Shown: one piece after another, positions 1-58,272 of the stretch
How positions within the stretch are numbered: the stretch's first letter is position 1
How the letters are laid out: each line of letters begins with the position of its first letter
DNA from: Bacteroidia bacterium
Lineage (GTDB): Bacteria > Bacteroidota > Bacteroidia > Bacteroidales > Prolixibacteraceae
Direction: 5' to 3'
DNA length: 58,272 bases
Assembly (NCBI GenBank): GCA_026391655.1
Contig: JAPLDR010000126.1
Location: forward strand, 1 to 58,272
The notes under the pieces: generated by a model
Database searches by the model: none
Told to the model about the DNA's origin: nothing
What the model saw: the letters and a program-made list of their open reading frames with translations, nothing else
Position numbers and translations under genes: made by a program

Positions 1-1
1 G

Positions 2-97
2 CTTTTAAAAATGCCTCAATTAAAGAATGGAGCTACTTATCTTTACTGTAAACACTGTGATAAATATTCAATTTTAGGCAATTCTTTCAGGAGATAA
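2..97 (+). CDS. C-terminal end of an unknown small protein (5' end outside window)
   Basis: An open frame enters from the left edge and stops at TAA 95-97. It contains one CxxC pair in 'YCKHCDKY', which would suit a zinc ribbon, and ends in a basic tail. A good intrinsic terminator begins 30 bases after the stop, which supports a real gene ending here. Only about 31 residues are visible, so no family can be named. Confidence 0.3.
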   Translation, partial: LLKMPQLKNGATYLYCKHCDKYSILGNSFRR

Positions 98-126
98 AAC
101 CTGTAAAATAGTATTACCACTAAACT

Positions 127-150
127 AAATCCGCTCCGCGCGGATTTTTT
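127..150 (+). terminator. Intrinsic terminator
   Basis: Perfect 8-bp stem (AAATCCGC 127-134 pairing with GCGGATTT 140-147), a 5-base loop and a run of T to 150. It would end the transcript arriving from the left edge and separates it from the next gene. Confidence 0.8.
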
Positions 151-178
151 AATTTACAATAAATTTAAACAGAATAAA

Positions 179-208
179 TTGCTAATGAGAATACTATTAC
201 TAAATTTG
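179..208 (+). promoter_or_regulatory. Bacteroidetes-type promoter for the gene at 251
   Basis: TTG at 179-181, a 19-base spacer, then TAAATTTG at 201-208, which matches the Bacteroidetes -7 consensus TAnnTTTG exactly. The expected start of transcription is near 215, giving a leader of about 35 bases. Inferred from consensus only. Confidence 0.55.
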
Positions 209-250
209 TTAAGTTTTAGAGTTGATTTTATGGCATGAATTCATTTCTTT

Positions 251-1054
251 ATGAAAAGATTGTTTTTGCATTTGAAGAAACATGAATACCGAAAGGTTAC
301 CTATAAACAAATTATTGATTTTTTTTATGAATTAATTTCGAAATACGTTGACATATATAAATTAGAGTATATGAAAAAGCTAAAGCTTGACATTATTGTT
401 TTAATCATATCTATACTGAGTTTAATATGGGTTATTTTATATAAAACTATCTTTTTGTACAGAGAAGAGTTATTCAATTATGCGAGTGAATTTGGCGAAA
501 TAGTATATGGTATTTTAGGTTCCGTAATAGCATCTGGAATTTTTTACTACTTTGTTGTTTATTTAGACAGAAACAGAAAAGAAAAAATAGTAAATGAAAT
601 TATAAAACATAAATTAAGCAGTATTGCTGTTGGCTTGTATATTATCAAAGAGCATGTTTTCCCGCATTTTGGACTGAAGTATGACGATAAGATACCTGAT
701 TTAGAAGAGTTTATGAAGAGATGTAAAGGCATTGATTTAAGAACAAAAGCACCTTATATTCCAAATACTTCAAATCAACCAATAAATTGGTATCAGTATT
801 TTAATGTTTTTTTTCAATCTGATAATTATAATTCAAAATTGCTTTATCAACATATAATGTATTTAGACATTGAATTAGTTGAATTGTTGGACAAAATTCA
901 ATATAGTAATTTTCAAAGAGCTTTAGACAGTTTTCGGGAAAATGGATACACTCACGATATTTCAGGAGCTCCTGGACCTTTCTGGACGTATCTGAAAGAT
1001 TTAGAAGCAATCTCAAATTACGGAAGACGAATTGGTAAAAAAAACAACAGATAA
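251..1054 (+). CDS. Hypothetical two-helix membrane protein
   Basis: 267 residues, family not recognised. A basic N-terminus is followed by two hydrophobic helices (about residues 46-65 and 85-104) with a short loop between them, then a soluble C-terminal domain of about 160 residues rich in aromatic residues. No signal peptide or catalytic motif was recognised. The gene has its own promoter-like sequence and is followed after 137 bases by a RES-domain gene on the same strand. The coding sequence is very AT-rich compared with the core genes further right, which suits an acquired accessory gene. The architecture (small membrane anchor plus cytosolic domain) resembles membrane partners of defence effectors, but that is only an analogy. 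Confidence 0.7.
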   Translation: MKRLFLHLKKHEYRKVTYKQIIDFFYELISKYVDIYKLEYMKKLKLDIIVLIISILSLIWVILYKTIFLYREELFNYASEFGEIVYGILGSVIASGIFYYFVVYLDRNRKEKIVNEIIKHKLSSIAVGLYIIKEHVFPHFGLKYDDKIPDLEEFMKRCKGIDLRTKAPYIPNTSNQPINWYQYFNVFFQSDNYNSKLLYQHIMYLDIELVELLDKIQYSNFQRALDSFRENGYTHDISGAPGPFWTYLKDLEAISNYGRRIGKKNNR

Positions 1055-1058
1055 CATG

Positions 1059-1176
1059 GGTTTGCCCCAAGTGGCGGTGAAGTGTTTGATTGAGCGTTTT
1101 TGCTTCTGACAAAGATCTTACAAGAAATAGTTTAGTGCTTCTAAATCACCACCTGCAGCAAGCTTGAAACCATTAA
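1059..1176. repeat. Imperfect inverted repeat between two accessory genes
   Basis: The left part (1059-1080, with GTGGCGGTGA) and the right part (about 1146-1176, with TCACCACCTGC) are imperfect inverted copies separated by about 65 bases. The layout recalls folded recombination sites that flank gene cassettes, but the diagnostic GTTRRRY end of an attC site is not seen. Function unknown. Confidence 0.3.
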
Positions 1177-1191
1177 GCATCACCTTAAAAT

Positions 1192-2124
1192 ATGCCTACA
1201 CCAGACGAAACTAGACAATTTATTGAGACAATTCCCAATGAAGTAAAAAACTTGTCGTATGACGAGGTATTAAGACTTTGTAATCAGTTTTTCCCCTCAT
1301 TACCATTATTTGTTGTTGACTTTACAAACGAGCCATTCTATTTTAAACAAATAGAGTGGGGAGGCTTAAATGTAATTCATAGAGGGAGAGAAATTACTAA
1401 TCCACAGAATAGTCCACATCCATTTGTTTCGGACATATCTTACATACCTGATAAAGATTTAGACAAGATTAAAAGCTTTGGTAGAGTTAATAAAAAGGGA
1501 GAGGCTATGTTTTATGGCTCATTGAATTTTGCAACAGCTTGTATTGAGACATTATCAAAAGGAGAAGATTTTAGAAAGACTGGTTCTGCGATGGTAAGTA
1601 TTGGAACTTGGAAATTTGAAAAGCCATTAAAACTTGTTCAAATGCCACATTCTAAGAAGGTTTGGAAGGAATTCTATCAGACGGTTTCCTTTAAATCAGG
1701 GAAGATAACTGAAGAACAAATAATAGAGCATAATGAGCATTTAAGAAAACAGATTAATAATGACCTTGCCTACGAAATACTTGAACTATTTGGAGACGCT
1801 TTTGCTAAGTTCGACACTAAAGATGATTCAGACTACTATCTTAGTAATTACTTTGCTGATAGAATTTTTAAAAGACTAAACGAGTTCAAAGTTGGAGAAG
1901 ACATTGACGGTATTATATATCCAAGCGTTCCCAGCTCCTATCTTGAGAACAATATTGCTTTGAAACCAAGTGTAATTGACTCTAAGCTGAAATTTATAAA
2001 AGCAATGCAAGTTTGGGTTGTACATCATTTAGACAGAGGAGGTGGAGGGGAATTTATACCTATTAAACAACAAGTAAGTGCAGATAGCGCAGGTAAACTA
2101 TCCTGGCTTGAGCAAAGCAGGTGA
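1192..2124 (+). CDS. RES-domain protein (long, solo form)
   Basis: 310 residues. Three RES-family blocks are visible in order: an Arg in 'VIHRGRE', the central 'GRVNKKGEAMFYGSLNFATA' followed by a conserved 'CIE', and the late 'DGIIYPSVPSSYLENN' block. RES domains of toxin-antitoxin systems degrade NAD+; whether this one is active is not known. It is about twice as long as the RES toxin at 3231-3698, with an extra N-terminal stretch of about 70 residues and a helical insertion around residues 165-225. No Xre/MbcA-like antitoxin gene adjoins it; the neighbour is the two-helix membrane protein. After the stop, another frame stays open and could encode a plausible tail ('GVEEAYGKFK'), so a late frameshift cannot be excluded. 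Confidence 0.7.
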   Translation: MPTPDETRQFIETIPNEVKNLSYDEVLRLCNQFFPSLPLFVVDFTNEPFYFKQIEWGGLNVIHRGREITNPQNSPHPFVSDISYIPDKDLDKIKSFGRVNKKGEAMFYGSLNFATACIETLSKGEDFRKTGSAMVSIGTWKFEKPLKLVQMPHSKKVWKEFYQTVSFKSGKITEEQIIEHNEHLRKQINNDLAYEILELFGDAFAKFDTKDDSDYYLSNYFADRIFKRLNEFKVGEDIDGIIYPSVPSSYLENNIALKPSVIDSKLKFIKAMQVWVVHHLDRGGGGEFIPIKQQVSADSAGKLSWLEQSR

Positions 2125-2396
2125 ATTAGGTGTTGAAGAAGCATATGGCAAATTCAAATAAGATTTAATGAATGAAGAAGGTACTGGAAATAGCGTGTAC
2201 TAACAAGTTTTATACGTTGTTGATAAGTCCATGAAAGGGCAAATTGGTTTTTATGCTGTGAAAACACATATGAATGACTTTAAATTTTGGTGACCCCTCT
2301 AATGTCCCCTCAAATAAAATTGGCATATGTAACTCGGTGATTAATAGTAGTTTGTGTTTTGTTTCAGATATCCTGACAGGACTACAAAATAAAAAT
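2125..2396. other. Intergenic region without a recognisable gene
   Basis: AT-rich stretch between the long RES gene and a convergent ATPase fragment. Short open stretches in several frames end quickly, and no promoter of the TAnnTTTG type or repeat shared with the rest of the window was seen. It looks like decayed accessory DNA. Confidence 0.5.
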
Positions 2397-2439
2397 AAAC
2401 ACTTCTACTAATCAATTGATTTTGGAGGTGTTTGTTTTT
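2397..2439 (-). terminator. Probable bidirectional terminator
   Basis: AAACACTTC (2397-2405) pairs with GAGGTGTTT (2425-2433) through nine positions with one G:U, enclosing the smaller palindrome AATCAATTGATT. T-rich tails lie on both sides. On the minus strand it sits about 45 bases after the stop of the ATPase fragment, where a 3' terminator is expected. Confidence 0.6.
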
Positions 2440-2483
2440 ACGAGGATATTTATGGTTCAATGTAATTTTATGACAACCGTTTT

Positions 2484-2639
2484 TTACATATCGTTCAGAG
2501 AAAAACCTTTAAATTCAGCCGAATATTCTTTTAACTGGGCTTGCAGATTCTTTGCTTTTTCCTGTAATTCGGTTAAGCTGATATTTTCCTTTTTGCGTTT
2601 GACTTCAGCAAACAGCATCGATTTTTCCAGGTCATTCAC
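2484..2639 (-). pseudogene. C-terminal fragment of an ATPase gene (DUF234-type AAA family)
   Basis: On the minus strand about 51 codons read 'NDLEKSMLFAEVKRK' followed by a charged helix and the ending 'FKGFSLNDM'. From memory this resembles the C-terminus of Bacteroidetes ATP-binding proteins with a DUF234 domain, where the nuclease-like 'AEVKR' core sits near the end. The frame closes at a TAA a few codons upstream of the GTG, so the ATPase domain and the start are missing. A terminator-like hairpin follows it. It is a leftover of a gene lost by deletion or insertion, about 1.1 kb from an intact ATPase of a related class. Confidence 0.6.
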
Positions 2640-2702
2640 TGTTGCAAAATTTTATTTGTAGATAATTTGTTTTAAAACTTTTCAACAATTTAACGCAATG
2701 GG

Positions 2703-2732
2703 CATTACTGTAATGTGCATTGCAATAATGCA
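2703..2732. promoter_or_regulatory. Two adjacent small palindromes upstream of the TA operon
   Basis: CATTAC-T-GTAATG (2703-2715) is followed directly by TGCATT-GCAAT-AATGCA (2716-2732). Both are perfect 6-bp inverted repeats. They lie 113-142 bases before the antitoxin start and may be additional regulator sites; this is inference. Confidence 0.4.
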
Positions 2733-2743
2733 AATACGCTATA

Positions 2744-2799
2744 TTTTGATATTGTAACAACAACTATTTTAAAATAATTTAGCCACCACAATATCAAAA
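2744..2799. promoter_or_regulatory. 12-bp perfect inverted repeat, probable antitoxin operator
   Basis: TTTTGATATTGT (2744-2755) and its exact reverse complement (2788-2799) are separated by 32 bases. A third partial copy, TTTTGATAT (2838-2846), runs into the start codon of the antitoxin. The centres of the three boxes are 47 bases apart on both sides. Such spaced boxes fit autoregulation by an HTH antitoxin, possibly with looping. Confidence 0.55.
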
Positions 2800-2807
2800 A
2801 ACGGAAA

Positions 2808-2831
2808 TTATTCGTACCTTTGAGCGAATAA
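2808..2831 (+). promoter_or_regulatory. -7 promoter element inside a 7-bp inverted repeat
   Basis: TTATTCG (2808-2814) and CGAATAA (2825-2831) are perfect inverted copies that bracket TACCTTTG (2815-2822), a match to the Bacteroidetes -7 element. No convincing -33 element is present. A repressor bound to this dyad would block transcription of the antitoxin/toxin pair. Confidence 0.6.
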
Positions 2832-2844
2832 ATTCACTTTTGAT

Positions 2845-3231
2845 ATGAGTGCACTTGAAATTTCAGAAAAAGATTTTTTAACAGGGGCCAGAAACGGTAT
2901 TCAAAAATCAAGGCTTCTGTCAATTGCCCTGGAATCGGGATTAACGCTGAAGGAACTTAGTTCGTATCTGCGGATTTCAACACGGTCAATTCAGGAAAAG
3001 GAACCATCTCAATTTATTGCTCCTGGTCCTTCTGAAAGGGCATTATATATTGCAAAGCTTTTCAAATCAGGAAAGGAGCTATTTGGCAGTATGGATAAAT
3101 TCCATAACTGGCTGAATTCAGAAAATTCAGTAATGGGTGGTGAAAAGCCCGTTTCTTACCTGGACACATTTTCCGGCATACAACTGGTGATGGACGAATT
3201 GAACGCTATTGAATACGGATTCTCTGCCTAA
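2845..3231 (+). CDS. Type II antitoxin, Xre/MbcA/ParS family
   Basis: 128 residues. An N-terminal HTH-like region (about residues 17-50, 'LTLKELSSYLRISTRSIQ') is followed by the toxin-binding DUF2384-type region: 'AERALYIAKLF'-like here as 'SERALYIAKLFKSGKELFG', then 'FHNWLNSEN' and a C-terminal 'LDTFSGIQLVMDELNAIEYG'. This is the antitoxin that neutralises RES toxins and normally represses its own operon as a complex. It precedes and overlaps the toxin by one base (TAATG). The dyads upstream, including one box touching this start codon, are the likely operators. Confidence 0.9.
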   Translation: MSALEISEKDFLTGARNGIQKSRLLSIALESGLTLKELSSYLRISTRSIQEKEPSQFIAPGPSERALYIAKLFKSGKELFGSMDKFHNWLNSENSVMGGEKPVSYLDTFSGIQLVMDELNAIEYGFSA

Positions 3232-3698
3232 TGATCGTTTACAGGATTACAAAAAAAGAACATGCAGCCCTTGATGGAATGGGAGGCCTTTATGGCCCGG
3301 GCAGGTGGCACAGAAAGGGAAACTTAGTCGTTTACGCTTCAGAACATGCCTCTTTGGCAGCATGGGAAAAAATTGTCCATATGGCAAGTTTTGAAAACTT
3401 TCCAAACGATCTTCTACTTGTCAAAATTGAAATACCTGACGAGATAGAAATACGAACGGTTCCACAAAATGTTCTGGCAAAGGGATGGGATAGCTTCCCT
3501 TTTATTAGTGAGACTGTTAGCTATGGGTCTTCCTTCTTACAGGATAAAGTATGCCTGGCACTCAAAGTGCCTTCAGCTATTATCCCGGACGAATTCAATA
3601 TTATTTTAAACCCTCTTCACCCCGACATACAAGGTTGTAAAGTGATCAGCGCAATTCCTTTTGTTTTCGACAAAAGAATTTCAAAATACAATTCTTAA
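3231..3698 (+). CDS. RES-domain toxin (NAD+-degrading type)
   Basis: 155 residues, the usual length of a RES toxin. The family motifs are all visible: the Arg in 'VYRITKKEH', 'LYGPGRWHRKG', the Glu in 'YASEHASLAAWEKIVH', and the final 'VPSAIIPDEFNIILNP' block holding the conserved Ser and Asn. Characterised members degrade NAD+ and stop growth unless bound by the Xre-type antitoxin. The start codon overlaps the antitoxin stop, which couples translation. The next gene is on the opposite strand, 20 bases beyond the stop, with no hairpin between. Confidence 0.9.
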   Translation: MIVYRITKKEHAALDGMGGLYGPGRWHRKGNLVVYASEHASLAAWEKIVHMASFENFPNDLLLVKIEIPDEIEIRTVPQNVLAKGWDSFPFISETVSYGSSFLQDKVCLALKVPSAIIPDEFNIILNPLHPDIQGCKVISAIPFVFDKRISKYNS

Positions 3699-3718
3699 GT
3701 AAATGGTATTATCAGGAG

Positions 3719-5023
3719 CTACTCTGGTTGCAAACACCACACAGCATACAAAGGCACTGATCTAATGTGATTTTCGAAACCAAAGTTTTTTCCTGAAATG
3801 CGAATGGCATACCTGCAATTGTACTGTTTCATAAACATGTTGAGCGATGCTGATTTTGTCCTTTTACCCTTTTTTACCTCAACCGGAATAACCTCACCGG
3901 CAATCTGTAACACAAAATCCAATTTGGCGGTATTCTCGTTTTTCCAGTAAAACAGGGGAAACCCATTGCAAACCAGTGCCTGCGCCACATAATTCTCGCT
4001 TATCATTCCTAAAAACATATTATTTTCTTCTATTGACGACAATATTGTTTGGGTTGCCATTCCCGATTTCATGGTGAGCATACCGGCATCGCTCATATAC
4101 AGTTTAAAATCGCTTAAATCGGTGTATGCAGAAACGGGCATGAATCCGTGCTTGGTTTTCTGACATTTAAGAGCTATGCCGGCATAAACAAGCCATTCTA
4201 TTGATTCGCCAAAAATGGTTGCCGTTCCCCCACGCTGAACAGTTTTATATTGGAACTTAACATTTTCCTTTGCCAATTGAGCCGGAATAGAATTATAACA
4301 TGCCCTGATTTTAACTGCTGTTGCCGGGTTTGCATATTTTGCCATATCTGCAATGTATTCGTTCAAAATTCGTCCCTGAACATCTTTTACAGTCAGAAAA
4401 CTGTCTGTGTCAATAAACTCTTTTACTGCCGCAGGCATTCCGCCAACAATAAGAAATCGGTTATAAAGTTCCAGCGCTTCATTGTGAAGGGCAGTCGGCA
4501 ATGGCTTATTTTGATTAAAATGATTCAAAATTTCCTGGCTCAGCGTTGTGTGTTTCATTGCCCAGAGAAATTCCTCAAAATCCATAGGGAACATTGACAA
4601 TTCGTCTACTTTTCCTACAGGGAATGAATATTTTTCGCGATTGACAGCAACTCCAAGTAAACTTCCCGCAGCAACTATATGATATTGAGAAGCTTCTTCA
4701 CAAAAAGCTTTCAGCGATAACAAGGCACGCGAACAGGATTGTATTTCATCAAGTATTATCAATGTTAGCCCTGGAATAATGCGTATATCGGAATACGATT
4801 CAAGGTACTGAACTATATGTATCGGATTAATGTCACCGTCAAAATAAGAATTTATCCTGCTGTTTGTCTCCAGATTGATATAAACAAACTGGTTGAAATG
4901 AGCAGAAGCAAATTCCTTTAAAATATATGTTTTCCCTACCTGCCTGGCGCCATTCAAAATCAGGGGCATCCTTCCAGGTTTATTTTTCCATTGAATAAGT
5001 TGATCAATTATCCTGCGCTTCAT
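3719..5023 (-). CDS. AAA-type ATPase with DUF4143 domain
   Basis: 434 residues, full length for this family. The N-terminal AAA_14 domain has Walker A 'GARQVGKT' (about residues 25-32) and Walker B 'LTLIILDEIQS' with an adjacent 'SCSRALLSLK'. The C-terminal DUF4143 region (about residue 230 onward) contains the restriction-nuclease-like core 'LDFVLQIAGEVIPVEVKKGK'. Such proteins are common in Bacteroidetes and archaea, often in many copies, and their role is not settled; nucleotide-dependent DNA or partner binding is likely. The gene stands alone behind a promoter whose -33 box lies in a 34-bp palindrome. It converges on the RES toxin gene. Confidence 0.88.
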   Translation of the reverse strand: MKRRIIDQLIQWKNKPGRMPLILNGARQVGKTYILKEFASAHFNQFVYINLETNSRINSYFDGDINPIHIVQYLESYSDIRIIPGLTLIILDEIQSCSRALLSLKAFCEEASQYHIVAAGSLLGVAVNREKYSFPVGKVDELSMFPMDFEEFLWAMKHTTLSQEILNHFNQNKPLPTALHNEALELYNRFLIVGGMPAAVKEFIDTDSFLTVKDVQGRILNEYIADMAKYANPATAVKIRACYNSIPAQLAKENVKFQYKTVQRGGTATIFGESIEWLVYAGIALKCQKTKHGFMPVSAYTDLSDFKLYMSDAGMLTMKSGMATQTILSSIEENNMFLGMISENYVAQALVCNGFPLFYWKNENTAKLDFVLQIAGEVIPVEVKKGKRTKSASLNMFMKQYNCRYAIRISGKNFGFENHIRSVPLYAVWCLQPE

Positions 5024-5046
5024 ACTTTATGGTCATGATTCAGTGA

Positions 5047-5077
5047 CAAAAATAACATTTACTATGAATAAATCAAA
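5047..5077 (-). promoter_or_regulatory. Promoter of the AAA/DUF4143 ATPase gene
   Basis: On the minus strand TTTG (5077-5074), a 19-base spacer and TATTTTTG (5054-5047) fit the Bacteroidetes -33/-7 consensus. Transcription would begin near 5040, 17 bases before the ATG. Confidence 0.65.
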
Positions 5078-5096
5078 ATATTTTGATTTATTCATA
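5063..5096. promoter_or_regulatory. 34-bp perfect palindrome over the promoter, probable operator
   Basis: The half-site TATGAATAAATCAAAAT (5063-5079) is followed immediately by its exact reverse complement (5080-5096), without a loop. It covers the -33 element of the ATPase promoter. A loopless AT-rich palindrome of this length is better explained as a dimer binding site than as a terminator. The regulator is not obvious. Confidence 0.6.
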
Positions 5097-5175
5097 CACA
5101 TCAATCATTTCAGTTATTCTTTATTGAACTTTGGTGAGAGCAGAGCGTCGTTTTGTCATTGAAATCCGTTTAACT

Positions 5176-6066
5176 CTAAAATCCTGGTTTCAGGTAATAC
5201 CTTACCATGATTGTCAATCCCAATGATTCGACTGATGCTTTACTACTTCCTCCCATAAAACTATTAATCTGATTTACGTCTGACGAAAGCTGGAATTTTT
5301 CAGGAGAGGTGTATGCCGAGATATTCGAAAGCGATTTGCTATAGGTTGCAGCGATTCCAATCTGAATGTTTTTCTGAACAAAAAAATCAAATCCGGCGGT
5401 GGCAACAGCATTAAAATTAACCGGTTTTATTTTCATTTCACCACCTGAGAAACTATTAATGTTGCTCGGAAAACCATAAGCAGGGAGATTTTCCAGAAGC
5501 ACATTGTACGCAGGATAATATCCTTTAAAGGTGAAGGTTCCGCTGCTTGTGTATTTTTTATTCAACGTAACTGCCATATTTATACCTGGCTGTAAGAAGA
5601 AACCGATTGATTTACTTAAAGGTAACCTGATATTTATACAAAACGGGACACTCAAAAATCCGATTTTCTGGACCTCTTTAATATCAACACCCGAAACCCG
5701 CCGTTCGTAGGCTTCGTTCTCTGAATCAGTTGTGTTAAACTTATTTTCGTAGGCGGCAAGCGTTAGCTGTGAATTATATGAAACAAAACCGATTCCGGAT
5801 GAAAGTCCAAAATTGTTTGAAAAAAAGTATCCAACCTCTACTAATCCCCCGAAAGAAGTCTGTTTGTTGGAAACGAGATTTGAAACGGATAAAACTCCTC
5901 CATTTTCAATATATGTCTGAGATGGTCCGAAACTAAGACCAACAAACAGGCCGGGTTTAACAACTCTGCTGCTGTCAGCTTCCTGAGAATAGATTTCATA
6001 TTGAGAGCATATCATCATGAATGCGATGAGAAAGATATGGATGATGGATATTTTTCTGATTTTCAT
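5176..6066 (-). CDS. Outer-membrane beta-barrel protein (PorT/OMP_b-brl-like)
   Basis: 296 residues with a clear signal peptide (hydrophobic 'IIHIFLIAFMMICS', processed near residue 28). The mature part has the alternating pattern of an 8-10 strand barrel: 'GLFVGLSFGPSQTYI', 'GGLVEVGYFFSNNFGLSSGI', 'VPFCINIRLPL', 'FQPGINMAVTLN', ending 'LGLTIMVRYYL'. This fits the PorT-like family of Bacteroidetes outer-membrane proteins; the exact role is unknown. It starts 8 bases after the stop of the M6 protease gene, so the two are probably cotranscribed. Confidence 0.75.
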   Translation of the reverse strand: MKIRKISIIHIFLIAFMMICSQYEIYSQEADSSRVVKPGLFVGLSFGPSQTYIENGGVLSVSNLVSNKQTSFGGLVEVGYFFSNNFGLSSGIGFVSYNSQLTLAAYENKFNTTDSENEAYERRVSGVDIKEVQKIGFLSVPFCINIRLPLSKSIGFFLQPGINMAVTLNKKYTSSGTFTFKGYYPAYNVLLENLPAYGFPSNINSFSGGEMKIKPVNFNAVATAGFDFFVQKNIQIGIAATYSKSLSNISAYTSPEKFQLSSDVNQINSFMGGSSKASVESLGLTIMVRYYLKPGF

Positions 6067-6074
6067 GATTATAT

Positions 6075-8681
6075 TTATTTTTTGACAACAATTTTTGTAG
6101 TGTACAAATCTGTATGATTCAGCAGCACCTGAACAACATAAATACCCGCATCTAAATTGTTCACGAGTATCTCTTTGAGCAATTCACCGTTTGTATTTTC
6201 TGCATGAAATTCCATCAACTTTATCCCCGATGAATTGAGAATGCTGACAATTGCAGTCCCATCTGATGCATTATTTAATTGTAATGCAAAACTTACAGTT
6301 GCCGGATTTGGGTAAACCGAAAGAGATTTCAGCCCTGTAATTGAAACTGAATTAGATGGATTTTTACATCCATTTTTGTCGATCGTTTCCACTTTGTAAG
6401 CGTCTATCTGCTTATCTGTTGCATAATATTGCATAATTGCATTTGAAATTAAAGTGCTTCCCTTGTACCATTGGTAACTTGCTATTGAATCCCCTAAATT
6501 TGAGCAGATTAGAACATCGCCCCATTTTGCTTTTATTACAGGGACCAGTCCGGTTTTTATGATGTCAGATGACTGGTTGCTAAAAGCACTTTCAGGTCCG
6601 TCGTCATTCACGGCAGTCACGCGAAAATAATAGGTCTGGCCGTGTGTGAGTCCTGAAATAATTTTTAAAGTATCTGAAATGCTGGTTGTTGTGGAATCAA
6701 TTTTCAATGTCGGATTATTTGTGATACCGCCGTAAATCCGGTAACGTTGGAAATATGGGTCAGAGTTTTTTCTCCATTTCAAAGTGACAAGATTATTGCA
6801 CGAAACAGCTTTCAAAGCAGCTGGAGTCGCAGGCAAATCAGATAAGGTTATTACCGTTATTATATTTGTGCTGGCACCTGATCCTCCTGTATTATAAGCT
6901 CTTAAACGATAATAATATTTTGTTCTTGCACTTAATCCTGTAACACTTGAGAAGGTTTGATTCCCAACATCTTTGTCATTATAACCGCTAACGAAAGTTG
7001 TAAACCCAATATTAGTGGCAACATCCAACCTATAGCCTGTAGCAGTGGCAGAAGTATTCCAATTGGCAGTAAAACTTGTTTGAATAATATTGGTTGCCGG
7101 ATTTGCAGATGGAGCTGATGGTGGAATTTGAAAAATCGGAGCCGTAAATGATACTGTTTTATTGGTGGTGTTCTCAGTTATATTTGTAATGGGCTTACCA
7201 GTATTAGCACCCGCCCACGACAGGGAGTTTGGTGTGGTGAAATCGGTAAAAGAGGTTTTATTTCCGGTACCGGGGAAGGGTAGGCCTGCGTTATTGATGA
7301 CGCCATAAGTTGTTGGCGGAACACCTGTTGCATTGGCACAGACGGGATATATCCCTTGATGGCTACCTGTATTAATACCGTTTGAAGCGGTGCTGATATA
7401 GTTTCCATCGACGTGATAAATAATCATACCATGCCCTGGAATATAGCTGTCGAATTTTTGCTTTTGCCTGTTTTCTATCAGAAAAAATTCGTTCGATGTC
7501 GTTGTATTTAACCTGTAAAAGCTATTACTATTCTGCTCTGCATTGTCAAGCGTAATATTGGCTCCCGGAGTTAATGCAGTTGTTGTTGCCCATCCATAAG
7601 TATAAATTTTGGTGTAAGCGCTATGGTGGGCCGGTGTAGCTCCGTTGTTATTCCATCCACCTTCAGCCATAATATCCCAATCGCCGGTGCCGTTATATGA
7701 ACCGTTTGTGGCGTAATCGGTATCATAGTAATCTAAAGCACCCATTACATGACCAAACTCATGGCAAATAACCCCAATCCGGGTTATTCCCGTTCCACTA
7801 TTCCCTCTTAATTCTGCGGAACATGAATATCTGCTAACAATTTTTCCATCAAGCGTTAGGGGACTTATACTTGATGAATGAGCCCAGATGGCATCAGCGC
7901 TTACTCCGGTTACTTCCTCTCCATAACCGGCATAAATCACATAAACCCCGTCCACTGTCCCATCGCCATCATTATCAAAATCGGAATAGTTTACAGTTGG
8001 ATCTGCCAGGGTTATAGCTTCAGTAATTAAAGCTCCCGGATTAACGTCATTCCCGCTGGCATTATTCGCACCATAGTAGGCCATGTTATGAGCGGCATTA
8101 AAGGGACCGGCAACAGTTACTGTCAGATTTAGCTGGTTAAAAGAGTTTTCACTATAATAATCATTCACACTGCCAGTTGCACCATCAGCAGTATATCCAA
8201 TCTGATTAAATAAGTTTTCGAAATCTGCTTTTGTCTTTGTGAATGTTTTATCGGTAAATCCAATCAGAATACAAATTAATTTTCTTGAGCCTGAAGCTGG
8301 GAAAGCTTTCTGAGGGCTATTCAAATACATACCGGATATGCTTTTCATTACAAAAAGACCTTTCTTCGTTTGATTCAGGAATTGAATATCTGAAGGACTT
8401 CTTTCCGATTCATTTTTAGCCTGAATTCCCGAAGGAATCATATCATTATCGGAATTGAGCGTGGTATACTCATAAATACCATTGCTATTGCGCATAACTG
8501 AATATCCATCGATTGTTTGAGCCCATTTAACGTGTTCATCGCCTTTTTGAATGATAATTATCTTTGTCCCATCTGGCTGAGTAATCTCCATCGGAAAAGG
8601 GTAAGCAGGAATCCCAAATGCTGATTGATCGATCGCAATCAAAAGAATGAATATAAATAGAAACAGAATCTGCTTTCTCAT
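6075..8681 (-). CDS. Secreted M6-family metalloprotease with FN3 domains and a T9SS sorting tail
   Basis: 868 residues. A signal peptide (1-23) leads into the M6 peptidase domain (about 130-480), with the zinc motif 'HEFGHVMGALD' near residue 307; the two His and the Glu are intact. After it come two fibronectin-III-like modules (about 515-610 and 620-710), an Ig-like stretch with a Cys pair, and a C-terminal Por sorting domain ('SLSVYPNPATVSFALQL' to 'VVQVLLNHTDLYTTKIVVKK'). The tail directs type IX secretion through the outer membrane. The likely role is extracellular proteolysis. The barrel-protein gene follows closely; no T9SS machinery gene is in the window. Confidence 0.9.
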   Translation of the reverse strand: MRKQILFLFIFILLIAIDQSAFGIPAYPFPMEITQPDGTKIIIIQKGDEHVKWAQTIDGYSVMRNSNGIYEYTTLNSDNDMIPSGIQAKNESERSPSDIQFLNQTKKGLFVMKSISGMYLNSPQKAFPASGSRKLICILIGFTDKTFTKTKADFENLFNQIGYTADGATGSVNDYYSENSFNQLNLTVTVAGPFNAAHNMAYYGANNASGNDVNPGALITEAITLADPTVNYSDFDNDGDGTVDGVYVIYAGYGEEVTGVSADAIWAHSSSISPLTLDGKIVSRYSCSAELRGNSGTGITRIGVICHEFGHVMGALDYYDTDYATNGSYNGTGDWDIMAEGGWNNNGATPAHHSAYTKIYTYGWATTTALTPGANITLDNAEQNSNSFYRLNTTTSNEFFLIENRQKQKFDSYIPGHGMIIYHVDGNYISTASNGINTGSHQGIYPVCANATGVPPTTYGVINNAGLPFPGTGNKTSFTDFTTPNSLSWAGANTGKPITNITENTTNKTVSFTAPIFQIPPSAPSANPATNIIQTSFTANWNTSATATGYRLDVATNIGFTTFVSGYNDKDVGNQTFSSVTGLSARTKYYYRLRAYNTGGSGASTNIITVITLSDLPATPAALKAVSCNNLVTLKWRKNSDPYFQRYRIYGGITNNPTLKIDSTTTSISDTLKIISGLTHGQTYYFRVTAVNDDGPESAFSNQSSDIIKTGLVPVIKAKWGDVLICSNLGDSIASYQWYKGSTLISNAIMQYYATDKQIDAYKVETIDKNGCKNPSNSVSITGLKSLSVYPNPATVSFALQLNNASDGTAIVSILNSSGIKLMEFHAENTNGELLKEILVNNLDAGIYVVQVLLNHTDLYTTKIVVKK

Positions 8682-8987
8682 ATTATCAAAATTATTCCTG
8701 GGACTCTATAAAAACATGGCTCATTTTCAAAGCAATATTGAATTTCAAAATGCAACTTATTGAGAAAACAATCATAGTCAGAAAAATCCTATTTGAGTAA
8801 ACAATTTTAACATTTTTTTTCATCTGTATTCCTGATAAATCCCATGCGCCTGAGGGGGACAATGGTAAAAACGTTAGGTTTTAGATGCTAAAGGTATAAT
8901 TTTTAAGGGTTATTTTTTGATTTCTCAAATATTCAAATCTTCATCCGTCAACTGAAGAATCACATAGCCCACCTTCTCTTCATCCAC
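8682..8987. other. Intergenic region, no gene seen
   Basis: AT-rich, with long T and A runs near 8811-8820. It must hold the promoter of the M6 protease gene, but no well-placed TAnnTTTG/TTTG pair was found: a TAATTTTG match at 8694-8687 is too close to the start codon. Frames at 8940-8987 continue weakly from the rlmF remnant. Confidence 0.4.
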
Positions 8988-9245
8988 TCATTCTGTTCTT
9001 CCTGCGTGAGGAATATTCCAGTAACCTATGTCGTAGAAGAGCTTTAGTAAAGCTTTATTCAGCATTTTCACCGCTTCCGGATTAAAAAAATCACTCGATT
9101 CGTCGTTGTAGATATTCACCTTCACAAATTGAGCCAGTTCCGGACAGCTTTGAATCAATTGTTTGAAATCATACCGCTCGCGATGCCTGTTGCGCGGATG
9201 GAATCCCGGCTTTTCTTTTGGATATACTCTCTTTTTGGGAAGCAT
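8988..9245 (-). pseudogene. rlmF: Truncated rlmF (23S rRNA m6A1618 methyltransferase), N-terminal piece only
   Basis: 85 codons. The sequence '[14 protein letters not shown]', then '[20 protein letters not shown]' and '[20 protein letters not shown]' is the typical start of RlmF, including the basic '[12 protein letters not shown]' block. Intact RlmF is about 300 residues; here it stops shortly after 'YWNIP', where a normal protein would continue with a 'GYLCPP-PGRADY' segment. The whole SAM-binding catalytic region (NPPF motif) is absent. A short stretch of the same frame reopens after the stop but does not resemble RlmF. This looks like a deletion remnant and should not methylate rRNA. Confidence 0.75.
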
Positions 9246-9275
9246 TGAAGATTAAAAGGTTTCCGCGTAAATATA

Positions 9276-9530
9276 TTAATCTTCTGGAGGAAGGTTATTA
9301 TTCATATTTCGATAGTAATCATCGATAATCTCTTTCGCCATTTTAAAATCAGAACTAAGGATCATCACTTTTACACCCGAAGAATAGATCGGATCATATA
9401 AATTGGAATTCAATAACGTGTTTTTCTGAAATGATTCAATTTCTGCATTGCTTAATAGTGAAGTGACCATTTCCGATTCCCAGAGCGTTCCCGAGAATAT
9501 CTCAATAACTGAATCTTTATTTATTTCCAT
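9276..9530 (-). CDS. DUF2007 family protein
   Basis: 84 residues. 'EIFSGTLWESEMVTSLLSNAEIESFQKN' followed by 'GVKVMILSSDFKMAKEIIDDYY' is the ferredoxin-like fold of DUF2007, a small cytosolic family annotated as putative signal-transducing proteins and related to PII-like folds. No ligand is known. It lies 30 bases before the rlmF remnant and 15 bases after the nitroreductase-like gene, so it is probably in that transcript. Confidence 0.8.
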   Translation of the reverse strand: MEINKDSVIEIFSGTLWESEMVTSLLSNAEIESFQKNTLLNSNLYDPIYSSGVKVMILSSDFKMAKEIIDDYYRNMNNNLPPED

Positions 9531-9545
9531 TGTTTTTAAATCTGC

Positions 9546-10187
9546 TTAATAGGATACCGGATTATTCAACATTAAATGCTGTGAGTCCTTCAGATGAAGT
9601 ACGCTTTTAAGTTTCTCAACCTCCATAGTACCACGGGTTCTGGTTTTGAATCCTACGCCAGAACAAAAAATGCATATGTTTTGCGATACAATTCCGGCAT
9701 CGAAAGCTGCCCAGACTGATTTCTGAGCATCTTCTCCCGATTTAAACTTTGAGAAGTCTGAAACCAATAATAGAATTACAGATGCTTTTGCTACATCAGA
9801 CTGACGACCAGCTGCCAAACTTCGGTGGTCGCCGCTTACTACTGGATTCAAAACATGACTGACAGCATCATATAAGTAAGCCCCATCTTCTGCAATCAGA
9901 TATACATCGATATCCTGGGAGTTCATGGCCGAGGGAGCTGTTCTTTTACCGGTTTCTTTGCGGTTAATGCCATTGGCTGCCCACAATAAATCGGAGAGAT
10001 CCTGCTGACTTAATTTCATTCCTGTGTATCCGCTGGCTGATGCTCTCAGAGAGAGCGCTTCAATTACAGGTAATCCCCGCTTCAGGTCAGGTGGGTTTAA
10101 TACAATTGTCTTTAAGCCCTGGGCAAATAAAGAACCAGATAAAATCGTAAAACAAATGTAAAAGATCGTCTTTTTCATAGTTGTCAT
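9546..10187 (-). CDS. Exported nitroreductase-family protein (SagB/TM1586-like)
   Basis: 213 residues. It begins with a signal peptide ('MKKTIFYICFTILSGSLFAQ'); an ATG three codons downstream (10178) fits this signal better than the first one. The mature part has nitroreductase motifs: 'ALSLRASASGY' (the 'RRSxR' position is degenerate), 'LSQQDLSDLLWAANGINR', 'TAPSAMNSQDIDVYLI', and 'VWAAFDAGIVSQNICIFCSGVGF'. Members bind FMN and reduce substrates using NAD(P)H; an exported form is less usual but common in Bacteroidetes. The substrate is unknown. It is followed closely by the DUF2007 gene. Confidence 0.75.
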   Translation of the reverse strand: MTTMKKTIFYICFTILSGSLFAQGLKTIVLNPPDLKRGLPVIEALSLRASASGYTGMKLSQQDLSDLLWAANGINRKETGKRTAPSAMNSQDIDVYLIAEDGAYLYDAVSHVLNPVVSGDHRSLAAGRQSDVAKASVILLLVSDFSKFKSGEDAQKSVWAAFDAGIVSQNICIFCSGVGFKTRTRGTMEVEKLKSVLHLKDSQHLMLNNPVSY

Positions 10188-10284
10188 TTTTTATGTTTTT
10201 TGAATTTATTAGTAAGTCATATTGTCTGCGAACGTTTGCTTTGAATTGAACTAAATCGCCAAAAAGTGAGACTGTTTTCCTGAT

Positions 10285-10319
10285 CAAATATAAGCAAAAT
10301 GAGCCTGGATTTTTACAAA
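10285..10319 (-). promoter_or_regulatory. Possible promoter for the nitroreductase-like gene
   Basis: TATATTTG on the minus strand (10292-10285) matches the -7 consensus. TTTG at 10319-10316 lies 23 bases upstream, slightly more than the usual 19-21. Position relative to the gene is reasonable (leader of about 90 bases). Confidence 0.35.
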
Positions 10320-10325
10320 TAGTTT

Positions 10326-10952
10326 TTATCCATTAAATAGTTTATTCCTTTTGATCTGCTTCCCTTGTCTCAATAAAATCGCATGATAAAAACTTGGCAC
10401 ATCATTCGTCCACTCTTTAAGGATGAATATGATGGCGATGATCTCAATTCTTGTTAAGATGCCTAAATAGAAACATATATCAAACAATATCACTGAATTA
10501 CAACTCAATATTATTTGTATCAAAGTAGCCATTATCGTCAGGGTCCATATCTTTGATAAAATGGCATGTGTCGCTACCTCTTTTTTAAACTTTATAAAGC
10601 TCACAACATAGGTCAATCCTTCCACGGTGAGCAGAATCAACAGCTTTAAATAATTGATTTTGAAAAAATCTTCACAAATAATGAAGGCACCAATCAATGT
10701 ACAAATCCAGAAAACCTGGTCGATTAATGAATCCATCCGCCTTAAATGCTGTGAAGAAACATTTAGTTTTCTGGCGATTATACCATCGAAGATATCGGTC
10801 AATACACCCAGAATAATCAGCGCTACAATAATCAATCTAAATGAACTAATCTGAAACCAGGAAATAGAAACAATAATAAATCCCAAAGCCAACCGCGTAT
10901 ACATCAATGCTATTGGAATCTTGTTCAAATATTTTCTAGATTCTGTTTTCAA
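10326..10952 (-). CDS. CDP-alcohol phosphatidyltransferase family protein
   Basis: 208 residues with about six membrane helices. The family signature D-x2-DG-x2-AR-x8-G-x3-D-x3-D is present as 'DIFDGIIARKLN' followed by 'LRRMDSLIDQ'. All metal- and CDP-binding Asp residues are kept, but the conserved Gly of the signature is replaced by Leu. The enzymes transfer a phospho-group from a CDP-alcohol to another alcohol during phospholipid synthesis; this member cannot be assigned to PgsA, PssA or another class. It follows the GNAT gene by 11 bases, so it is the last gene of a symporter-GNAT-transferase operon. Confidence 0.8.
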   Translation of the reverse strand: MKTESRKYLNKIPIALMYTRLALGFIIVSISWFQISSFRLIIVALIILGVLTDIFDGIIARKLNVSSQHLRRMDSLIDQVFWICTLIGAFIICEDFFKINYLKLLILLTVEGLTYVVSFIKFKKEVATHAILSKIWTLTIMATLIQIILSCNSVILFDICFYLGILTRIEIIAIIFILKEWTNDVPSFYHAILLRQGKQIKRNKLFNG

Positions 10953-10963
10953 AAGTCTTTAGG

Positions 10964-11452
10964 TTATTTGACGCGATACCCCACCATCGGTCCAAATGTT
11001 TTGCGTAGCAATAATTCGGTAAATCCTTCTTTCACAAAATTATCCAATTCGCCAACAAGTTTAAAACCAAATTCTTCGTAGAGTTTGATCGCACCTTTGT
11101 TAAAAGAAGAAACGCATATAAAGATATTGGGCGAAATTTTCAGAATCCGGTCTTCACAAAACTGAAGTAGTTTTTTCCCAATCCCTTTTCCTCTGAATGT
11201 TTCATCAATACAAATGGTTTGAATATAACCTTTAAACGTTCCTCCGATTTGAAGGATCACAAATCCGGCAATCTCTTCTTCAATTTGCACTACCCAAACT
11301 TCCTTAGCGATACCTTCAAAAGCTTTCAGACACTGGTCGTAATCCAATTCCAGCGTGATCCAGGGATCTGTTTTCGCCATCATCAGGGCACAGACCGCAA
11401 AGTTTTTTGGATCTGTGGTTAGATGAATATCAATTTTTTCTTTGGGTATCAT
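10964..11452 (-). CDS. GNAT-family N-acetyltransferase
   Basis: 162 residues. The GNAT core is clear: 'VWVVQIEEEIAGFVILQIGG' (beta strands), the acetyl-CoA loop 'ICIDETFRGKGIGKKLLQF' (R-x2-G-x-G), and the final 'SSFNKGAIKLYEEFGFKLVGE'. The acceptor substrate is unknown. The start codon overlaps the symporter stop as ATGA, so translation is probably coupled, and the CDP-alcohol transferase follows. Confidence 0.87.
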   Translation of the reverse strand: MIPKEKIDIHLTTDPKNFAVCALMMAKTDPWITLELDYDQCLKAFEGIAKEVWVVQIEEEIAGFVILQIGGTFKGYIQTICIDETFRGKGIGKKLLQFCEDRILKISPNIFICVSSFNKGAIKLYEEFGFKLVGELDNFVKEGFTELLLRKTFGPMVGYRVK

Positions 11453-12903
11453 TTCGCTTTCTTTTTGATAATGATGAGAAACAGAATTGTCAATACTGCA
11501 TTTACAAAAATATTCATAAACCCGAAATCAAACTGATATTCACTTATGAAATATTCATTCAGTAACCACGTCACAAATGCGGCTGAAACGCACGCTACAG
11601 GAACCCATTTCTCTTTAAATTTAATCTTCGAAAACAGTCCGGTCAGGTATAAACCTAAAATCGGACCATAGGTATAACCCGCTATTTTGAAAATGGTATT
11701 GATAATTGCTCCCTGACTGTTCCAGAATGCCATCACGATCAGAAACATAACGAGATTCACACCCAATAATACCCGATTTTTGATCTGCTTCTTTGCTTCA
11801 TGTGGCCGGTTTTCGATGTCCATAAAATCGTAGCTAAACGCCGTTGTTAATGCCGCAATGCACGAATCAATACTTGCAAATGTCGAAGCGATTACACCAA
11901 TCAGAAATGCTATGGCACCAATCTGGCCCAGGTAATTCAGGGTTAGCAACGGGAAAAGCCCGTCAGTATTCACAAACTGACCGTTTTGAGTTGCCAGTTT
12001 AATTCCATTCCGTTCGGCATAGATATAGATCAACACGCCAAGTCCCAAAAACATCGTTTGTGCAAATGCAATAAAAAAGCTGAAGGTTAAAACATTCTTC
12101 TTTGCGTCTCTTGCATTCTTAACTGTCAGTGTTTTTTGCATCATACTCTGGTCGAGGCCTACCAAAGCAACTGTAATCAATAATCCCGATATAAATTGCT
12201 TGAAGAAATTCGACCCCGAATGCATATCCCAATCAAAAACTTTTGCATAGGGATGATGTGCAATAGTCCGGACCATCTCAGAAACCGAAAGTCCTAAGGA
12301 GTTTTTAATGGTGAAGATTGAGATAAGAATCACCGTAATCAGAAACAACGACTGCAGGGCATCTGTCCATACTATGGTCTTAATCCCCGATTTATTCGTG
12401 TATAACCAGATCAGAATTAAAACAACAATGATCGTAACAAAGTAGGGAATATGCAGTGCGTCGAAGAATGCATACTGCAAAATCTTAATCGACAACAGCA
12501 ACCGGAGTGCCGCTCCGAATGATTGAGATACAAGGAAAAACAGTGAACCTGTTTTATACGTCACATCACCGAAGCGGATATTCAGGTAGGTATAAATCGA
12601 AACCAGTTTCAGCTTATAATAGATGGGTGTTAATATAAATGCGATAAACAGGTAACCCACGATGGTTCCCATTATAAACTGGAAATAGTAAAGGTTGTTA
12701 TTCCCGACATTTCCCGGAATCGACACCAATGAGACCGCAGATATTCCCGAACCGATCATTCCGAATGCCACCAAAAACCAGGGTGATTTCCGGTCGCCAT
12801 CAAAGAACGTGGTATCGTGTACATGCCGCGAAGCAACATGCGAAATCACCATTAGAACCGAGAAATAAACCAGGATAATAAGAAATAGCAGAAGGGGACT
12901 CAT
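11449..12903 (-). CDS. Sodium:solute symporter (SSS family)
   Basis: 484 residues, about 13 membrane helices. Family hallmarks include the N-terminal 'FGMIGSGISAVSLVSIPGNVG' and the later 'VIASTFASIDSCIAALTTAFSYDF', which corresponds to the sodium-site helix with conserved Ser/Thr residues. These carriers couple Na+ entry to uptake of sugars, amino acids or nucleosides; the substrate cannot be told from sequence. It heads an operon with a GNAT and a CDP-alcohol transferase. Confidence 0.87.
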   Translation of the reverse strand: MSPLLLFLIILVYFSVLMVISHVASRHVHDTTFFDGDRKSPWFLVAFGMIGSGISAVSLVSIPGNVGNNNLYYFQFIMGTIVGYLFIAFILTPIYYKLKLVSIYTYLNIRFGDVTYKTGSLFFLVSQSFGAALRLLLSIKILQYAFFDALHIPYFVTIIVVLILIWLYTNKSGIKTIVWTDALQSLFLITVILISIFTIKNSLGLSVSEMVRTIAHHPYAKVFDWDMHSGSNFFKQFISGLLITVALVGLDQSMMQKTLTVKNARDAKKNVLTFSFFIAFAQTMFLGLGVLIYIYAERNGIKLATQNGQFVNTDGLFPLLTLNYLGQIGAIAFLIGVIASTFASIDSCIAALTTAFSYDFMDIENRPHEAKKQIKNRVLLGVNLVMFLIVMAFWNSQGAIINTIFKIAGYTYGPILGLYLTGLFSKIKFKEKWVPVACVSAAFVTWLLNEYFISEYQFDFGFMNIFVNAVLTILFLIIIKKKAK

Positions 12904-12950
12904 CAGTTAGTTGTTTGTAAAAAAAATCCAATACTCGAAGAGGAATAGAT

Positions 12951-13373
12951 TTATCTTATACCTGTGTCGATATTGATATTAAACTTTGTAGTATCTGTGT
13001 TGGCTATTGAAATTGCTGTTGGAAGATTACTTCCTCCAACTCCAAAAGTTCGGGGCGCATCGAAGTCGATGATATAATCACCTGCCGGAAGTCCGATTTG
13101 GTAAGTCCCATCCAACTTTGGATTCAGGGTTGCTATTTTTGTTTTCTTGTTTACGGTCCAGACTGCTGTTGCCCAGGCCTTGTAAGTTTCTGCTGTCGGA
13201 AGGCAGGCCGGATCTGGTGGAATTCTTTCGACAGGACAAATCGGGCCAATCGAGATTTTACCTTTTAACACGCCGCTCCCAACCATCATGCTCTGCTTGG
13301 TGCATGAGAATAAAACCGCAATGAGAATAGCAGATTGAGCCAGATATTTTAACGCAGAATTCCCGGTCTTCAT
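12951..13373 (-). CDS. Small lipoprotein with a carboxypeptidase-like regulatory fold
   Basis: 140 residues. The lipoprotein signal is hydrophobic with lipobox 'LFSC' (Cys about residue 24). The mature part, 'GVLKGKISIGPICPVER', 'TAVWTVNKKTKIATLNPKLDGTYQIGLPAGDYIIDF', is the beta-sandwich pattern of carboxypeptidase-like regulatory proteins, and resembles small bacterial proteins with a 'G-x-I-xxGPxCPVE' start. Two Cys in the mature part may pair. Role unknown. A 10-bp dyad lies just upstream of the start. Confidence 0.65.
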   Translation of the reverse strand: MKTGNSALKYLAQSAILIAVLFSCTKQSMMVGSGVLKGKISIGPICPVERIPPDPACLPTAETYKAWATAVWTVNKKTKIATLNPKLDGTYQIGLPAGDYIIDFDAPRTFGVGGSNLPTAISIANTDTTKFNINIDTGIR

Positions 13374-13378
13374 TTCAC

Positions 13379-13407
13379 ATCTTTGTTGATGAACAGCAAC
13401 AAAGATA
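13379..13407 (-). promoter_or_regulatory. Promoter -7 element embedded in a 10-bp inverted repeat
   Basis: ATCTTTGTTG (13379-13388) and CAACAAAGAT (13397-13406) are perfect inverted copies with an 8-base spacer. The right copy contains TATCTTTG on the minus strand (13407-13400), a match to the -7 consensus. The start codon of the lipoprotein lies 5 bases beyond the dyad. This fits an operator, or a hairpin at the 5' end of a very short leader. Confidence 0.45.
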
Positions 13408-13443
13408 TTAAAGTTTGAAAGTACTCCTTATTTGGCCCCTGGA

Positions 13444-13824
13444 TTATTTGTTCTTCTCAAATTCAATCAGCTCAACCGGGGCGCCATTGTGTTCAATCAT
13501 TGCAACCCTGATTCCTTCTCCCGGATGATTTGGCGATGTAAGTACTTTTAGATGATGCACCACTAATTCATAATCGATATCAGCGACCTCAAATGCAAGG
13601 TGCGGAACTGTCTGAATTAATTGATCTATGGGACTATCTTTCCCAAACCGCATCCACTCAATTCCAAAAGGGCTGGTTCCAAATCCGGAAACATATAATT
13701 TGAATTGAGGCAAATAATGTTCATCAGGCATGATCTGCTCCGTGGGGATTCCTAAATGATGATATTTCCATCCCCATTTCTCAATCGATTCGGGTTGTTC
13801 GTGTTCTTGTCTTTCTTTTTTCAT
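13444..13824 (-). CDS. VOC (glyoxalase-fold) family protein
   Basis: 126 residues. The paired beta-alpha-beta-beta-beta motif of vicinal-oxygen-chelate proteins is visible: 'WKYHHLGIPT', 'FGIEWMRFG', then 'VPHLAFEVADIDYEL' and 'VAMIEHNGAPVELIEFE'. His, His and Glu at the usual metal positions are present. No specific reaction can be assigned. Single gene, followed on the minus strand by the lipoprotein gene. Confidence 0.8.
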   Translation of the reverse strand: MKKERQEHEQPESIEKWGWKYHHLGIPTEQIMPDEHYLPQFKLYVSGFGTSPFGIEWMRFGKDSPIDQLIQTVPHLAFEVADIDYELVVHHLKVLTSPNHPGEGIRVAMIEHNGAPVELIEFEKNK

Positions 13825-13846
13825 AGGTTGGTTTGTATAAATTTGC

Positions 13847-13918
13847 GTAGAAACGTTGCGTTCGGTAGAGACGTTGCATGTGGTTGCTATAGAGACGTTG
13901 CATGCAACGTCTCTACAT
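13847..13918. repeat. REP palindrome module, copy 1
   Basis: A degenerate half-copy at 13847-13860, a good half-copy GTAGAGACGTTGCATG at 13865-13880, and a perfect 26-bp palindrome at 13890-13915 centred on TGCATGCA. The half-plus-full arrangement, with a 9-base linker, is repeated inside the neighbouring transposase gene. Such units are the substrates of RAYT transposases. Confidence 0.85.
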
Positions 13919-13963
13919 GTGCGTTGATCGTCAATTGATTTGTTTTATTAATTATCCTGTCAT

Positions 13964-14719
13964 TCATTTTATATTTGGTTTTGTTTCAATAATTTTTCTT
14001 TCGGAATATAGATTATCGTCTTTCCAATTTGCCGGATTATTGATAATATAATCAGATATTATTTGATACGATCTTTCGTTAAGGATAATTGAATCATGAA
14101 AACGTTCCTGCCATTCAAAACCGGGTTTGATTAAATGTGCCTTTTTTGAAACGGCCGATTTATATGATCGGATAATTGAACCCAATGTTCCAGATTTGGG
14201 CGAAATAGAAGCCATGTGTTCATTTTTAAAAGGTGATGAATGGTTAATTGGTTCCGAATTTATATTTTGGGATGAAGGATTTATTTCGGTTGCAGGGTTT
14301 TTTTGTAGAGACGTTGCATGTGCTTGCTGTAGAGACGTTGCATGCAACGTCTCTACATGATCATTGATTGAATTTTCAATCGTTTTTTTAATCATCCCAT
14401 CATCTATTTTGGATTCGGTTTCATTATCACCAACCATTTTTTCTGGTTTATCGATAATGATAATACCATGCAAATGATTTGGCATGATGACGAATGAATC
14501 CAATTGGACATACGGAAAATGTTGCGGTATTTCCTGCCAATATGTTTGGGCGATCTCACCGATTGGTGATGCAATAAATTGTTTTTCCACAATTTCCCCA
14601 AAATAGCATTCCCGGTCCAATATACAAATGGTTACAAAATAGGCAGCATTTCGGCCATAATCCCACCACGATGCACGGGCTGACGGAATGCGGTATCTAT
14701 CTTGAAATTTATCGGACAT
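13964..14719 (-). CDS. REP-associated tyrosine transposase (RAYT, Y1_Tnp family)
   Basis: 251 residues. The N-terminal block 'RNAAYFVTICILDRECYFGE', the HUH metal motif in 'VIMPNHLHGIIII', and the C-terminal 'SIIRSYKSAVSKKAHL' with the candidate catalytic Tyr, then 'FEWQERFHDSIILNERSYQ', identify a RAYT. These single-strand nickases are tied to REP palindromes. The REP unit itself lies in the coding sequence at 14305-14356 and is translated as 'VETLHATSLQQAHATSLQK', a low-complexity linker between the HUH core and the Tyr helix. The reading frame is intact. Related palindromes lie on both sides of the gene. Confidence 0.9.
   Translation of the reverse strand: MSDKFQDRYRIPSARASWWDYGRNAAYFVTICILDRECYFGEIVEKQFIASPIGEIAQTYWQEIPQHFPYVQLDSFVIMPNHLHGIIIIDKPEKMVGDNETESKIDDGMIKKTIENSINDHVETLHATSLQQAHATSLQKNPATEINPSSQNINSEPINHSSPFKNEHMASISPKSGTLGSIIRSYKSAVSKKAHLIKPGFEWQERFHDSIILNERSYQIISDYIINNPANWKDDNLYSERKIIETKPNIK
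14305..14356. repeat. REP palindrome module, copy 2, inside the RAYT gene
   Basis: Half-copy GTAGAGACGTTGCATG (14305-14320), a short linker and a perfect 28-bp palindrome (14329-14356, half-site GTAGAGACGTTGCA). The order and linker match copy 1. It sits in frame within the transposase coding sequence. Confidence 0.9.
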
Positions 14720-14935
14720 TTCTTTTACATTTATTCTATTGTGGCCAATTTCGGATAGGGTTGTATCGTTATCATTTAATGATTAAAGATACATTGTTTT
14801 CAAATATCAAACAACGCCCAATCCCAAAGAATGATATGAATTGATTTGGATAATGGATTTATTTGTGGAATTGGGTTTATTGGTTCGATAGATTTATTGT
14901 CGAAATGGGATTAATTTGTGAAATGCGGTTTCGTT

Positions 14936-14963
14936 GTAGAGACGTTGCATGCAACGTCTCTAC
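14936..14963. repeat. REP palindrome, copy 3 (single)
   Basis: A perfect 28-bp palindrome with half-site GTAGAGACGTTGCA, 217 bases upstream of the transposase start and 27 bases after the stop of the next minus-strand gene. No accompanying half-copy. Confidence 0.88.
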
Positions 14964-14989
14964 TGGTTCGTATCCCTACCTCTGTTTTT

Positions 14990-15418
14990 TTACTGATATT
15001 TATCCGGTGTTACGGCAATCTTTATCACGAATACACCATTTTTATCCTTGTAATAATACGACATCGTGATTTTATTGTCGCGATAAAATTTCATATCGGG
15101 ATTAGTCTTCATGTTATTGGTAACTATGGGTTCAATATAATTCTTAAAGGACTGAATATCGATGGAGTCTTTAACCATATTGACCAATGTGTAATTATAT
15201 TGAAACGTCTTCTCCGGAAGCGCCACCGAATTATCAAGCTGCGTTTCCTTGTCAACCATCATCGGGCAGGTTTTATTTAATTCGCTGGCCGCCTGCATCA
15301 TTTGTTTATCGAATGAAGGTGCCTTAAAGAAAAAATGTTGCACCAATACCATTACAATTACTCCAACTGTAATTCCGGCTAATGATTTGAGATTCATTTT
15401 GTTGTTTGTCTGTTCCAT
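14990..15418 (-). CDS. Membrane-anchored hypothetical protein
   Basis: 142 residues. One N-terminal membrane helix (about residues 12-28, 'LAGITVGVIVMVLVQHFFF') precedes a domain of about 110 residues with 'AASELNKTCPMMVDKETQLDN', 'KTFQYNYTLVNM' and a C-terminal 'ITMSYYYKDKNGVFVIKIAV'. This pattern occurs in a widespread family of small anchored proteins without known function. The domain probably faces the periplasm. Its gene follows the 240-residue membrane protein by 49 bases on the same strand. Confidence 0.65.
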   Translation of the reverse strand: MEQTNNKMNLKSLAGITVGVIVMVLVQHFFFKAPSFDKQMMQAASELNKTCPMMVDKETQLDNSVALPEKTFQYNYTLVNMVKDSIDIQSFKNYIEPIVTNNMKTNPDMKFYRDNKITMSYYYKDKNGVFVIKIAVTPDKYQ

Positions 15419-15467
15419 TTTTAATAGTTTATTTATGATTATTGGCGATCTGTTTAGATCATCTTTA

Positions 15468-16190
15468 TCAGGATTGCATAAGTTTAAAGATTGTAATCCC
15501 TATAACCGAAAGTATCAGAATAAATGACAAATAGCTACTTCTTTTGGTTTTTTTATCGAAGTTCTTATTCTTCTGAATACTTACGAATGACCACAACATA
15601 AAAGCGGTTAATAATGGGCCACTGATCCCAACTAGAATTTTATTGTCCGATATATAAACAATCGCCATTAATCCTAACACAAAAATTACCAATGGAAACA
15701 TCAGATAAGCCACGATCGGTTTCGTTGTACTCATTGTAAATTCACAAATCTTTCCCAATAACTTCTCCAATTCCTGCTTATCTTCTATATCTGTTGATAT
15801 CACAATATAGTCTTTGGATTTATTGTTTTGTATCACAAAGGCACCTTTACCAGTTTTGATAATTTTCCGGATATCTGCGATTAAAAACCTGATCGTTGGT
15901 GTATTATATTGCTCTCTTGTAATACTTTCTTCATCAATGGTTAATGTATATGAATCGAACAAGACCTTTTGTCTTCTATTGCTTCTGTAAATACTATAGG
16001 CAAAGACTCCAAGTAAAAGTGTTGCCGTAAAAGGAAGCACATTGACATTTGAAGTTTTATTGACAGCCGGATCAGCAAACGAAATAATATATACAAAAAC
16101 ACAAATTATTAAAGTCAATGGAATCGATAGGATTATTATTTGTTTCTTTAATGCTTTAAATCCCTCTTTCTTATTCTTAAATTGTCTCAT
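15468..16190 (-). CDS. Hypothetical membrane protein with a PH-like central segment
   Basis: 240 residues, family not recognised. Two membrane helices near the start (about 18-36 and 51-66), a soluble stretch of about 80 residues of beta character ('SYTLTIDEESITREQYNTPTI', 'DIRKIIKTGKGAFVIQ'), then three further helices. The soluble stretch resembles bacterial PH-like domains that sit between membrane helices. No catalytic motif. It lies upstream of the 142-residue anchored protein and may share its transcript. Confidence 0.6.
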   Translation of the reverse strand: MRQFKNKKEGFKALKKQIIILSIPLTLIICVFVYIISFADPAVNKTSNVNVLPFTATLLLGVFAYSIYRSNRRQKVLFDSYTLTIDEESITREQYNTPTIRFLIADIRKIIKTGKGAFVIQNNKSKDYIVISTDIEDKQELEKLLGKICEFTMSTTKPIVAYLMFPLVIFVLGLMAIVYISDNKILVGISGPLLTAFMLWSFVSIQKNKNFDKKTKRSSYLSFILILSVIGITIFKLMQS

Positions 16191-16230
16191 TTTAATAAAA
16201 GTTTATTGCGTGTTATTGGTTGGTTGCTTT

Positions 16231-16316
16231 GTGTTCATTGCGAAAATCCTTGCTTTCCTTGCGGTAAAAAAGACTCAACCGCAAATGTGCACAAAGGAAT
16301 CGCAAAGGTCGCAAGG
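16231..16316. repeat. Dispersed intergenic repeat, family 2, copy A
   Basis: Contains TCCTTGCGGTAAAA and GGAATCGCAAAGGTCGCAAG, with the two ends in inverted relation (CCTTGCG... versus ...CGCAAGG). It closely matches the stretch at 16731-16819 and flanks the same small gene on the other side. Confidence 0.7.
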
Positions 16317-16370
16317 GTTGCTAGTGCGATCTTTGGTATCCTGATTTTGTCTCTCGCATTCAATATAATC

Positions 16371-16583
16371 TTAATCTCCTAAAAACCATGAGATATGCGT
16401 GCAATCAGAACAAACAAAACATGTCGCACTTTTATTCGCCCAATCTAAATTGAAAAATGTTGCAACTGCAGTATTTAATTGAGCACTTCTTGTCCAGAAT
16501 AACTTGTTTTTGCATATTGGGCATACTAATTCAAATCCTTTTATGACTACGCTTTCGGGTTCATCCGCTTTAAATATTCCCAT
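16371..16583 (-). CDS. Small zinc-ribbon protein
   Basis: 70 residues. Two Cys pairs, 'CPICKNKLFW' and 'CFVCSDC', are spaced as in a zinc ribbon, with the motif 'FFNLDWANKSA' between them. Similar small proteins are common hypotheticals in bacteria. No enzymatic residue is visible; a zinc-stabilised binding role is likely. The gene stands alone between two copies of the same intergenic repeat. Confidence 0.7.
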   Translation of the reverse strand: MGIFKADEPESVVIKGFELVCPICKNKLFWTRSAQLNTAVATFFNLDWANKSATCFVCSDCTHISWFLGD

Positions 16584-16730
16584 ATCATTTTAAATTAGTT
16601 ATTTGATTTTTCCAGTCGACTTTCACAGGATATTATCCTGAATCAAACGTAATAATAAATTTTATCCATTTAAGTTTTCAGGTCAATTATTTCTCTGTAA
16701 TATTCTTGCGGGTTATAGTACCATTGTTTT

Positions 16731-16819
16731 GCTTTGCGACCCTTGCAAAATTCCTTGCGATCCTTGCGGTAAAAGATTTAACCACAAAGTGCGCGAAGGA
16801 ATCGCAAAGGTCGCAAGGA
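16731..16819. repeat. Dispersed intergenic repeat, family 2, copy B
   Basis: Shares TCCTTGCGGTAAAA and GGAATCGCAAAGGTCGCAAGG with copy A and has a stronger inverted layout (TTGCGACCCTTGC at the left, GCAAAGGTCGCAAGG at the right). The rest of the 16584-16914 gap shows no gene and no clear promoter. Confidence 0.7.
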
Positions 16820-16914
16820 AGATTTAAACTGTCGATGTGTTAAAGAAGTTACCGGGAAACTGTTCGTGTTCTGAGCAGTCACCTGGTAACTTATATTAAT
16901 TATTCTGCCCTTTT

Positions 16915-18363
16915 TTATTTATTCCCCGAAAGATTGTAAGTCACACTAATAAAGACTGCTGGTCGATAAACCTGATCGTATTTTATTGTGTTATCTGAGG
17001 CAGATAAAAACGTGTATTTGTCTCCTGTTCCGGCTTGTAGATTGTAAGTGTTTAGCCTTTGTACCTGATTTAAAGAAATTCCCGATGAAATAACTATCCT
17101 GTTTTTTTCCGTAAACATAAATGATCCACCAAAATAAAATGAGAGGTTTGAATTGTTTGCCAAACTGATCCCCGTAGATAATGCCCAATTATAATCTTTA
17201 TCAGATCTGCAATATACATGAGCCAATGCTCCTAAGCCATGAGTTAACTTATTTGAATTTCCTTTTGAAGCTCCGATATTACCATTCGAATCTTTGTAAA
17301 TTGTATAATTATCATCGCCAACGAAACTTAATAAATAACCTGAACTGAAATTCACTTTCACACCACCAATTGTCCGTATATGGTAAGGGCTGAATTCTTT
17401 AGCAACTTTATCATCCTTATATTTTAATATTGGTGTGAGTGTAACTTCATCTGCATTCACAGGTTCTGAATCGGTATAAACTTCAAAACTCTCATTTTGA
17501 ATTTTATAATAAAGTACAATGCCGTCGTAGGCTTTTCTGATTAAAGTTTGTCTGTTGTTTTCATCATTTAGTTGATCATATACTTTTTTTGCAAACGAAT
17601 ATTCATCTTCGAAATATTTCTTTGTTTCAAGTTTCACTTCAGCATTCTTGACATTAAGTGAATTTTTCTTATCCGTCGTTTGCAAAGTTCCGCTCATTAT
17701 AAACGAAGCATCTTTTTGCATATTCTGAAGTTCTTCATAAAGCGATTTGAGTAAGATATAGTTATTGTTAATTTCATTCAAATCAGTAATTACTTTCAGT
17801 TTATCTGCCTCTAAATCTTTTTTGGAACCATACAATACCACATATTCTGAAGTACAATCCTTTTTAAGCGTTTCAATATTCGGTATAAAAACTGCATCTG
17901 AAAGTTTAAGGTAAAGATTGTCTTTCAGGCTTGTATAGGCATTGATCATATAATATTCATTCTTGAATTCAGTGAATTTTGTTTTAAATTCAATTTGCAT
18001 TTCAGCAATTGTTTTTGTTGCTGCAGCTAAATGAATAAAATTATTTGATGAATCTGTTCTTGCCCCTTTTGCATCTTTAGGTAATTCATCTTTTTTTCCT
18101 AATATCTCATCTTGTTTAGCAAGATTAATGACAATTGTCGGAACATCAAAATCGATATTGACAGGTTTACTGGTAACAAAACCGTTTACTTTAAAAGTAT
18201 TTACATTTAAAATTTTGAATTTTACCCGCTCTCCATATTTGACACTTTTGATGACTGTATCGGGCCCAAACGGATTTATTGTTATCATATGAGTTTGTGC
18301 TTTAATCTGAGTTTGAGCTATCAAAACTCCCCAAAAGCTGATTAATAATATAATTCTTTTCAT
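16915..18363 (-). CDS. Exported protein with helical middle and C-terminal beta-barrel-like region
   Basis: 482 residues, family not recognised. Signal peptide 1-22 ('ILLISFWGVLIAQTQIKAQ'). A short N-terminal beta segment ('MITINPFGPDTVIKSVKYGERVKFKI') is followed by a long charged helical region (about 90-270) and then a C-terminal part (about 320-482) with outer-membrane-like strands: 'FSSGYLLSFVGDD', 'SLANNSNLSFYFGGSFMF', 'AVFISVTYNL'. It is likely an outer-membrane protein. The gene starts 5 bases after the stop of the caspase gene, so the two are almost certainly cotranscribed. Confidence 0.65.
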   Translation of the reverse strand: MKRIILLISFWGVLIAQTQIKAQTHMITINPFGPDTVIKSVKYGERVKFKILNVNTFKVNGFVTSKPVNIDFDVPTIVINLAKQDEILGKKDELPKDAKGARTDSSNNFIHLAAATKTIAEMQIEFKTKFTEFKNEYYMINAYTSLKDNLYLKLSDAVFIPNIETLKKDCTSEYVVLYGSKKDLEADKLKVITDLNEINNNYILLKSLYEELQNMQKDASFIMSGTLQTTDKKNSLNVKNAEVKLETKKYFEDEYSFAKKVYDQLNDENNRQTLIRKAYDGIVLYYKIQNESFEVYTDSEPVNADEVTLTPILKYKDDKVAKEFSPYHIRTIGGVKVNFSSGYLLSFVGDDNYTIYKDSNGNIGASKGNSNKLTHGLGALAHVYCRSDKDYNWALSTGISLANNSNLSFYFGGSFMFTEKNRIVISSGISLNQVQRLNTYNLQAGTGDKYTFLSASDNTIKYDQVYRPAVFISVTYNLSGNK

Positions 18364-18368
18364 GATTA

Positions 18369-19178
18369 TTAGATTGCAAATGGTTTTTGATCATCGAAAG
18401 ATTGAATTAATTGACCAACATTATAGTAATTTGGTGTTTGTTCCGGTGGCATAAGATTCATGATTTGTTTATGGAAAGAAAAGTAGTTTCCACTGAATTT
18501 GCCACCATTCCAAATTCTCTTTAGCATTCCAGTAAACTGACCATTAAAAGTCCCGTCATATGAGAATTGATTGTCCTGACATCCGGAAATTAATTTAACA
18601 CTTGCTTGAATATCTTTTGAATCAACATTTTTTACTTCATCCAGAATTTTATCATAGAACTCTTTATTATTAAAATATGTCGTTGCTGCAACTTCGCCAG
18701 GCATAAACTTTGGTGTAAATTCTGATTTGGGCCTCTCAAAACTTCTGGCAAGTTTAAGAATCGTTCCACTATGACAACTATCAGAAATCACTAAAACGCG
18801 AACATTCTTTTTAAAAGTTGACCATAGATTGGATAGCTCATCGTCAACCAATTCCCCGTCAAATAAACACCATGTCTCATCCATTCCATCATCTTCATCA
18901 GAATTTAGATCTGGTAATTGTCCACCGTGACCAGAATAGGAGATGACAAATAAATCATTCTCTTTTAATTTTGACGCTGCGTTCGAAATAGCTGAAATAA
19001 CAGCTCCTCTTGTTGCGTCTGCTCTTAAGAGCTTTGTAGGTTGAAGTCCCTGGGACTTTGTTATTAAAAACATGTCGTTTGCGTCATATTCAGCAGCTGC
19101 CAATTTACCATCCCAGCCCGAATAATGATTTGGGTCTACATAGTTAAGGCCAATGTGAAGTGAAATTCCTGTTGTCAT
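18369..19178 (-). CDS. Caspase-family protease, metacaspase/orthocaspase type
   Basis: 269 residues, no signal peptide or membrane helix. The catalytic dyad is intact: His84 in 'ISYSGHGG' and Cys135 in 'VISDSCHSG'. The acidic stretch between them ('DLNSDEDDGMDE', then 'LVDDEL') is typical of metacaspases, which cleave after Arg or Lys and often need calcium. It is a bare peptidase domain with no fused sensor. The neighbours are an exported barrel-like protein 5 bases downstream and, upstream, a KNH-like beta-sandwich protein and a winged-helix-like protein. The cluster suggests a dedicated pathway; the trigger and target are unknown. Confidence 0.85.
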   Translation of the reverse strand: MTTGISLHIGLNYVDPNHYSGWDGKLAAAEYDANDMFLITKSQGLQPTKLLRADATRGAVISAISNAASKLKENDLFVISYSGHGGQLPDLNSDEDDGMDETWCLFDGELVDDELSNLWSTFKKNVRVLVISDSCHSGTILKLARSFERPKSEFTPKFMPGEVAATTYFNNKEFYDKILDEVKNVDSKDIQASVKLISGCQDNQFSYDGTFNGQFTGMLKRIWNGGKFSGNYFSFHKQIMNLMPPEQTPNYYNVGQLIQSFDDQKPFAI

Positions 19179-19281
19179 GATTAATTATTTTTTGACTGTA
19201 TTTTTTTAATTTCTGCAAGTAATTAGTTCAAAATGTTGGTAAAGTCTTACCTTATTAGTACTCCTGATTCTCCTGCGTTTG

Positions 19282-19314
19282 CAATCCCGTCCCGGGCATT
19301 CGGGATCGGGATTG
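19282..19314. repeat. Nested palindrome between the KNH-like and caspase genes
   Basis: CAATCCCG plus TCCCG (19282-19294) pairs with CGGGA plus CGGGATTG (19301-19314) across a 6-base loop with one bulged base. It is strong and GC-rich against an AT-rich background and lies 39 bases after the stop of the upstream gene. It may attenuate or process the transcript. There is no T run, so it is not a classical terminator. Confidence 0.55.
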
Positions 19315-19352
19315 TCTTGTTTTTGCAACTCGGGTCTTCACGGACTTTTATT

Positions 19353-19733
19353 TTAAGCGATTTTAAATACTGGTCCATAAGTCCAGGTTGTCCGGGGAAC
19401 ATCCTGGATATAGAACTGGTAAGTATGATTATGAAGCAAAGAAAATGCCTCCGGAATGGTCCAATAATAAAGGCCGGGATTTATATGCTCAATATGATTT
19501 ACCACGACAGTAGAAATAACCTTACAAGGCTGTATATCAATTAAGGAGATATTCACTTTTTGGGGTAAAGCGGGCCCACCTTTCCAATAAATCGCAATTT
19601 CTTGACCTGGCTCATAAATTTCTTTTTCCAGCGGATTCAGGAATATAAAAGGTTGTTGTTTCGTACTCTTTGGGGAGCTGGCAGGAGCTGTAAGCACTAT
19701 TACGTCCAACTCATCGTCTGTAGTTTTAGTCAT
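19353..19733 (-). CDS. Beta-sandwich protein resembling the Kre9/KNH-like family
   Basis: 126 residues. After a disordered Ser/Pro/Thr-rich start, 'FLNPLEKEIYEPGQEIAIYWKGG' leads into 'KVNISLIDIQ', 'INPGLYYWTIPEAF' and 'YQFYIQDVPRTTWTYGPVFKI'. This order (W-x-GG, vnI-Li, G-Y-W-TIP, YGP-F-I) is that of the Kre9/KNH-type family (PF10342), found in fungal wall proteins and in bacteria. No signal peptide is visible. It lies upstream of the caspase gene on the same strand and may bind the caspase or its target; that is inference. Confidence 0.6.
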   Translation of the reverse strand: MTKTTDDELDVIVLTAPASSPKSTKQQPFIFLNPLEKEIYEPGQEIAIYWKGGPALPQKVNISLIDIQPCKVISTVVVNHIEHINPGLYYWTIPEAFSLLHNHTYQFYIQDVPRTTWTYGPVFKIA

Positions 19734-19828
19734 AATTTGGTTTCCTCTTTAGTTAGTTTATCTTTAATATGCATTTGGTTTTCGGTACCGCCCCGTTTTT
19801 TAAAGTGGCTTCCGGACTCCACCGTTTT

Positions 19829-20161
19829 TTATAAAATATCTTTTATCATTGGCTCTTCCGTTTGTAACAGTCTGTTTGTAACGAAGCGTAAACTCAGTCC
19901 TCGTTCTGTTAACTTGAAATAAGCGTGGCTGTTCATGACTACTTCTTCAATTATATTTTTAGACTTTAAAACATTCAGGATTACTGCAACTTCGTTTTCA
20001 TCTAATCGTGTGCTTTTTACAATGCCGCTTATATTCATGAATTTGTATCTTGAGCATTGCATATCGGCCAATAATTTGTTCGCATCTTCTATGGTCTGAT
20101 ATTCCTGCCAAACCATTTGCGAACTATCCTGATTCATATATTCCAGATTCGACGTATTCAT
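19829..20161 (-). CDS. Small winged-helix-like hypothetical protein
   Basis: 110 residues from the ATG at 20161. A TTG at 20215 would add 18 residues, but it lies inside a leader hairpin and is less likely. The C-terminal half, 'FMNISGIVKSTRLDENEVAVILNVLKSKNIIEEV' then 'AYFKLTERGLSLRF', has the helix-turn-helix plus wing pattern seen in transcription factors and in adaptor modules. It is the first gene of the caspase cluster and could be its regulator or a partner-recognition module. Confidence 0.6.
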   Translation of the reverse strand: MNTSNLEYMNQDSSQMVWQEYQTIEDANKLLADMQCSRYKFMNISGIVKSTRLDENEVAVILNVLKSKNIIEEVVMNSHAYFKLTERGLSLRFVTNRLLQTEEPMIKDIL

Positions 20162-20214
20162 AATTTCACCATTGCATTGCTTTAATTTATTTCTGAGTTC
20201 AATTTCTATTTTCA

Positions 20215-20264
20215 AGAAGCCCCGCTTTCACAGGGCTTCTCTACTTAAACTAAGTACAAACCTA
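20215..20264 (-). promoter_or_regulatory. -7 element and leader hairpin of the caspase cluster
   Basis: TAGGTTTG on the minus strand (20264-20257) matches the -7 consensus, but no -33 box is seen at the right distance. The transcript would begin near 20250 and carry at once an 8-bp hairpin (AGAAGCCC 20215-20222 with GGGCTTCT 20233-20240). Confidence 0.45.
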
Positions 20265-20436
20265 AAAACAAATTGTGCTGATCTAATTATGCAATATCTT
20301 TGATTGCTAAGTTGTATTTTTATGCTATTCAATGTTGTATTTGTTCTCAAGCACTGTTCTCATAGAAATTAAATTAGAATCGGTTTTGTATTTTATCTCA
20401 TTTAATTGATCAAAACTACAATGAAAACATAGTTGA

Positions 20437-20487
20437 AAAAAGAGTAGAAATACCTGTTTTGCAAAAACAGGTATTTCTACTCTTTTT
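20437..20487. terminator. Very strong hairpin, 24-bp perfect stem
   Basis: The left arm 20437-20460 and right arm 20464-20487 are exact inverted copies with a 3-base loop. Outer ends are A5 and T5, so it works as a terminator on both strands. It insulates the caspase cluster from the DUF2807 genes. The rest of the 20265-20791 gap holds no gene I can support. Confidence 0.75.
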
Positions 20488-20695
20488 GAAGAAAATAATA
20501 AATAGTTATCCTAATTTATTTTCAGAATATGATAGTCAATCAACAGAAAATCAGGAATAAACAACTTCATGAATCCCATAGATTTTTCATATCGTTGCAT
20601 GTAGTTTTCATATTTTCTGATCTTAAGGGAGTTTAAATCTAAAAGGGGGGGTATTCACAGAACTGATTCCGGCATATTTTTCTCAAAAAGCAAGC

Positions 20696-20735
20696 GGCCG
20701 GATAACTTTTTCGTATTATGAAAAGTCACCCGGCC
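20696..20735 (-). terminator. Imperfect hairpin after the DUF2807 gene
   Basis: GGCCGG (20696-20701) pairs with CCGGCC (20730-20735), extended inward by matching ACTTTT/AAAAGT. On the minus strand a CTTTTT tract follows within ten bases. It lies 57 bases after the stop of the DUF2807 gene and probably ends its transcript. Confidence 0.55.
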
Positions 20736-20791
20736 ACAAACTACACTACTCATTCTAACTATATTGACTTCTAACCTTTGATTATTTACTT

Positions 20792-21511
20792 TTATCTACC
20801 GTGGACACCGCCACCGCTTGATTTATTGATATTTTTTGATTTTGGATTGCCAGTATAGCTGATATCGCCGCCACTACTCGCATGGGCATCAAGTTCGTCG
20901 GTTACATTCACCCTGATATCTGCGCCGCTAGAAACACTTGCATTACATTTTTGAGTTTCGAAGTCACCCGCGTTGATATCGCTTCCACTTGAAGCATCAG
21001 CATGAATCACTTTTGCTTTACCCTTCAGCGTAATATCTGATCCGCTACTTGATCCGACATGCACTTCGTTGGCTTCGAGTTCAAGTTTGACATCCGATCC
21101 GCTGCTCACGTCTATATCAAGGTTGTCGAGCTTTAAAACCGACGTGTTGCTTACATCCGATCCGGCTGAAGCATGGAGTTTATCAAGGGTTTTGAACGAA
21201 ACATATACTTTCCGTGGTCTGTTGTTCCATCCAATGCCCCACCATGATTTCTCCCTGATATAAATTTTCAGGATGCCGTCTTCAACCTTGGTGATGATCT
21301 TATCCAGATCTTCCGATTCGGCTTCAACAAATACTTCCTCTACGTTTTTCTGAGTCAGGTAAAGGTCGATTCCACTGCTGACTGAAACGCCATGAAATCC
21401 TGTTATCTGGCGTGTCTGACGACCATCACCGGCCTTTGAAGCCTGTACAGTTGCAGCCTGAAAGATTGCACTTGCAAAAAGAATAAATGTAAATAGCTTA
21501 ATTGTTTTCAT
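20792..21511 (-). CDS. DUF2807 (GIN domain) exported beta-helix protein, 'SSGSD' type
   Basis: 239 residues, signal peptide 1-24. 'ITGFHGVSVSSGIDLYLTQ' starts the DUF2807 domain. From residue 110 onward the chain has a right-handed beta-helix pattern with turns nearly all spelled SxGSD ('SAGSDV', 'SSGSDV', 'SSGSDI', 'SSGSDI', then 'SSGADI', 'SSGGDI'). These proteins are exported and thought to sit at the cell surface; function is not established. A paralogue with a different turn motif lies 203 bases upstream in the same orientation. Confidence 0.82.
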   Translation of the reverse strand: MKTIKLFTFILFASAIFQAATVQASKAGDGRQTRQITGFHGVSVSSGIDLYLTQKNVEEVFVEAESEDLDKIITKVEDGILKIYIREKSWWGIGWNNRPRKVYVSFKTLDKLHASAGSDVSNTSVLKLDNLDIDVSSGSDVKLELEANEVHVGSSSGSDITLKGKAKVIHADASSGSDINAGDFETQKCNASVSSGADIRVNVTDELDAHASSGGDISYTGNPKSKNINKSSGGGVHGR

Positions 21512-21661
21512 TTTTTTGAATTTGAAATTGTTTCAGTTTCGGGTTTTGAATATTCTAATTGTAAAGACGCGCGAGATTTAAATTTGTTACATCATCAATT
21601 GTGCAATTTCAATTCATTATAAGATTTTGGCTAAAGCCGATTTGCCATTGTTCTTATCAGT

Positions 21662-21709
21662 CCACTGGCTAAAGCCAGTGGCAATTCACTGAAGCCAATG
21701 GCAATTCAC
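21662..21709. repeat. Palindrome and direct repeat of a dispersed family
   Basis: CCACTGGC-TAAA-GCCAGTGG (21662-21681) is a perfect hairpin. The segment GCCAGTGGCAATTCACT (21674-21690) recurs with one change at 21693-21709, and a weaker relative (GGCTAAAGCC) lies near 21630. It occupies the gap between the two DUF2807 genes. Confidence 0.65.
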
Positions 21710-21714
21710 TCATC

Positions 21715-22437
21715 TTATTTGTGATGGATATTTCCACCTGAAGAAGAGTTCACAGTGGTTGATGTTGGTTCTCCGTAATAAACAACGTTTCCACCGCTTG
21801 AGGCATTCGCGTCGAGTTTTACAACTACAGTTGAAGAGGCATTTCCGCCACTGGATGCACCTATCGTACAATCATCTGCTTTAAGTGCTTCCCCTCTCAG
21901 GTTTGCTCCGGAAGAGGCATCCAATTCGGCTTCCTTTGCCAGTCCCGAAAGTTTGATATTTGCTCCCGACGAACATTCAGCACTGAGGGACTTTGCATTT
22001 ACATCCATTGTGAGGTTGGCTCCCGAACTGGCATGCAATTTCAGATTCTCTGACTTGATTTGTGATTGTGACCATGCATTTGCTCCCGAAGAGGCATCAA
22101 GATCCGAAAGTTTTTCAACGGTTACCATCACCTTTTTCTCTTTAGCCCACCGGATATTCTCTTTTGAAGTTATCTCCAGTACTCCGCCTCTGACTTCTGT
22201 TTCAATCACGTCGAGCAGATTACTGTCGGCAATAACTACTACTTTGGCCGGACTTCCCTGTGTGATGTACACGTTCATTCCACGGTTTACTTTGATCTGG
22301 TCGAATTCGCCAACCTGCCTGATTTGTTCTTTAACGTTTCCGTTTCCTCTTATTGAAGGACCTAAAAACCAACAGGACGAAAACAGGATACTGAGAACTG
22401 CAAAAATTCCGATAAATTGAATTTGTTTCTGTTTCAT
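21715..22437 (-). CDS. DUF2807 (GIN domain) lipoprotein, 'SSGAN' type
   Basis: 240 residues. A lipobox ('LFSSC', Cys about residue 22) replaces the plain signal of its paralogue, so this copy is lipid-anchored. 'VGEFDQIKVNRGMNVYITQ' opens the DUF2807 domain. The beta-helix turns are spelled SSGAN ('SSGANA', 'SSGANL', 'SSGANI', 'SSGANL'), moving to 'SSGGN' near the end. The copy at 20792 instead uses SSGSD. The two probably arose by duplication and then drifted as whole sets. Confidence 0.82.
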   Translation of the reverse strand: MKQKQIQFIGIFAVLSILFSSCWFLGPSIRGNGNVKEQIRQVGEFDQIKVNRGMNVYITQGSPAKVVVIADSNLLDVIETEVRGGVLEITSKENIRWAKEKKVMVTVEKLSDLDASSGANAWSQSQIKSENLKLHASSGANLTMDVNAKSLSAECSSGANIKLSGLAKEAELDASSGANLRGEALKADDCTIGASSGGNASSTVVVKLDANASSGGNVVYYGEPTSTTVNSSSGGNIHHK

Positions 22438-22617
22438 GGTTTGATTATTTTAATTATTAGTCGCTTAATTTTAGAATTGGTTACAAAATTAACCACATGA
22501 TTTTTGTAAAAATCATTCTTTTCGGCGAGTTGCCTTATTTTATCGGTAAAATCGGAATAATCGGGATTGAAATAAAGATGTACATGGACGAAAATTTAAT
22601 AATTCCATCTTCAATTT

Positions 22618-23877
22618 TCATTTCATTCCAAATAGAATTGGGAATCCAAATACAACAATCAATGTCCAAATCATATAAACCGGCAAATATTTTGAAATGG
22701 TATTTTCTACACTTTCAATCTCCGATTTTCTGAAATTCACTTTATATAAATCAATCATTATTAAGACAAGATTTCCAAATATCAGGATATTCGAACCCGC
22801 CACAGCAATTCTGTTTGGTGTTATTCCAAACTCAAACAGACGATAAAATATGGCCGATAAAGCAAATAAATCAATGATAAGTGTTACAGCGGTAAGAGCG
22901 AGCAAAATCATCTCACTAAAACTTTGCTTTTTATGAATTGAAGTTTCCGAAACCGAAAAGACAATGATCCCCATTACACCAAGCAGCATCACATTAAAGA
23001 CCAGCAGTAAATCCCTGTCGCTAAACAAATCTTTACCCGAAATCGGAATATGTATAAGGAAAATAATCAGCGTAATCAACACCAAAGGACTAAAAATATT
23101 GGCAATGATCGGGGCAATCTTGTTGGTTAATGTCGGATAATTGCGAATAATGTATGATGCAACGATTGGTGCCGAGACCAATCCCCAAATCGCAATATAT
23201 TCCATATAAAACTTTTCGATATGGACATCAATGGCCGAAAATAAACCAATTGTAATTCCGGTCAGAATCCCTCCGGCAATCAGTATTAAAGCTCCCAAAA
23301 TGGCTAAATCGCCATTGTACTTGATGTAATCAATCCGTTTTGTTTTATCTTTTGTATCAAAGCCGATGTAAACCAATCCGAAAATACACCACATGAGAAA
23401 CGGCAAATGGATGTATGCCAGGTTAATCGAATTACTTTCGCGATTTGAAGGTAGTAAGTTGATAAAAATGGCCGGAATAAGAAAGGCGAATAAGGTAAAA
23501 ACCAGTTTCTTACGATCAGTTATTTTATTTGTCAGGATTGAAAAAAGTGAAAGCCCGAAAAAGACAATTATTGCACCATCTTTCGCATAATAAAAGAATT
23601 CTTTTAACGAAAGGTTGAAGATTTCGGGCAGTTTGATCAGGAATCCGGTGATGGTACAAGCCACAATCAACATGATGATATCTAACCGGGACGGATTATA
23701 TACTTTCTCAGCAGGCTGATCAAACTCTAATCGTGCCTTCCAGAATCTGGCGATGTCAGTATCCTGAATCTCAGGATAAACTTGCTCAAAATCTGCCTCA
23801 AAAGACTTTTTATCTTCGCGATATAATCTTTCAAGCGCTTCGGGTTCGGTAATGTTTTCTCTGATTCTTTCTTTCAT
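22618..23877 (-). CDS. DUF4153-like polytopic membrane protein
   Basis: 419 residues. A cytosolic N-terminus of about 65 residues ('EPEALERLYREDKKSFEADFEQVYPE') is followed by about 11 membrane helices. Conserved-looking points are 'YIHLPFLMWCIFGLVYIGF' and 'ILIAGGILTGITIGLFSAIDV'. The layout fits DUF4153, a Bacteroidetes membrane family of unknown function. It starts 26 bases after the stop of the AlkD-like gene; a shared transcript is likely. Confidence 0.65.
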   Translation of the reverse strand: MKERIRENITEPEALERLYREDKKSFEADFEQVYPEIQDTDIARFWKARLEFDQPAEKVYNPSRLDIIMLIVACTITGFLIKLPEIFNLSLKEFFYYAKDGAIIVFFGLSLFSILTNKITDRKKLVFTLFAFLIPAIFINLLPSNRESNSINLAYIHLPFLMWCIFGLVYIGFDTKDKTKRIDYIKYNGDLAILGALILIAGGILTGITIGLFSAIDVHIEKFYMEYIAIWGLVSAPIVASYIIRNYPTLTNKIAPIIANIFSPLVLITLIIFLIHIPISGKDLFSDRDLLLVFNVMLLGVMGIIVFSVSETSIHKKQSFSEMILLALTAVTLIIDLFALSAIFYRLFEFGITPNRIAVAGSNILIFGNLVLIMIDLYKVNFRKSEIESVENTISKYLPVYMIWTLIVVFGFPILFGMK

Positions 23878-23903
23878 GGCAATAATATTTTGGTTTATAT
23901 CTG

Positions 23904-24617
23904 TTATTTTTCCATTGCTTTAATTTTCAATTCTGCCGGCATCTTTTCAATCGCATATCTTAAAGCTGTTCGGGGCATAATTGCTTTCTTTGACATGACG
24001 TACTCAAATACCTCCTTTTGATGCGATTTACTTGCTACTTTTAACATCCATCCATAACCTTTCTGAACCATATCCTCCTTATCCAACAGCAACAAATCGG
24101 CAATCTCAAAAATATCTTTCAAAAACTTCCCATGTCGTGCAGGGACAATCAGCGATACAGCCGAAGCACGTCGCATCCACCTGTTGGTTGACTGAGTCCA
24201 TCGCTTCAATTCGGTGATGTATTCGGGATACATCTCCAAAAACGCACCAACCGTATGATTACCCATGGCATCGCATGATGCCCAATTATTGACATATAAA
24301 TCGATCCATTCTTCAAATAATTTCAGATCATCGGGTTCATATTTTTTGCGGACATACCAGGACCAATTGCATGCGATAAACGCTTCTTCCATAACTCCCG
24401 ATTGCCACAACTCATCGCATAAATCAAAGATCCCGGCTTTTGATCTGTCCTTAATGATTTTAAAGTATTGTTTTTCTATTTGAAAGAGATTGGCACTCTT
24501 CATCCCGTAACAGCGGACGTATTCTTTAAAAAAATACTGACTGTTTTTTTGAAGCTGTTCATCACTGTTTTCTATCAGTTCTTCGCGGAGTTTTTCGATT
24601 AGATCGCTCATATACAA
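23904..24617 (-). CDS. AlkD-like DNA glycosylase (HEAT-repeat)
   Basis: 237 residues, all-helical. Trp112, Asp116 (in 'NNWASCDAMGNH') and Trp190 (in 'KGYGWMLK') have the same spacing (4 and 74) as the catalytic Trp109, Asp113 and Trp187 of Bacillus cereus AlkD. AlkD excises positively charged alkylated bases such as N3-methyladenine and N7-methylguanine without base flipping. The family end 'MPRTALRYAIEKMP' is also present. Start may be the ATG two codons on (MSDL). It is followed by a DUF4153-like gene. Confidence 0.88.
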   Translation of the reverse strand: MYMSDLIEKLREELIENSDEQLQKNSQYFFKEYVRCYGMKSANLFQIEKQYFKIIKDRSKAGIFDLCDELWQSGVMEEAFIACNWSWYVRKKYEPDDLKLFEEWIDLYVNNWASCDAMGNHTVGAFLEMYPEYITELKRWTQSTNRWMRRASAVSLIVPARHGKFLKDIFEIADLLLLDKEDMVQKGYGWMLKVASKSHQKEVFEYVMSKKAIMPRTALRYAIEKMPAELKIKAMEK

Positions 24618-24667
24618 TTAATTTTTAAATTATTGATCCTGAAATTGATGTAACAAACAATGCGTTT

Positions 24668-25711
24668 CTATTTTACTGCCTCATTCACTGCATCCCTTAT
24701 CTGCTGATAATTCTTTTGCCGGTCTTTAACGTGGATATTCTTCACAAATACGATTGCCGCATAATTACGCTGAAGATCGATCCAAGGATAGGTTCCAAAT
24801 AGCCCGTGACTGCTTACAACAGTACTATTACCCATTTTATCCTTTTCGAGAATCCATTCGCCCCAGCCATATTCGAAACCTTTTGCTTCATCAGGTGTGT
24901 AAACAACCTTCGAATGAACTGTCCGGCTCAGTTGCATGAGTTCAATTGTCTTTGGCCGGATGATTTGTTTTCCCTTAAATTCGCCTTTCTGAAGAATCAT
25001 TTGCAGGAAGTTCATATAATCGGAGGCAGTTGAAGTTGCACCACCCGATGGATTTAATGCTTTCCCTTTTGTAAAAGTGGTATTGTTCATCGCCAGCGGT
25101 TTTGCAATACGCTCCTGGAAAAGGGTTTCAAAATCCTCATGTGTGACCACTTCCAGAATACGCCCCATTATATTTAAGCCAATATTCCCATAGCTAAATA
25201 CCTCACCAGGTTTTCCCGACATCGGTTTTTTGGCAAAAAGGTTAATTTCTTCGTCCAGCGACTCTATTTTTCGTCGCTCCATAAGTGACCGGAGCGTAAT
25301 CTGTCCGCTTTCTATTCCCGAGGTATGGCTCATACACTGACTAACCGTGATATTCCCTTTTCCATACCGCGAGAAGACGGGTAAATACTTACCAACTGTA
25401 TCATCAGGAGATATCTTACCCTCATCAATAAACGTAGCGACAAGTGCAGCCGTTAACCACTTACTGCAGCTCGCAATCATTTCAGGTGTATCATGAGTGT
25501 AACTCCCCCGGTTTTTCTCAAATACAACGTGGTTATCTTTAAAAATAAGCATACATACATTCCCGCCCAATGCCTGCCTTTTCGATTCGAGCACACGAGT
25601 TAACTGATCGAATTGTTTCTGCCCTGCAGCGCTAAAATTCATCATTAAAATGAGTGCAATACCTTCCAACATCAGATGGAATCTAAACCGGGAACCAGAT
25701 ATTGTATTCAT
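24668..25711 (-). CDS. Exported serine hydrolase of the beta-lactamase/penicillin-binding fold (class C-like)
   Basis: 347 residues with an N-terminal signal. The active-site motifs are in order: SxxK as Ser81-Cys-Ser-Lys84, YxN as Tyr174-Gly-Asn176, and 'SSHGLFG' for the HxG motif. These serine enzymes act as esterases or D-amino-acid peptidases as often as beta-lactamases, so resistance should not be assumed. It belongs to the common 'serine hydrolase' group of Bacteroidetes. It lies between AlkD-like and marC genes on the same strand. Confidence 0.85.
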   Translation of the reverse strand: MNTISGSRFRFHLMLEGIALILMMNFSAAGQKQFDQLTRVLESKRQALGGNVCMLIFKDNHVVFEKNRGSYTHDTPEMIASCSKWLTAALVATFIDEGKISPDDTVGKYLPVFSRYGKGNITVSQCMSHTSGIESGQITLRSLMERRKIESLDEEINLFAKKPMSGKPGEVFSYGNIGLNIMGRILEVVTHEDFETLFQERIAKPLAMNNTTFTKGKALNPSGGATSTASDYMNFLQMILQKGEFKGKQIIRPKTIELMQLSRTVHSKVVYTPDEAKGFEYGWGEWILEKDKMGNSTVVSSHGLFGTYPWIDLQRNYAAIVFVKNIHVKDRQKNYQQIRDAVNEAVK

Positions 25712-25736
25712 GATTTTTAATTTTCACATTGTCGAA

Positions 25737-26369
25737 TTATTTCATCATTTCCTTCACGAACGGTTTTAATCCTGCAAAGAAAAATTCAACGGCAATCACC
25801 ATCATGATCAATCCCATTAGCCTTAACATGATTTTAATTCCGGTCTCGCCTAAAACCTTCATGATTGGTGATGATGCGAGCAATACAAGATAGGTGATCG
25901 TGCAAATAATCAGGACTATAACAATTAGTATTATTTTCATTGTCAGATTATTGGCATCCTGCATTAACACGATGGCATTTGTAATTGCGCCAGGACCACA
26001 CATCATCGGTATTGCCAGGGGAGTAATCGAAATATCAGTAACATGCTTCTCCATTTCCGACTCCGTAATCTTCGTATTCCCAAGCCTCGCCTGCAACATA
26101 TCTTGTCCCATGATGAAAAAAATTATCCCACCTACGATGCGCAGACTATCAACCGAAATTCCGAAAAACCGGAATAACAGTTGTCCTGTCATCGCAAAGC
26201 ATATGATTGTGAAGAAGGCAACTACGGTTGCTTTTAGAGCTGTCTTCCTTCTGTAACCCACTTCAAAGTCTTTGGTCATTGTCATAAACAAAGGCATCAC
26301 TCCAAGTGGATTAAGCAACGTAAAAAAGGAAGTAAAACAGAGCAACGCAAATGAGAGATTGTCTGACAT
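25737..26369 (-). CDS. MarC-family integral membrane protein
   Basis: 210 residues, six membrane helices. Family features include 'CFTSFFTLLNPLGVMPLFMTMT' at the start, 'FRFFGISVDSLRIVGGIIFFIMG' in the middle and 'TPLAIPMMCGPGAIT' later. MarC proteins are annotated as possible amino-acid exporters (NAAT); the original link with multiple antibiotic resistance was not upheld. The gene lies 25 bases before the serine hydrolase on the same strand. Confidence 0.88.
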   Translation of the reverse strand: MSDNLSFALLCFTSFFTLLNPLGVMPLFMTMTKDFEVGYRRKTALKATVVAFFTIICFAMTGQLLFRFFGISVDSLRIVGGIIFFIMGQDMLQARLGNTKITESEMEKHVTDISITPLAIPMMCGPGAITNAIVLMQDANNLTMKIILIVIVLIICTITYLVLLASSPIMKVLGETGIKIMLRLMGLIMMVIAVEFFFAGLKPFVKEMMK

Positions 26370-26560
26370 CGATCAAAAATAAAGGTGAATAAGGAAGTTT
26401 GGCGGTATACTGATCAATTCAGCGAACCGAATAAAAACAAAGATAATCGAAAGAATGCTACAATCTTTATTTTTCCTTTGTGCTTTCTTTTAAAACTTAA
26501 GAATAGTGGCAGAGTTTAGTTCTTTTGAACTTTATACTTTATTCTTTTGTCGTTGTAGGC

Positions 26561-26815
26561 TCACTCCTGCTTCTTTTTTTCAAGCCATTCGCCCGACTTT
26601 AGTTTTTCTTTGAATTTGAGGTAAACATCTTTACCAATAAGGATTGTTCCAGCCCAAAAACTTACCTCTCCCACCACAATAAGGATGGGAGTCAAAGCTA
26701 TTTTAACCTTTGTGTCCATTGAAAGGAAAGGAAGTGCAAATATTATCAGGAAAAACATCACCGAAATCGAAATCAGGATGATTCCCAATTTAAATTTCCA
26801 CTTTTCTTTGTCCAT
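26561..26815 (-). CDS. Small two-helix protein (transporter-suffix-domain type)
   Basis: 84 residues from the ATG at 26815; a further ATG at 26848 would add a hydrophobic 11-residue leader that does not fit the family. Two helices ('LGIILISISVMFFLIIFALPFL' and 'ALTPILIVVGEVSFWAGTILIG') are joined by a short loop, followed by a basic tail ending in 'EKLKSGEWLEKKKQE'. This is the pattern of the small 'transporter suffix domain' proteins. Role unknown. Confidence 0.65.
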   Translation of the reverse strand: MDKEKWKFKLGIILISISVMFFLIIFALPFLSMDTKVKIALTPILIVVGEVSFWAGTILIGKDVYLKFKEKLKSGEWLEKKKQE

Positions 26816-27045
26816 TATCGTTTTATTCAATAAGCAGATAACAACCATTCGTGAAAGAATGTTGCAATGTTTCTATCGCCCACAAATTTTACAATAATGG
26901 CATTCATCATAGTGTAAGAATTTAGATTTCGAAATATACCCTAAATCTACAACATTCTTGTCTTGATAAGGCTCCGGAAGCATTCGTAATACAATTTTTT
27001 TGTGTTACTTAGCGCCCTGGTTGTTATAAATATCAAATAAAATAT

Positions 27046-28425
27046 ATGTTTCTCATGCAAACAAAAAACCTTTCAACATTTGCGACGCTTCTACTGATAG
27101 TATCATCGGCATTTGGTCAGATCGGCACACGTTTTCCTTCTGAAAAAAAGGTAGTTACAGATCCGGTAACCGGAACACAGTTAACTTTTCTTACAAGCAA
27201 ACCTGCTGGTGATTCGAAAATCTACCAGACACATAATCAATGGACTGCTGATGGAAACTGGGTCATTTTCAGATCCAACAGGGTGAGGGGAGAGGCTATG
27301 GCAGTAAATGAAAAGACAGGTGTTATTGTTCAGGTAAGCGAAGGAGGCTTTACCGGGATGCTTAATGTTGCAAGAAAATCCATGAAGCTTTATTTCATGA
27401 GAAGTACTTCCAGGGAACGAGATTCAACTTTCCGCAGCAGCAGACCGGTTCAGGTAATTGAAGTTGATCTTGCAAAGTTGTTTGCTGACAGCGAAGCAGG
27501 GAAATTAAAGGCAGCATCTGAATATCAGCGTATTTGTGGCACCACTCCAGCTGAAATGGGAGCAGGGGGAGACATGGCACTCGATGGTAATGAGGAAGTT
27601 GTCTATTTTAGGGCAGGTAAATCGGAATCTGCAAAACATCTAGCTGAGGGGACAAAAATAGAATCAAATTTTGGACCAAGAAATATGGGTGCCGGACCCG
27701 CCGGACTAGGCAAAATGAATGTCAAAACTGGTGAGACTACATTTATCGTCGCTGTACCTTTTCAGATAGGTCATATCCAGACCAATCCATGGGTTCCGGG
27801 TGAGATCGTATTCTGCTGGGAGACAGGTGGCAAAGCTCCACAGCGTACATGGACAGTTATGAGCGATGGCAGCGGTTTAAGACCACTATATCCGGAGTCA
27901 GAATATGAATGGGTGACTCACGAAGCAGTCATCTCAAAAGATGAAGTTGCCATTGCAATTATGGGCCACAGGAAAGTAGGAACAGGAAAACCGAATGAAA
28001 CAAAGGCAACCGCTGAAAAACCAGCTGATCCGAAAAATCCGGGACAGGAATTAGGCTGGGGTCCCTCAGGTACACGCGAAAAACCAACAGGTCTCGGAAT
28101 CGTAAATCTCAGAACCCGTGAGATGACCATAGCCGGACAAACTCCGTCGGGCAGCGGACTCTGGCATGTAAATGGTTCATCCGATGGTCGCTGGGCAGTC
28201 GGGGACGATTTTAAAAGAGGAATTTACCTGATAGACCGACATACCCATGAGATGATATTACTTTCTGCCGGTCATAAGGAGACTTCATCTGATCACCCGC
28301 ACCCCACATTCAGTGCTGACGGAACAAAAATTGAGATACAGTCTGCAATGCTTTCAGAGGATAACAGATCAATGAATATCTGTATTATACCTGTACCGGA
28401 AGCCTGGCTGAAAAGAAAGTATTAA
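27046..28425 (+). CDS. Exported beta-propeller protein related to oligogalacturonate lyase (PL22-like)
   Basis: 459 residues. Signal peptide about 1-24; an ATG three codons on (27055) is an equal candidate. The chain is a seven-bladed propeller with WD/PD40-like repeats. The block '[21 protein letters not shown]' with '[16 protein letters not shown]' and the late '[11 protein letters not shown]' resemble the metal-binding His cluster of PL22 oligogalacturonate lyases, which cleave unsaturated pectin oligomers with a divalent metal. No SusC/SusD pair is near, so the pectin role is inferred only. Its stop overlaps the infB stop on the other strand. Confidence 0.65.
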
Positions 28426-31400
28426 TCCAATGTTTTAGCCACTTCAACCTGTTCGAAAGCTTCGATAAAATCGCCTTCTTTTAGATCATTGTATCCACGG
28501 ATATTCAAACCACATTCGTAACCTTTGGCAACGTCTTTTACATCATCCTTAAATCTTTTCAACGATTCCAGATCGCCTGTGAATACAACGATGCCGTCGC
28601 GAATCAGGCGGACCTTCGAATTTCGCAAAATCTTACCATCCCTGACAATACATCCGGCAATTGTGCCAACTTTTGTAATGTTGAATACAGTAAGAATTTC
28701 GGCGGTACCTTTGATCTCCTCCTTGATTTCAGGAGCAAGCATTCCTTCCATTGCCGATTTAACTTCGTTGATCGCATCGTAAATGATGGAATAGAGCCGG
28801 ATATCAATTCCCTCTTTTTCAGCCAGTTTTCTGGCACTCATTGAAGGTCGCACCTGGAAGCCTACAATAATTGCATTGGAAGCCGAGGCGAGCATAACAT
28901 CCGATTCGGTGATCTGTCCGACTGCCTTATGAATCACGTTCACCTGAATCTCTCCAACAGAGAGTTTGATCAGTGAGTCTGAAAGTGCTTCGATTGATCC
29001 GTCGACGTCACCCTTCACAATGATATTCAGCTCCTGGAAGTTTCCGATAGCAATCCTTCGGCCAATTTCGTCAAGTGTAATATGTTTCTGTGTACGAAGA
29101 CCCTGTTCGCGCTGTAACTGTTCACGTTTATTGGCAATCAGGCGAGCCTCACGTTCGCTCTCCATAACATTAAACTTATCTCCAGCCTGTGGAGCTCCAT
29201 TTAATCCAAGAATTAAAACCGGTTCAGCAGGACCGACACTTTCAACACGTTGATTACGTTCGTTAAACATCGCTTTGATGTGACCAAAATGAGGTCCGGC
29301 AAGTATAACATCACCAACATTTAAAGTTCCGCTTTGAACAAGAATTGTAGCCACATAACCACGTCCCTTGTCTAACGAAGATTCAATTACAGAACCTAAT
29401 GCACGTTTATTTGGATTTGCCTTCAGTTCGAGCATATCGGCTTCAAGTAATACTTTTTCGAGTAATTCAGCCACCCCTTGTCCACCTTTGGCCGATATGT
29501 CCTGCGATTGATATTTACCCCCCCAGTCTTCGACGAGGAAGTTCATATTTGCGAGTTGTTCTTTTATCTTTTCGGGGTTTGCTGCTGGTTTATCTACCTT
29601 ATTGATGGCAAATATAATCGGAACACCTGCAGCTGTAGCATGATTGATCGCCTCAATTGTTTGAGGCATTACATCGTCATCGGCTGCGACTATAATAATT
29701 ACAATATCAGTAACCTGGGCACCACGGGCACGCATAGCTGTAAAAGCTTCGTGACCCGGTGTATCAAGGAAGGTAATCTTTCGTCCACTCTCGAGAGTAA
29801 CATTATAAGCACCGATGTGCTGTGTAATTCCTCCGGCCTCACCGGCAATTACATTTGCTTTACGGATATAATCGAGAAGCGATGTTTTACCATGATCGAC
29901 GTGCCCCATTACAGTAACAATCGGAGGTCTTGCCATCAAATCATTCACATGATCTTCTTCTTCGATTATCGCTTCCTGTACTTCAACTGAGATAAACTCA
30001 ACTTTGAATCCGAATTCGTCGGCAACAACAGCCATAGTTTCGGCATCAAGACGCTGGTTAATAGAAACAAATAATCCAAGTGACATACAGGTTGCAATAA
30101 CCTTTGTTGGAGGAACATCCATCATCGAGGCCAATTCATTCACTGAAACAAATTCTGTTACCTTGATGATGCTCTTGTCAATCTCATCGCGTGCACTTTG
30201 CTCAGCCAATTTTTCACTGAAAGCAAGACGTTTATCGCGACGGTATTTTGATCCTTTGGTTTTCTGACCTTTTGTAGTCAGACGAGCTAATGTCTCTTTA
30301 ATTTGCTTCTGAACATCCTCATCTTTAACCTCCTGTTTAACAGTCGATTTCTTTTTTACTACCAGAGAAATCTTTTTCTTTAGCTTATCTGCTTTCTCCA
30401 GCTTATCCTTCGATTTTTCGAGTTTCTTTTCAGGTAATTCCACACGCTCTTTATTCTCCTTCGGAACGCGCTTTCTCTTCTTCTTATTGCGCGATTGGTG
30501 TTCTTCGAGACGGGCAGGTTTCTTTTTCTCTTCAATCGGAAGATCAATTCTGCCAATCACTGTTGGACCGCTCAGTTTTTTTCGTTCCAGTTTAAAAATC
30601 TCTTCAGTATTGTCAAGATTATTAGATAGATCATCCCTGTCTCTGAGTAACTCAATCCTTGACGGTCTCTCTTTTTCCGGACGAGACTTGCCCATTTCTT
30701 CGGAGCCCTTGCGCGAAGTTAACTTCTTTTTAATGATCTCTTTTTTAGGCTTTTCGGTGGCTTTAGCTGGGTTTAAGTCGATTTTGCCGATTACCTTTAT
30801 ACTGTTTTCAATCTGAGAACGGTTTGAAACCATCTCAGTTTTTGGCTCTGATCTTTCTGGTTCTTCCTGTTGCTCGATTACGTTAACTTTCTCAGCATCA
30901 ATTTTTTCCTCAGGAATAGGCAAAACTTCGTGTTTGTGTTTTTTTGTTTCTGCCTTCACTTGTTCGGCAGGTTGTTCTACTGGTTTCTCGATTACAGGTT
31001 TTTCTTCTTTGACTGGAATCTCAGGTTTTACTTCTTTTGGTTTTGGCTTGCGATTGATGTCTTCAAGGTCAACCTGACCGATAACTGTAATATGGGGTTT
31101 GTCAACTTCACTTGACGGAGCAGCTTCGGGTTTTGGAATTTCAGCAACTGGTTCATGTTTGGGAGTAACAGATATTGGCTCGGGTTTGCGAGTTGCGGCA
31201 ACCTGATCGGCACGTTTTTCTTCTTTATAATGGTGCAGACTATGATCCTTAATCATAATGGAGTCATCATCAGCATCAGGTTCTTCCGGCTCTTTTTTAA
31301 CTGCCTGTAAATCATCAATCGACACTGCTTCGTTTTTTGCACGGTGATGGCGAAGATTGACCTTATCCGCTTCCATTCGGGCTTCATGATCTTTCCGAAA

Positions 31401-31562
31401 TTGCTTTTCAAGAAGCTCATGCATGTCAGCCTCAATTTTTGTATTCGGATCAGTCGAGATTTTAAAACCCTGCTTATGAAGAAAATCCACTAATGTAGTG
31501 ATTCCCACGTTCAGTTCGCGAGCTATTTTACTTAATCTAGATCCTTTTTCGCCTGTAATCAT
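28422..31562 (-). CDS. infB: Translation initiation factor IF-2
   Basis: 1046 residues. The N-terminal IF2_N helix ('[20 protein letters not shown]') is followed by a very charged Lys/Glu/Pro-rich region of about 420 residues. The GTPase domain starts near residue 545 with 'GHVDHGKT', 'DTPGHEAF' and 'NKVDK'; the C-terminal domains bind fMet-tRNA. IF-2 delivers initiator tRNA to the 30S subunit. It is the last gene of rimP-nusA-infB, 66 bases after nusA. The long N-terminal region is usual for Bacteroidetes. Confidence 0.98.
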
Positions 31563-31628
31563 ATCTTACCCAAACAGTTAATTTTGCTATTGTCCTACCG
31601 AGTTTATATCATTTTTTCACAAAAATAA

Positions 31629-32867
31629 TTATTCAAACTCAGTTTTAAATATTCGCAACACTTCATCGATTGTTTCTTCTTCGAGATCAGTGCGCTTGAT
31701 AAGGTCCTCACGCGAAAGGCTTAATACATTTTTAGCTGTATCGCAGCCTATAGCTTTTAGTTCGTCGATAATCCAACCTTCGATTTCATCAGAGAATTCG
31801 TCGAGGTTGACATCCTCTTCATCCACAGCTTCGCGATCGCGGTATACATCAATATCATAACCGGTAAGCTGGCTTGCCAGTTTAATATTCAGACCACCCT
31901 TTCCAATAGCCAGTGAGACTTCTTCAGGTTTCAGAAAGACCTCTGCACGGTTTTCGTTGGGATACAATTTTATTGAAGAAATCTTTGCCGGATTTAATGC
32001 CCGCTGGATATAAAGCTGCAAGTTACTCGTAAAATTGATAATATCGATATTTTCGTTCCGCAGTTCACGTACAATCCCATGAATACGAGAACCTTTCATC
32101 CCGACACAGGCGCCAACAGGATCGACCCTTTCGTCATAAGATTCAACAGCGACTTTTGCCCTTTCGCCGGGGATACGGACAATTTTTTTGATGGTAATTA
32201 ATCCGTCGAAAATTTCAGGCACTTCGAGTTCAAATAATCGCTCAAGGAAAACAGATGATGTACGTGACAAAATGATGTACGGACTGTTATTTCGCATCTC
32301 AACCCTAATAATTACCGCTCGAACACTGTCACCTTTACGGAAAAAATCGGTAGGAATCTGCTCAATCTTAGGAAGTAACAGTTCATTTCCTTCATCGTCG
32401 AGCAGAAGTAGCTCGCGCTTCCAAATCTGATAAACTTCGCCGGTTACGATTTCCCCGATTTTGTTCTTGTATTTGGTGTATACATTATCCTTCTCCAGTT
32501 CAAGAATCCGGGTAGCCAGGTTTTGGCGAAGATTAAGTATAGCTCTTCGGCCAAAATCAGAAAATTTCACTTCATCGGTTACCTCTTCACCAATATCGTA
32601 ATCATCATCGATCTTTTTCGCTTGCGAAAGGGCAATTTGAAGGTTGGGATCGGTAAATTCGGTATCTTCAACAACTGTTCGGTTACGCCAGATTTCAAAG
32701 TCTCCTTTATCAGGATTAATGATGACATCGAAATTCTCGTCAGTACCAAACTGTTTTTGAAGAACACTACGGAAAGAGTCTTCAAGAACACTCATCATGG
32801 TTGCACGGTCGATGCTCTTCAGATCTTTAAATTCCGAAAACGTGTCAATCAAATTCAGGTTGTCCAT
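31629..32867 (-). CDS. nusA: Transcription termination/antitermination factor NusA
   Basis: 412 residues. N-terminal domain (1-120, 'ALSQAKKIDDDYDIGEEV'), S1 domain ('GEIVTGEVYQIWKRELLLL'), then two KH domains ('GACVGMKGSRIHGIVREL' and 'SLAIGKGGLNIKLAS'). The C-terminal acidic part ends in a helix-hairpin-helix-like piece ('GCDTAKNVLSLSREDLIKR'). NusA binds RNA polymerase and modulates pausing and termination. The spacing to rimP is 12 bases. Confidence 0.98.
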   Translation of the reverse strand: MDNLNLIDTFSEFKDLKSIDRATMMSVLEDSFRSVLQKQFGTDENFDVIINPDKGDFEIWRNRTVVEDTEFTDPNLQIALSQAKKIDDDYDIGEEVTDEVKFSDFGRRAILNLRQNLATRILELEKDNVYTKYKNKIGEIVTGEVYQIWKRELLLLDDEGNELLLPKIEQIPTDFFRKGDSVRAVIIRVEMRNNSPYIILSRTSSVFLERLFELEVPEIFDGLITIKKIVRIPGERAKVAVESYDERVDPVGACVGMKGSRIHGIVRELRNENIDIINFTSNLQLYIQRALNPAKISSIKLYPNENRAEVFLKPEEVSLAIGKGGLNIKLASQLTGYDIDVYRDREAVDEEDVNLDEFSDEIEGWIIDELKAIGCDTAKNVLSLSREDLIKRTDLEEETIDEVLRIFKTEFE

Positions 32868-32879
32868 ATCTTCAGGATT

Positions 32880-33338
32880 TTAATTGAAAGAAATTATTAT
32901 TTTAACTGTCTTTATTTGATCAAAACTATAAGTCAACGATTTGGTTACTTCAACCTTTTTTCCGTCAACCTTTTCTTTTGAAACGATCTCTAATTCAAAA
33001 CCTGCTGAATCAGCAGATTTTAAGGTGCCTTTTTTCTTTTCACCACTTAGAGTCACTACTTCCACTTCGCCTCCGATGTTTTTGAGGTATTGACGCAAAA
33101 CTTTAAATGGTGCCGAGAGTCCCGGAGAAGAGACTTCCAACGAAAAATCTTCAATTTCCCGATCCAGACTATTCTCGATATGCCGACTGATCTGAACACA
33201 TTCTCCAACGCTTATTCCTGCATAACTGTCGACGGAAACCAAAATCTGGTTAGCTGTACCAACTGTAATATCAACGATAAACATATCATCCGACAGTACT
33301 TCTTCGAGCAGAAACTGAACCTTTTCCTTCGTTATCAT
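32880..33338 (-). CDS. rimP: Ribosome maturation factor RimP
   Basis: 152 residues from ATG 33338. Longer frames start at 33401, but that region overlaps the promoter and a leader hairpin, so the third Met ('MITKEKVQFLLEEVL') is chosen and gives the family length. Motifs 'GECVQISRHIENSLDREIEDFSLEVSSPGLSAPF' and 'KKKGTLKSADSAGFELEIV' are typical. RimP helps assemble the 30S subunit. First gene of rimP-nusA-infB. Confidence 0.95.
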   Translation of the reverse strand: MITKEKVQFLLEEVLSDDMFIVDITVGTANQILVSVDSYAGISVGECVQISRHIENSLDREIEDFSLEVSSPGLSAPFKVLRQYLKNIGGEVEVVTLSGEKKKGTLKSADSAGFELEIVSKEKVDGKKVEVTKSLTYSFDQIKTVKIIISFN

Positions 33339-33355
33339 CTTTATTATCAATAAAA

Positions 33356-33376
33356 TAGGGGACTTCATGTCCCCTA
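33356..33376 (-). promoter_or_regulatory. Leader hairpin of rimP-nusA-infB
   Basis: A perfect 8-bp stem (TAGGGGAC/GTCCCCTA) with a 5-base loop. It lies between the predicted start of transcription and the rimP ATG, 17 bases before it. No T tract follows, so it may affect translation or RNA stability and not termination. Confidence 0.55.
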
Positions 33377-33398
33377 ATCCTTCGATTATTCTCCGGTG

Positions 33399-33430
33399 CA
33401 AAAGTAAACCTTTTGTGTTAAAAAAACAAA
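33399..33430 (-). promoter_or_regulatory. Promoter of rimP-nusA-infB
   Basis: TTTG (33430-33427), a 20-base spacer and TACTTTTG (33406-33399) match the Bacteroidetes -33/-7 consensus perfectly. Transcription should begin near 33393. This supports the short rimP start. Confidence 0.75.
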
Positions 33431-33510
33431 TAAAATTTACTTGTCTTATGAATATGATTTTTTAAATGAGCAAGTTGTAATATTAGAAGATAAAAAAGCA
33501 GAACATTTCT

Positions 33511-33518
33511 TAGTTTTG
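33511..33518 (+). promoter_or_regulatory. -7 element upstream of the HD/lpx operon
   Basis: TAGTTTTG fits TAnnTTTG. No -33 box stands at the right distance. Transcription would begin about 22 bases before the TTG start of the HD gene. Confidence 0.45.
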
Positions 33519-33546
33519 AATATTCATTTTTTAAATAGAATTTAAC

Positions 33547-34797
33547 TTGAAAAGCTCAAAAAATAAAATCGTAAATGATCCGGTTTGGGGGTTTATTGAA
33601 TTAAACTCTGACCTTCACCTTGAACTTATTGAGCATCCTTATTTTCAGCGTTTGCGACGGATCAAACAATTAGGGCTTTCTTCTCTTGTTTATCCGGGGG
33701 CCAACCATACCCGCTTTGAGCATGCCATTGGTACGATGCATTTAGTTCGATCGGCGCTGGACGTGCTAAAAAGAAAGGGGAACAAAATCACCGAAGAGGA
33801 GGAAGAGGGAGTGATGGTCGCACTTTTGTTACACGACATTGGCCACGGGCCCTTTTCACATGCACTTGAACAGAGTATTGTTCAGGGAGTTTCGCACGAG
33901 GAGCTATCACGTTTTTATATGGACGAATTGAACCGGGAAATGGATGGCCGGCTTAGTTTGGCTATTGATATCTTTCTGAACTGTTATTCCAAAAGATTCC
34001 TTCATCAGTTAGTGAGTGGTCAGCTTGATATGGATCGTCTCGATTTTTTGAAACGTGATAGTTTTTATTCAGGGGTTTCGGAAGGCGTAGTATCGTCTGA
34101 GCGGATCATCCAGATGCTGAATGTCCAACATGATCAGCTCGTTGTTGAGGTTAAGGGAATTTATTCTGTTGAGAAATTTCTGATTGCCCGCCGACTAATG
34201 TACTGGCAGGTTTATTTGCATAAAACGGTTCTCTCTGCGGAGCATATGATGATCAAACTGTTGCAGCGAGCTTCCGATCTGGCATCAAGCGGAGAAAAAG
34301 TGTCGGCAACACCCTACCTTGCTTTATTTTTAAACAAAGAGATCAAAGCCGAAGATTTTCGCTCAGGCGATTTGATCATCAGAAAACGGGCACTTCACCA
34401 TTTTGCCTATCTCGATGATGCTGATATCCTGTGTACCATAAAAGGGTGGATGGAGCATCCGGATCCTATTCTTTCAAATTTGTCGCGTGCACTGATCGAC
34501 CGTAAACTATTCAAGATTAAATTGTCTCAAACTCCGTTTTCAGAAAGCAAGCTTGACAATCTTAGAGAGTTGTCAATCAATAAATTTGGTATAAGCCTGG
34601 AAGAAACTGCCTTTTTTGTGATTGACGGAGAAATTACTAACAGTGCTTATGACGCAGAAGCTGAAAGTATTTATATACTCTATAAAAACGGCAAATTAAA
34701 GGATATTAAGGAAGCTTCAGATATCAATCTGGGAGGATTGACCAAGACTGTACGTAAACATTTTGTGTGTTATCCCAGAGAAATCATTACTAGGTAA
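33547..34797 (+). CDS. HD-domain phosphohydrolase (SAMHD1/dGTPase-like)
   Basis: 416 residues. The start must be TTG (33547): an in-frame TAA lies at 33532-33534 and the next ATG is inside the HD domain. The metal site is '[12 protein letters not shown]' and '[12 protein letters not shown]', followed by '[21 protein letters not shown]', as in the SAMHD1-like group. The substrate may be a deoxynucleoside triphosphate but is not shown. It stands at the head of lpxD-lpxC/fabZ-lpxA, an order that is conserved in Bacteroidetes. Confidence 0.88.
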
Positions 34798-34840
34798 TTA
34801 TTTTAATTATTTTTGCAGCGTAAAATTTAAAGACGAACGA

Positions 34841-35878
34841 ATGGAGTTTTCGGCAAACGATATTGCAGCTTTACTAAACGGTGAAGTTGAAGGAGATGGC
34901 AAAGTAAAGGTGAGTAATATTTCAAAAATTGACCAGAGTTTGCCCGGCACGCTTACTTTTCTCTCAAATCCCACCTATACCAAATATATTTACACCACTA
35001 CTGCATCTATAGTAATTGTCAATAAAGATTTTAAGGCAGAGAATAGCCTGTCGTGTACTTTAATACGCGTCGAGGATGCCTATGTCGCTCTGGCTACGCT
35101 TCTCGATTTTTACGTTAAAACTCAACCTGTGAAAGTTGGGGTTGAACAGCTCTCCTTTGTCAGCAATTCTGCTACTTTAGGTGAGCAAATTTATATTGGA
35201 GCTTTTGCTTATATTGGTGATAAAGTGTTAACAGGCAAAAATGTAAAGATATATCCTCAGGTTTATATTGGCGATAATGTGAAAATAGGTGATAATACAA
35301 TTCTTTATTCAGGCGTAAAAATTTACGCCAACTGTTCGATTGGTTCCTCTTGTATCCTTCATTCAGGTGCAGTGATTGGTGCTGATGGGTTTGGATTTGC
35401 ACCTAATCCCGATGGAACTTACACCAAGATTGAGCAAATTGGGAATGTCATAATTGAAGACAATGTCGAAATTGGAGCAAATACAACGGTCGATAGCGCT
35501 ACCATGGGATCGACAATTATTCGTGCAGGGGTTAAACTCGACAATCTGATTCAGATTGGTCATAATTGTGAGATCGGAGAAAATACTGTAATGGCTGCTA
35601 TGTCTGGCGTAGCCGGCTCAACGACTATAGGTAAAAACTGTCTTTTTGGCGGCCAGGTTGCTATTGGCGGTCACATAACAATTGGAGAAGGTTCCAAAAT
35701 CGGACCCCGGTCGGGTGTAATGTCACCGGTCAAACCAAATTCCGTTTTATTAGGAGCACCAGCGCTTGATTTCAAATTGTCCATGAAAATATTTTCAATT
35801 ATTAGGAATCTTCCACAATTGCGCGACGACGTTATTGAGCTTCAAAAAAAGATAAAATCAATCGAAAACAATGAATAG
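34841..35878 (+). CDS. lpxD: UDP-3-O-acylglucosamine N-acyltransferase LpxD
   Basis: 345 residues from the ATG at 34841 ('[20 protein letters not shown]'), preferred over an upstream start at 34763 inside the HD gene. The N-terminal uridine-binding domain is followed by a left-handed hexapeptide helix with the catalytic His in '[13 protein letters not shown]'. LpxD adds the second (N-linked) acyl chain in lipid A synthesis. Second gene in the lpx operon. Confidence 0.96.
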
Positions 35879-35896
35879 TAAGAAAAATTTCGTGAA

Positions 35897-37294
35897 ATGA
35901 TGAGTGTTAAGCAGAATACAATCGAAAGAGAGGTCTCCATATCAGGCAAAGGCCTGCATACTGGTATTGAAGTCAAATTATCGTTTAAGCCTGCACCCGA
36001 AAACTTCGGATTTAAATTTAAACGTAGTGATCTTGCTGGTGAGCCGGTGATTGACGCGAATGTTTCCAAAGTTAGGGGAACATCACGCGGAACCGTATTA
36101 AAAGACGGAGATGTTGTGATAAGTACAATTGAGCATGTAATGGCGGCACTGATCGGAACCGAAATAGATAATGTTTTGATTGAGATGAATGGTTCGGAAG
36201 CTCCAATCCTTGACGGAAGTGCTGCACCATATGCAAAAATACTAAGCGAAGCCGGGTTGGTCCATCAAAATGCTGATCGTGAATACTTTGAGATTAAAAG
36301 AAAAATTGTTTATAGAAATGTTGAAACCGGTACCGAATTAATCGCTTACCCGGATGATGATTTCAGTATTGATGTCATGATTTCGTATAATTCGATTGTT
36401 CTTGATAATCAATATGCCAGCTATAATAGCCAGACTAATTTCTTAGCAGAAATTGCTCCATGCCGTACTTTCGTTTTTGTCCGAGAACTTGAAATGCTTT
36501 TGAAAAATAATCTGGTAAAAGGTGGGGACGTCGACAATGCCATTGTGATCATGGATCAGCCGATGGCGCTTGAAGAGTTGAACCGAATTGCCGATTTGTT
36601 TAATCAAAAACATATTGAAGTCAACAAAATAGGAATTTTAAACAATATTACGCTGCGTTTCGACAACGAATGTGCTCGGCATAAGTTGCTCGATGTAATC
36701 GGAGATCTTGCACTAATCGGGAAACGAATCAAAGGGAGGATTGTTGCAAAAAGACCTGGCCATGGACCGAATACGGAATTTGCCAAGATGCTTCAAAAGG
36801 ATTATCTTAAATGCATTTCCGAAAATACGGCGCCTGAATATGATCCAAATAAGCCCCCATTGTACGATGTAAATATGATCAAGAAAATGTTGCCACACCG
36901 CAATCCCTTCTTGTTGCTTGATAAAGTGATTGAGAAAGGAGCTGATTATATTATTGGTGTGAAGAATGTAACGATGAATGAACCGTTTTTTGTTGGTCAT
37001 TTTCCTGCAGAACCCGTAATGCCAGGAGTTCTTATTATTGAGGCGATGGCCCAATGCGGTGGAGTTTTTGTAATTAGCTCACAACCACCTGACGGTGATT
37101 ATTCCACCTATTTCATGACGATGGACAGTATCAAATTCCGCAAGAAAGTTGTACCGGGCGATACGCTGATTTTCAGGTTAAAATTACTCGGTCCCATCCG
37201 TCGTGGAATTGCCAATATGAGAGCTATTGCTTTCGTTGGTGATACTGTGGTTTGTGAAGGTGAATTTATGGCTCAAATTGTAAAAACCAAGTAA
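35897..37294 (+). CDS. lpxC/fabZ: Fused LpxC deacetylase / FabZ dehydratase
   Basis: 465 residues. The N-terminal LpxC part (1-300) has its zinc ligands in 'STIEHVMAAL' and in 'HKLLDVIGDLALIG', plus the catalytic His in 'KRPGHGPN'. The FabZ hotdog domain (about 310-465) has 'LPHRNPFLLLDKV' and 'FVGHFPAEPVMPGVLIIEAMAQ'. LpxC performs the first committed step of lipid A synthesis; FabZ dehydrates 3-hydroxyacyl-ACP. The fusion is a known trait of Bacteroidetes and balances the shared hydroxyacyl pool. Start may be the second Met. Confidence 0.97.
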   Translation: MMSVKQNTIEREVSISGKGLHTGIEVKLSFKPAPENFGFKFKRSDLAGEPVIDANVSKVRGTSRGTVLKDGDVVISTIEHVMAALIGTEIDNVLIEMNGSEAPILDGSAAPYAKILSEAGLVHQNADREYFEIKRKIVYRNVETGTELIAYPDDDFSIDVMISYNSIVLDNQYASYNSQTNFLAEIAPCRTFVFVRELEMLLKNNLVKGGDVDNAIVIMDQPMALEELNRIADLFNQKHIEVNKIGILNNITLRFDNECARHKLLDVIGDLALIGKRIKGRIVAKRPGHGPNTEFAKMLQKDYLKCISENTAPEYDPNKPPLYDVNMIKKMLPHRNPFLLLDKVIEKGADYIIGVKNVTMNEPFFVGHFPAEPVMPGVLIIEAMAQCGGVFVISSQPPDGDYSTYFMTMDSIKFRKKVVPGDTLIFRLKLLGPIRRGIANMRAIAFVGDTVVCEGEFMAQIVKTK

Positions 37295-37337
37295 AGATTA
37301 AGGTACATCTAAATGCCAGTTTTTTAATTAAACAACA

Positions 37338-38120
37338 ATGAATCAACCATTAGCAAATATTCATCCGAATGCAACGATTGGCGCGGGTGTTATCATTGAA
37401 CCGTTCGCTACAGTTTCGAACGATGTAATTATTGGCGACGGATCATACATAGGTCCTACTGCCACCATTTTACCTGGTTGCCGTATTGGCAAAAACTGCA
37501 GGATATTTTCCGGTGCAGTAATTGGCGGCGAACCACAAGACCTGAAGTTTAAAGGAGAATACTCAACTGTTGAAATTGGAGATAATACAACAATCAGGGA
37601 GTGTGTTACCGTAAACAGGGGTACATCGGCCAAAGGGAAAACGGTTATTGGCAGCAACTGCCTCATTATGGCTTATGTACATGTTGCACACGATTGTATC
37701 GTTGGAGATAGTGTAATTCTTGTAAACTCTGTTGCCCTGGCAGGCGAGGTGGTTGTTGACGATTTCGCAATTATCGGTGGTCAAACTGGAATTCATCAGT
37801 TCTGCCACATCGGGAAACATGTGATGCTCTCAGGTGGCTCGCTGGTACGCAAAGACGTTCCTCCATATATAAAAGCCGGGCGCGAACCGCTATCCTTTGC
37901 CGGAGTCAATTCAATCGGTCTGCGACGCAGAGGATTCTCCAATGAGGTCATCTGCCAGATTCAGGACATCTACCGGATCATTTATCAGAAAGGATATAAC
38001 AATAGTCAGGCACTCGAAGTGATTGAAGCTGAGATGCAGGCGTCACGCGAGCGCGATGAAATCCTCCTCTTCCTTAAGGATTCGAAAAGAGGCATTATAA
38101 AAGGATACTTCCCTGATTGA
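37338..38120 (+). CDS. lpxA: UDP-N-acetylglucosamine O-acyltransferase LpxA
   Basis: 260 residues. Hexapeptide repeats ('IHPNATIGAGVIIEPFATVS') form the left-handed helix; the catalytic His lies in 'MAYVHVAHDCIVGD'. The C-terminal helical domain starts near 'GLRRRGFSNEVICQIQDIYR'. It adds the first acyl chain to UDP-GlcNAc. Last gene of the lpx operon; a strong hairpin follows. Confidence 0.97.
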   Translation: MNQPLANIHPNATIGAGVIIEPFATVSNDVIIGDGSYIGPTATILPGCRIGKNCRIFSGAVIGGEPQDLKFKGEYSTVEIGDNTTIRECVTVNRGTSAKGKTVIGSNCLIMAYVHVAHDCIVGDSVILVNSVALAGEVVVDDFAIIGGQTGIHQFCHIGKHVMLSGGSLVRKDVPPYIKAGREPLSFAGVNSIGLRRRGFSNEVICQIQDIYRIIYQKGYNNSQALEVIEAEMQASRERDEILLFLKDSKRGIIKGYFPD

Positions 38121-38146
38121 ATAATATTTGATTTAACAGATAATCA

Positions 38147-38192
38147 AAATACTAAGAGGGCAGATGAGTTATTATCTGCCCTCTTAGTATTT
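38147..38192. terminator. Bidirectional terminator after lpxA
   Basis: Arms 38147-38165 and 38174-38192 are exact 19-bp inverted copies with an 8-base loop. It lies between the convergent lpxA and DUF6427-like genes. The flanking A and T runs are short, but the stem is long. Confidence 0.78.
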
Positions 38193-38279
38193 GTAGGCTG
38201 TTATTAATTTGGATTGAACTAGTTATCGAAACCCTCTTTTCTCCAGCTAAAACAGGAGACAATTCAGCAGGAGGCAATC

Positions 38280-39266
38280 CTAATAAAAGAAAAGTGCAGA
38301 AACCATGGTTCCCAGGTAGATCCATGTTAAAATCTCTTTCCAGATATATTTCTGGTCGGAAAGCAGGAAGTGGGAGATAAAAAAAGCGACTGGAATCGTT
38401 GACATGGCGACGATCTCTATCCCAATGGTAACCAGTCCTAAAGCTGAAGCTAGCACCAAACCAAGCATCCAGTAGAAAATAACAAAATACTTTCGTGAAC
38501 TCACTTTCATCATGTGGTAAACAGAGACAACCGACAAGCTTCCGAGGATTGAAACAAATGCAACTACAACAGTAAGAAATAAAAAATAAGGTTCAATCAG
38601 ATAAGAATTATGACTGGTCCAAAGCATCTGGATAATATCTTTCCACATCGAAGAGGAAGAATCACTTAAAAATGAAATGGTCCACATAAATAGCCATGGT
38701 GCTCCAAATCCAAGGATCGGAACAACCAGCAGTCTCCAGTTTTCGCTTTTTTGTAAAACAAAAATGGCGATCCAAACCAATGGGAATAGTATTAAGGCGG
38801 GAAGGTAGAATAAGGAGGCTAATGACAGAAAAAATGAAGCATTAAAAGTGAAATTAATCTCTACCGGTTTATGATAGGTATCAAAAATGAAATAGACTGA
38901 TATTAAGATAAGTAGCGTCGCAATATGAACCGGAAGAAGTGAGTGAAGTACCTGAAGTGAAGACACAGTTATCAGGTAGATTATTCCGGGAAGATACGAT
39001 CTCTTTTTCAGAAAAAGAAACGTAGAACCCAATTGCGCAACAAAAAAAGAATTGATCAGAACCAGGCAAAAGGCGATAAAAACCTGCCAAAAATCCTGCT
39101 CTTTTAACAGATTATAAAGCAAATAGTAAAGCGGCATGGCTCCATTTGCCAGTTTAATATCCAATAGGGTGGGGGACTGAAAACTATGCATCCAGAAAAG
39201 AACGCCAGTAATAGGAATCAATAGCGTACTGAAAAGCGTATTACTCTTTATAATGCGTAGTAACAT
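38280..39266 (-). CDS. Polytopic membrane protein (DUF6427-like)
   Basis: 328 residues, about 9 membrane helices. The N-terminal 'FSTLLIPITGVLFWMHSF' and a middle 'ALILFPLVWIAIFVLQK' with 'LVVPILGFGAPW' match the general look of DUF6427, a Bacteroidetes membrane family often found beside purD. Function unknown. It starts 11 bases after the purD stop and is probably cotranscribed. Confidence 0.65.
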   Translation of the reverse strand: MLLRIIKSNTLFSTLLIPITGVLFWMHSFQSPTLLDIKLANGAMPLYYLLYNLLKEQDFWQVFIAFCLVLINSFFVAQLGSTFLFLKKRSYLPGIIYLITVSSLQVLHSLLPVHIATLLILISVYFIFDTYHKPVEINFTFNASFFLSLASLFYLPALILFPLVWIAIFVLQKSENWRLLVVPILGFGAPWLFMWTISFLSDSSSSMWKDIIQMLWTSHNSYLIEPYFLFLTVVVAFVSILGSLSVVSVYHMMKVSSRKYFVIFYWMLGLVLASALGLVTIGIEIVAMSTIPVAFFISHFLLSDQKYIWKEILTWIYLGTMVSALFFY

Positions 39267-39277
39267 AAAGTCGTAGT

Positions 39278-40546
39278 TTAAAGATCAAAACCTAAATCTT
39301 TTCGAAAGTACATATTTTTAAACTGAATCTTCGAGGCATTTTGGTATGATAATTTAAGCGCCTCCTTGAAATCTTTCCCCTTCGAACTTACAGACAGCAC
39401 CCTACCTCCGTTGGTTACCACGTCGTTTCCCGAAATTCTTGTACCGGCATGAAAGAGGATACTGCCGGAAACTTTATCCATATCAGTAATTACATCTCCT
39501 TTTTCATAGGCTCCGGGATATCCGCCTGCAACCAACATTACAGTAACAGCGGAGTCAGCATCAATATCAAGCTGACGATCGGCCAAATCACCGTTGGCAA
39601 CACCTTCGAACAGATCAACCAGATCCGATTTTAATCTTAGTATAACTGCCTCCGTTTCCGGATCTCCCATTCGGACATTGTACTCAATTACAAATGGTTC
39701 AGAATTAACACTGATTAATCCGAAAAATATAAACCCTTTGTATTCAATCCCATCACTGTGCAAACCATTTACAGTCGGGATTACAATTCGCTCCTCTACT
39801 TTCTTCATGAAAATTTCATCGGCAAAAGGAACCGGTGATATTGCACCCATTCCTCCAGTATTCAATCCGGTATCTCCTACTCCAATCCTTTTGTAGTCTT
39901 TCGCAACAGGCAGAATCTTATAGTTTTTCCCATCGGTCAGGGCAAATACCGAACACTCAATACCGGTCAGAAATTCTTCAATCACAACAGTTTCGCTGGC
40001 CTGTCCAAACATTCCACCGAGCATTTTGCGCAATACCTGTTCCGCTTCGTCCACATTCTCAATAATCAGAACACCTTTGCCGGCTGCCAGACCATCAGCT
40101 TTAAGCACATACGGAGCTTTTAAACTATGGATAAAACTGATTCCTTGTTCAAGATTATCTTTTGTTACTGAATAGTATGCAGCTGTTGGAATACTATAGC
40201 GCATCATAAACTCTTTTGCGTAATCTTTACTCCCCTCAAGCATGGCTCCGCGACGAACCGGGCCAATGACAGGAACAAGTTTTAGTAACTCGTCGGCCAG
40301 AAAAAAGTCATGAATTCCTTCAACCAAAGGTACTTCAGGTCCAACAACCACCATATCTATCTTCTTATCCAATACAGCTTTACGGATTGCCTTAAAATCG
40401 GCAACTCCGATTTCAAGGTTGGTTCCAAATTCAGCAGTTCCAGTATTGCCAGGAGCTATGAAGAGTTGACCAATTTTCGGACTCTGACTAATTTTCCAGG
40501 CAAATGCATGTTCCCTTCCTCCTGAGCCAATGATAAGAATATTCAT
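39278..40546 (-). CDS. purD: Phosphoribosylamine-glycine ligase PurD
   Basis: 422 residues. 'MNILIIGSGGREHAFAWK' opens the N-domain; the ATP-grasp region has 'VLKADGLAAGKGVLI' and 'IEEFLTGIECSVFALTDGK'; 'NTGGMGAISP' and 'EYNVRMGDPETEAV' are the family signatures. PurD makes glycinamide ribonucleotide in purine synthesis. It is the first gene of a pair with a membrane protein. A hairpin-bearing leader lies upstream. Confidence 0.97.
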   Translation of the reverse strand: MNILIIGSGGREHAFAWKISQSPKIGQLFIAPGNTGTAEFGTNLEIGVADFKAIRKAVLDKKIDMVVVGPEVPLVEGIHDFFLADELLKLVPVIGPVRRGAMLEGSKDYAKEFMMRYSIPTAAYYSVTKDNLEQGISFIHSLKAPYVLKADGLAAGKGVLIIENVDEAEQVLRKMLGGMFGQASETVVIEEFLTGIECSVFALTDGKNYKILPVAKDYKRIGVGDTGLNTGGMGAISPVPFADEIFMKKVEERIVIPTVNGLHSDGIEYKGFIFFGLISVNSEPFVIEYNVRMGDPETEAVILRLKSDLVDLFEGVANGDLADRQLDIDADSAVTVMLVAGGYPGAYEKGDVITDMDKVSGSILFHAGTRISGNDVVTNGGRVLSVSSKGKDFKEALKLSYQNASKIQFKNMYFRKDLGFDL

Positions 40547-40574
40547 GTGTGTATAATTTGTTTTTTAAATGTCA

Positions 40575-40659
40575 CATGGAACCCTCAGAGATATTCATCT
40601 TCTTTGGTGAGTTTTTGATCCTGAGGGTTTCATGTTTTTCTATCTGATGTACAAACCTA
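40575..40659 (-). promoter_or_regulatory. purD leader: -7 element and 14-bp hairpin
   Basis: TAGGTTTG on the minus strand (40659-40652) fits the -7 consensus; no -33 box is seen. The RNA would begin near 40645 and fold CTGAGGGTTTCATG (40621-40634) against 40575-40588 with one mismatch and a 32-base loop. On the other strand the hairpin is followed by TTTTTC, so it could also terminate antisense transcripts. Confidence 0.45.
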
Positions 40660-40826
40660 ATGAAATAAAAAACGTCTTCGAAAACACTTATTGTCTTCGT
40701 TGGCAGACACTATTGGGCTGAACGTTTCGCAGTGCAAAATAAACAAAATTTTAAGCCAAAGACAGCCAAATATATTAAATTAAGGTATCTTCACCCCTTC
40801 AAACTACATAATTAAAATCTCAAATC

Positions 40827-41717
40827 ATGGAAGATAATATATCGAGACGAAATTTTATTCAGAAAAGCGTCGTTGCCGGTATCGGACTTGCAACCATTAA
40901 TCCACTTTCGGCCTGGGCAAAATCTGAAAAACCGGCTATGAAACTTGGGCTGGTGACCTACCAGTGGGCGAAAGACTGGGATTTACCAACATTGATTGCT
41001 AACTGTGTGAAAACCGGTGTGCTTGGGGTTGAACTGAGAACCGAGCATGCTCATGGAGTGGAGACTAAATTAAACGCAGTTCAGCGTGCCGAAGTGAAAA
41101 AAATGTTTGCCGACAGTCCGGTCACGTGTGTAGGATATGGTGCCAATTTCGAGTACCACAGTCCTGATTCAGCTAAGCTTCGATTGAATATCGATCAGAC
41201 AAAAGAGTATATAAAACTTTGTAAAGATATCGGTGCCACAGGTATCAAGGTGAAACCGAATGACTTACCTGACAGTGTCGAAAAGGAGAAAACTATCGCC
41301 CAGATTGCAGCTTCGTTAAACGAGGTTGGGAAATTCGCCCGCGATTACGGACAACTCGTCAGGGTTGAAGTACACGGGAATAAAACACAGGAACTGCCTA
41401 ATATGAAAGCAATTTTCGATCAGATAACCGAGAAAAACGTAAAGATGTGCTGGAACTGTAACGATCAGGATCTTCTGCCTCCTGGACTTGAAGGGAACTT
41501 CAATAGTGTTAAAAAGTGGTTTGGTGATACCGTACATGTACGTGAATTTAATGTAGGAAATTATCCTTACCAGCAACTTTTCAATCTTTTCTCAGGGATC
41601 AATTATAATGGATGGATTCTTCTCGAAGCGCGTACGGAGCCTGCCGATAAAATAGCGGCCTTAAAGGAACAGTTAGTGCTTTTCAATCAGCTTGTTGCTA
41701 ATTCGAAGAAAGGGTAA
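40827..41717 (+). CDS. Tat-exported sugar phosphate isomerase/epimerase family protein
   Basis: 296 residues. The twin-arginine signal is 'NISRRNFIQKSVVAGIGL', processed near residue 32. The rest is a xylose-isomerase-like TIM barrel: 'KLGLVTYQWAKDWDL', 'GVLGVELRTEHAHGV', 'GATGIKVKPND', 'LVRVEVHGNKT', ending 'YNGWILLEARTEP'. Acidic and His metal ligands are in place. The substrate is unknown; exported members of this fold in Bacteroidetes often act on sugar derivatives. A good terminator follows. Confidence 0.85.
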   Translation: MEDNISRRNFIQKSVVAGIGLATINPLSAWAKSEKPAMKLGLVTYQWAKDWDLPTLIANCVKTGVLGVELRTEHAHGVETKLNAVQRAEVKKMFADSPVTCVGYGANFEYHSPDSAKLRLNIDQTKEYIKLCKDIGATGIKVKPNDLPDSVEKEKTIAQIAASLNEVGKFARDYGQLVRVEVHGNKTQELPNMKAIFDQITEKNVKMCWNCNDQDLLPPGLEGNFNSVKKWFGDTVHVREFNVGNYPYQQLFNLFSGINYNGWILLEARTEPADKIAALKEQLVLFNQLVANSKKG

Positions 41718-41728
41718 AAGTTCTATCT

Positions 41729-41765
41729 ACAAAAGGTGCATAAATAATGCAACCTTTTGTATTTC
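41729..41765 (+). terminator. Intrinsic terminator
   Basis: ACAAAAGGTGCAT (41729-41741) pairs with ATGCAACCTTTTGT (41747-41760) with one bulge and a 5-base loop; T-rich sequence follows. It ends the transcript of the exported TIM-barrel gene. Confidence 0.7.
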
Positions 41766-41795
41766 TTTCTAACAGGTAAGTACATACAACCTTTA

Positions 41796-42521
41796 ATGAA
41801 TAGCAGGCAGATATATATTGAAAGCATAGGCGCAGTAACAATAAGCAAAAACCGTCAGGCCACGCGGTTTAAAATCACCATCCGACCCGACGGAACAATT
41901 AGGGTAACAATCCCCTGGATTGCTTCATTTCGTAGCGGGGAGACCTTTCTCTCCGAGCATATTCAATGGATATCTCAAGCAAAAGACAAACTTGCTAAAA
42001 AACAGTGTGCTCCAAAATTGATTCAGCCTGGTCATCTGTTCTCCACACGAAATTTTCAATACAATGTTTGTTCTGCTGATGTACCCCGATTTAAAATCAG
42101 GTATTCACATAGAGAGAAATGTGTTAACTTCGAATATCCAAAAAATCAATTAATTGAGTCTGAAGAATTGCAAAGCAAACTTGAGGTTGCTATTGAAAAT
42201 GTTCTTCGGTTTGATGCCAAACAATACTTACCAGCACGAATTACAGAGCTGGCATCAAATCTGGGCTACACTTATCAGAAAGTAACCATTAAAAACAATA
42301 AAACCAACTGGGGAAGTTGCTCGAACCGGAAGAACATCAATCTTAATCTTCATCTCATGCGACTGAGTGACAGATTAATAGATTATATAATTGTCCACGA
42401 GCTTGTCCATACTGTCATTCCAAATCATGGATCAGAATTCAAGGCAACCATGCAAAAACATTTTCAGGATGCATCCGAAATAGAAAAGGAGCTTAAGAAA
42501 ACAAAAACGGGAATCTATTAA
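41796..42521 (+). CDS. YgjP-like zinc metallopeptidase-fold protein (DUF45)
   Basis: 241 residues from ATG 41796; a TTG at 41757 would add 13 residues but overlaps the terminator hairpin. The metal site is 'HELVHTVIPNHGSEF' (HExxH plus a downstream His), preceded by the family's 'NNKTNWGSCS' and 'INLNLHLMRLSDRLIDYIIVHEL'. This is the YgjP/SprT-like group, found near restriction-modification genes but with no established role. It converges tightly on the phosphate permease gene. Confidence 0.85.
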   Translation: MNSRQIYIESIGAVTISKNRQATRFKITIRPDGTIRVTIPWIASFRSGETFLSEHIQWISQAKDKLAKKQCAPKLIQPGHLFSTRNFQYNVCSADVPRFKIRYSHREKCVNFEYPKNQLIESEELQSKLEVAIENVLRFDAKQYLPARITELASNLGYTYQKVTIKNNKTNWGSCSNRKNINLNLHLMRLSDRLIDYIIVHELVHTVIPNHGSEFKATMQKHFQDASEIEKELKKTKTGIY

Positions 42522-42523
42522 AA

Positions 42524-43567
42524 TCAAAAATGTAACAATCCGGCATGATCGGCCATCACGGTCAGGGTGTAAGAAAGAATAAATGCAATCACCGGGGCAA
42601 TAAACCAGATGATCCATAGCCTCTTTACTACCTTATTCGAAAAGGTCTCTTTCCATCCTTTCTTCGACACACTCAATGCAAAGATTGCAAAAGTGTTTAA
42701 CTGAACCAATGATGTTGGTATACCACGGCTAACTGAGGCAGCAAGCAACAGCGAAGCAGTAATTACAGAGATGATCGAAGCTTCCACTTTCCCTATCGCT
42801 ACAATTTCGGTTCCGGTTTTCACGATCAATTTCCGGCCAAAAATCGAGCTTCCGATCCCAAATGACGGGGCAATAATCAAGGTTGCAAGAATCATGATCA
42901 GTACAAAATTTCCACTGGTTGGATTAATATGTAATTCATTGGTAATCATGGATGCGATAGGTCCTGAGGCATTGGCAACATTGTTCGATCCAATCGAAAA
43001 TGCCACATAACAGCTGGTTATAATTACGACCCAACGAAATAACGACTGTCTTTTAATCGTTTGAAAATATCCCGGATGTTTGTTGTCGAATCGTTTAATA
43101 TAAACATTGGCAATAAGATACATAATTCCAAACGAGATGATGGGAAGCACAACCCATGTTGGGATGATCTCCCAAAAAACCTTTTTAACGTTGAGCTGAT
43201 TCAAATAAAATGCCGGTGCAGCCAATGCAAGAACCGTTGATTGTGAAGTCGATTGAGGAACTCCGAGCAGGTTCGCAAAAAGGAGTGAAAGTGCCACGGA
43301 AAAAAGGATTATGGTCGTCAATGCATAATTCAGACTTTCAGCAGGAATAATTCCTTTACCCAATGTGATGGCGGTGTTCTTCCCTGCAAGCAATGCTCCT
43401 ACAAGAACGCATAACCCGAAAAGTCCTGGAATAAGATCTTTTCGTAATATTCCTGAACCATAAGCAGTTGCAAAAGATGGAGAAGTGCCGCTGCCTCCCA
43501 TATTAATCGCCAGAAACATGGCAACCAAAAATGGCAGCAGCAACCCGTTAAGCATTGGTGACAACAT
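42524..43567 (-). CDS. Inorganic phosphate permease (PiT family)
   Basis: 347 residues from the ATG at 43567; a TTG at 43600 would add 11 residues. About ten membrane helices. The inverted PiT signatures are 'MGGSGTSPSFATAYGSG' near the start and 'SIGSNNVANASGPI' in the second half, with 'LGVPQSTSQSTVLALAAP' between. PiT proteins take up phosphate with H+ or Na+. No phoU-like gene adjoins. Its stop is 2 bases from that of the YgjP-like gene. Confidence 0.87.
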   Translation of the reverse strand: MLSPMLNGLLLPFLVAMFLAINMGGSGTSPSFATAYGSGILRKDLIPGLFGLCVLVGALLAGKNTAITLGKGIIPAESLNYALTTIILFSVALSLLFANLLGVPQSTSQSTVLALAAPAFYLNQLNVKKVFWEIIPTWVVLPIISFGIMYLIANVYIKRFDNKHPGYFQTIKRQSLFRWVVIITSCYVAFSIGSNNVANASGPIASMITNELHINPTSGNFVLIMILATLIIAPSFGIGSSIFGRKLIVKTGTEIVAIGKVEASIISVITASLLLAASVSRGIPTSLVQLNTFAIFALSVSKKGWKETFSNKVVKRLWIIWFIAPVIAFILSYTLTVMADHAGLLHF

Positions 43568-43727
43568 ATTCAAAAAATTTTTGCCTGCGAAGTTATCCAA
43601 TTAAGGCTAAAACGCAAATAAATTTTGGAATCATCAAAAAAACGGAGAACTTTGAAGCAATGAAAAACTGATTTATTGAGGTATCTGAAATAAAAATTTA
43701 TATCTGAATGGATAAAAATGCGGCTGG

Positions 43728-43743
43728 TCCCGATGCATCGGGA
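43728..43743. repeat. 16-bp perfect palindrome in a repeat-rich gap
   Basis: TCCCGATGCATCGGGA, followed within 60 bases by partly inverted repeats (CAACTGG...CCAGTTG, GCAAGTTGCAAGC). The TCCCG/CGGGA core is shared with the hairpin at 19282-19314, so both may belong to one dispersed family. Confidence 0.5.
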
Positions 43744-43832
43744 GCAACTGGTTACTGGCGAAGAGCTGCAAGTTGCAAGCCGCCAGTTGCTTGAGTAAAT
43801 GGCTCACATAAAAAATTGTAAAGATATTAAGA

Positions 43833-45179
43833 ATGATAAAATGGGACAAATTGATTGCCAACTGTCGGCTCGGACTTGAAGACCGAAGAATTCAGGAAGC
43901 TGATGATATCCGATCGACTTTCCAGCGTGATTACGACCGGATTATATTCTCCTCCCCATTCAGACGACTTCAGGATAAAACGCAGGTATTTCCACTGCCG
44001 GGAAGCATATTTGTCCACAACCGACTCACTCATTCGCTTGAGGTGGCGAGTGTCGGGCGTTCGCTGGGTAATCTCGTAACTGCAGCTATCAAGTCAGAAC
44101 AAGAGGCAGATTTTCAAAATATTACAGGTGAGATCGGTGCCATTGTTTCTGCGGCTTGTCTTGCACACGATTTGGGAAATCCACCATTCGGACATGCAGG
44201 AGAGAGTGCCATAGCCGATTTTTTCAAAAGTGGAGGCGGATCAAAATATAAACATGAAGTTACTGAAGCACAGTGGGCAGATTTCACCTGTTTCGAAGGA
44301 AATGCCAACGCTTTCAGAGTGCTCAGCCATCAGTTTTCGGGCAAAAGAAACGGAGGCTTTGCATTAACTTACAGTACATTAGCAAGTATTGTTAAGTATC
44401 CCTTCGAATCCTCACTTGCGGGAGGAAAACCTAAATTCGGATTTTTCCAAAGTGAAAAAGAGTTGTTTCGTAAAATTGCGTCACAACTGGATATGGTAAA
44501 AATATCGGATAGCCCGTTGCAGTATATGCGGCATCCGTTGGTCTATCTTGTCGAAGCGGCCGATGATATCTGTTATCAGATTATGGATGTGGAAGATGCC
44601 CATAAATTAAAAATTCTTACCTATTCTGAAACCGAATCACTCTTTCTTAACTTTTTTCATGCTGAAGAGGATCGTCAGTTGCTTGAAAACATCGCAGCAA
44701 ATTTAGAACTTGTAAGTGACTGCAACGAAAGGATTGCATACTTGCGAGCTATGGTGATTGGAAAACTCACGAAGGAGTGTGCTGCGCTATTTATTTCGCG
44801 AATTGATGAATTTAGTCATGCAGAAAAAATTGTATCATTATTTCATTCATTACCAGAACCTTCGAAAAGCGCAATGGCCCTGATAAGATCGGTTTCTCAG
44901 AAAAAAATATATAACGACAGAGCTGTCATTGAAATTGAAATTGCCGGTTACAAAATACTCGGTACATTGCTTGAAACATTTATCAGTGCCGTTATTGAGC
45001 CTAATGATTTTTTATCAAAGAAACTTTTGATGCTGATTCCCTCTCAATATCAGAATTCGGATGATTCGATGTATGGAAAAATTCAGTCAGTCATCGACTT
45101 TGTCTCGGGAATGACCGACCTTTTTGCACTTGATCTGTACCGCAAAATTACAGGAATGGAATTGCCTGGAATAGCTTGA
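43833..45179 (+). CDS. dgt: Deoxyguanosinetriphosphate triphosphohydrolase (dGTPase)
   Basis: 448 residues. 'RSTFQRDYDRIIFSSPFRRLQDKTQVFP' is the typical dGTPase start; the HD metal site is 'HNRLTHSLEVASVGRSLG' and 'LAHDLGNPPFGHAGE'; 'VYLVEAADDICYQIMDVEDA' follows. The enzyme splits dGTP to deoxyguanosine and triphosphate. No operon partner. It is a second HD-type phosphohydrolase beside the one at 33547. Confidence 0.92.
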   Translation: MIKWDKLIANCRLGLEDRRIQEADDIRSTFQRDYDRIIFSSPFRRLQDKTQVFPLPGSIFVHNRLTHSLEVASVGRSLGNLVTAAIKSEQEADFQNITGEIGAIVSAACLAHDLGNPPFGHAGESAIADFFKSGGGSKYKHEVTEAQWADFTCFEGNANAFRVLSHQFSGKRNGGFALTYSTLASIVKYPFESSLAGGKPKFGFFQSEKELFRKIASQLDMVKISDSPLQYMRHPLVYLVEAADDICYQIMDVEDAHKLKILTYSETESLFLNFFHAEEDRQLLENIAANLELVSDCNERIAYLRAMVIGKLTKECAALFISRIDEFSHAEKIVSLFHSLPEPSKSAMALIRSVSQKKIYNDRAVIEIEIAGYKILGTLLETFISAVIEPNDFLSKKLLMLIPSQYQNSDDSMYGKIQSVIDFVSGMTDLFALDLYRKITGMELPGIA

Positions 45180-45510
45180 CCTGGCTTAAATTTGGGATAT
45201 GTTCGTATTGTTATTTCAACCAACTAATTGTCAGTATGATAGTTTATTTCAAAAGGATTAATTTCGCGCCCTGAAGCATTCAGTCATCAATGATATTGCA
45301 CCCGACCACGCAGGGGAATCATCGTTTGGCAAAATGAACATTCAGTGTAACAGTAACGGACCAACTATTCAATCTTTTTTTATTATAATTTTATTAATCA
45401 AAGGTCCATGTGATCAGGTTAAGGTATTGGCATGAAGATGATGGACTACTGATAAATGACTTATTTAATTAAAATGAAAAATTTATTGGTCATTAGATTC
45501 AGCACATAAT
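45180..45510. other. Intergenic region without a recognised gene
   Basis: Separates dgt from the first TonB-receptor module. Long A/T runs near 45376-45400, several short open stretches, no hairpin with a good T tract. No sigma/anti-sigma pair, which an STN-domain receptor might suggest, is encoded here. Confidence 0.5.
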
Positions 45511-45577
45511 ACAATAAAAATACTACTTTTACGCAACGACATTTCCCATTGTTCCATCATTAAGATAAATACGTATT
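45511..45577 (+). promoter_or_regulatory. Conserved upstream block of TonB-receptor module 1
   Basis: ACAATAAAAATA, then TACTTTTAC, then AACGAC lead into the GTG start; the same elements stand before module 2 (52009-52077). TACTTTTA differs by one base from the -7 consensus. The conservation implies common control of both modules. Confidence 0.5.
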
Positions 45578-48307
45578 GTGAAGTATTCTCAGACTGCAAT
45601 TTTTCATAAAGCACTCCTTCTGTTTATTACAATTCTGTTTTCGGCTCAGCCTGGTCGATCTCAAGAGATTCAGGAGATCAAAATTACGGGAAGTTATTCT
45701 AAAGCTCCATTGCTGGAGTTTTTCAGTTCACTTGAAAAAAACTATGGAATCAAGTTTTTTTATAAGGAAGAGTGGATAAAATCTACCGAAGTTACAAAGA
45801 CTTTCAACAATGTACCTTTGGTACAGGTTATGAATCAGATCTTTATTGGGAAGGACCTGACTTTTAAATTTTATCAGAATAAATCAGTGGTTATTTATCC
45901 GATAGGTGCGGCTAACCGTTCGGAGTCTGGCATTGATGATTCGAAAGTTCTGATTATTGGCGACCCACTCAATCAGGGGCGTTACCAGCGCGCCAAACTA
46001 CAAGGCCGGGTGCTTGAAGGGAAAACCGGTGATCCTCTTGCAGGTGCAATTGTTTACAATATGGAAACCAAAATCGGAGTTGCAACCGATTCGAAAGGAA
46101 GATACACAATGGAAATGCCAACCGGAGATATGCACCTTCGAATAACATTTTTGAGTTTTCAAAATCAAATTCAGAAAATACGACTCATCCAAAATGGAAA
46201 TGCCGATTTCGAACTATTCGAAGAGAGCCATAATCTTGCTGAAATAACCGTGATAGGTGATGAAAACAATGCATCGAAGGCGCAGATGAGCATGATAAAA
46301 ATGTCTGCTGTCACTCTAAAAGAGCTTCCTGTACTAATGGGTGAAGCCGATTTAATTAAAAGCATGGTGATGATGCCCGGCGTTCAAAGCGTCGGAGAGA
46401 TGTCGTCAGGATTCAATGTCCGTGGCGGAAATACAGACCAAAATCTTGTTCTGCTCAATGGTGCACCGGTTTTTAATACAACTCACCTTTTTGGTTTTTT
46501 TTCGATGATTAATCCCGATGGAGTAAAAGATGTGACTCTTTATAAAGGAGGAATTCCCGCATCCTATGGTGAACGAATCTCGTCGGTTATGGATGTGCAA
46601 CTTAAAAATGGTAAAGCAGAAAATCTTAGTATATACGGTGGTTTGGGAATTATTAACAGCCGCCTTACCATCGAAGGACCATTTGTGAAAAAGAAGAAAA
46701 GCACCTTTATGATTGGCGGCCGAAGCACTTATTCCGACTGGCTGCTTCAGCAAACGAAGAATCCCACCTTTATGAACAGTGTTGCCCATTTTTATGATGT
46801 GAATGGCACTGCAGATTTTGAATTAGGCCCCAGAAACCATTTAAAATTAACAGGATACCTAAGTTCCGATGTTTTTAATCTTAATTCCAGTTCGCTTTAC
46901 AAATATGCCAATTCACTTGGTTCGCTGAACTGGAAATTGAATCTTTCGAAAAAACTGATATCAAATTTAAGTCTGGCTTACAGCAAATACGATTTAAATA
47001 TGGATGAGAAGGATCCTGTCCGGCCGGAGGATGACTATACGTTGAAATCAAGTATTCAATACGGCAGCCTCAAGTATGCGTTATCTATTTATCCGACAGT
47101 CAGGCAACGAATTAATGCGGGTTTTCAAGCCATCGGATATTGGATAAATCCCGGAGAAGTTGTCCCATTGCAATCGGTCTCCGATGTACTTTACAAATCA
47201 TTACGGCATGAACAATCAGCCGAACTGGCATTGTTTACAGATGACGATTTCGACCTCTCGGAAAAGCTGTCATTTAACCTTGGATTGCGCTATACAAAGT
47301 TTATCAACTACGGTCCGGGAGTTGTTTACAATTATACACCTGGAGTTCCGAAAACGCAAAGTGCAATCACTGATTCAACTGTTTACAAGTCGGGAGATAT
47401 CATAAAAGCCTATCAGGGACTTGAACCGCGTTTTGCTGTAAAGTATAATCTGGCGGATGGAGGTTCGTTCAGATTAAGCTTTCAGCGAATTCACCAGTTT
47501 GTCAGCCAGATTTCAAATACAGCCGTCATCTCACCGGCTGATTACTGGAAATCGGCCGATCCCTATCTTGCACCATTAATCAACGATCAGATCGCGTTAG
47601 GCTTTTTTAAAAATCCCGGGAAAGGAAAGTATGAAACATCTGTTGAAATGTATTACAAAAAATTGCAAAACTTAATGGAATATAAAAACGGGGCTCAACT
47701 CCTGATGAACAATCACATAGAAACAGATTTGCTGATGGCAACCGGTTACTCGTATGGTATTGAGTTATTGGCAAAAAAGAATGAGGGACGATTAAACGGA
47801 TGGATCAGCTATACTTATTCGAGAACGTTTCGAAAAGCTGATAGTCAGTTTAGTGACGAAAAAATCAATGGCGGAGCATTTTACCCTTCAGTATATGATA
47901 AACCTCATGATCTTTCGGCGGTGATGAATTACAAAATCAGTCGGCGGTGGCGATTTTCAGGAAATTTTGTCTTTTCATCGGGTAGACCAATTACGCTGCC
48001 GGAGCAAAAATACATTTACGGAGAGCATCAGGTGGTGGTCTTTTCCGACAGAAATAAATACAGGATGCCACCTTATCATCGTATGGACGTGAGTCTTACA
48101 TTGGATGAAAACCTTCGTAAAAAAAGGATGTGGAAAGGAAGCTGGACCTTCTCAGTCTACAACCTTTACGGACGTAAAAATCCCTATTCGGTTTTTTACA
48201 GAAAGGGTGCAACTTCTCAGGAGACCGGTCAAAGCCGGTATGACGTCTACAAATTGTCCCTCATTGGAGTTCCTGTCCCATCTATCACCTATAATTTTAA
48301 ATTCTGA
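45578..48307 (+). CDS. TonB-dependent receptor with STN and carboxypeptidase-like domains (module 1)
   Basis: 909 residues, GTG start. After the signal peptide (about 1-28) come an STN domain (34-108, 'ITGSYSKAPLLEFFSSLEKNYGI'), a carboxypeptidase-like regulatory domain (140-225, 'GDPLAGAIVYNMETKIGV'), the plug (about 240-360, with 'FNVRGGNTDQNLVLLNGAPV') and the 22-strand barrel ending 'SITYNFKF'. STN domains signal to periplasmic anti-sigma factors, but none is nearby. It overlaps the next lipoprotein gene by one base (TGATG). Pairing with DUF4249 lipoproteins differs from SusC/SusD. Substrate unknown. Confidence 0.92.
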   Translation: MKYSQTAIFHKALLLFITILFSAQPGRSQEIQEIKITGSYSKAPLLEFFSSLEKNYGIKFFYKEEWIKSTEVTKTFNNVPLVQVMNQIFIGKDLTFKFYQNKSVVIYPIGAANRSESGIDDSKVLIIGDPLNQGRYQRAKLQGRVLEGKTGDPLAGAIVYNMETKIGVATDSKGRYTMEMPTGDMHLRITFLSFQNQIQKIRLIQNGNADFELFEESHNLAEITVIGDENNASKAQMSMIKMSAVTLKELPVLMGEADLIKSMVMMPGVQSVGEMSSGFNVRGGNTDQNLVLLNGAPVFNTTHLFGFFSMINPDGVKDVTLYKGGIPASYGERISSVMDVQLKNGKAENLSIYGGLGIINSRLTIEGPFVKKKKSTFMIGGRSTYSDWLLQQTKNPTFMNSVAHFYDVNGTADFELGPRNHLKLTGYLSSDVFNLNSSSLYKYANSLGSLNWKLNLSKKLISNLSLAYSKYDLNMDEKDPVRPEDDYTLKSSIQYGSLKYALSIYPTVRQRINAGFQAIGYWINPGEVVPLQSVSDVLYKSLRHEQSAELALFTDDDFDLSEKLSFNLGLRYTKFINYGPGVVYNYTPGVPKTQSAITDSTVYKSGDIIKAYQGLEPRFAVKYNLADGGSFRLSFQRIHQFVSQISNTAVISPADYWKSADPYLAPLINDQIALGFFKNPGKGKYETSVEMYYKKLQNLMEYKNGAQLLMNNHIETDLLMATGYSYGIELLAKKNEGRLNGWISYTYSRTFRKADSQFSDEKINGGAFYPSVYDKPHDLSAVMNYKISRRWRFSGNFVFSSGRPITLPEQKYIYGEHQVVVFSDRNKYRMPPYHRMDVSLTLDENLRKKRMWKGSWTFSVYNLYGRKNPYSVFYRKGATSQETGQSRYDVYKLSLIGVPVPSITYNFKF

Positions 48308-49431
48308 TGCAAAAAGAACTAAAATACCTGTTATTACTGCTGGTTTTCTTTGTTTCTTGCGAACAGTATTATCAACCAGATATCGAAAGGATTGATGGCC
48401 AGCTTGTTGTTGAGGCGAGAATTACCAATGACTTATCGAGGAACCTAGTTCATCTGACACGAACCCGCAGTTTTAATGATAAGGTACCACTTACGGAAGT
48501 CTCGGGTGCCACGGTAGAGCTGGTAGAAAATAAAACCAATAAGATTCGGGGTACTGAAAGTAGTCCGGGATTTTATGTTTTTAATTCAGTTCCGGTAAGC
48601 GGGAAAAATTATTTTTTGCGAATTGGAATTCTAAATGATATTTATGAGTCGCAAGAGGTCACCATGCCTCCAATTCCGACAATTAATAATTTCATATCAG
48701 AGTATGTTATAAAAAAAGTATACGTTAACAACGTAGAGGGTATACCGCAACCATTTGATAAACCGGAGAGAGAATTTTATGCCGATATGCCAGTTACAAA
48801 TTCACTATCTTACTATAGGTTCGATGTAAAAACAGTATGGGAATGGCACTGGGATTCAATTCCAAATACGCACTCCTCCATTCCTTCAGCCTATGGATGG
48901 TATGTTTATCATGAAAAAGAAAGTTTCAACCTGGCCGGTCCTAAAAATTTCAGCCTGGCCGAAAAAATAGAAAAACATCCCCTTTTGGCAGTATCATATA
49001 ATATATATGATTATCTCTATGCCGATACTTTATTCACAAAAGCTGATACCTTGTACACAAAAGGGTGTATAATAGTCGTTGATCAGTATGGCACTTCAAA
49101 AGAATCATACGAATATCACGAAAAGATGAACAGTCAATTCTTAGCTGTTGGCAGTCTTTTCGATCCTATTCAGACTCAAATCTATGGGAATGTAATATGC
49201 AAAACTAATGCTTCAAAGATTGTTTTCGGGTATTTCGATCTGAATTCGTATGCACAGTTTCGTTTTTATTTTAATTTGTGGGAACCGCCCGGTAAAGTTA
49301 TTTTGAGACAAATTTTCCGTTATCCTGATATACCAGACACTAAAGGGATGAAGAGATCGCAACCGATAAAAGGTCCACCTGATGAAATACCACCGCCACT
49401 GCCACCACCCGTTTGGTGGGAATATTTATAG
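48307..49431 (+). CDS. DUF4249 lipoprotein, module 1
   Basis: 374 residues. Lipobox 'FFVSCEQ' (Cys17); the acidic residue right after the Cys is reminiscent of surface-export signals of Bacteroidetes lipoproteins. An N-terminal beta-sandwich ('IDGQLVVEARITNDLSRN' to 'YESQEVTMPPIPTI') is followed by a domain with 'DQYGTSKESYEYHEKMNSQF', 'FDPIQTQIYGN' and 'KIVFGYFDLNS', and a Pro-rich end ('PPPLPPPVWWEYL'). DUF4249 proteins accompany TonB receptors; function unknown. Translation is coupled to the receptor. Confidence 0.88.
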   Translation: MQKELKYLLLLLVFFVSCEQYYQPDIERIDGQLVVEARITNDLSRNLVHLTRTRSFNDKVPLTEVSGATVELVENKTNKIRGTESSPGFYVFNSVPVSGKNYFLRIGILNDIYESQEVTMPPIPTINNFISEYVIKKVYVNNVEGIPQPFDKPEREFYADMPVTNSLSYYRFDVKTVWEWHWDSIPNTHSSIPSAYGWYVYHEKESFNLAGPKNFSLAEKIEKHPLLAVSYNIYDYLYADTLFTKADTLYTKGCIIVVDQYGTSKESYEYHEKMNSQFLAVGSLFDPIQTQIYGNVICKTNASKIVFGYFDLNSYAQFRFYFNLWEPPGKVILRQIFRYPDIPDTKGMKRSQPIKGPPDEIPPPLPPPVWWEYL

Positions 49432-49507
49432 GACGTATAGTTGGATATTTCAGCAGTTTAACAAATGAATAACAGTTTGCCATTAATATAAAAACAGAGA
49501 TTTAAAC

Positions 49508-51118
49508 GTGAAAAGAAGAATAATTACAGGGTTACTACTCTTTTTTGCTTTGACAGGCAAAGCTCAGGAAAGAGAGTACTTCAACCTTTTTACTGACCGC
49601 GATCTTTATATCAGTGGTGAAACCCTTTTGCTCAAAGTATTTGCGCCATCAGATGAACAATCAGGAATCGTTAGTGTTGATTTGATCAATACCAACGGGA
49701 AAATAATTTCAGGAATTAGTAAGAAAATAATTGATCATCAAACAGATGGATTTATTGATCTTCCTGATTCCTTAAGTTCGGGATGTTATCTGCTCTGCAC
49801 ATCAACAAAAACAAATCCTACTTTAACTGTCAAAGAGATATACATTAGTAACCAATTTTCCGGCTTACCCGAATCGAATTTCGCTTTACGATCATCAGAA
49901 ACTAACTCCGTGGCTGAAAAGCCAGCTGCGCTACAAATCGATGGTCTTGATACCACCTATAAAACAAGAGGGAAAGCTAACTTAACCCTTCGCCTGCCGT
50001 CTGAACTTCTTTCACAAATAAATGAGAATCTGTTTGTTAGTGTTGCAGAAATAGCTCCCGGGTACAATCCGAATACCTTCTATAGAATTGCCAAACCCAA
50101 AAAAAACCAAATCATTGAAAAAGAAGGGGTTATTCTTGAAGGATTCGTCAAAGATATTAAAACCGGAGAGCCATTTAAAAATGGTATCGTCTTTCTTTCG
50201 ATTCCCGATACAATTCCGAGGTTCAAATATTACATCACAGGTGAAGACGGTCATTTTAATTTCCAACTTGACAATTACTTTGGAAAAATACCTGTTGTTG
50301 TTCAAGGCTTTGACCCGGACGAAAAGCGACTTCTCAAAGTTGTCCTTAACAATCGCGACAGTCTTAAAAGTGGCATACCAGCTTTCGAAACCTGGACCAT
50401 TTCTCCCGAATTCCGAAAGAGCACAATGGATAATATTGATGCAGTAACTTTTAGTAAAATATTTAATTGTCAGGAACTTACAATCGCACCAATTCCGGTA
50501 AATAAAACAGACGACTACCCCTTTTACGGAGTTCCAACCGAGGTTATCGATCCGCAGCTATTTATCGAACTTCCTAATTTTACCGAAATTTCACGCGAAC
50601 TTTTGCCGGGTGTTAAATTCAGGGCGTATAACCGGATACCATCATTACAGGTTTTCAGCCCGGCATTGCACAACTTTTTTAACGACCAGCCATTGCTATT
50701 ACTCGACGGCATTCCTATTCGTGATCTAAATGTCATTAAAGATTTGGGGTCAAAAGAGATAGACCGCATAGAAGTTTGCCATAGCAAAAGGTTTTACGGT
50801 AATCTGGTCTTCTATGGTGTAGTTGCCATTTATACCTCAAAACCTGATTACAATCGCGTAGCAGAATCAGATGATCTTATAAAACTCAACCTTAATGTAA
50901 TTCAGCCCAATGTAACCTTAAATGTCCCTTTAGAACAACGATTAAACGAGATGGATCTGCGTAAGGTGTTACTTTGGAAACCATCATTAAAGCCTGAACA
51001 AAACATCAACCTTGATTTTGAGACGTCTGATATCAGGGGCAATTATAAGCTGATTATACATGGAAAAACCAAAGACGGATCTACTTTTTATAAAGAACAA
51101 ATTTTTGAGGTAAATTAA
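49508..51118 (+). CDS. MG2-like exported protein with a TonB-plug-like segment, module 1
   Basis: 536 residues, GTG start. Signal peptide 1-19. An alpha-2-macroglobulin MG2-like domain ('LFTDRDLYISGETLLLKVFA', to about residue 115) is followed by a carboxypeptidase-like segment ('LEGFVKDIKTGEPFKNGIVF'), then a plug-like stretch ('QPLLLLDGIPIRDLNVIKDL', 'IDRIEVCHSKRFYGNLVFYG') without any barrel, and a C-terminal beta domain ('NIDLDFETSDIRGNY'-like). It looks like a free plug carried by an MG2 scaffold. A paralogue starts at 58073. Confidence 0.78.
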   Translation: MKRRIITGLLLFFALTGKAQEREYFNLFTDRDLYISGETLLLKVFAPSDEQSGIVSVDLINTNGKIISGISKKIIDHQTDGFIDLPDSLSSGCYLLCTSTKTNPTLTVKEIYISNQFSGLPESNFALRSSETNSVAEKPAALQIDGLDTTYKTRGKANLTLRLPSELLSQINENLFVSVAEIAPGYNPNTFYRIAKPKKNQIIEKEGVILEGFVKDIKTGEPFKNGIVFLSIPDTIPRFKYYITGEDGHFNFQLDNYFGKIPVVVQGFDPDEKRLLKVVLNNRDSLKSGIPAFETWTISPEFRKSTMDNIDAVTFSKIFNCQELTIAPIPVNKTDDYPFYGVPTEVIDPQLFIELPNFTEISRELLPGVKFRAYNRIPSLQVFSPALHNFFNDQPLLLLDGIPIRDLNVIKDLGSKEIDRIEVCHSKRFYGNLVFYGVVAIYTSKPDYNRVAESDDLIKLNLNVIQPNVTLNVPLEQRLNEMDLRKVLLWKPSLKPEQNINLDFETSDIRGNYKLIIHGKTKDGSTFYKEQIFEVN

Positions 51119-51119
51119 T

Positions 51120-51821
51120 ATGGCCAACAGGATTCTATCTATCATCACCCTTTTCGGATTATTTGCAGCCTCATCACTCGCGGCGCAAGAAGAATTGCCC
51201 AAAAACCTGAATGCCGAAAAAATAAAAGGGATGTCTTTTATCCCTTATTCCTCCTTTTCAGGATCACCCTATTTGAGTGAGAAGTTCCTGATCGGTGAGA
51301 TTGAATTTTTAGACGGGACAAAAGCTGGTAATCTCGGATTGCGTTACAGCTCATATCGCGATGAGATAATTTACTATAATACATATCTTTCATCTCAAAT
51401 TGTCATCGACAAAATCAGTATTAAAGGATTCTCATTTACCGACGGAAATGGAGTCAGAAGGGTTTTTCGTCGACAAAATTATACCGGTTATTTAAACGGC
51501 GAACGTTTTTTTGAGGTACTGAGTGATGGCAAAATATCGCTTCTTGCATATCGAAAAGTTGATCTGGGGACTTGTGATCCTTCATATAGCAAACTGGGTT
51601 TAGCCTATCAACAATCATATACCTATTATATGTATGCTGCCGGCAAGGGTTATTCTCCGCTTTCGCTAAACCGAAATTCACTGCTTTCAAAATTCGATAA
51701 ACCAAACCAAAAGTTGGCAAAAAAAGTACTCCGTAAAAATAAAGTGATGTTCACTGATGAAGCAAGTTTTGTTTTAGCCTGGAACGTGCTTAAAGAGAAT
51801 GGGATAAGCATAAGCTTCTGA
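51120..51821 (+). CDS. Exported hypothetical protein, module 1
   Basis: 233 residues, family not recognised. Signal peptide 1-22. 'GEIEFLDGTKAGNLGLRYSSYRDEIIYYN' and 'IDKISIKGFSFTDGNGVRRVFRR' suggest a compact beta-rich fold; the C-terminal 40 residues are basic ('KPNQKLAKKVLRKNKVMF'). The ATG lies one base after the stop of the MG2-like gene, so it belongs to the same operon. Its counterpart in module 2, if any, lies beyond the window. Confidence 0.7.
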   Translation: MANRILSIITLFGLFAASSLAAQEELPKNLNAEKIKGMSFIPYSSFSGSPYLSEKFLIGEIEFLDGTKAGNLGLRYSSYRDEIIYYNTYLSSQIVIDKISIKGFSFTDGNGVRRVFRRQNYTGYLNGERFFEVLSDGKISLLAYRKVDLGTCDPSYSKLGLAYQQSYTYYMYAAGKGYSPLSLNRNSLLSKFDKPNQKLAKKVLRKNKVMFTDEASFVLAWNVLKENGISISF

Positions 51822-52008
51822 AACCGGGATAGAGAGAAGTTGAGAGAGGGAGTTGTTTAGAGTCAACTTGAAAAGAATAGGTGAAGGTGTTATGTTGATG
51901 ACCTTCTGAACATTGATTTGATGGAAACTCAACCCATATTTTTGCCATCAACGGGCATCATGAAGATTCAAAATCATGAAATCTCAATCGCATTTTCAAA
52001 TATGTTTT

Positions 52009-52077
52009 ACAATAAAAATATCTACTTTTACAAAACGACGTTTACCAAATTTTCAATCATCAAGACTACGACATATC
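52009..52077 (+). promoter_or_regulatory. Conserved upstream block of TonB-receptor module 2
   Basis: Copy of the block before module 1: ACAATAAAAATA, TACTTTTAC, AACGAC, and ATCAT-AAGA before a GTG start. It ends at the GTG at 52078. It argues for that start over the ATG at 51976, which lies upstream of the block. Confidence 0.5.
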
Positions 52078-54788
52078 GTGAAGCATCTTCAAATTACAAT
52101 TTTGCATAAAGCACTTTTTCTGATTACAACGATTTTTCTTTCAGTTCAATCGGGTCGATCGCAGGAAATTCAGGAGATCAAAGTTTCCGGAAGTTTTACA
52201 AAGGCTCCCATTCAGGAGTTCTTCTATTCACTCGAAAAAAACTATGGAATCCGTTTTTTTTATAAGGAAGAGTGGATAAAATCTATGGAGGTTACAAAGA
52301 CCTTTAACAATGTACCGCTGGTACAGGTTATGAATCAGATATTAACGGGTAAGGAATTGACTTTTAAATTTTTTCAGAATAATTCAGTGTTCATTTACCC
52401 GCTGGGCGCTGATAATCGTACCGGGTCGGGTGTTGACGATTCACAAGTTCTGGTCATTGGCGATCCGCTCAATCAGGGACGTTATCAGCGGGCCAAACTG
52501 CAAGGTAAAGTGCTCGACGGCAAAAATGGTGAGCCGCTGCCTGGCGCAGTGATTCACAATCTGGAAAGCGGACTTGGGACATCAACCGATTCGAAAGGAA
52601 AATATACTTTTGAAATGGCCACAGGCGAAATGCACCTTCGGGTATCTTTTTTGGGATTCGAAAATCAAACTCAGAAAATAAGATTAATCCAGAATGGAAA
52701 TGCCGATTTCGAACTTTTTGAACAGAGCCATAAAATTGCTGAAATAACCGTGGTTGGTGAAGAAGCCAAAGCCTCAAAGGCTCAGATGAGCATGATAAAA
52801 ATGACATCCATCACGTTAAAGGAACTCCCTGTGCTGATGGGGGAGGCTGATCTGATCAAAAGTATGGTTATGATGCCTGGTGTTCAAAGTGTCGGAGAGA
52901 TGGCATCGGGATTCAATGTCCGGGGTGGAAATACTGACCAAAATCTTGTTTTATTGAATGGTTCACCTGTTTTCAATACAACTCATTTATTTGGTTTCTT
53001 CTCGATGATTAATCCCGATGCAATTAAAGATGTGACACTTTATAAAGGGGGAATTCCAGCCGCCTATGGCGAGAGAATCGCTTCAGTGATGGATGTACAA
53101 CTTAAGGAAGGAAGAGAAGAGAATCTTAGTATTAATGGTGGTATTGGATTGATTAACAGCAGACTTACCGTCGAAGGACCGTTTGCGAAAAAAAAGAAAA
53201 GCACTTTTATGATCGGCGGCCGAAGCACCTATTCAGATTGGCTGCTCAAACAAACGAAGAATCCCACATTTATGAATAGTGTGGCGCATTTTTACGATGT
53301 TAACGGTACTGCAAATATTGAATTTGGTCCTAAAAACCATTTAAAATTAATGGGTTACATAAGTTCCGATGTTTTTAATCTGAATTCCAGTTCACTTTAC
53401 ACGTATGCCAATTTGCTCGGTTCGCTGAACTGGAAATTGAATCTTTCGAAAAAACTGATCTCAAATTTAAGTCTCGCTTACAGCAAATACGATTTAAATA
53501 TGGATGAGAAGGATCCTGTTCGACCTGAGGACGATTATACACTGAAATCGAATATTCAATACCGCAGTCTAAAATATTCACTTTCTTATTATCCTACAAA
53601 TAAACAGCGAATTAATGTGGGTTTCCAGGCCATCGGATATAAGATAAAACCAGGCCGGATTCTCCCCACCCAAAAAATCTCAAATGTTCTTTCCAGATCG
53701 TTGCGTGAAGAGCAATCAGCTGAAATGGCATTGTTTGCAGATGATGATTTTGATTTGTCGGAAAAACTTTCATTTAATCTTGGATTACGCTACTCCAGGT
53801 TTGTAAACTACGGACCGGGAATTGTGTACAATTATGCACCCGGACTTCCGAAAAGTCTCAGTTCCATCATCGATTCAACAGTTTACAATTCAGGAGATAT
53901 CATTAAAGCCTATCAGGGACTCGAGCCCCGAATTGCTGTGAAATATAATCTCGAGAATGAAGGTTCATTAAGGTTAAGCTATCAGCGAATTCACCAGTTT
54001 GTCAGTCAGATTTCCAATACAGCCGTTATCTCACCCGCCGATTACTGGAAATCGGCTGATCCGAATCTGGCTCCGTTAATCAACGATCAAATCGCATTCG
54101 GCCTTTTCAAAAATCTCAGGAATGGTAAATACGAGACATCGGTTGAATTGTATTACAAAAAATTGCAAAACATGATAGAATACAAAAACGGTGCGCAACT
54201 ACTTATGAATAACCATATAGAAACAGATCTGCTCTTAGCCAACGGCTATTCGTATGGCTTTGAGCTATTGGCCAAAAAGAATGAGGGACGTTTAAACGGA
54301 TGGATCAGTTACACCTATTCGAGGACTTTCCGAAAAGCAGATAGTCGGTTCAGCGACGAAAAAATCAATAGCGGAACCTATTACCCATCGGTGTATGATA
54401 AACCTCACGATCTGTCGGCGGTAATGAATTACAAGATCAGCCGAAGGTGGCGGTTCTCGGGAAATTTTGTCTTTTCATCGGGCAGACCAATTACGCTACC
54501 GGAGCAGAAATATAATTACGGAACGAATCAGGTGGTGATCTATTCCGATAGAAATATCACCGTATGGATGTGAGTATTACATTGGATGAGAACTTGCGTG
54601 TAAAACGAATGTGGAAAGGTAGCTGGACCTTCTCTATCTACAATCTTTATGGCCGAAAAAACCCTTACTCGGTTTTTTACCGCAAGGATGCATCGGTGCA
54701 AAGTACAGAGAAAACCCAATACTCCATCTACAAATTGTCGATAATTGGTGTTCCAGTTCCTTCGATCACTTATAATTTTAAATTCTGA
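52078..54788 (+). pseudogene. TonB-dependent receptor, module 2, frameshifted near its end
   Basis: Same architecture and strong similarity to the receptor at 45578 (STN, carboxypeptidase-like, plug, barrel). GTG start matches the first copy. Against it, 19 bases are missing after 54556 (equivalent to 48057-48075), so the frame ends at 54573 with 'VVIYSDRNITVWM'. The last part continues in another frame (54564-54788), still ending 'SITYNFKF'. Loss of the final strands and terminal Phe should prevent outer-membrane assembly. The rest has not decayed, so the event is recent, reversible, or a sequence error. Confidence 0.85.
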
Positions 54789-55843
54789 TGTTCAAACAAC
54801 TAATATACCTCTCGCTTTTGCTAATTCTTTTTGCCTCGTGTGAAGAGTATTATACTCCGGCAATTGATAGTGTTGAAGGTCAATTAGTTGTTGAAGCAGT
54901 GATCACCAATAATTCGTCAATAAATTTTGTCCATTTGACCTATGCACGCAATTTTTCGGATGACCAGCCTCTGAAGGTTGTATCAGGGGCCAGCGCAGAG
55001 CTTGTCGAAATCGATGGTAAAGTTATAAAAGGCATTGAAAATACCTGGGGCTATTTCACCTTCAATATGGTTCCGGTAGTCGACAGAAATTATAAACTGC
55101 GTATTTTCCTAAAGAAGGATGTTTATGAATCTGAGGTGGTTACCATGCCTCCTCTCCCGACAATTTCCAATTTTTATGCGGAACATGTTGAGAAAACGAA
55201 GAATGCATCAGATGGTTATAATATTCCAGCGGGTTTTGTTATTCAAGGGAGAGAGATGTACGCCGATATACCTGTAACCAATCTGCTATCGTACTACCGT
55301 TTTGATGTTAGATCAATTTTAGAATGGATATATATTCCCGTAACTGCTAAAGGCCCCTCTCTACCACCAATCTACGGGTGGCAATCGTATTTCGAACGCA
55401 ATCGGTTCAACCTTGCCGGACCCGGTAAATTCAGTCAGATCAAAAATATTGAAAAGTATCCGCTTTTGATGTTGGTGTATAATAAAGATTATTACTTTCA
55501 TTCCGACACCGTTACGTCCGATGGATGGATACTGATCATTGATCAATTTGGTACGTCCAAAGAATCATTCGAATATCATGAAAAACTGAACAGTCAATTT
55601 GCAGCCGACGGTAATCTCTTCGATCCTATTCAGACCCAGGTATACGGGAATATCACCTGTTTAACAGATCATGCAAAAATTGTTTTCGGATATTTCGATT
55701 TGAATTCTCATCAGCAATATCGTTATTATTACGATATGTCTGGTCTTGGCGCTGAGATGAAGCTTAGGCAAATATTCCGTTATCCGGACATTTCTGATTT
55801 TGGGCAGGTTGATAAATCGCCACCTGACTGGTGGGAAAAATGA
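54788..55843 (+). CDS. DUF4249 lipoprotein, module 2, copy 1
   Basis: 351 residues. Lipobox 'LFASCEEYY' (Cys18) with Glu-Glu after the Cys. The sandwich domain ('EGQLVVEAVITNNSSINF' to 'YESEVVTMPPLPTI') and the second domain ('DQFGTSKESFEYHEKLNSQF', 'FDPIQTQVYGN', 'KIVFGYFDLNS') are conserved; a Pro-rich loop ('KGPSLPPIYGWQSYF') lies near residue 195. The end is 'PPDWWEK'. TGATG overlap with the receptor remnant, as in module 1. First of three tandem copies. Confidence 0.88.
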   Translation: MFKQLIYLSLLLILFASCEEYYTPAIDSVEGQLVVEAVITNNSSINFVHLTYARNFSDDQPLKVVSGASAELVEIDGKVIKGIENTWGYFTFNMVPVVDRNYKLRIFLKKDVYESEVVTMPPLPTISNFYAEHVEKTKNASDGYNIPAGFVIQGREMYADIPVTNLLSYYRFDVRSILEWIYIPVTAKGPSLPPIYGWQSYFERNRFNLAGPGKFSQIKNIEKYPLLMLVYNKDYYFHSDTVTSDGWILIIDQFGTSKESFEYHEKLNSQFAADGNLFDPIQTQVYGNITCLTDHAKIVFGYFDLNSHQQYRYYYDMSGLGAEMKLRQIFRYPDISDFGQVDKSPPDWWEK

Positions 55844-55872
55844 ACATTTAATAGTCATAATTTGAAATTAAA

Positions 55873-56952
55873 ATGTATAAAAAACTGATATACTTCTCAT
55901 TTTCGCTCATTCTTTTTGCTTCGTGTGAAGAGTATTATACTCCGCATATCGATCTGATTGATGGGCAACTTGTTGTGGAAGCTCAGATAACCAACAATCC
56001 ATCGAAAAATTTTGTCCGTCTGACCAAAACGCGTGGTTTTTACGACACTCACTCACCGGCGGTAGTATCGGGAGCAAGTGTTGTACTCGTCGAAATTAAT
56101 GGCAATGTAACAAAGGGAATTGAAAACAGCATAGGTTATTTTCAATTCAATACTGTTCCCGTGAGCGGTAAAAAATATAAATTACGTATCATTTACCAAA
56201 ATGACACCTACGAGTCAGAGGAAGTGACTATGCCTCCTCTCCCGGTTGTTTTAAGTGCATATTCGGGAAACAAAATCGAAAGGTATTACAGAACCGACGC
56301 ATATGGAGTTCCGCAAGCTTTTGACAGACCGGGCAGAGAGATTTATTTTGATCTTTCGGCAACAAACACTCTTTCGTATTACCGATTCGATACAAGAGCA
56401 ATCATCGAATGGATTTACTATATTCCTATGACTGGGCCGCCACCTCCCAACGACCCTCCTCCGCCTAATGTAATCTATGGGTGGCATTCGTATTATTTTA
56501 ATGAAAGATACAACATTGCCGGCCCGAAAGCATTCAGCCATTCGAATATAATTGAAAAACACCCGTTATTAACACTGGCCGATAATGCCCGGGAATACCT
56601 CCAGTCTGACACATTATTAATGAGCGGATGGATATTGATCATTGACCTATATGGCACTACTAAAGGATCATTTGATTTTCACGGGAAGTTGAACAGTCAA
56701 TTTGCTGCCGACGGTAGCCTTTTTGATCCGGTTCAGACTCAAATCTATGGAAATATTACATGTATAACCAATCCGTCAAAAATTGTATTCGGGTATTTCG
56801 ATTTAAATTCGTATCAGCAGAACCGTTATTATATAAACTTAGACACTCAAAAAGAAAATATTAAACTGAGGCAAATATTCAGGTATCCTGATATTCCGGA
56901 GGAAGGGCAAATCCTTAGTCTGGGTTCGTCTCCCGATTGGTGGGAAAGATAA
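55873..56952 (+). CDS. DUF4249 lipoprotein, module 2, copy 2
   Basis: 359 residues, lipobox 'LFASCEEYY' (Cys18). Same two-domain layout as its neighbours. The Pro-rich loop is the longest here ('PPPPNDPPPPNVIYGWHS'), and the segment 'NKIERYYRTDAYGVPQAF' is shared with copy 3 but not copy 1. It ends 'SSPDWWER'. It starts 29 bases after copy 1 and probably sits on the same transcript. Confidence 0.88.
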   Translation: MYKKLIYFSFSLILFASCEEYYTPHIDLIDGQLVVEAQITNNPSKNFVRLTKTRGFYDTHSPAVVSGASVVLVEINGNVTKGIENSIGYFQFNTVPVSGKKYKLRIIYQNDTYESEEVTMPPLPVVLSAYSGNKIERYYRTDAYGVPQAFDRPGREIYFDLSATNTLSYYRFDTRAIIEWIYYIPMTGPPPPNDPPPPNVIYGWHSYYFNERYNIAGPKAFSHSNIIEKHPLLTLADNAREYLQSDTLLMSGWILIIDLYGTTKGSFDFHGKLNSQFAADGSLFDPVQTQIYGNITCITNPSKIVFGYFDLNSYQQNRYYINLDTQKENIKLRQIFRYPDIPEEGQILSLGSSPDWWER

Positions 56953-56980
56953 TATTGAAACAGACAGAATTCATATTTTA

Positions 56981-58036
56981 ATGCACAAAGAACTAAAATA
57001 TCTCTTGTTATTGTTAATACTCCTCGCATCATGCGAAGAGTATTATACTCCGAATATCGATCTAATTGATGGACAGCTTGTTGTTGAGGCTATGATCACC
57101 AACGATCTATCCAGAAATTTTGTTCACCTTACCAAAACGAGTGATTTTTACAACAAGCAGCAAACTGGCGACGTAATCGGTGCAAGTGTAGAACTCATCG
57201 AAAATAGCAGCAAAGTGGTAATGGGTACTGAAAGTGGTACAGGATATTTCAGGTTCAGTACAGTTCCAGTGATCGGTAAAAATTATAAGTTGCGTATTAA
57301 ATACCAAAATGAGACCTACGAATCTGAAATAGTCACAATGCCTCCTCTCCCGACTATTCTGGATGCATATTCGGGAAACAAAGTGAAAAGAATATATAGG
57401 ACTGATGCATACGGAATTCCGCTACCCCTTGATATGAAGGGAAGAGATATTTATATTGATGCTCCGGTAACGAATGAACTTTCACACTATCGCTTTTTCA
57501 CAAGATCAATCCTGCAATGGCTTTATGCACCTGCCGGTAAGGGTGGCCCTCCACCTCCGCCACTCTTTGGATGGCAATCGTTTTATGACAATTCAATATT
57601 TAACATTGCAGGTCCGAAAACTTTCAGTCAGTCCGATAAAATTGAAAAGCATCCGATATTGTGGCTGTCGTATGATTCAAGGGATTACCTCTTAACTGAT
57701 ACATTAGTCTCTTATGGATGGATATTGATCGTTGACCAATATGGCATTTCAAAAGGTTCGTATGAATTTCACGAAAAGCTGAACAGCCAATTTACCGCTG
57801 ATGGTAGTCTGTTCGATCCGATTCAGACTCAAGTCTATGGAAATATCACCTGCATAACAGATCCTTCAAAGATTGTGTTCGGATATTTCGATTTGAATTC
57901 CTATCGGCAGTACCGTTATTATACGAATTTGTATGTTCAGGAAAAAGACATTAAACTGAGACAAATACTCAGTTACCCCTATATTCCCGAAAAAGGACAG
58001 ATCTATGGTTTCCCTCCCGATTGGTGGGAAAGATAA
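56981..58036 (+). CDS. DUF4249 lipoprotein, module 2, copy 3
   Basis: 351 residues, lipobox 'LLASCEEYY' (Cys18). 'NKVKRIYRTDAYGIPLPL' ties it to copy 2, so these two probably split last. The Pro-rich loop reads 'GKGGPPPPPLFGWQSFY'; the end is 'FPPDWWER'. Start lies 28 bases after copy 2. It precedes the MG2-like paralogue by 36 bases. Confidence 0.88.
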   Translation: MHKELKYLLLLLILLASCEEYYTPNIDLIDGQLVVEAMITNDLSRNFVHLTKTSDFYNKQQTGDVIGASVELIENSSKVVMGTESGTGYFRFSTVPVIGKNYKLRIKYQNETYESEIVTMPPLPTILDAYSGNKVKRIYRTDAYGIPLPLDMKGRDIYIDAPVTNELSHYRFFTRSILQWLYAPAGKGGPPPPPLFGWQSFYDNSIFNIAGPKTFSQSDKIEKHPILWLSYDSRDYLLTDTLVSYGWILIVDQYGISKGSYEFHEKLNSQFTADGSLFDPIQTQVYGNITCITDPSKIVFGYFDLNSYRQYRYYTNLYVQEKDIKLRQILSYPYIPEKGQIYGFPPDWWER

Positions 58037-58072
58037 ACGTTAAACAGCGATAAGGCACAGAATAAAATTAAG

Positions 58073-58272
58073 ATGGAACGAAAATTATTTATATTATTAC
58101 TGCTTTTCCTTGCGTTTTCGGCTAAAGCTCAGGAAAAAGAGAACCTCAGCCTTTTTACCGACCGTGATCTGTATGTCAGCGGTGAAACCCTTTTGCTCAA
58201 GGTATTTACACCTGTAGCCGAACAATCAGGAATCGTTAATATCGACCTGATTAACCGCGGAGGGAAAAAAAT
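58073..58272 (+). CDS. MG2-like exported protein, module 2 (cut by window end)
   Basis: ATG at 58073, no stop before the window ends; 66 codons visible. Signal peptide ('LFILLLLFLAFSAKAQ') and then 'LFTDRDLYVSGETLLLKVFT', nearly identical to the protein at 49508 ('LFTDRDLYISGETLLLKVFA'). It is the paralogue at the same place in module 2 and shows that the duplication extends beyond the window. Confidence 0.8.
   Translation, partial: MERKLFILLLLFLAFSAKAQEKENLSLFTDRDLYVSGETLLLKVFTPVAEQSGIVNIDLINRGGKK

Follow-up and report, generated by a model that had tools for sequence, protein, structure and literature searches.

A tandem gene cluster of Bacteroidia appears to build a lidded outer-membrane nutrient gate with two extra exported proteins, one bearing a plug remnant

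The window (the whole stretch of DNA analysed, 58,272 nucleotides) carries on its plus strand two tandem units of one four-gene block, the second running past its end: a TonB-dependent transporter (TBDT) receptor, DUF4249 lipoproteins (one in copy 1, three in copy 2), an MG2-plug protein (MGP) and the exported protein P233. The receptor of copy 1 (45578..48307; 909 aa) is divided by Pfam into an STN/FecR_C-like N-terminal domain, a CarboxypepD_reg-like domain (residues 141-225), a plug (242-333) and a beta-barrel (405-863). It is followed by a 374-aa DUF4249 lipoprotein (48307..49431; PF14054, E = 2.3e-25) and by MGP (49508..51118; 536 aa), which is predicted to be exported. MGP comprises a signal peptide, an MG2-like domain (~21-125), a middle domain, a CarboxypepD_reg-like domain (~205-290), a degenerate plug (~346-450) and a C-terminal domain, with neither barrel nor lipobox. 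P233 (51120..51821; 233 aa) is likewise predicted to be exported and belongs to no Pfam family. Copy 2 contains a receptor with an 865-aa ORF (51976..54573) whose frame is interrupted near 54,555, three DUF4249 lipoproteins (54788..55843, 55873..56952 and 56981..58036; PF14054, E = 2.3e-23, 6.9e-24 and 3.8e-27) and the N-terminal 66 residues of MGP (58073..58272). The contig sequence gives the rest of this MGP, which extends to contig position 59,587 and includes the plug region (match 58073-59584), and a 237-aa P233 (contig 59,589-60,302).

A preliminary description of this DNA had reported two copies of one gene order, each with a receptor, DUF4249 and MGP, and both are there. The two STN-TonB receptors that it named are confirmed by ORFs and Pfam, with an STN/CarboxypepD_reg/plug/barrel layout and the broken frame in copy 2, and its TGATG overlap of receptor and lipoprotein is seen in both copies (48305-48309 and 54786-54790). 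The 233-residue exported protein is present in copy 1, as stated, but is not peculiar to it, given the homologue in copy 2; the claim of a second MGP with a plug is right on the contig, although the window itself shows just those 66 residues.

The receptor genes of the two copies differ in length by 19 bases at ~54,555; the copy-2 ORF ends early, and the last part of its barrel is encoded in a different frame that reaches the TGATG (54,788). Copy-2 receptor ORFs of 910-933 aa occur in four relatives (L057, L059, L060, L061). The source genome looks like a metagenome assembly, since its near relatives are, and error and real decay are therefore indistinguishable for this frame break. The two copies are 82% identical in the receptor, 54-55% in DUF4249, 61% in MGP and 64% in P233. 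Similar receptors combined with divergent lids, MGP and P233 suggest related receptors that may have specialised for different ligands. For all four proteins, the closest relative of each window copy is the same-numbered copy in L057; in the other three tandem genomes, some proteins are nearer with the copy numbers swapped. The receptors are as similar within the genome (82%) as between species (81%), whereas the within-genome differences of MGP and P233 exceed those between species; these identities hint at gene conversion of the receptors but do not prove it. Distance correlations range from 0.63 to 0.86 and, with no control gene, mostly reflect common descent.

Does this arrangement occur elsewhere? 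The order receptor, DUF4249, MGP is found in 19 of 20 stretches around MGP matches, and the twentieth (L052) begins inside MGP. In a wider set of 92 MGP ORFs from 80 loci, a DUF4249 gene lies directly upstream of MGP on the same strand in 75, and the full order is kept in 69; 15 of the 92, fragments counted, are without DUF4249. P233 stands beside 61 of the 69 blocks, and a P233 match is absent from the other eight, some of them at contig ends. Because 19/20 stretches and 69/92 wider-set cases keep the order, we do not consider it to be chance, and the recurrence in other genomes anticipated by the preliminary description was looked for and found. The control sites (n = 20) were hand-picked, one per genome. 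Across the phylum, DUF4249 adjoins MGP in at least 11 of 118 sampled genomes, the window's own genome counted; at most 11 candidates per genome were scored, so that these counts are lower bounds. Eleven loci from ten other genomes of this sample all have a receptor, and seven have a P233 match; at the position of P233, three carry an unmatched ORF of 156-248 aa and one carries none. The receptor/DUF4249 junction is a one-base overlap in 39 of 69 blocks, the median gap between MGP and P233 is 1 base (n = 44), and as many as five DUF4249 genes occur in one operon (L051). By gene content and order, many Bacteroidia have the set as a single block. Chitinophaga costaii and Marinifilum breve also carry it.

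Might the block be an ordinary TBDT-DUF4249 pair, with MGP and P233 as hitch-hikers kept by synteny? Both proteins have relatives in other contexts, ~800-aa MGP-family proteins without DUF4249 and stand-alone P233 paralogues among them, so neither is exclusive to the block, and several survey loci lie among housekeeping genes. Against this, the genes remain almost without gaps even where their surroundings differ from lineage to lineage. P233 can stand at the front of the block instead of at its end, and three Marinifilum loci have the genes in two divergent groups, but the set is still kept together. We consider hitch-hiking improbable.

All four DUF4249 lipoproteins in the window, identified as such from the outset, exceed the Pfam cut-off for PF14054 (83.6-96.0 bits versus 28.5). 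The lipobox cysteine of the copy-1 protein, Cys18, is conserved without exception in the relatives aligned (25 of 25). A simple lipobox regular expression matches 53/70 DUF4249 proteins, 3/76 MGPs and 5/59 P233s. No SusD family is matched at E up to 1 by any of the four lipoproteins, and the best match of the DUF4249 profile to the PDB (0.46) is at chance level. One DUF4249 lipoprotein also matches CarboxypepD_reg at 0.042. In the available part of PMC11003636, DUF4249 is already presented, with genetic support, as a TBDT partner in Bacteroides thetaiotaomicron, where BT2172-BT2173 is a conserved operon of TBDT then DUF4249, described for a transporter with a lid. The earlier statement that DUF4249 proteins accompany TonB receptors thus holds, but their supposed lack of an assigned function is partly outdated by the partnership in that part of PMC11003636. 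Our operons are likened to BT2172-BT2173 by the receptor-DUF4249 pair; they differ in the STN-like domain of the receptor and in the additional genes for MGP and P233. SusC/SusD systems share the CarboxypepD_reg, plug and barrel of the receptor and the adjoining lipoprotein gene; here, however, the lipoprotein is DUF4249, not SusD, and the receptors stand apart from seven SusC-like rows on the tree. The window receptors score 65.5 and 69.6 bits with the SusC/RagA family TIGR04056 of NCBIfam, far below its cut-off of 368.25. A preprint cited for BT2172-BT2173 (10.1101/2023.03.17.533168) has lids in its title.

What distinguishes the receptors of these loci? The copy-1 receptor scores 19.5 bits for STN, under the Pfam cut-off of 28.4, and 24.5 for FecR_C against 24.4; in both window receptors FecR_C is just above its cut-off, and all Pfam STN matches obtained are below the one for STN. 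With a profile built from 13 receptors of MGP loci, which also matches three of seven SusC-like rows, the STN-like domain is found in 66/66 receptors of MGP loci versus 0/16 of simple TBDT-DUF4249 pairs. An independent check on the start of CarboxypepD_reg gives a median residue of 151 in MGP-locus receptors versus 31 in pairs, and the domain contrast was also spot-checked with Pfam. On a quick tree, which carried long-branch warnings, MGP-locus receptors group together (2 label changes versus a shuffled mean of 18.4), except for the operon receptor L145, a long branch that groups with two pair receptors. The window receptor, which adjoins DUF4249, groups with other DUF4249-linked receptors. 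The association of STN, MGP and P233 has about one origin on this tree and thus does not represent many independent events. These comparisons suggest two kinds of DUF4249 system: one consists of receptor and lid only, and the other, larger one also has the STN-like domain, MGP and usually P233. So clean an STN association predicts which protein surfaces should meet.

In receptors of the FecA type, it is the STN domain that makes contact with the anti-sigma factor, FecR. The present receptors resemble the FecA/FecR type in their STN-like N-terminal domain; they differ in that no ECF-like gene was found in the fetched flanks of 72/80 loci, the window's included, these flanks being limited and some contigs ending early. 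Trans-envelope signalling, in which the STN would report ligand binding and MGP and P233 would replace or modify the FecR relay, would suit the 66/66 versus 0/16 contrast. Yet no regulator gene lies within the block, and ECF-like ORFs occur in the flanks of just 8/80 loci, regulators perhaps sitting elsewhere in the genome; we judge signalling unlikely.

The barrel-less plug of MGP, which we agree is the odd part of the block, poses a question: what is the role of a TonB plug away from its barrel? An MG2-like protein with a plug-like segment and no barrel had been proposed, and for copy 1 this architecture stands, but its own Pfam scores fall below cut-off for both MG2 (13.9 versus 32.8 bits) and Plug (14.9 versus 23.9). 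The names are justified through profiles and relatives. The N-terminal profile of MGP matches the MG2 domain of complement C3 (E = 4.7e-5), and the MGP profile matches the SusC plug at E = 0.019. By hhalign, MGP aligns with the CarboxypepD_reg and plug of its operon receptor, in that order, with a probability of 94.2. The plug slice alone gives 48.9 over 33 columns, and 20 column shuffles gave no more than 1.3; the value of 48.9 is not decisive by itself, because so few columns are involved and a C-terminal slice that is unrelated scored as high as 26.1 with CarboxypepD_reg. Plug is matched at E up to 1 by 4 of 22 MGP members. Among ten longer MGP relatives tested, MG2 is above the Pfam cut-off in four (L116, L117, L136, L139) and Plug in two (L116, L117), both stand-alone; the best operon-linked MGP tested for Plug, L106, reaches 21.9 of 23.9 bits. 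A profile from 17 longer relatives matches the SusC plug at 2.9e-10. L116 and L117 pass the cut-offs for both MG2 and Plug (PF07715, the plug of SusC, BtuB and Cir); some relatives therefore have a true TonB plug, and by origin the free plug is a real one. That of the window MGP is degenerate and, by eye, without the RGG motif of the receptor.

MGP resembles alpha-2-macroglobulin and complement C3 in its MG2-like domain but differs from them in that the window protein matches no thioester or bait-region family at E up to 1; in L117, A2M_BRD reaches 0.14 at best. The look of a C-terminal motif had suggested that the plug occupies the bait-region site of a macroglobulin, an idea that we dropped as no match supported it. 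A putative type IX secretion (T9SS) sorting tail was likewise rejected, its Pfam match (0.035) being sub-threshold and at residues 51-105 rather than C-terminal.

P233 exceeds the cut-off of no family in Pfam or NCBIfam, and its PDB profile matches (best 0.038) look like chance. One P233 relative gives a weak LolA2-like match (0.048). Among 29 stand-alone P233 loci, part of those listed, a receptor match lies within three genes in six (L173, L175, L176, L179, L182, L184), three of them from one genus. Twelve of these genomes have 22-71 plug matches each, from which we estimate a background of ~6-15%; a role for P233 as a general SusCD accessory is suggestive only and was set aside.

How might these parts work together? 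At a little better than even odds (about 0.55), we favour the reading that the region encodes, twice in tandem, an outer-membrane uptake system of four components; it is likely a TonB importer with a lid, assisted by two accessory proteins in the periplasm. As judged from sequence, each receptor has its own CarboxypepD_reg-like domain, plug and barrel and is accompanied by one to three DUF4249 lipoproteins, and MGP and P233 are exported non-lipoproteins. These two are taken as periplasmic because they have a signal peptide without a lipobox and no sorting tail over cut-off. On the outer face, the DUF4249 lipoproteins would capture the ligand and probably shut the barrel in the manner of SusD on SusC; TonB would then pull the receptor's own plug and the ligand would enter. 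The receptor STN, mostly without a nearby ECF-like gene, may instead dock MGP, P233 or both in the periplasm. MGP, an MG2-type domain around what would be a copied CarboxypepD_reg and plug unit, could act as an adaptor in the periplasm, recognising from below either the receptor or its emerging cargo. Lidded TonB transporters are a main uptake route of Bacteroidota. The literature searched, which consisted of papers other than preprints, was found to describe neither MGP nor P233 nor the link with STN. DUF4249 occurs in one paper there, and MGP is not the subject of the available parts of PMC13142918, PMC12704123 and PMC7568257.

A TBDT-driven exporter, with MGP or P233 as a periplasmic chaperone or as cargo pushed through the receptor, would fit two exported proteins mostly without a lipobox and the Oar-like CarboxypepD_reg, plug and barrel of the receptor, Oar being the TBDT that Myxococcus xanthus requires for PopC secretion (a TBDT requirement for secretion is reported in the available part of PMC6434023), but it is quite unlikely: the Oar-like layout dominates in Bacteroidetes (same source) and so carries little weight for export, MGP has no sorting signal over cut-off, and the B. 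thetaiotaomicron DUF4249 partnership is described for a transporter with a lid (available part of PMC11003636).

Within the lidded importer, the CarboxypepD_reg and plug of MGP might enter or seal the partner barrel from the periplasm, or replace the pulled plug, an arrangement that we hold to be very improbable. To our knowledge, no TonB-dependent transporter is gated by a plug in trans. If it were so, a bulky ligand could pass without the outer membrane being left open, and other receptors could be served in this way by the ~800-aa members of the family that stand alone, some of which have a canonical plug.

For a bulky polymer or protein as the substrate of MGP, as proposed earlier, there is no support here: no enzyme gene common across lineages travels with the block. 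A polysaccharide utilisation locus would have carbohydrate-active enzymes travelling with the receptor, but among the gene clusters shown no enzyme cluster is common to several lineages. The few flanking genes tested are mostly housekeeping. Nine of 68 loci, all closely related, have a peptidase-like gene, recognised by eye, near the block. On the window's contig, a convergent GH3 gene lies downstream of the block, and similar ORFs are present in near relatives.

Both tandem copies at the window's locus carry the same set of genes. ORF and domain scans recovered two receptors, four DUF4249 lipoproteins, the MG2-plug protein (MGP, an exported protein with an MG2-like domain and a plug-like segment without a barrel) and the 233-aa exported protein P233, all of them kinds of component named in the preliminary description. 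The second MGP that it reported exists and runs on along the contig, but the window holds only its first 66 residues. P233 had been taken for an extra of the first copy; a second P233 comes after the second MGP on the contig, completing the full set in both. The reading frame of the second receptor is broken near 54,555. The source genome comprises ~5 Mb in 149 contigs, with the window forming part of contig C58, and its nearest named relatives in a scan that took a single genome from each species are Mariniphaga/Prolixibacteraceae metagenome genomes. Upstream of the block lie a phosphohydrolase-associated-domain gene (43833-45179), which we take to be dGTPase-like, and genes for a phosphate transporter and a YgjP-like metallopeptidase. 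The window also encodes, at 6075-8681, an M6 peptidase that has both a type IX secretion tail and a fibronectin type III domain. A further receptor and DUF4249 pair lies on contig C138 of this genome (L151, 5663-8877); its receptor is split over two ORFs that overlap, which may be the second frame break of this assembly.

The partnership of TonB-dependent receptors (TBDTs) with DUF4249 is already published (PMC11003636). The literature searched, preprints excepted, yielded nothing that describes MGP, P233 or the link with STN; a preprint on TBDT lids may mention them.

Does the gene order recur elsewhere? A search of 41 genomes (the source and 40 relatives) at E<=1e-10 matched MGP in 20. Receptor, DUF4249 and MGP are consecutive in 19 of the 20 fetched stretches, 19 of which come from relatives, and the remaining stretch begins within MGP. 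The scan with a single genome from each species yielded 68 loci; adding the window's own and 11 from the survey gives 80, most of them from metagenome assemblies and with flanks that reach no more than about 10 kb to either side. MGP was the search handle, so its own presence follows from the design, which does not hold for the constancy of its partners. Among the 92 MGP ORFs, fragments counted in, 75 are directly preceded by DUF4249 and 69 of these 75 by a receptor before it, so the order does recur (69/92). P233 stands at one end of the block in 61 of these 69 cases, though in tandem loci a P233 ahead of a receptor may be part of the preceding copy. It closes the block in most Prolixibacteraceae loci and opens it in most other lineages, and three Marinifilum loci have the set divided into two divergent halves. 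The 17 MGP ORFs lacking DUF4249 comprise 2 situated at the edge of a contig and 15 that are stand-alone members or fragments of such members, spread over ten loci of Chitinophagaceae, Sphingobacteriales, Algoriphagus, Cyclobacteriaceae and one unplaced MAG; the stand-alone MGP of L117 has a receptor-like ORF of 231 aa after it. One block (L051, 757-11333) has five consecutive DUF4249 genes between receptor and MGP.

In a phylum sample of 118 genomes, MGP-family matches occurred in at least 27 and DUF4249 in 67, and the two lay side by side in at least 11, the source genome included (counted from listed positions); in one further genome, G120, they are convergent with one gene between. The 11 loci of the 10 other genomes all have a receptor, and at the P233 position 7 have a P233 match, 3 an unmatched 156-248-aa ORF and 1 nothing. 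In several survey genomes the block is near housekeeping genes (L135-L137, L139, L143), namely those for polynucleotide phosphorylase, a primary-type sigma factor, DNA polymerase I, IF-2 and a PLP-dependent enzyme. Long DUF4249 genes without an adjoining matched receptor or MGP occur at L146 and L147 and are possibly orphan lids; their genome, G139, also has two complete blocks.

As a control, 20 further places with DUF4249 were picked by hand, each in a different genome. A receptor lies directly upstream in 14, P233 matched at none of the 20, and an MGP-family gene is close by, on the opposite strand, at one. The control receptors are shorter (725-915 aa, one truncated by a contig end). An STN-like region is present in 66/66 receptors of MGP loci (850-970 aa), a count that leaves out shorter, mostly edge-cut receptors, in 0/16 receptors of simple pairs (the 14 controls plus L148 and L149) and in 3/7 SusC-like rows. 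The CarboxypepD_reg domain starts at median residue 151 in operon receptors, 31 in pair receptors and 42 in SusC-like rows. A Pfam spot check placed STN at E<1e-4, yet below cut-off, in 3/5 operon and 0/5 pair receptors. A quick tree was built from 59 rows, with 16 pair receptors and 7 SusC-like rows beside the window's own two operon receptors and a random draw of 34 more. On it, 2 label changes account for the operon receptors, versus 18.4 in shuffles; the tree carries a long-branch warning, and the long-branched operon receptor of L145 groups with two pair receptors. Control sites, STN counts and tree thus place STN, MGP and mostly P233 together, with few origins, which themselves limit the statistical weight.

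In the window's own MGP, both the MG2 and the plug after which it was named fall below the Pfam cut-off, but homology holds through family profiles, alignments and relatives. These give a layout of signal peptide, MG2-like domain, middle domain, CarboxypepD_reg-like domain, degenerate plug and C-terminal domain. The family profile matches the MG2 of complement C3 at E=4.7e-5, and among ten longer relatives scanned with Pfam, MG2 exceeds the cut-off in 4 and Plug in 2, both stand-alone (L116, Algoriphagus; L117, a Cyclobacteriaceae MAG); the best plug among the operon-linked relatives scanned reaches 21.9 of 23.9 bits (L106, Marinifilum). A profile of 17 longer members finds a SusC plug at 2.9e-10 and that of BtuB at 0.006. 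CarboxypepD_reg and plug align, in the same order, to those of the operon receptor itself (hhalign probability 94.2); separately, the CarboxypepD_reg slice scores 96.2 and the plug slice 48.9 over 33 columns, versus at most 1.3 in 20 column-shuffled plug slices. By origin the barrel-less plug is genuine, and the window's version of it has diverged. Stand-alone MG2-plug genes of ~800 aa at L109-L111, L114, L115 and L122 adjoin a protein of ~1,460 aa that has PKD-like repeats and another of ~338 aa that looks PorP/SprF-like, both recognized by eye.

How might the block work? Given its observed gene content, order, domain content and co-occurrence, a DUF4249 lid would close over the receptor, as SusD caps SusC, uptake would be driven by TonB, the receptor's STN would dock MGP and/or P233, and the tandem copies may be specialised for different ligands. 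The window's two receptors are 82% identical, the least similar barrel segment being residues 525-600 (71%), and identity between copies is 54-55% for the lids, 61% for MGP and 64% for P233. For all four proteins, each window copy is nearest to the same-numbered copy of the tandem locus L057; the other three tandem genomes show the pairing with some of the numbers exchanged.

From sequence, the DUF4249 proteins are lipoproteins. The lipobox Cys18 is invariant in 25/25 aligned proteins, and a regular expression finds the lipobox in 53/70, of which 48 carry an acidic residue right behind the Cys; such a residue would fit a surface-export signal. P233 is exported and matches no family. Paralogues were found elsewhere, one more of them within the window's genome, and proteins of this kind may serve TonB transporters more widely as an accessory. 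Stand-alone P233 paralogues have a receptor at most 3 genes away in 6/29 sampled loci (L173, L175, L176, L179, L182, L184), some of them ordered SusC-like, SusD-like (by eye), small lipoprotein, P233.
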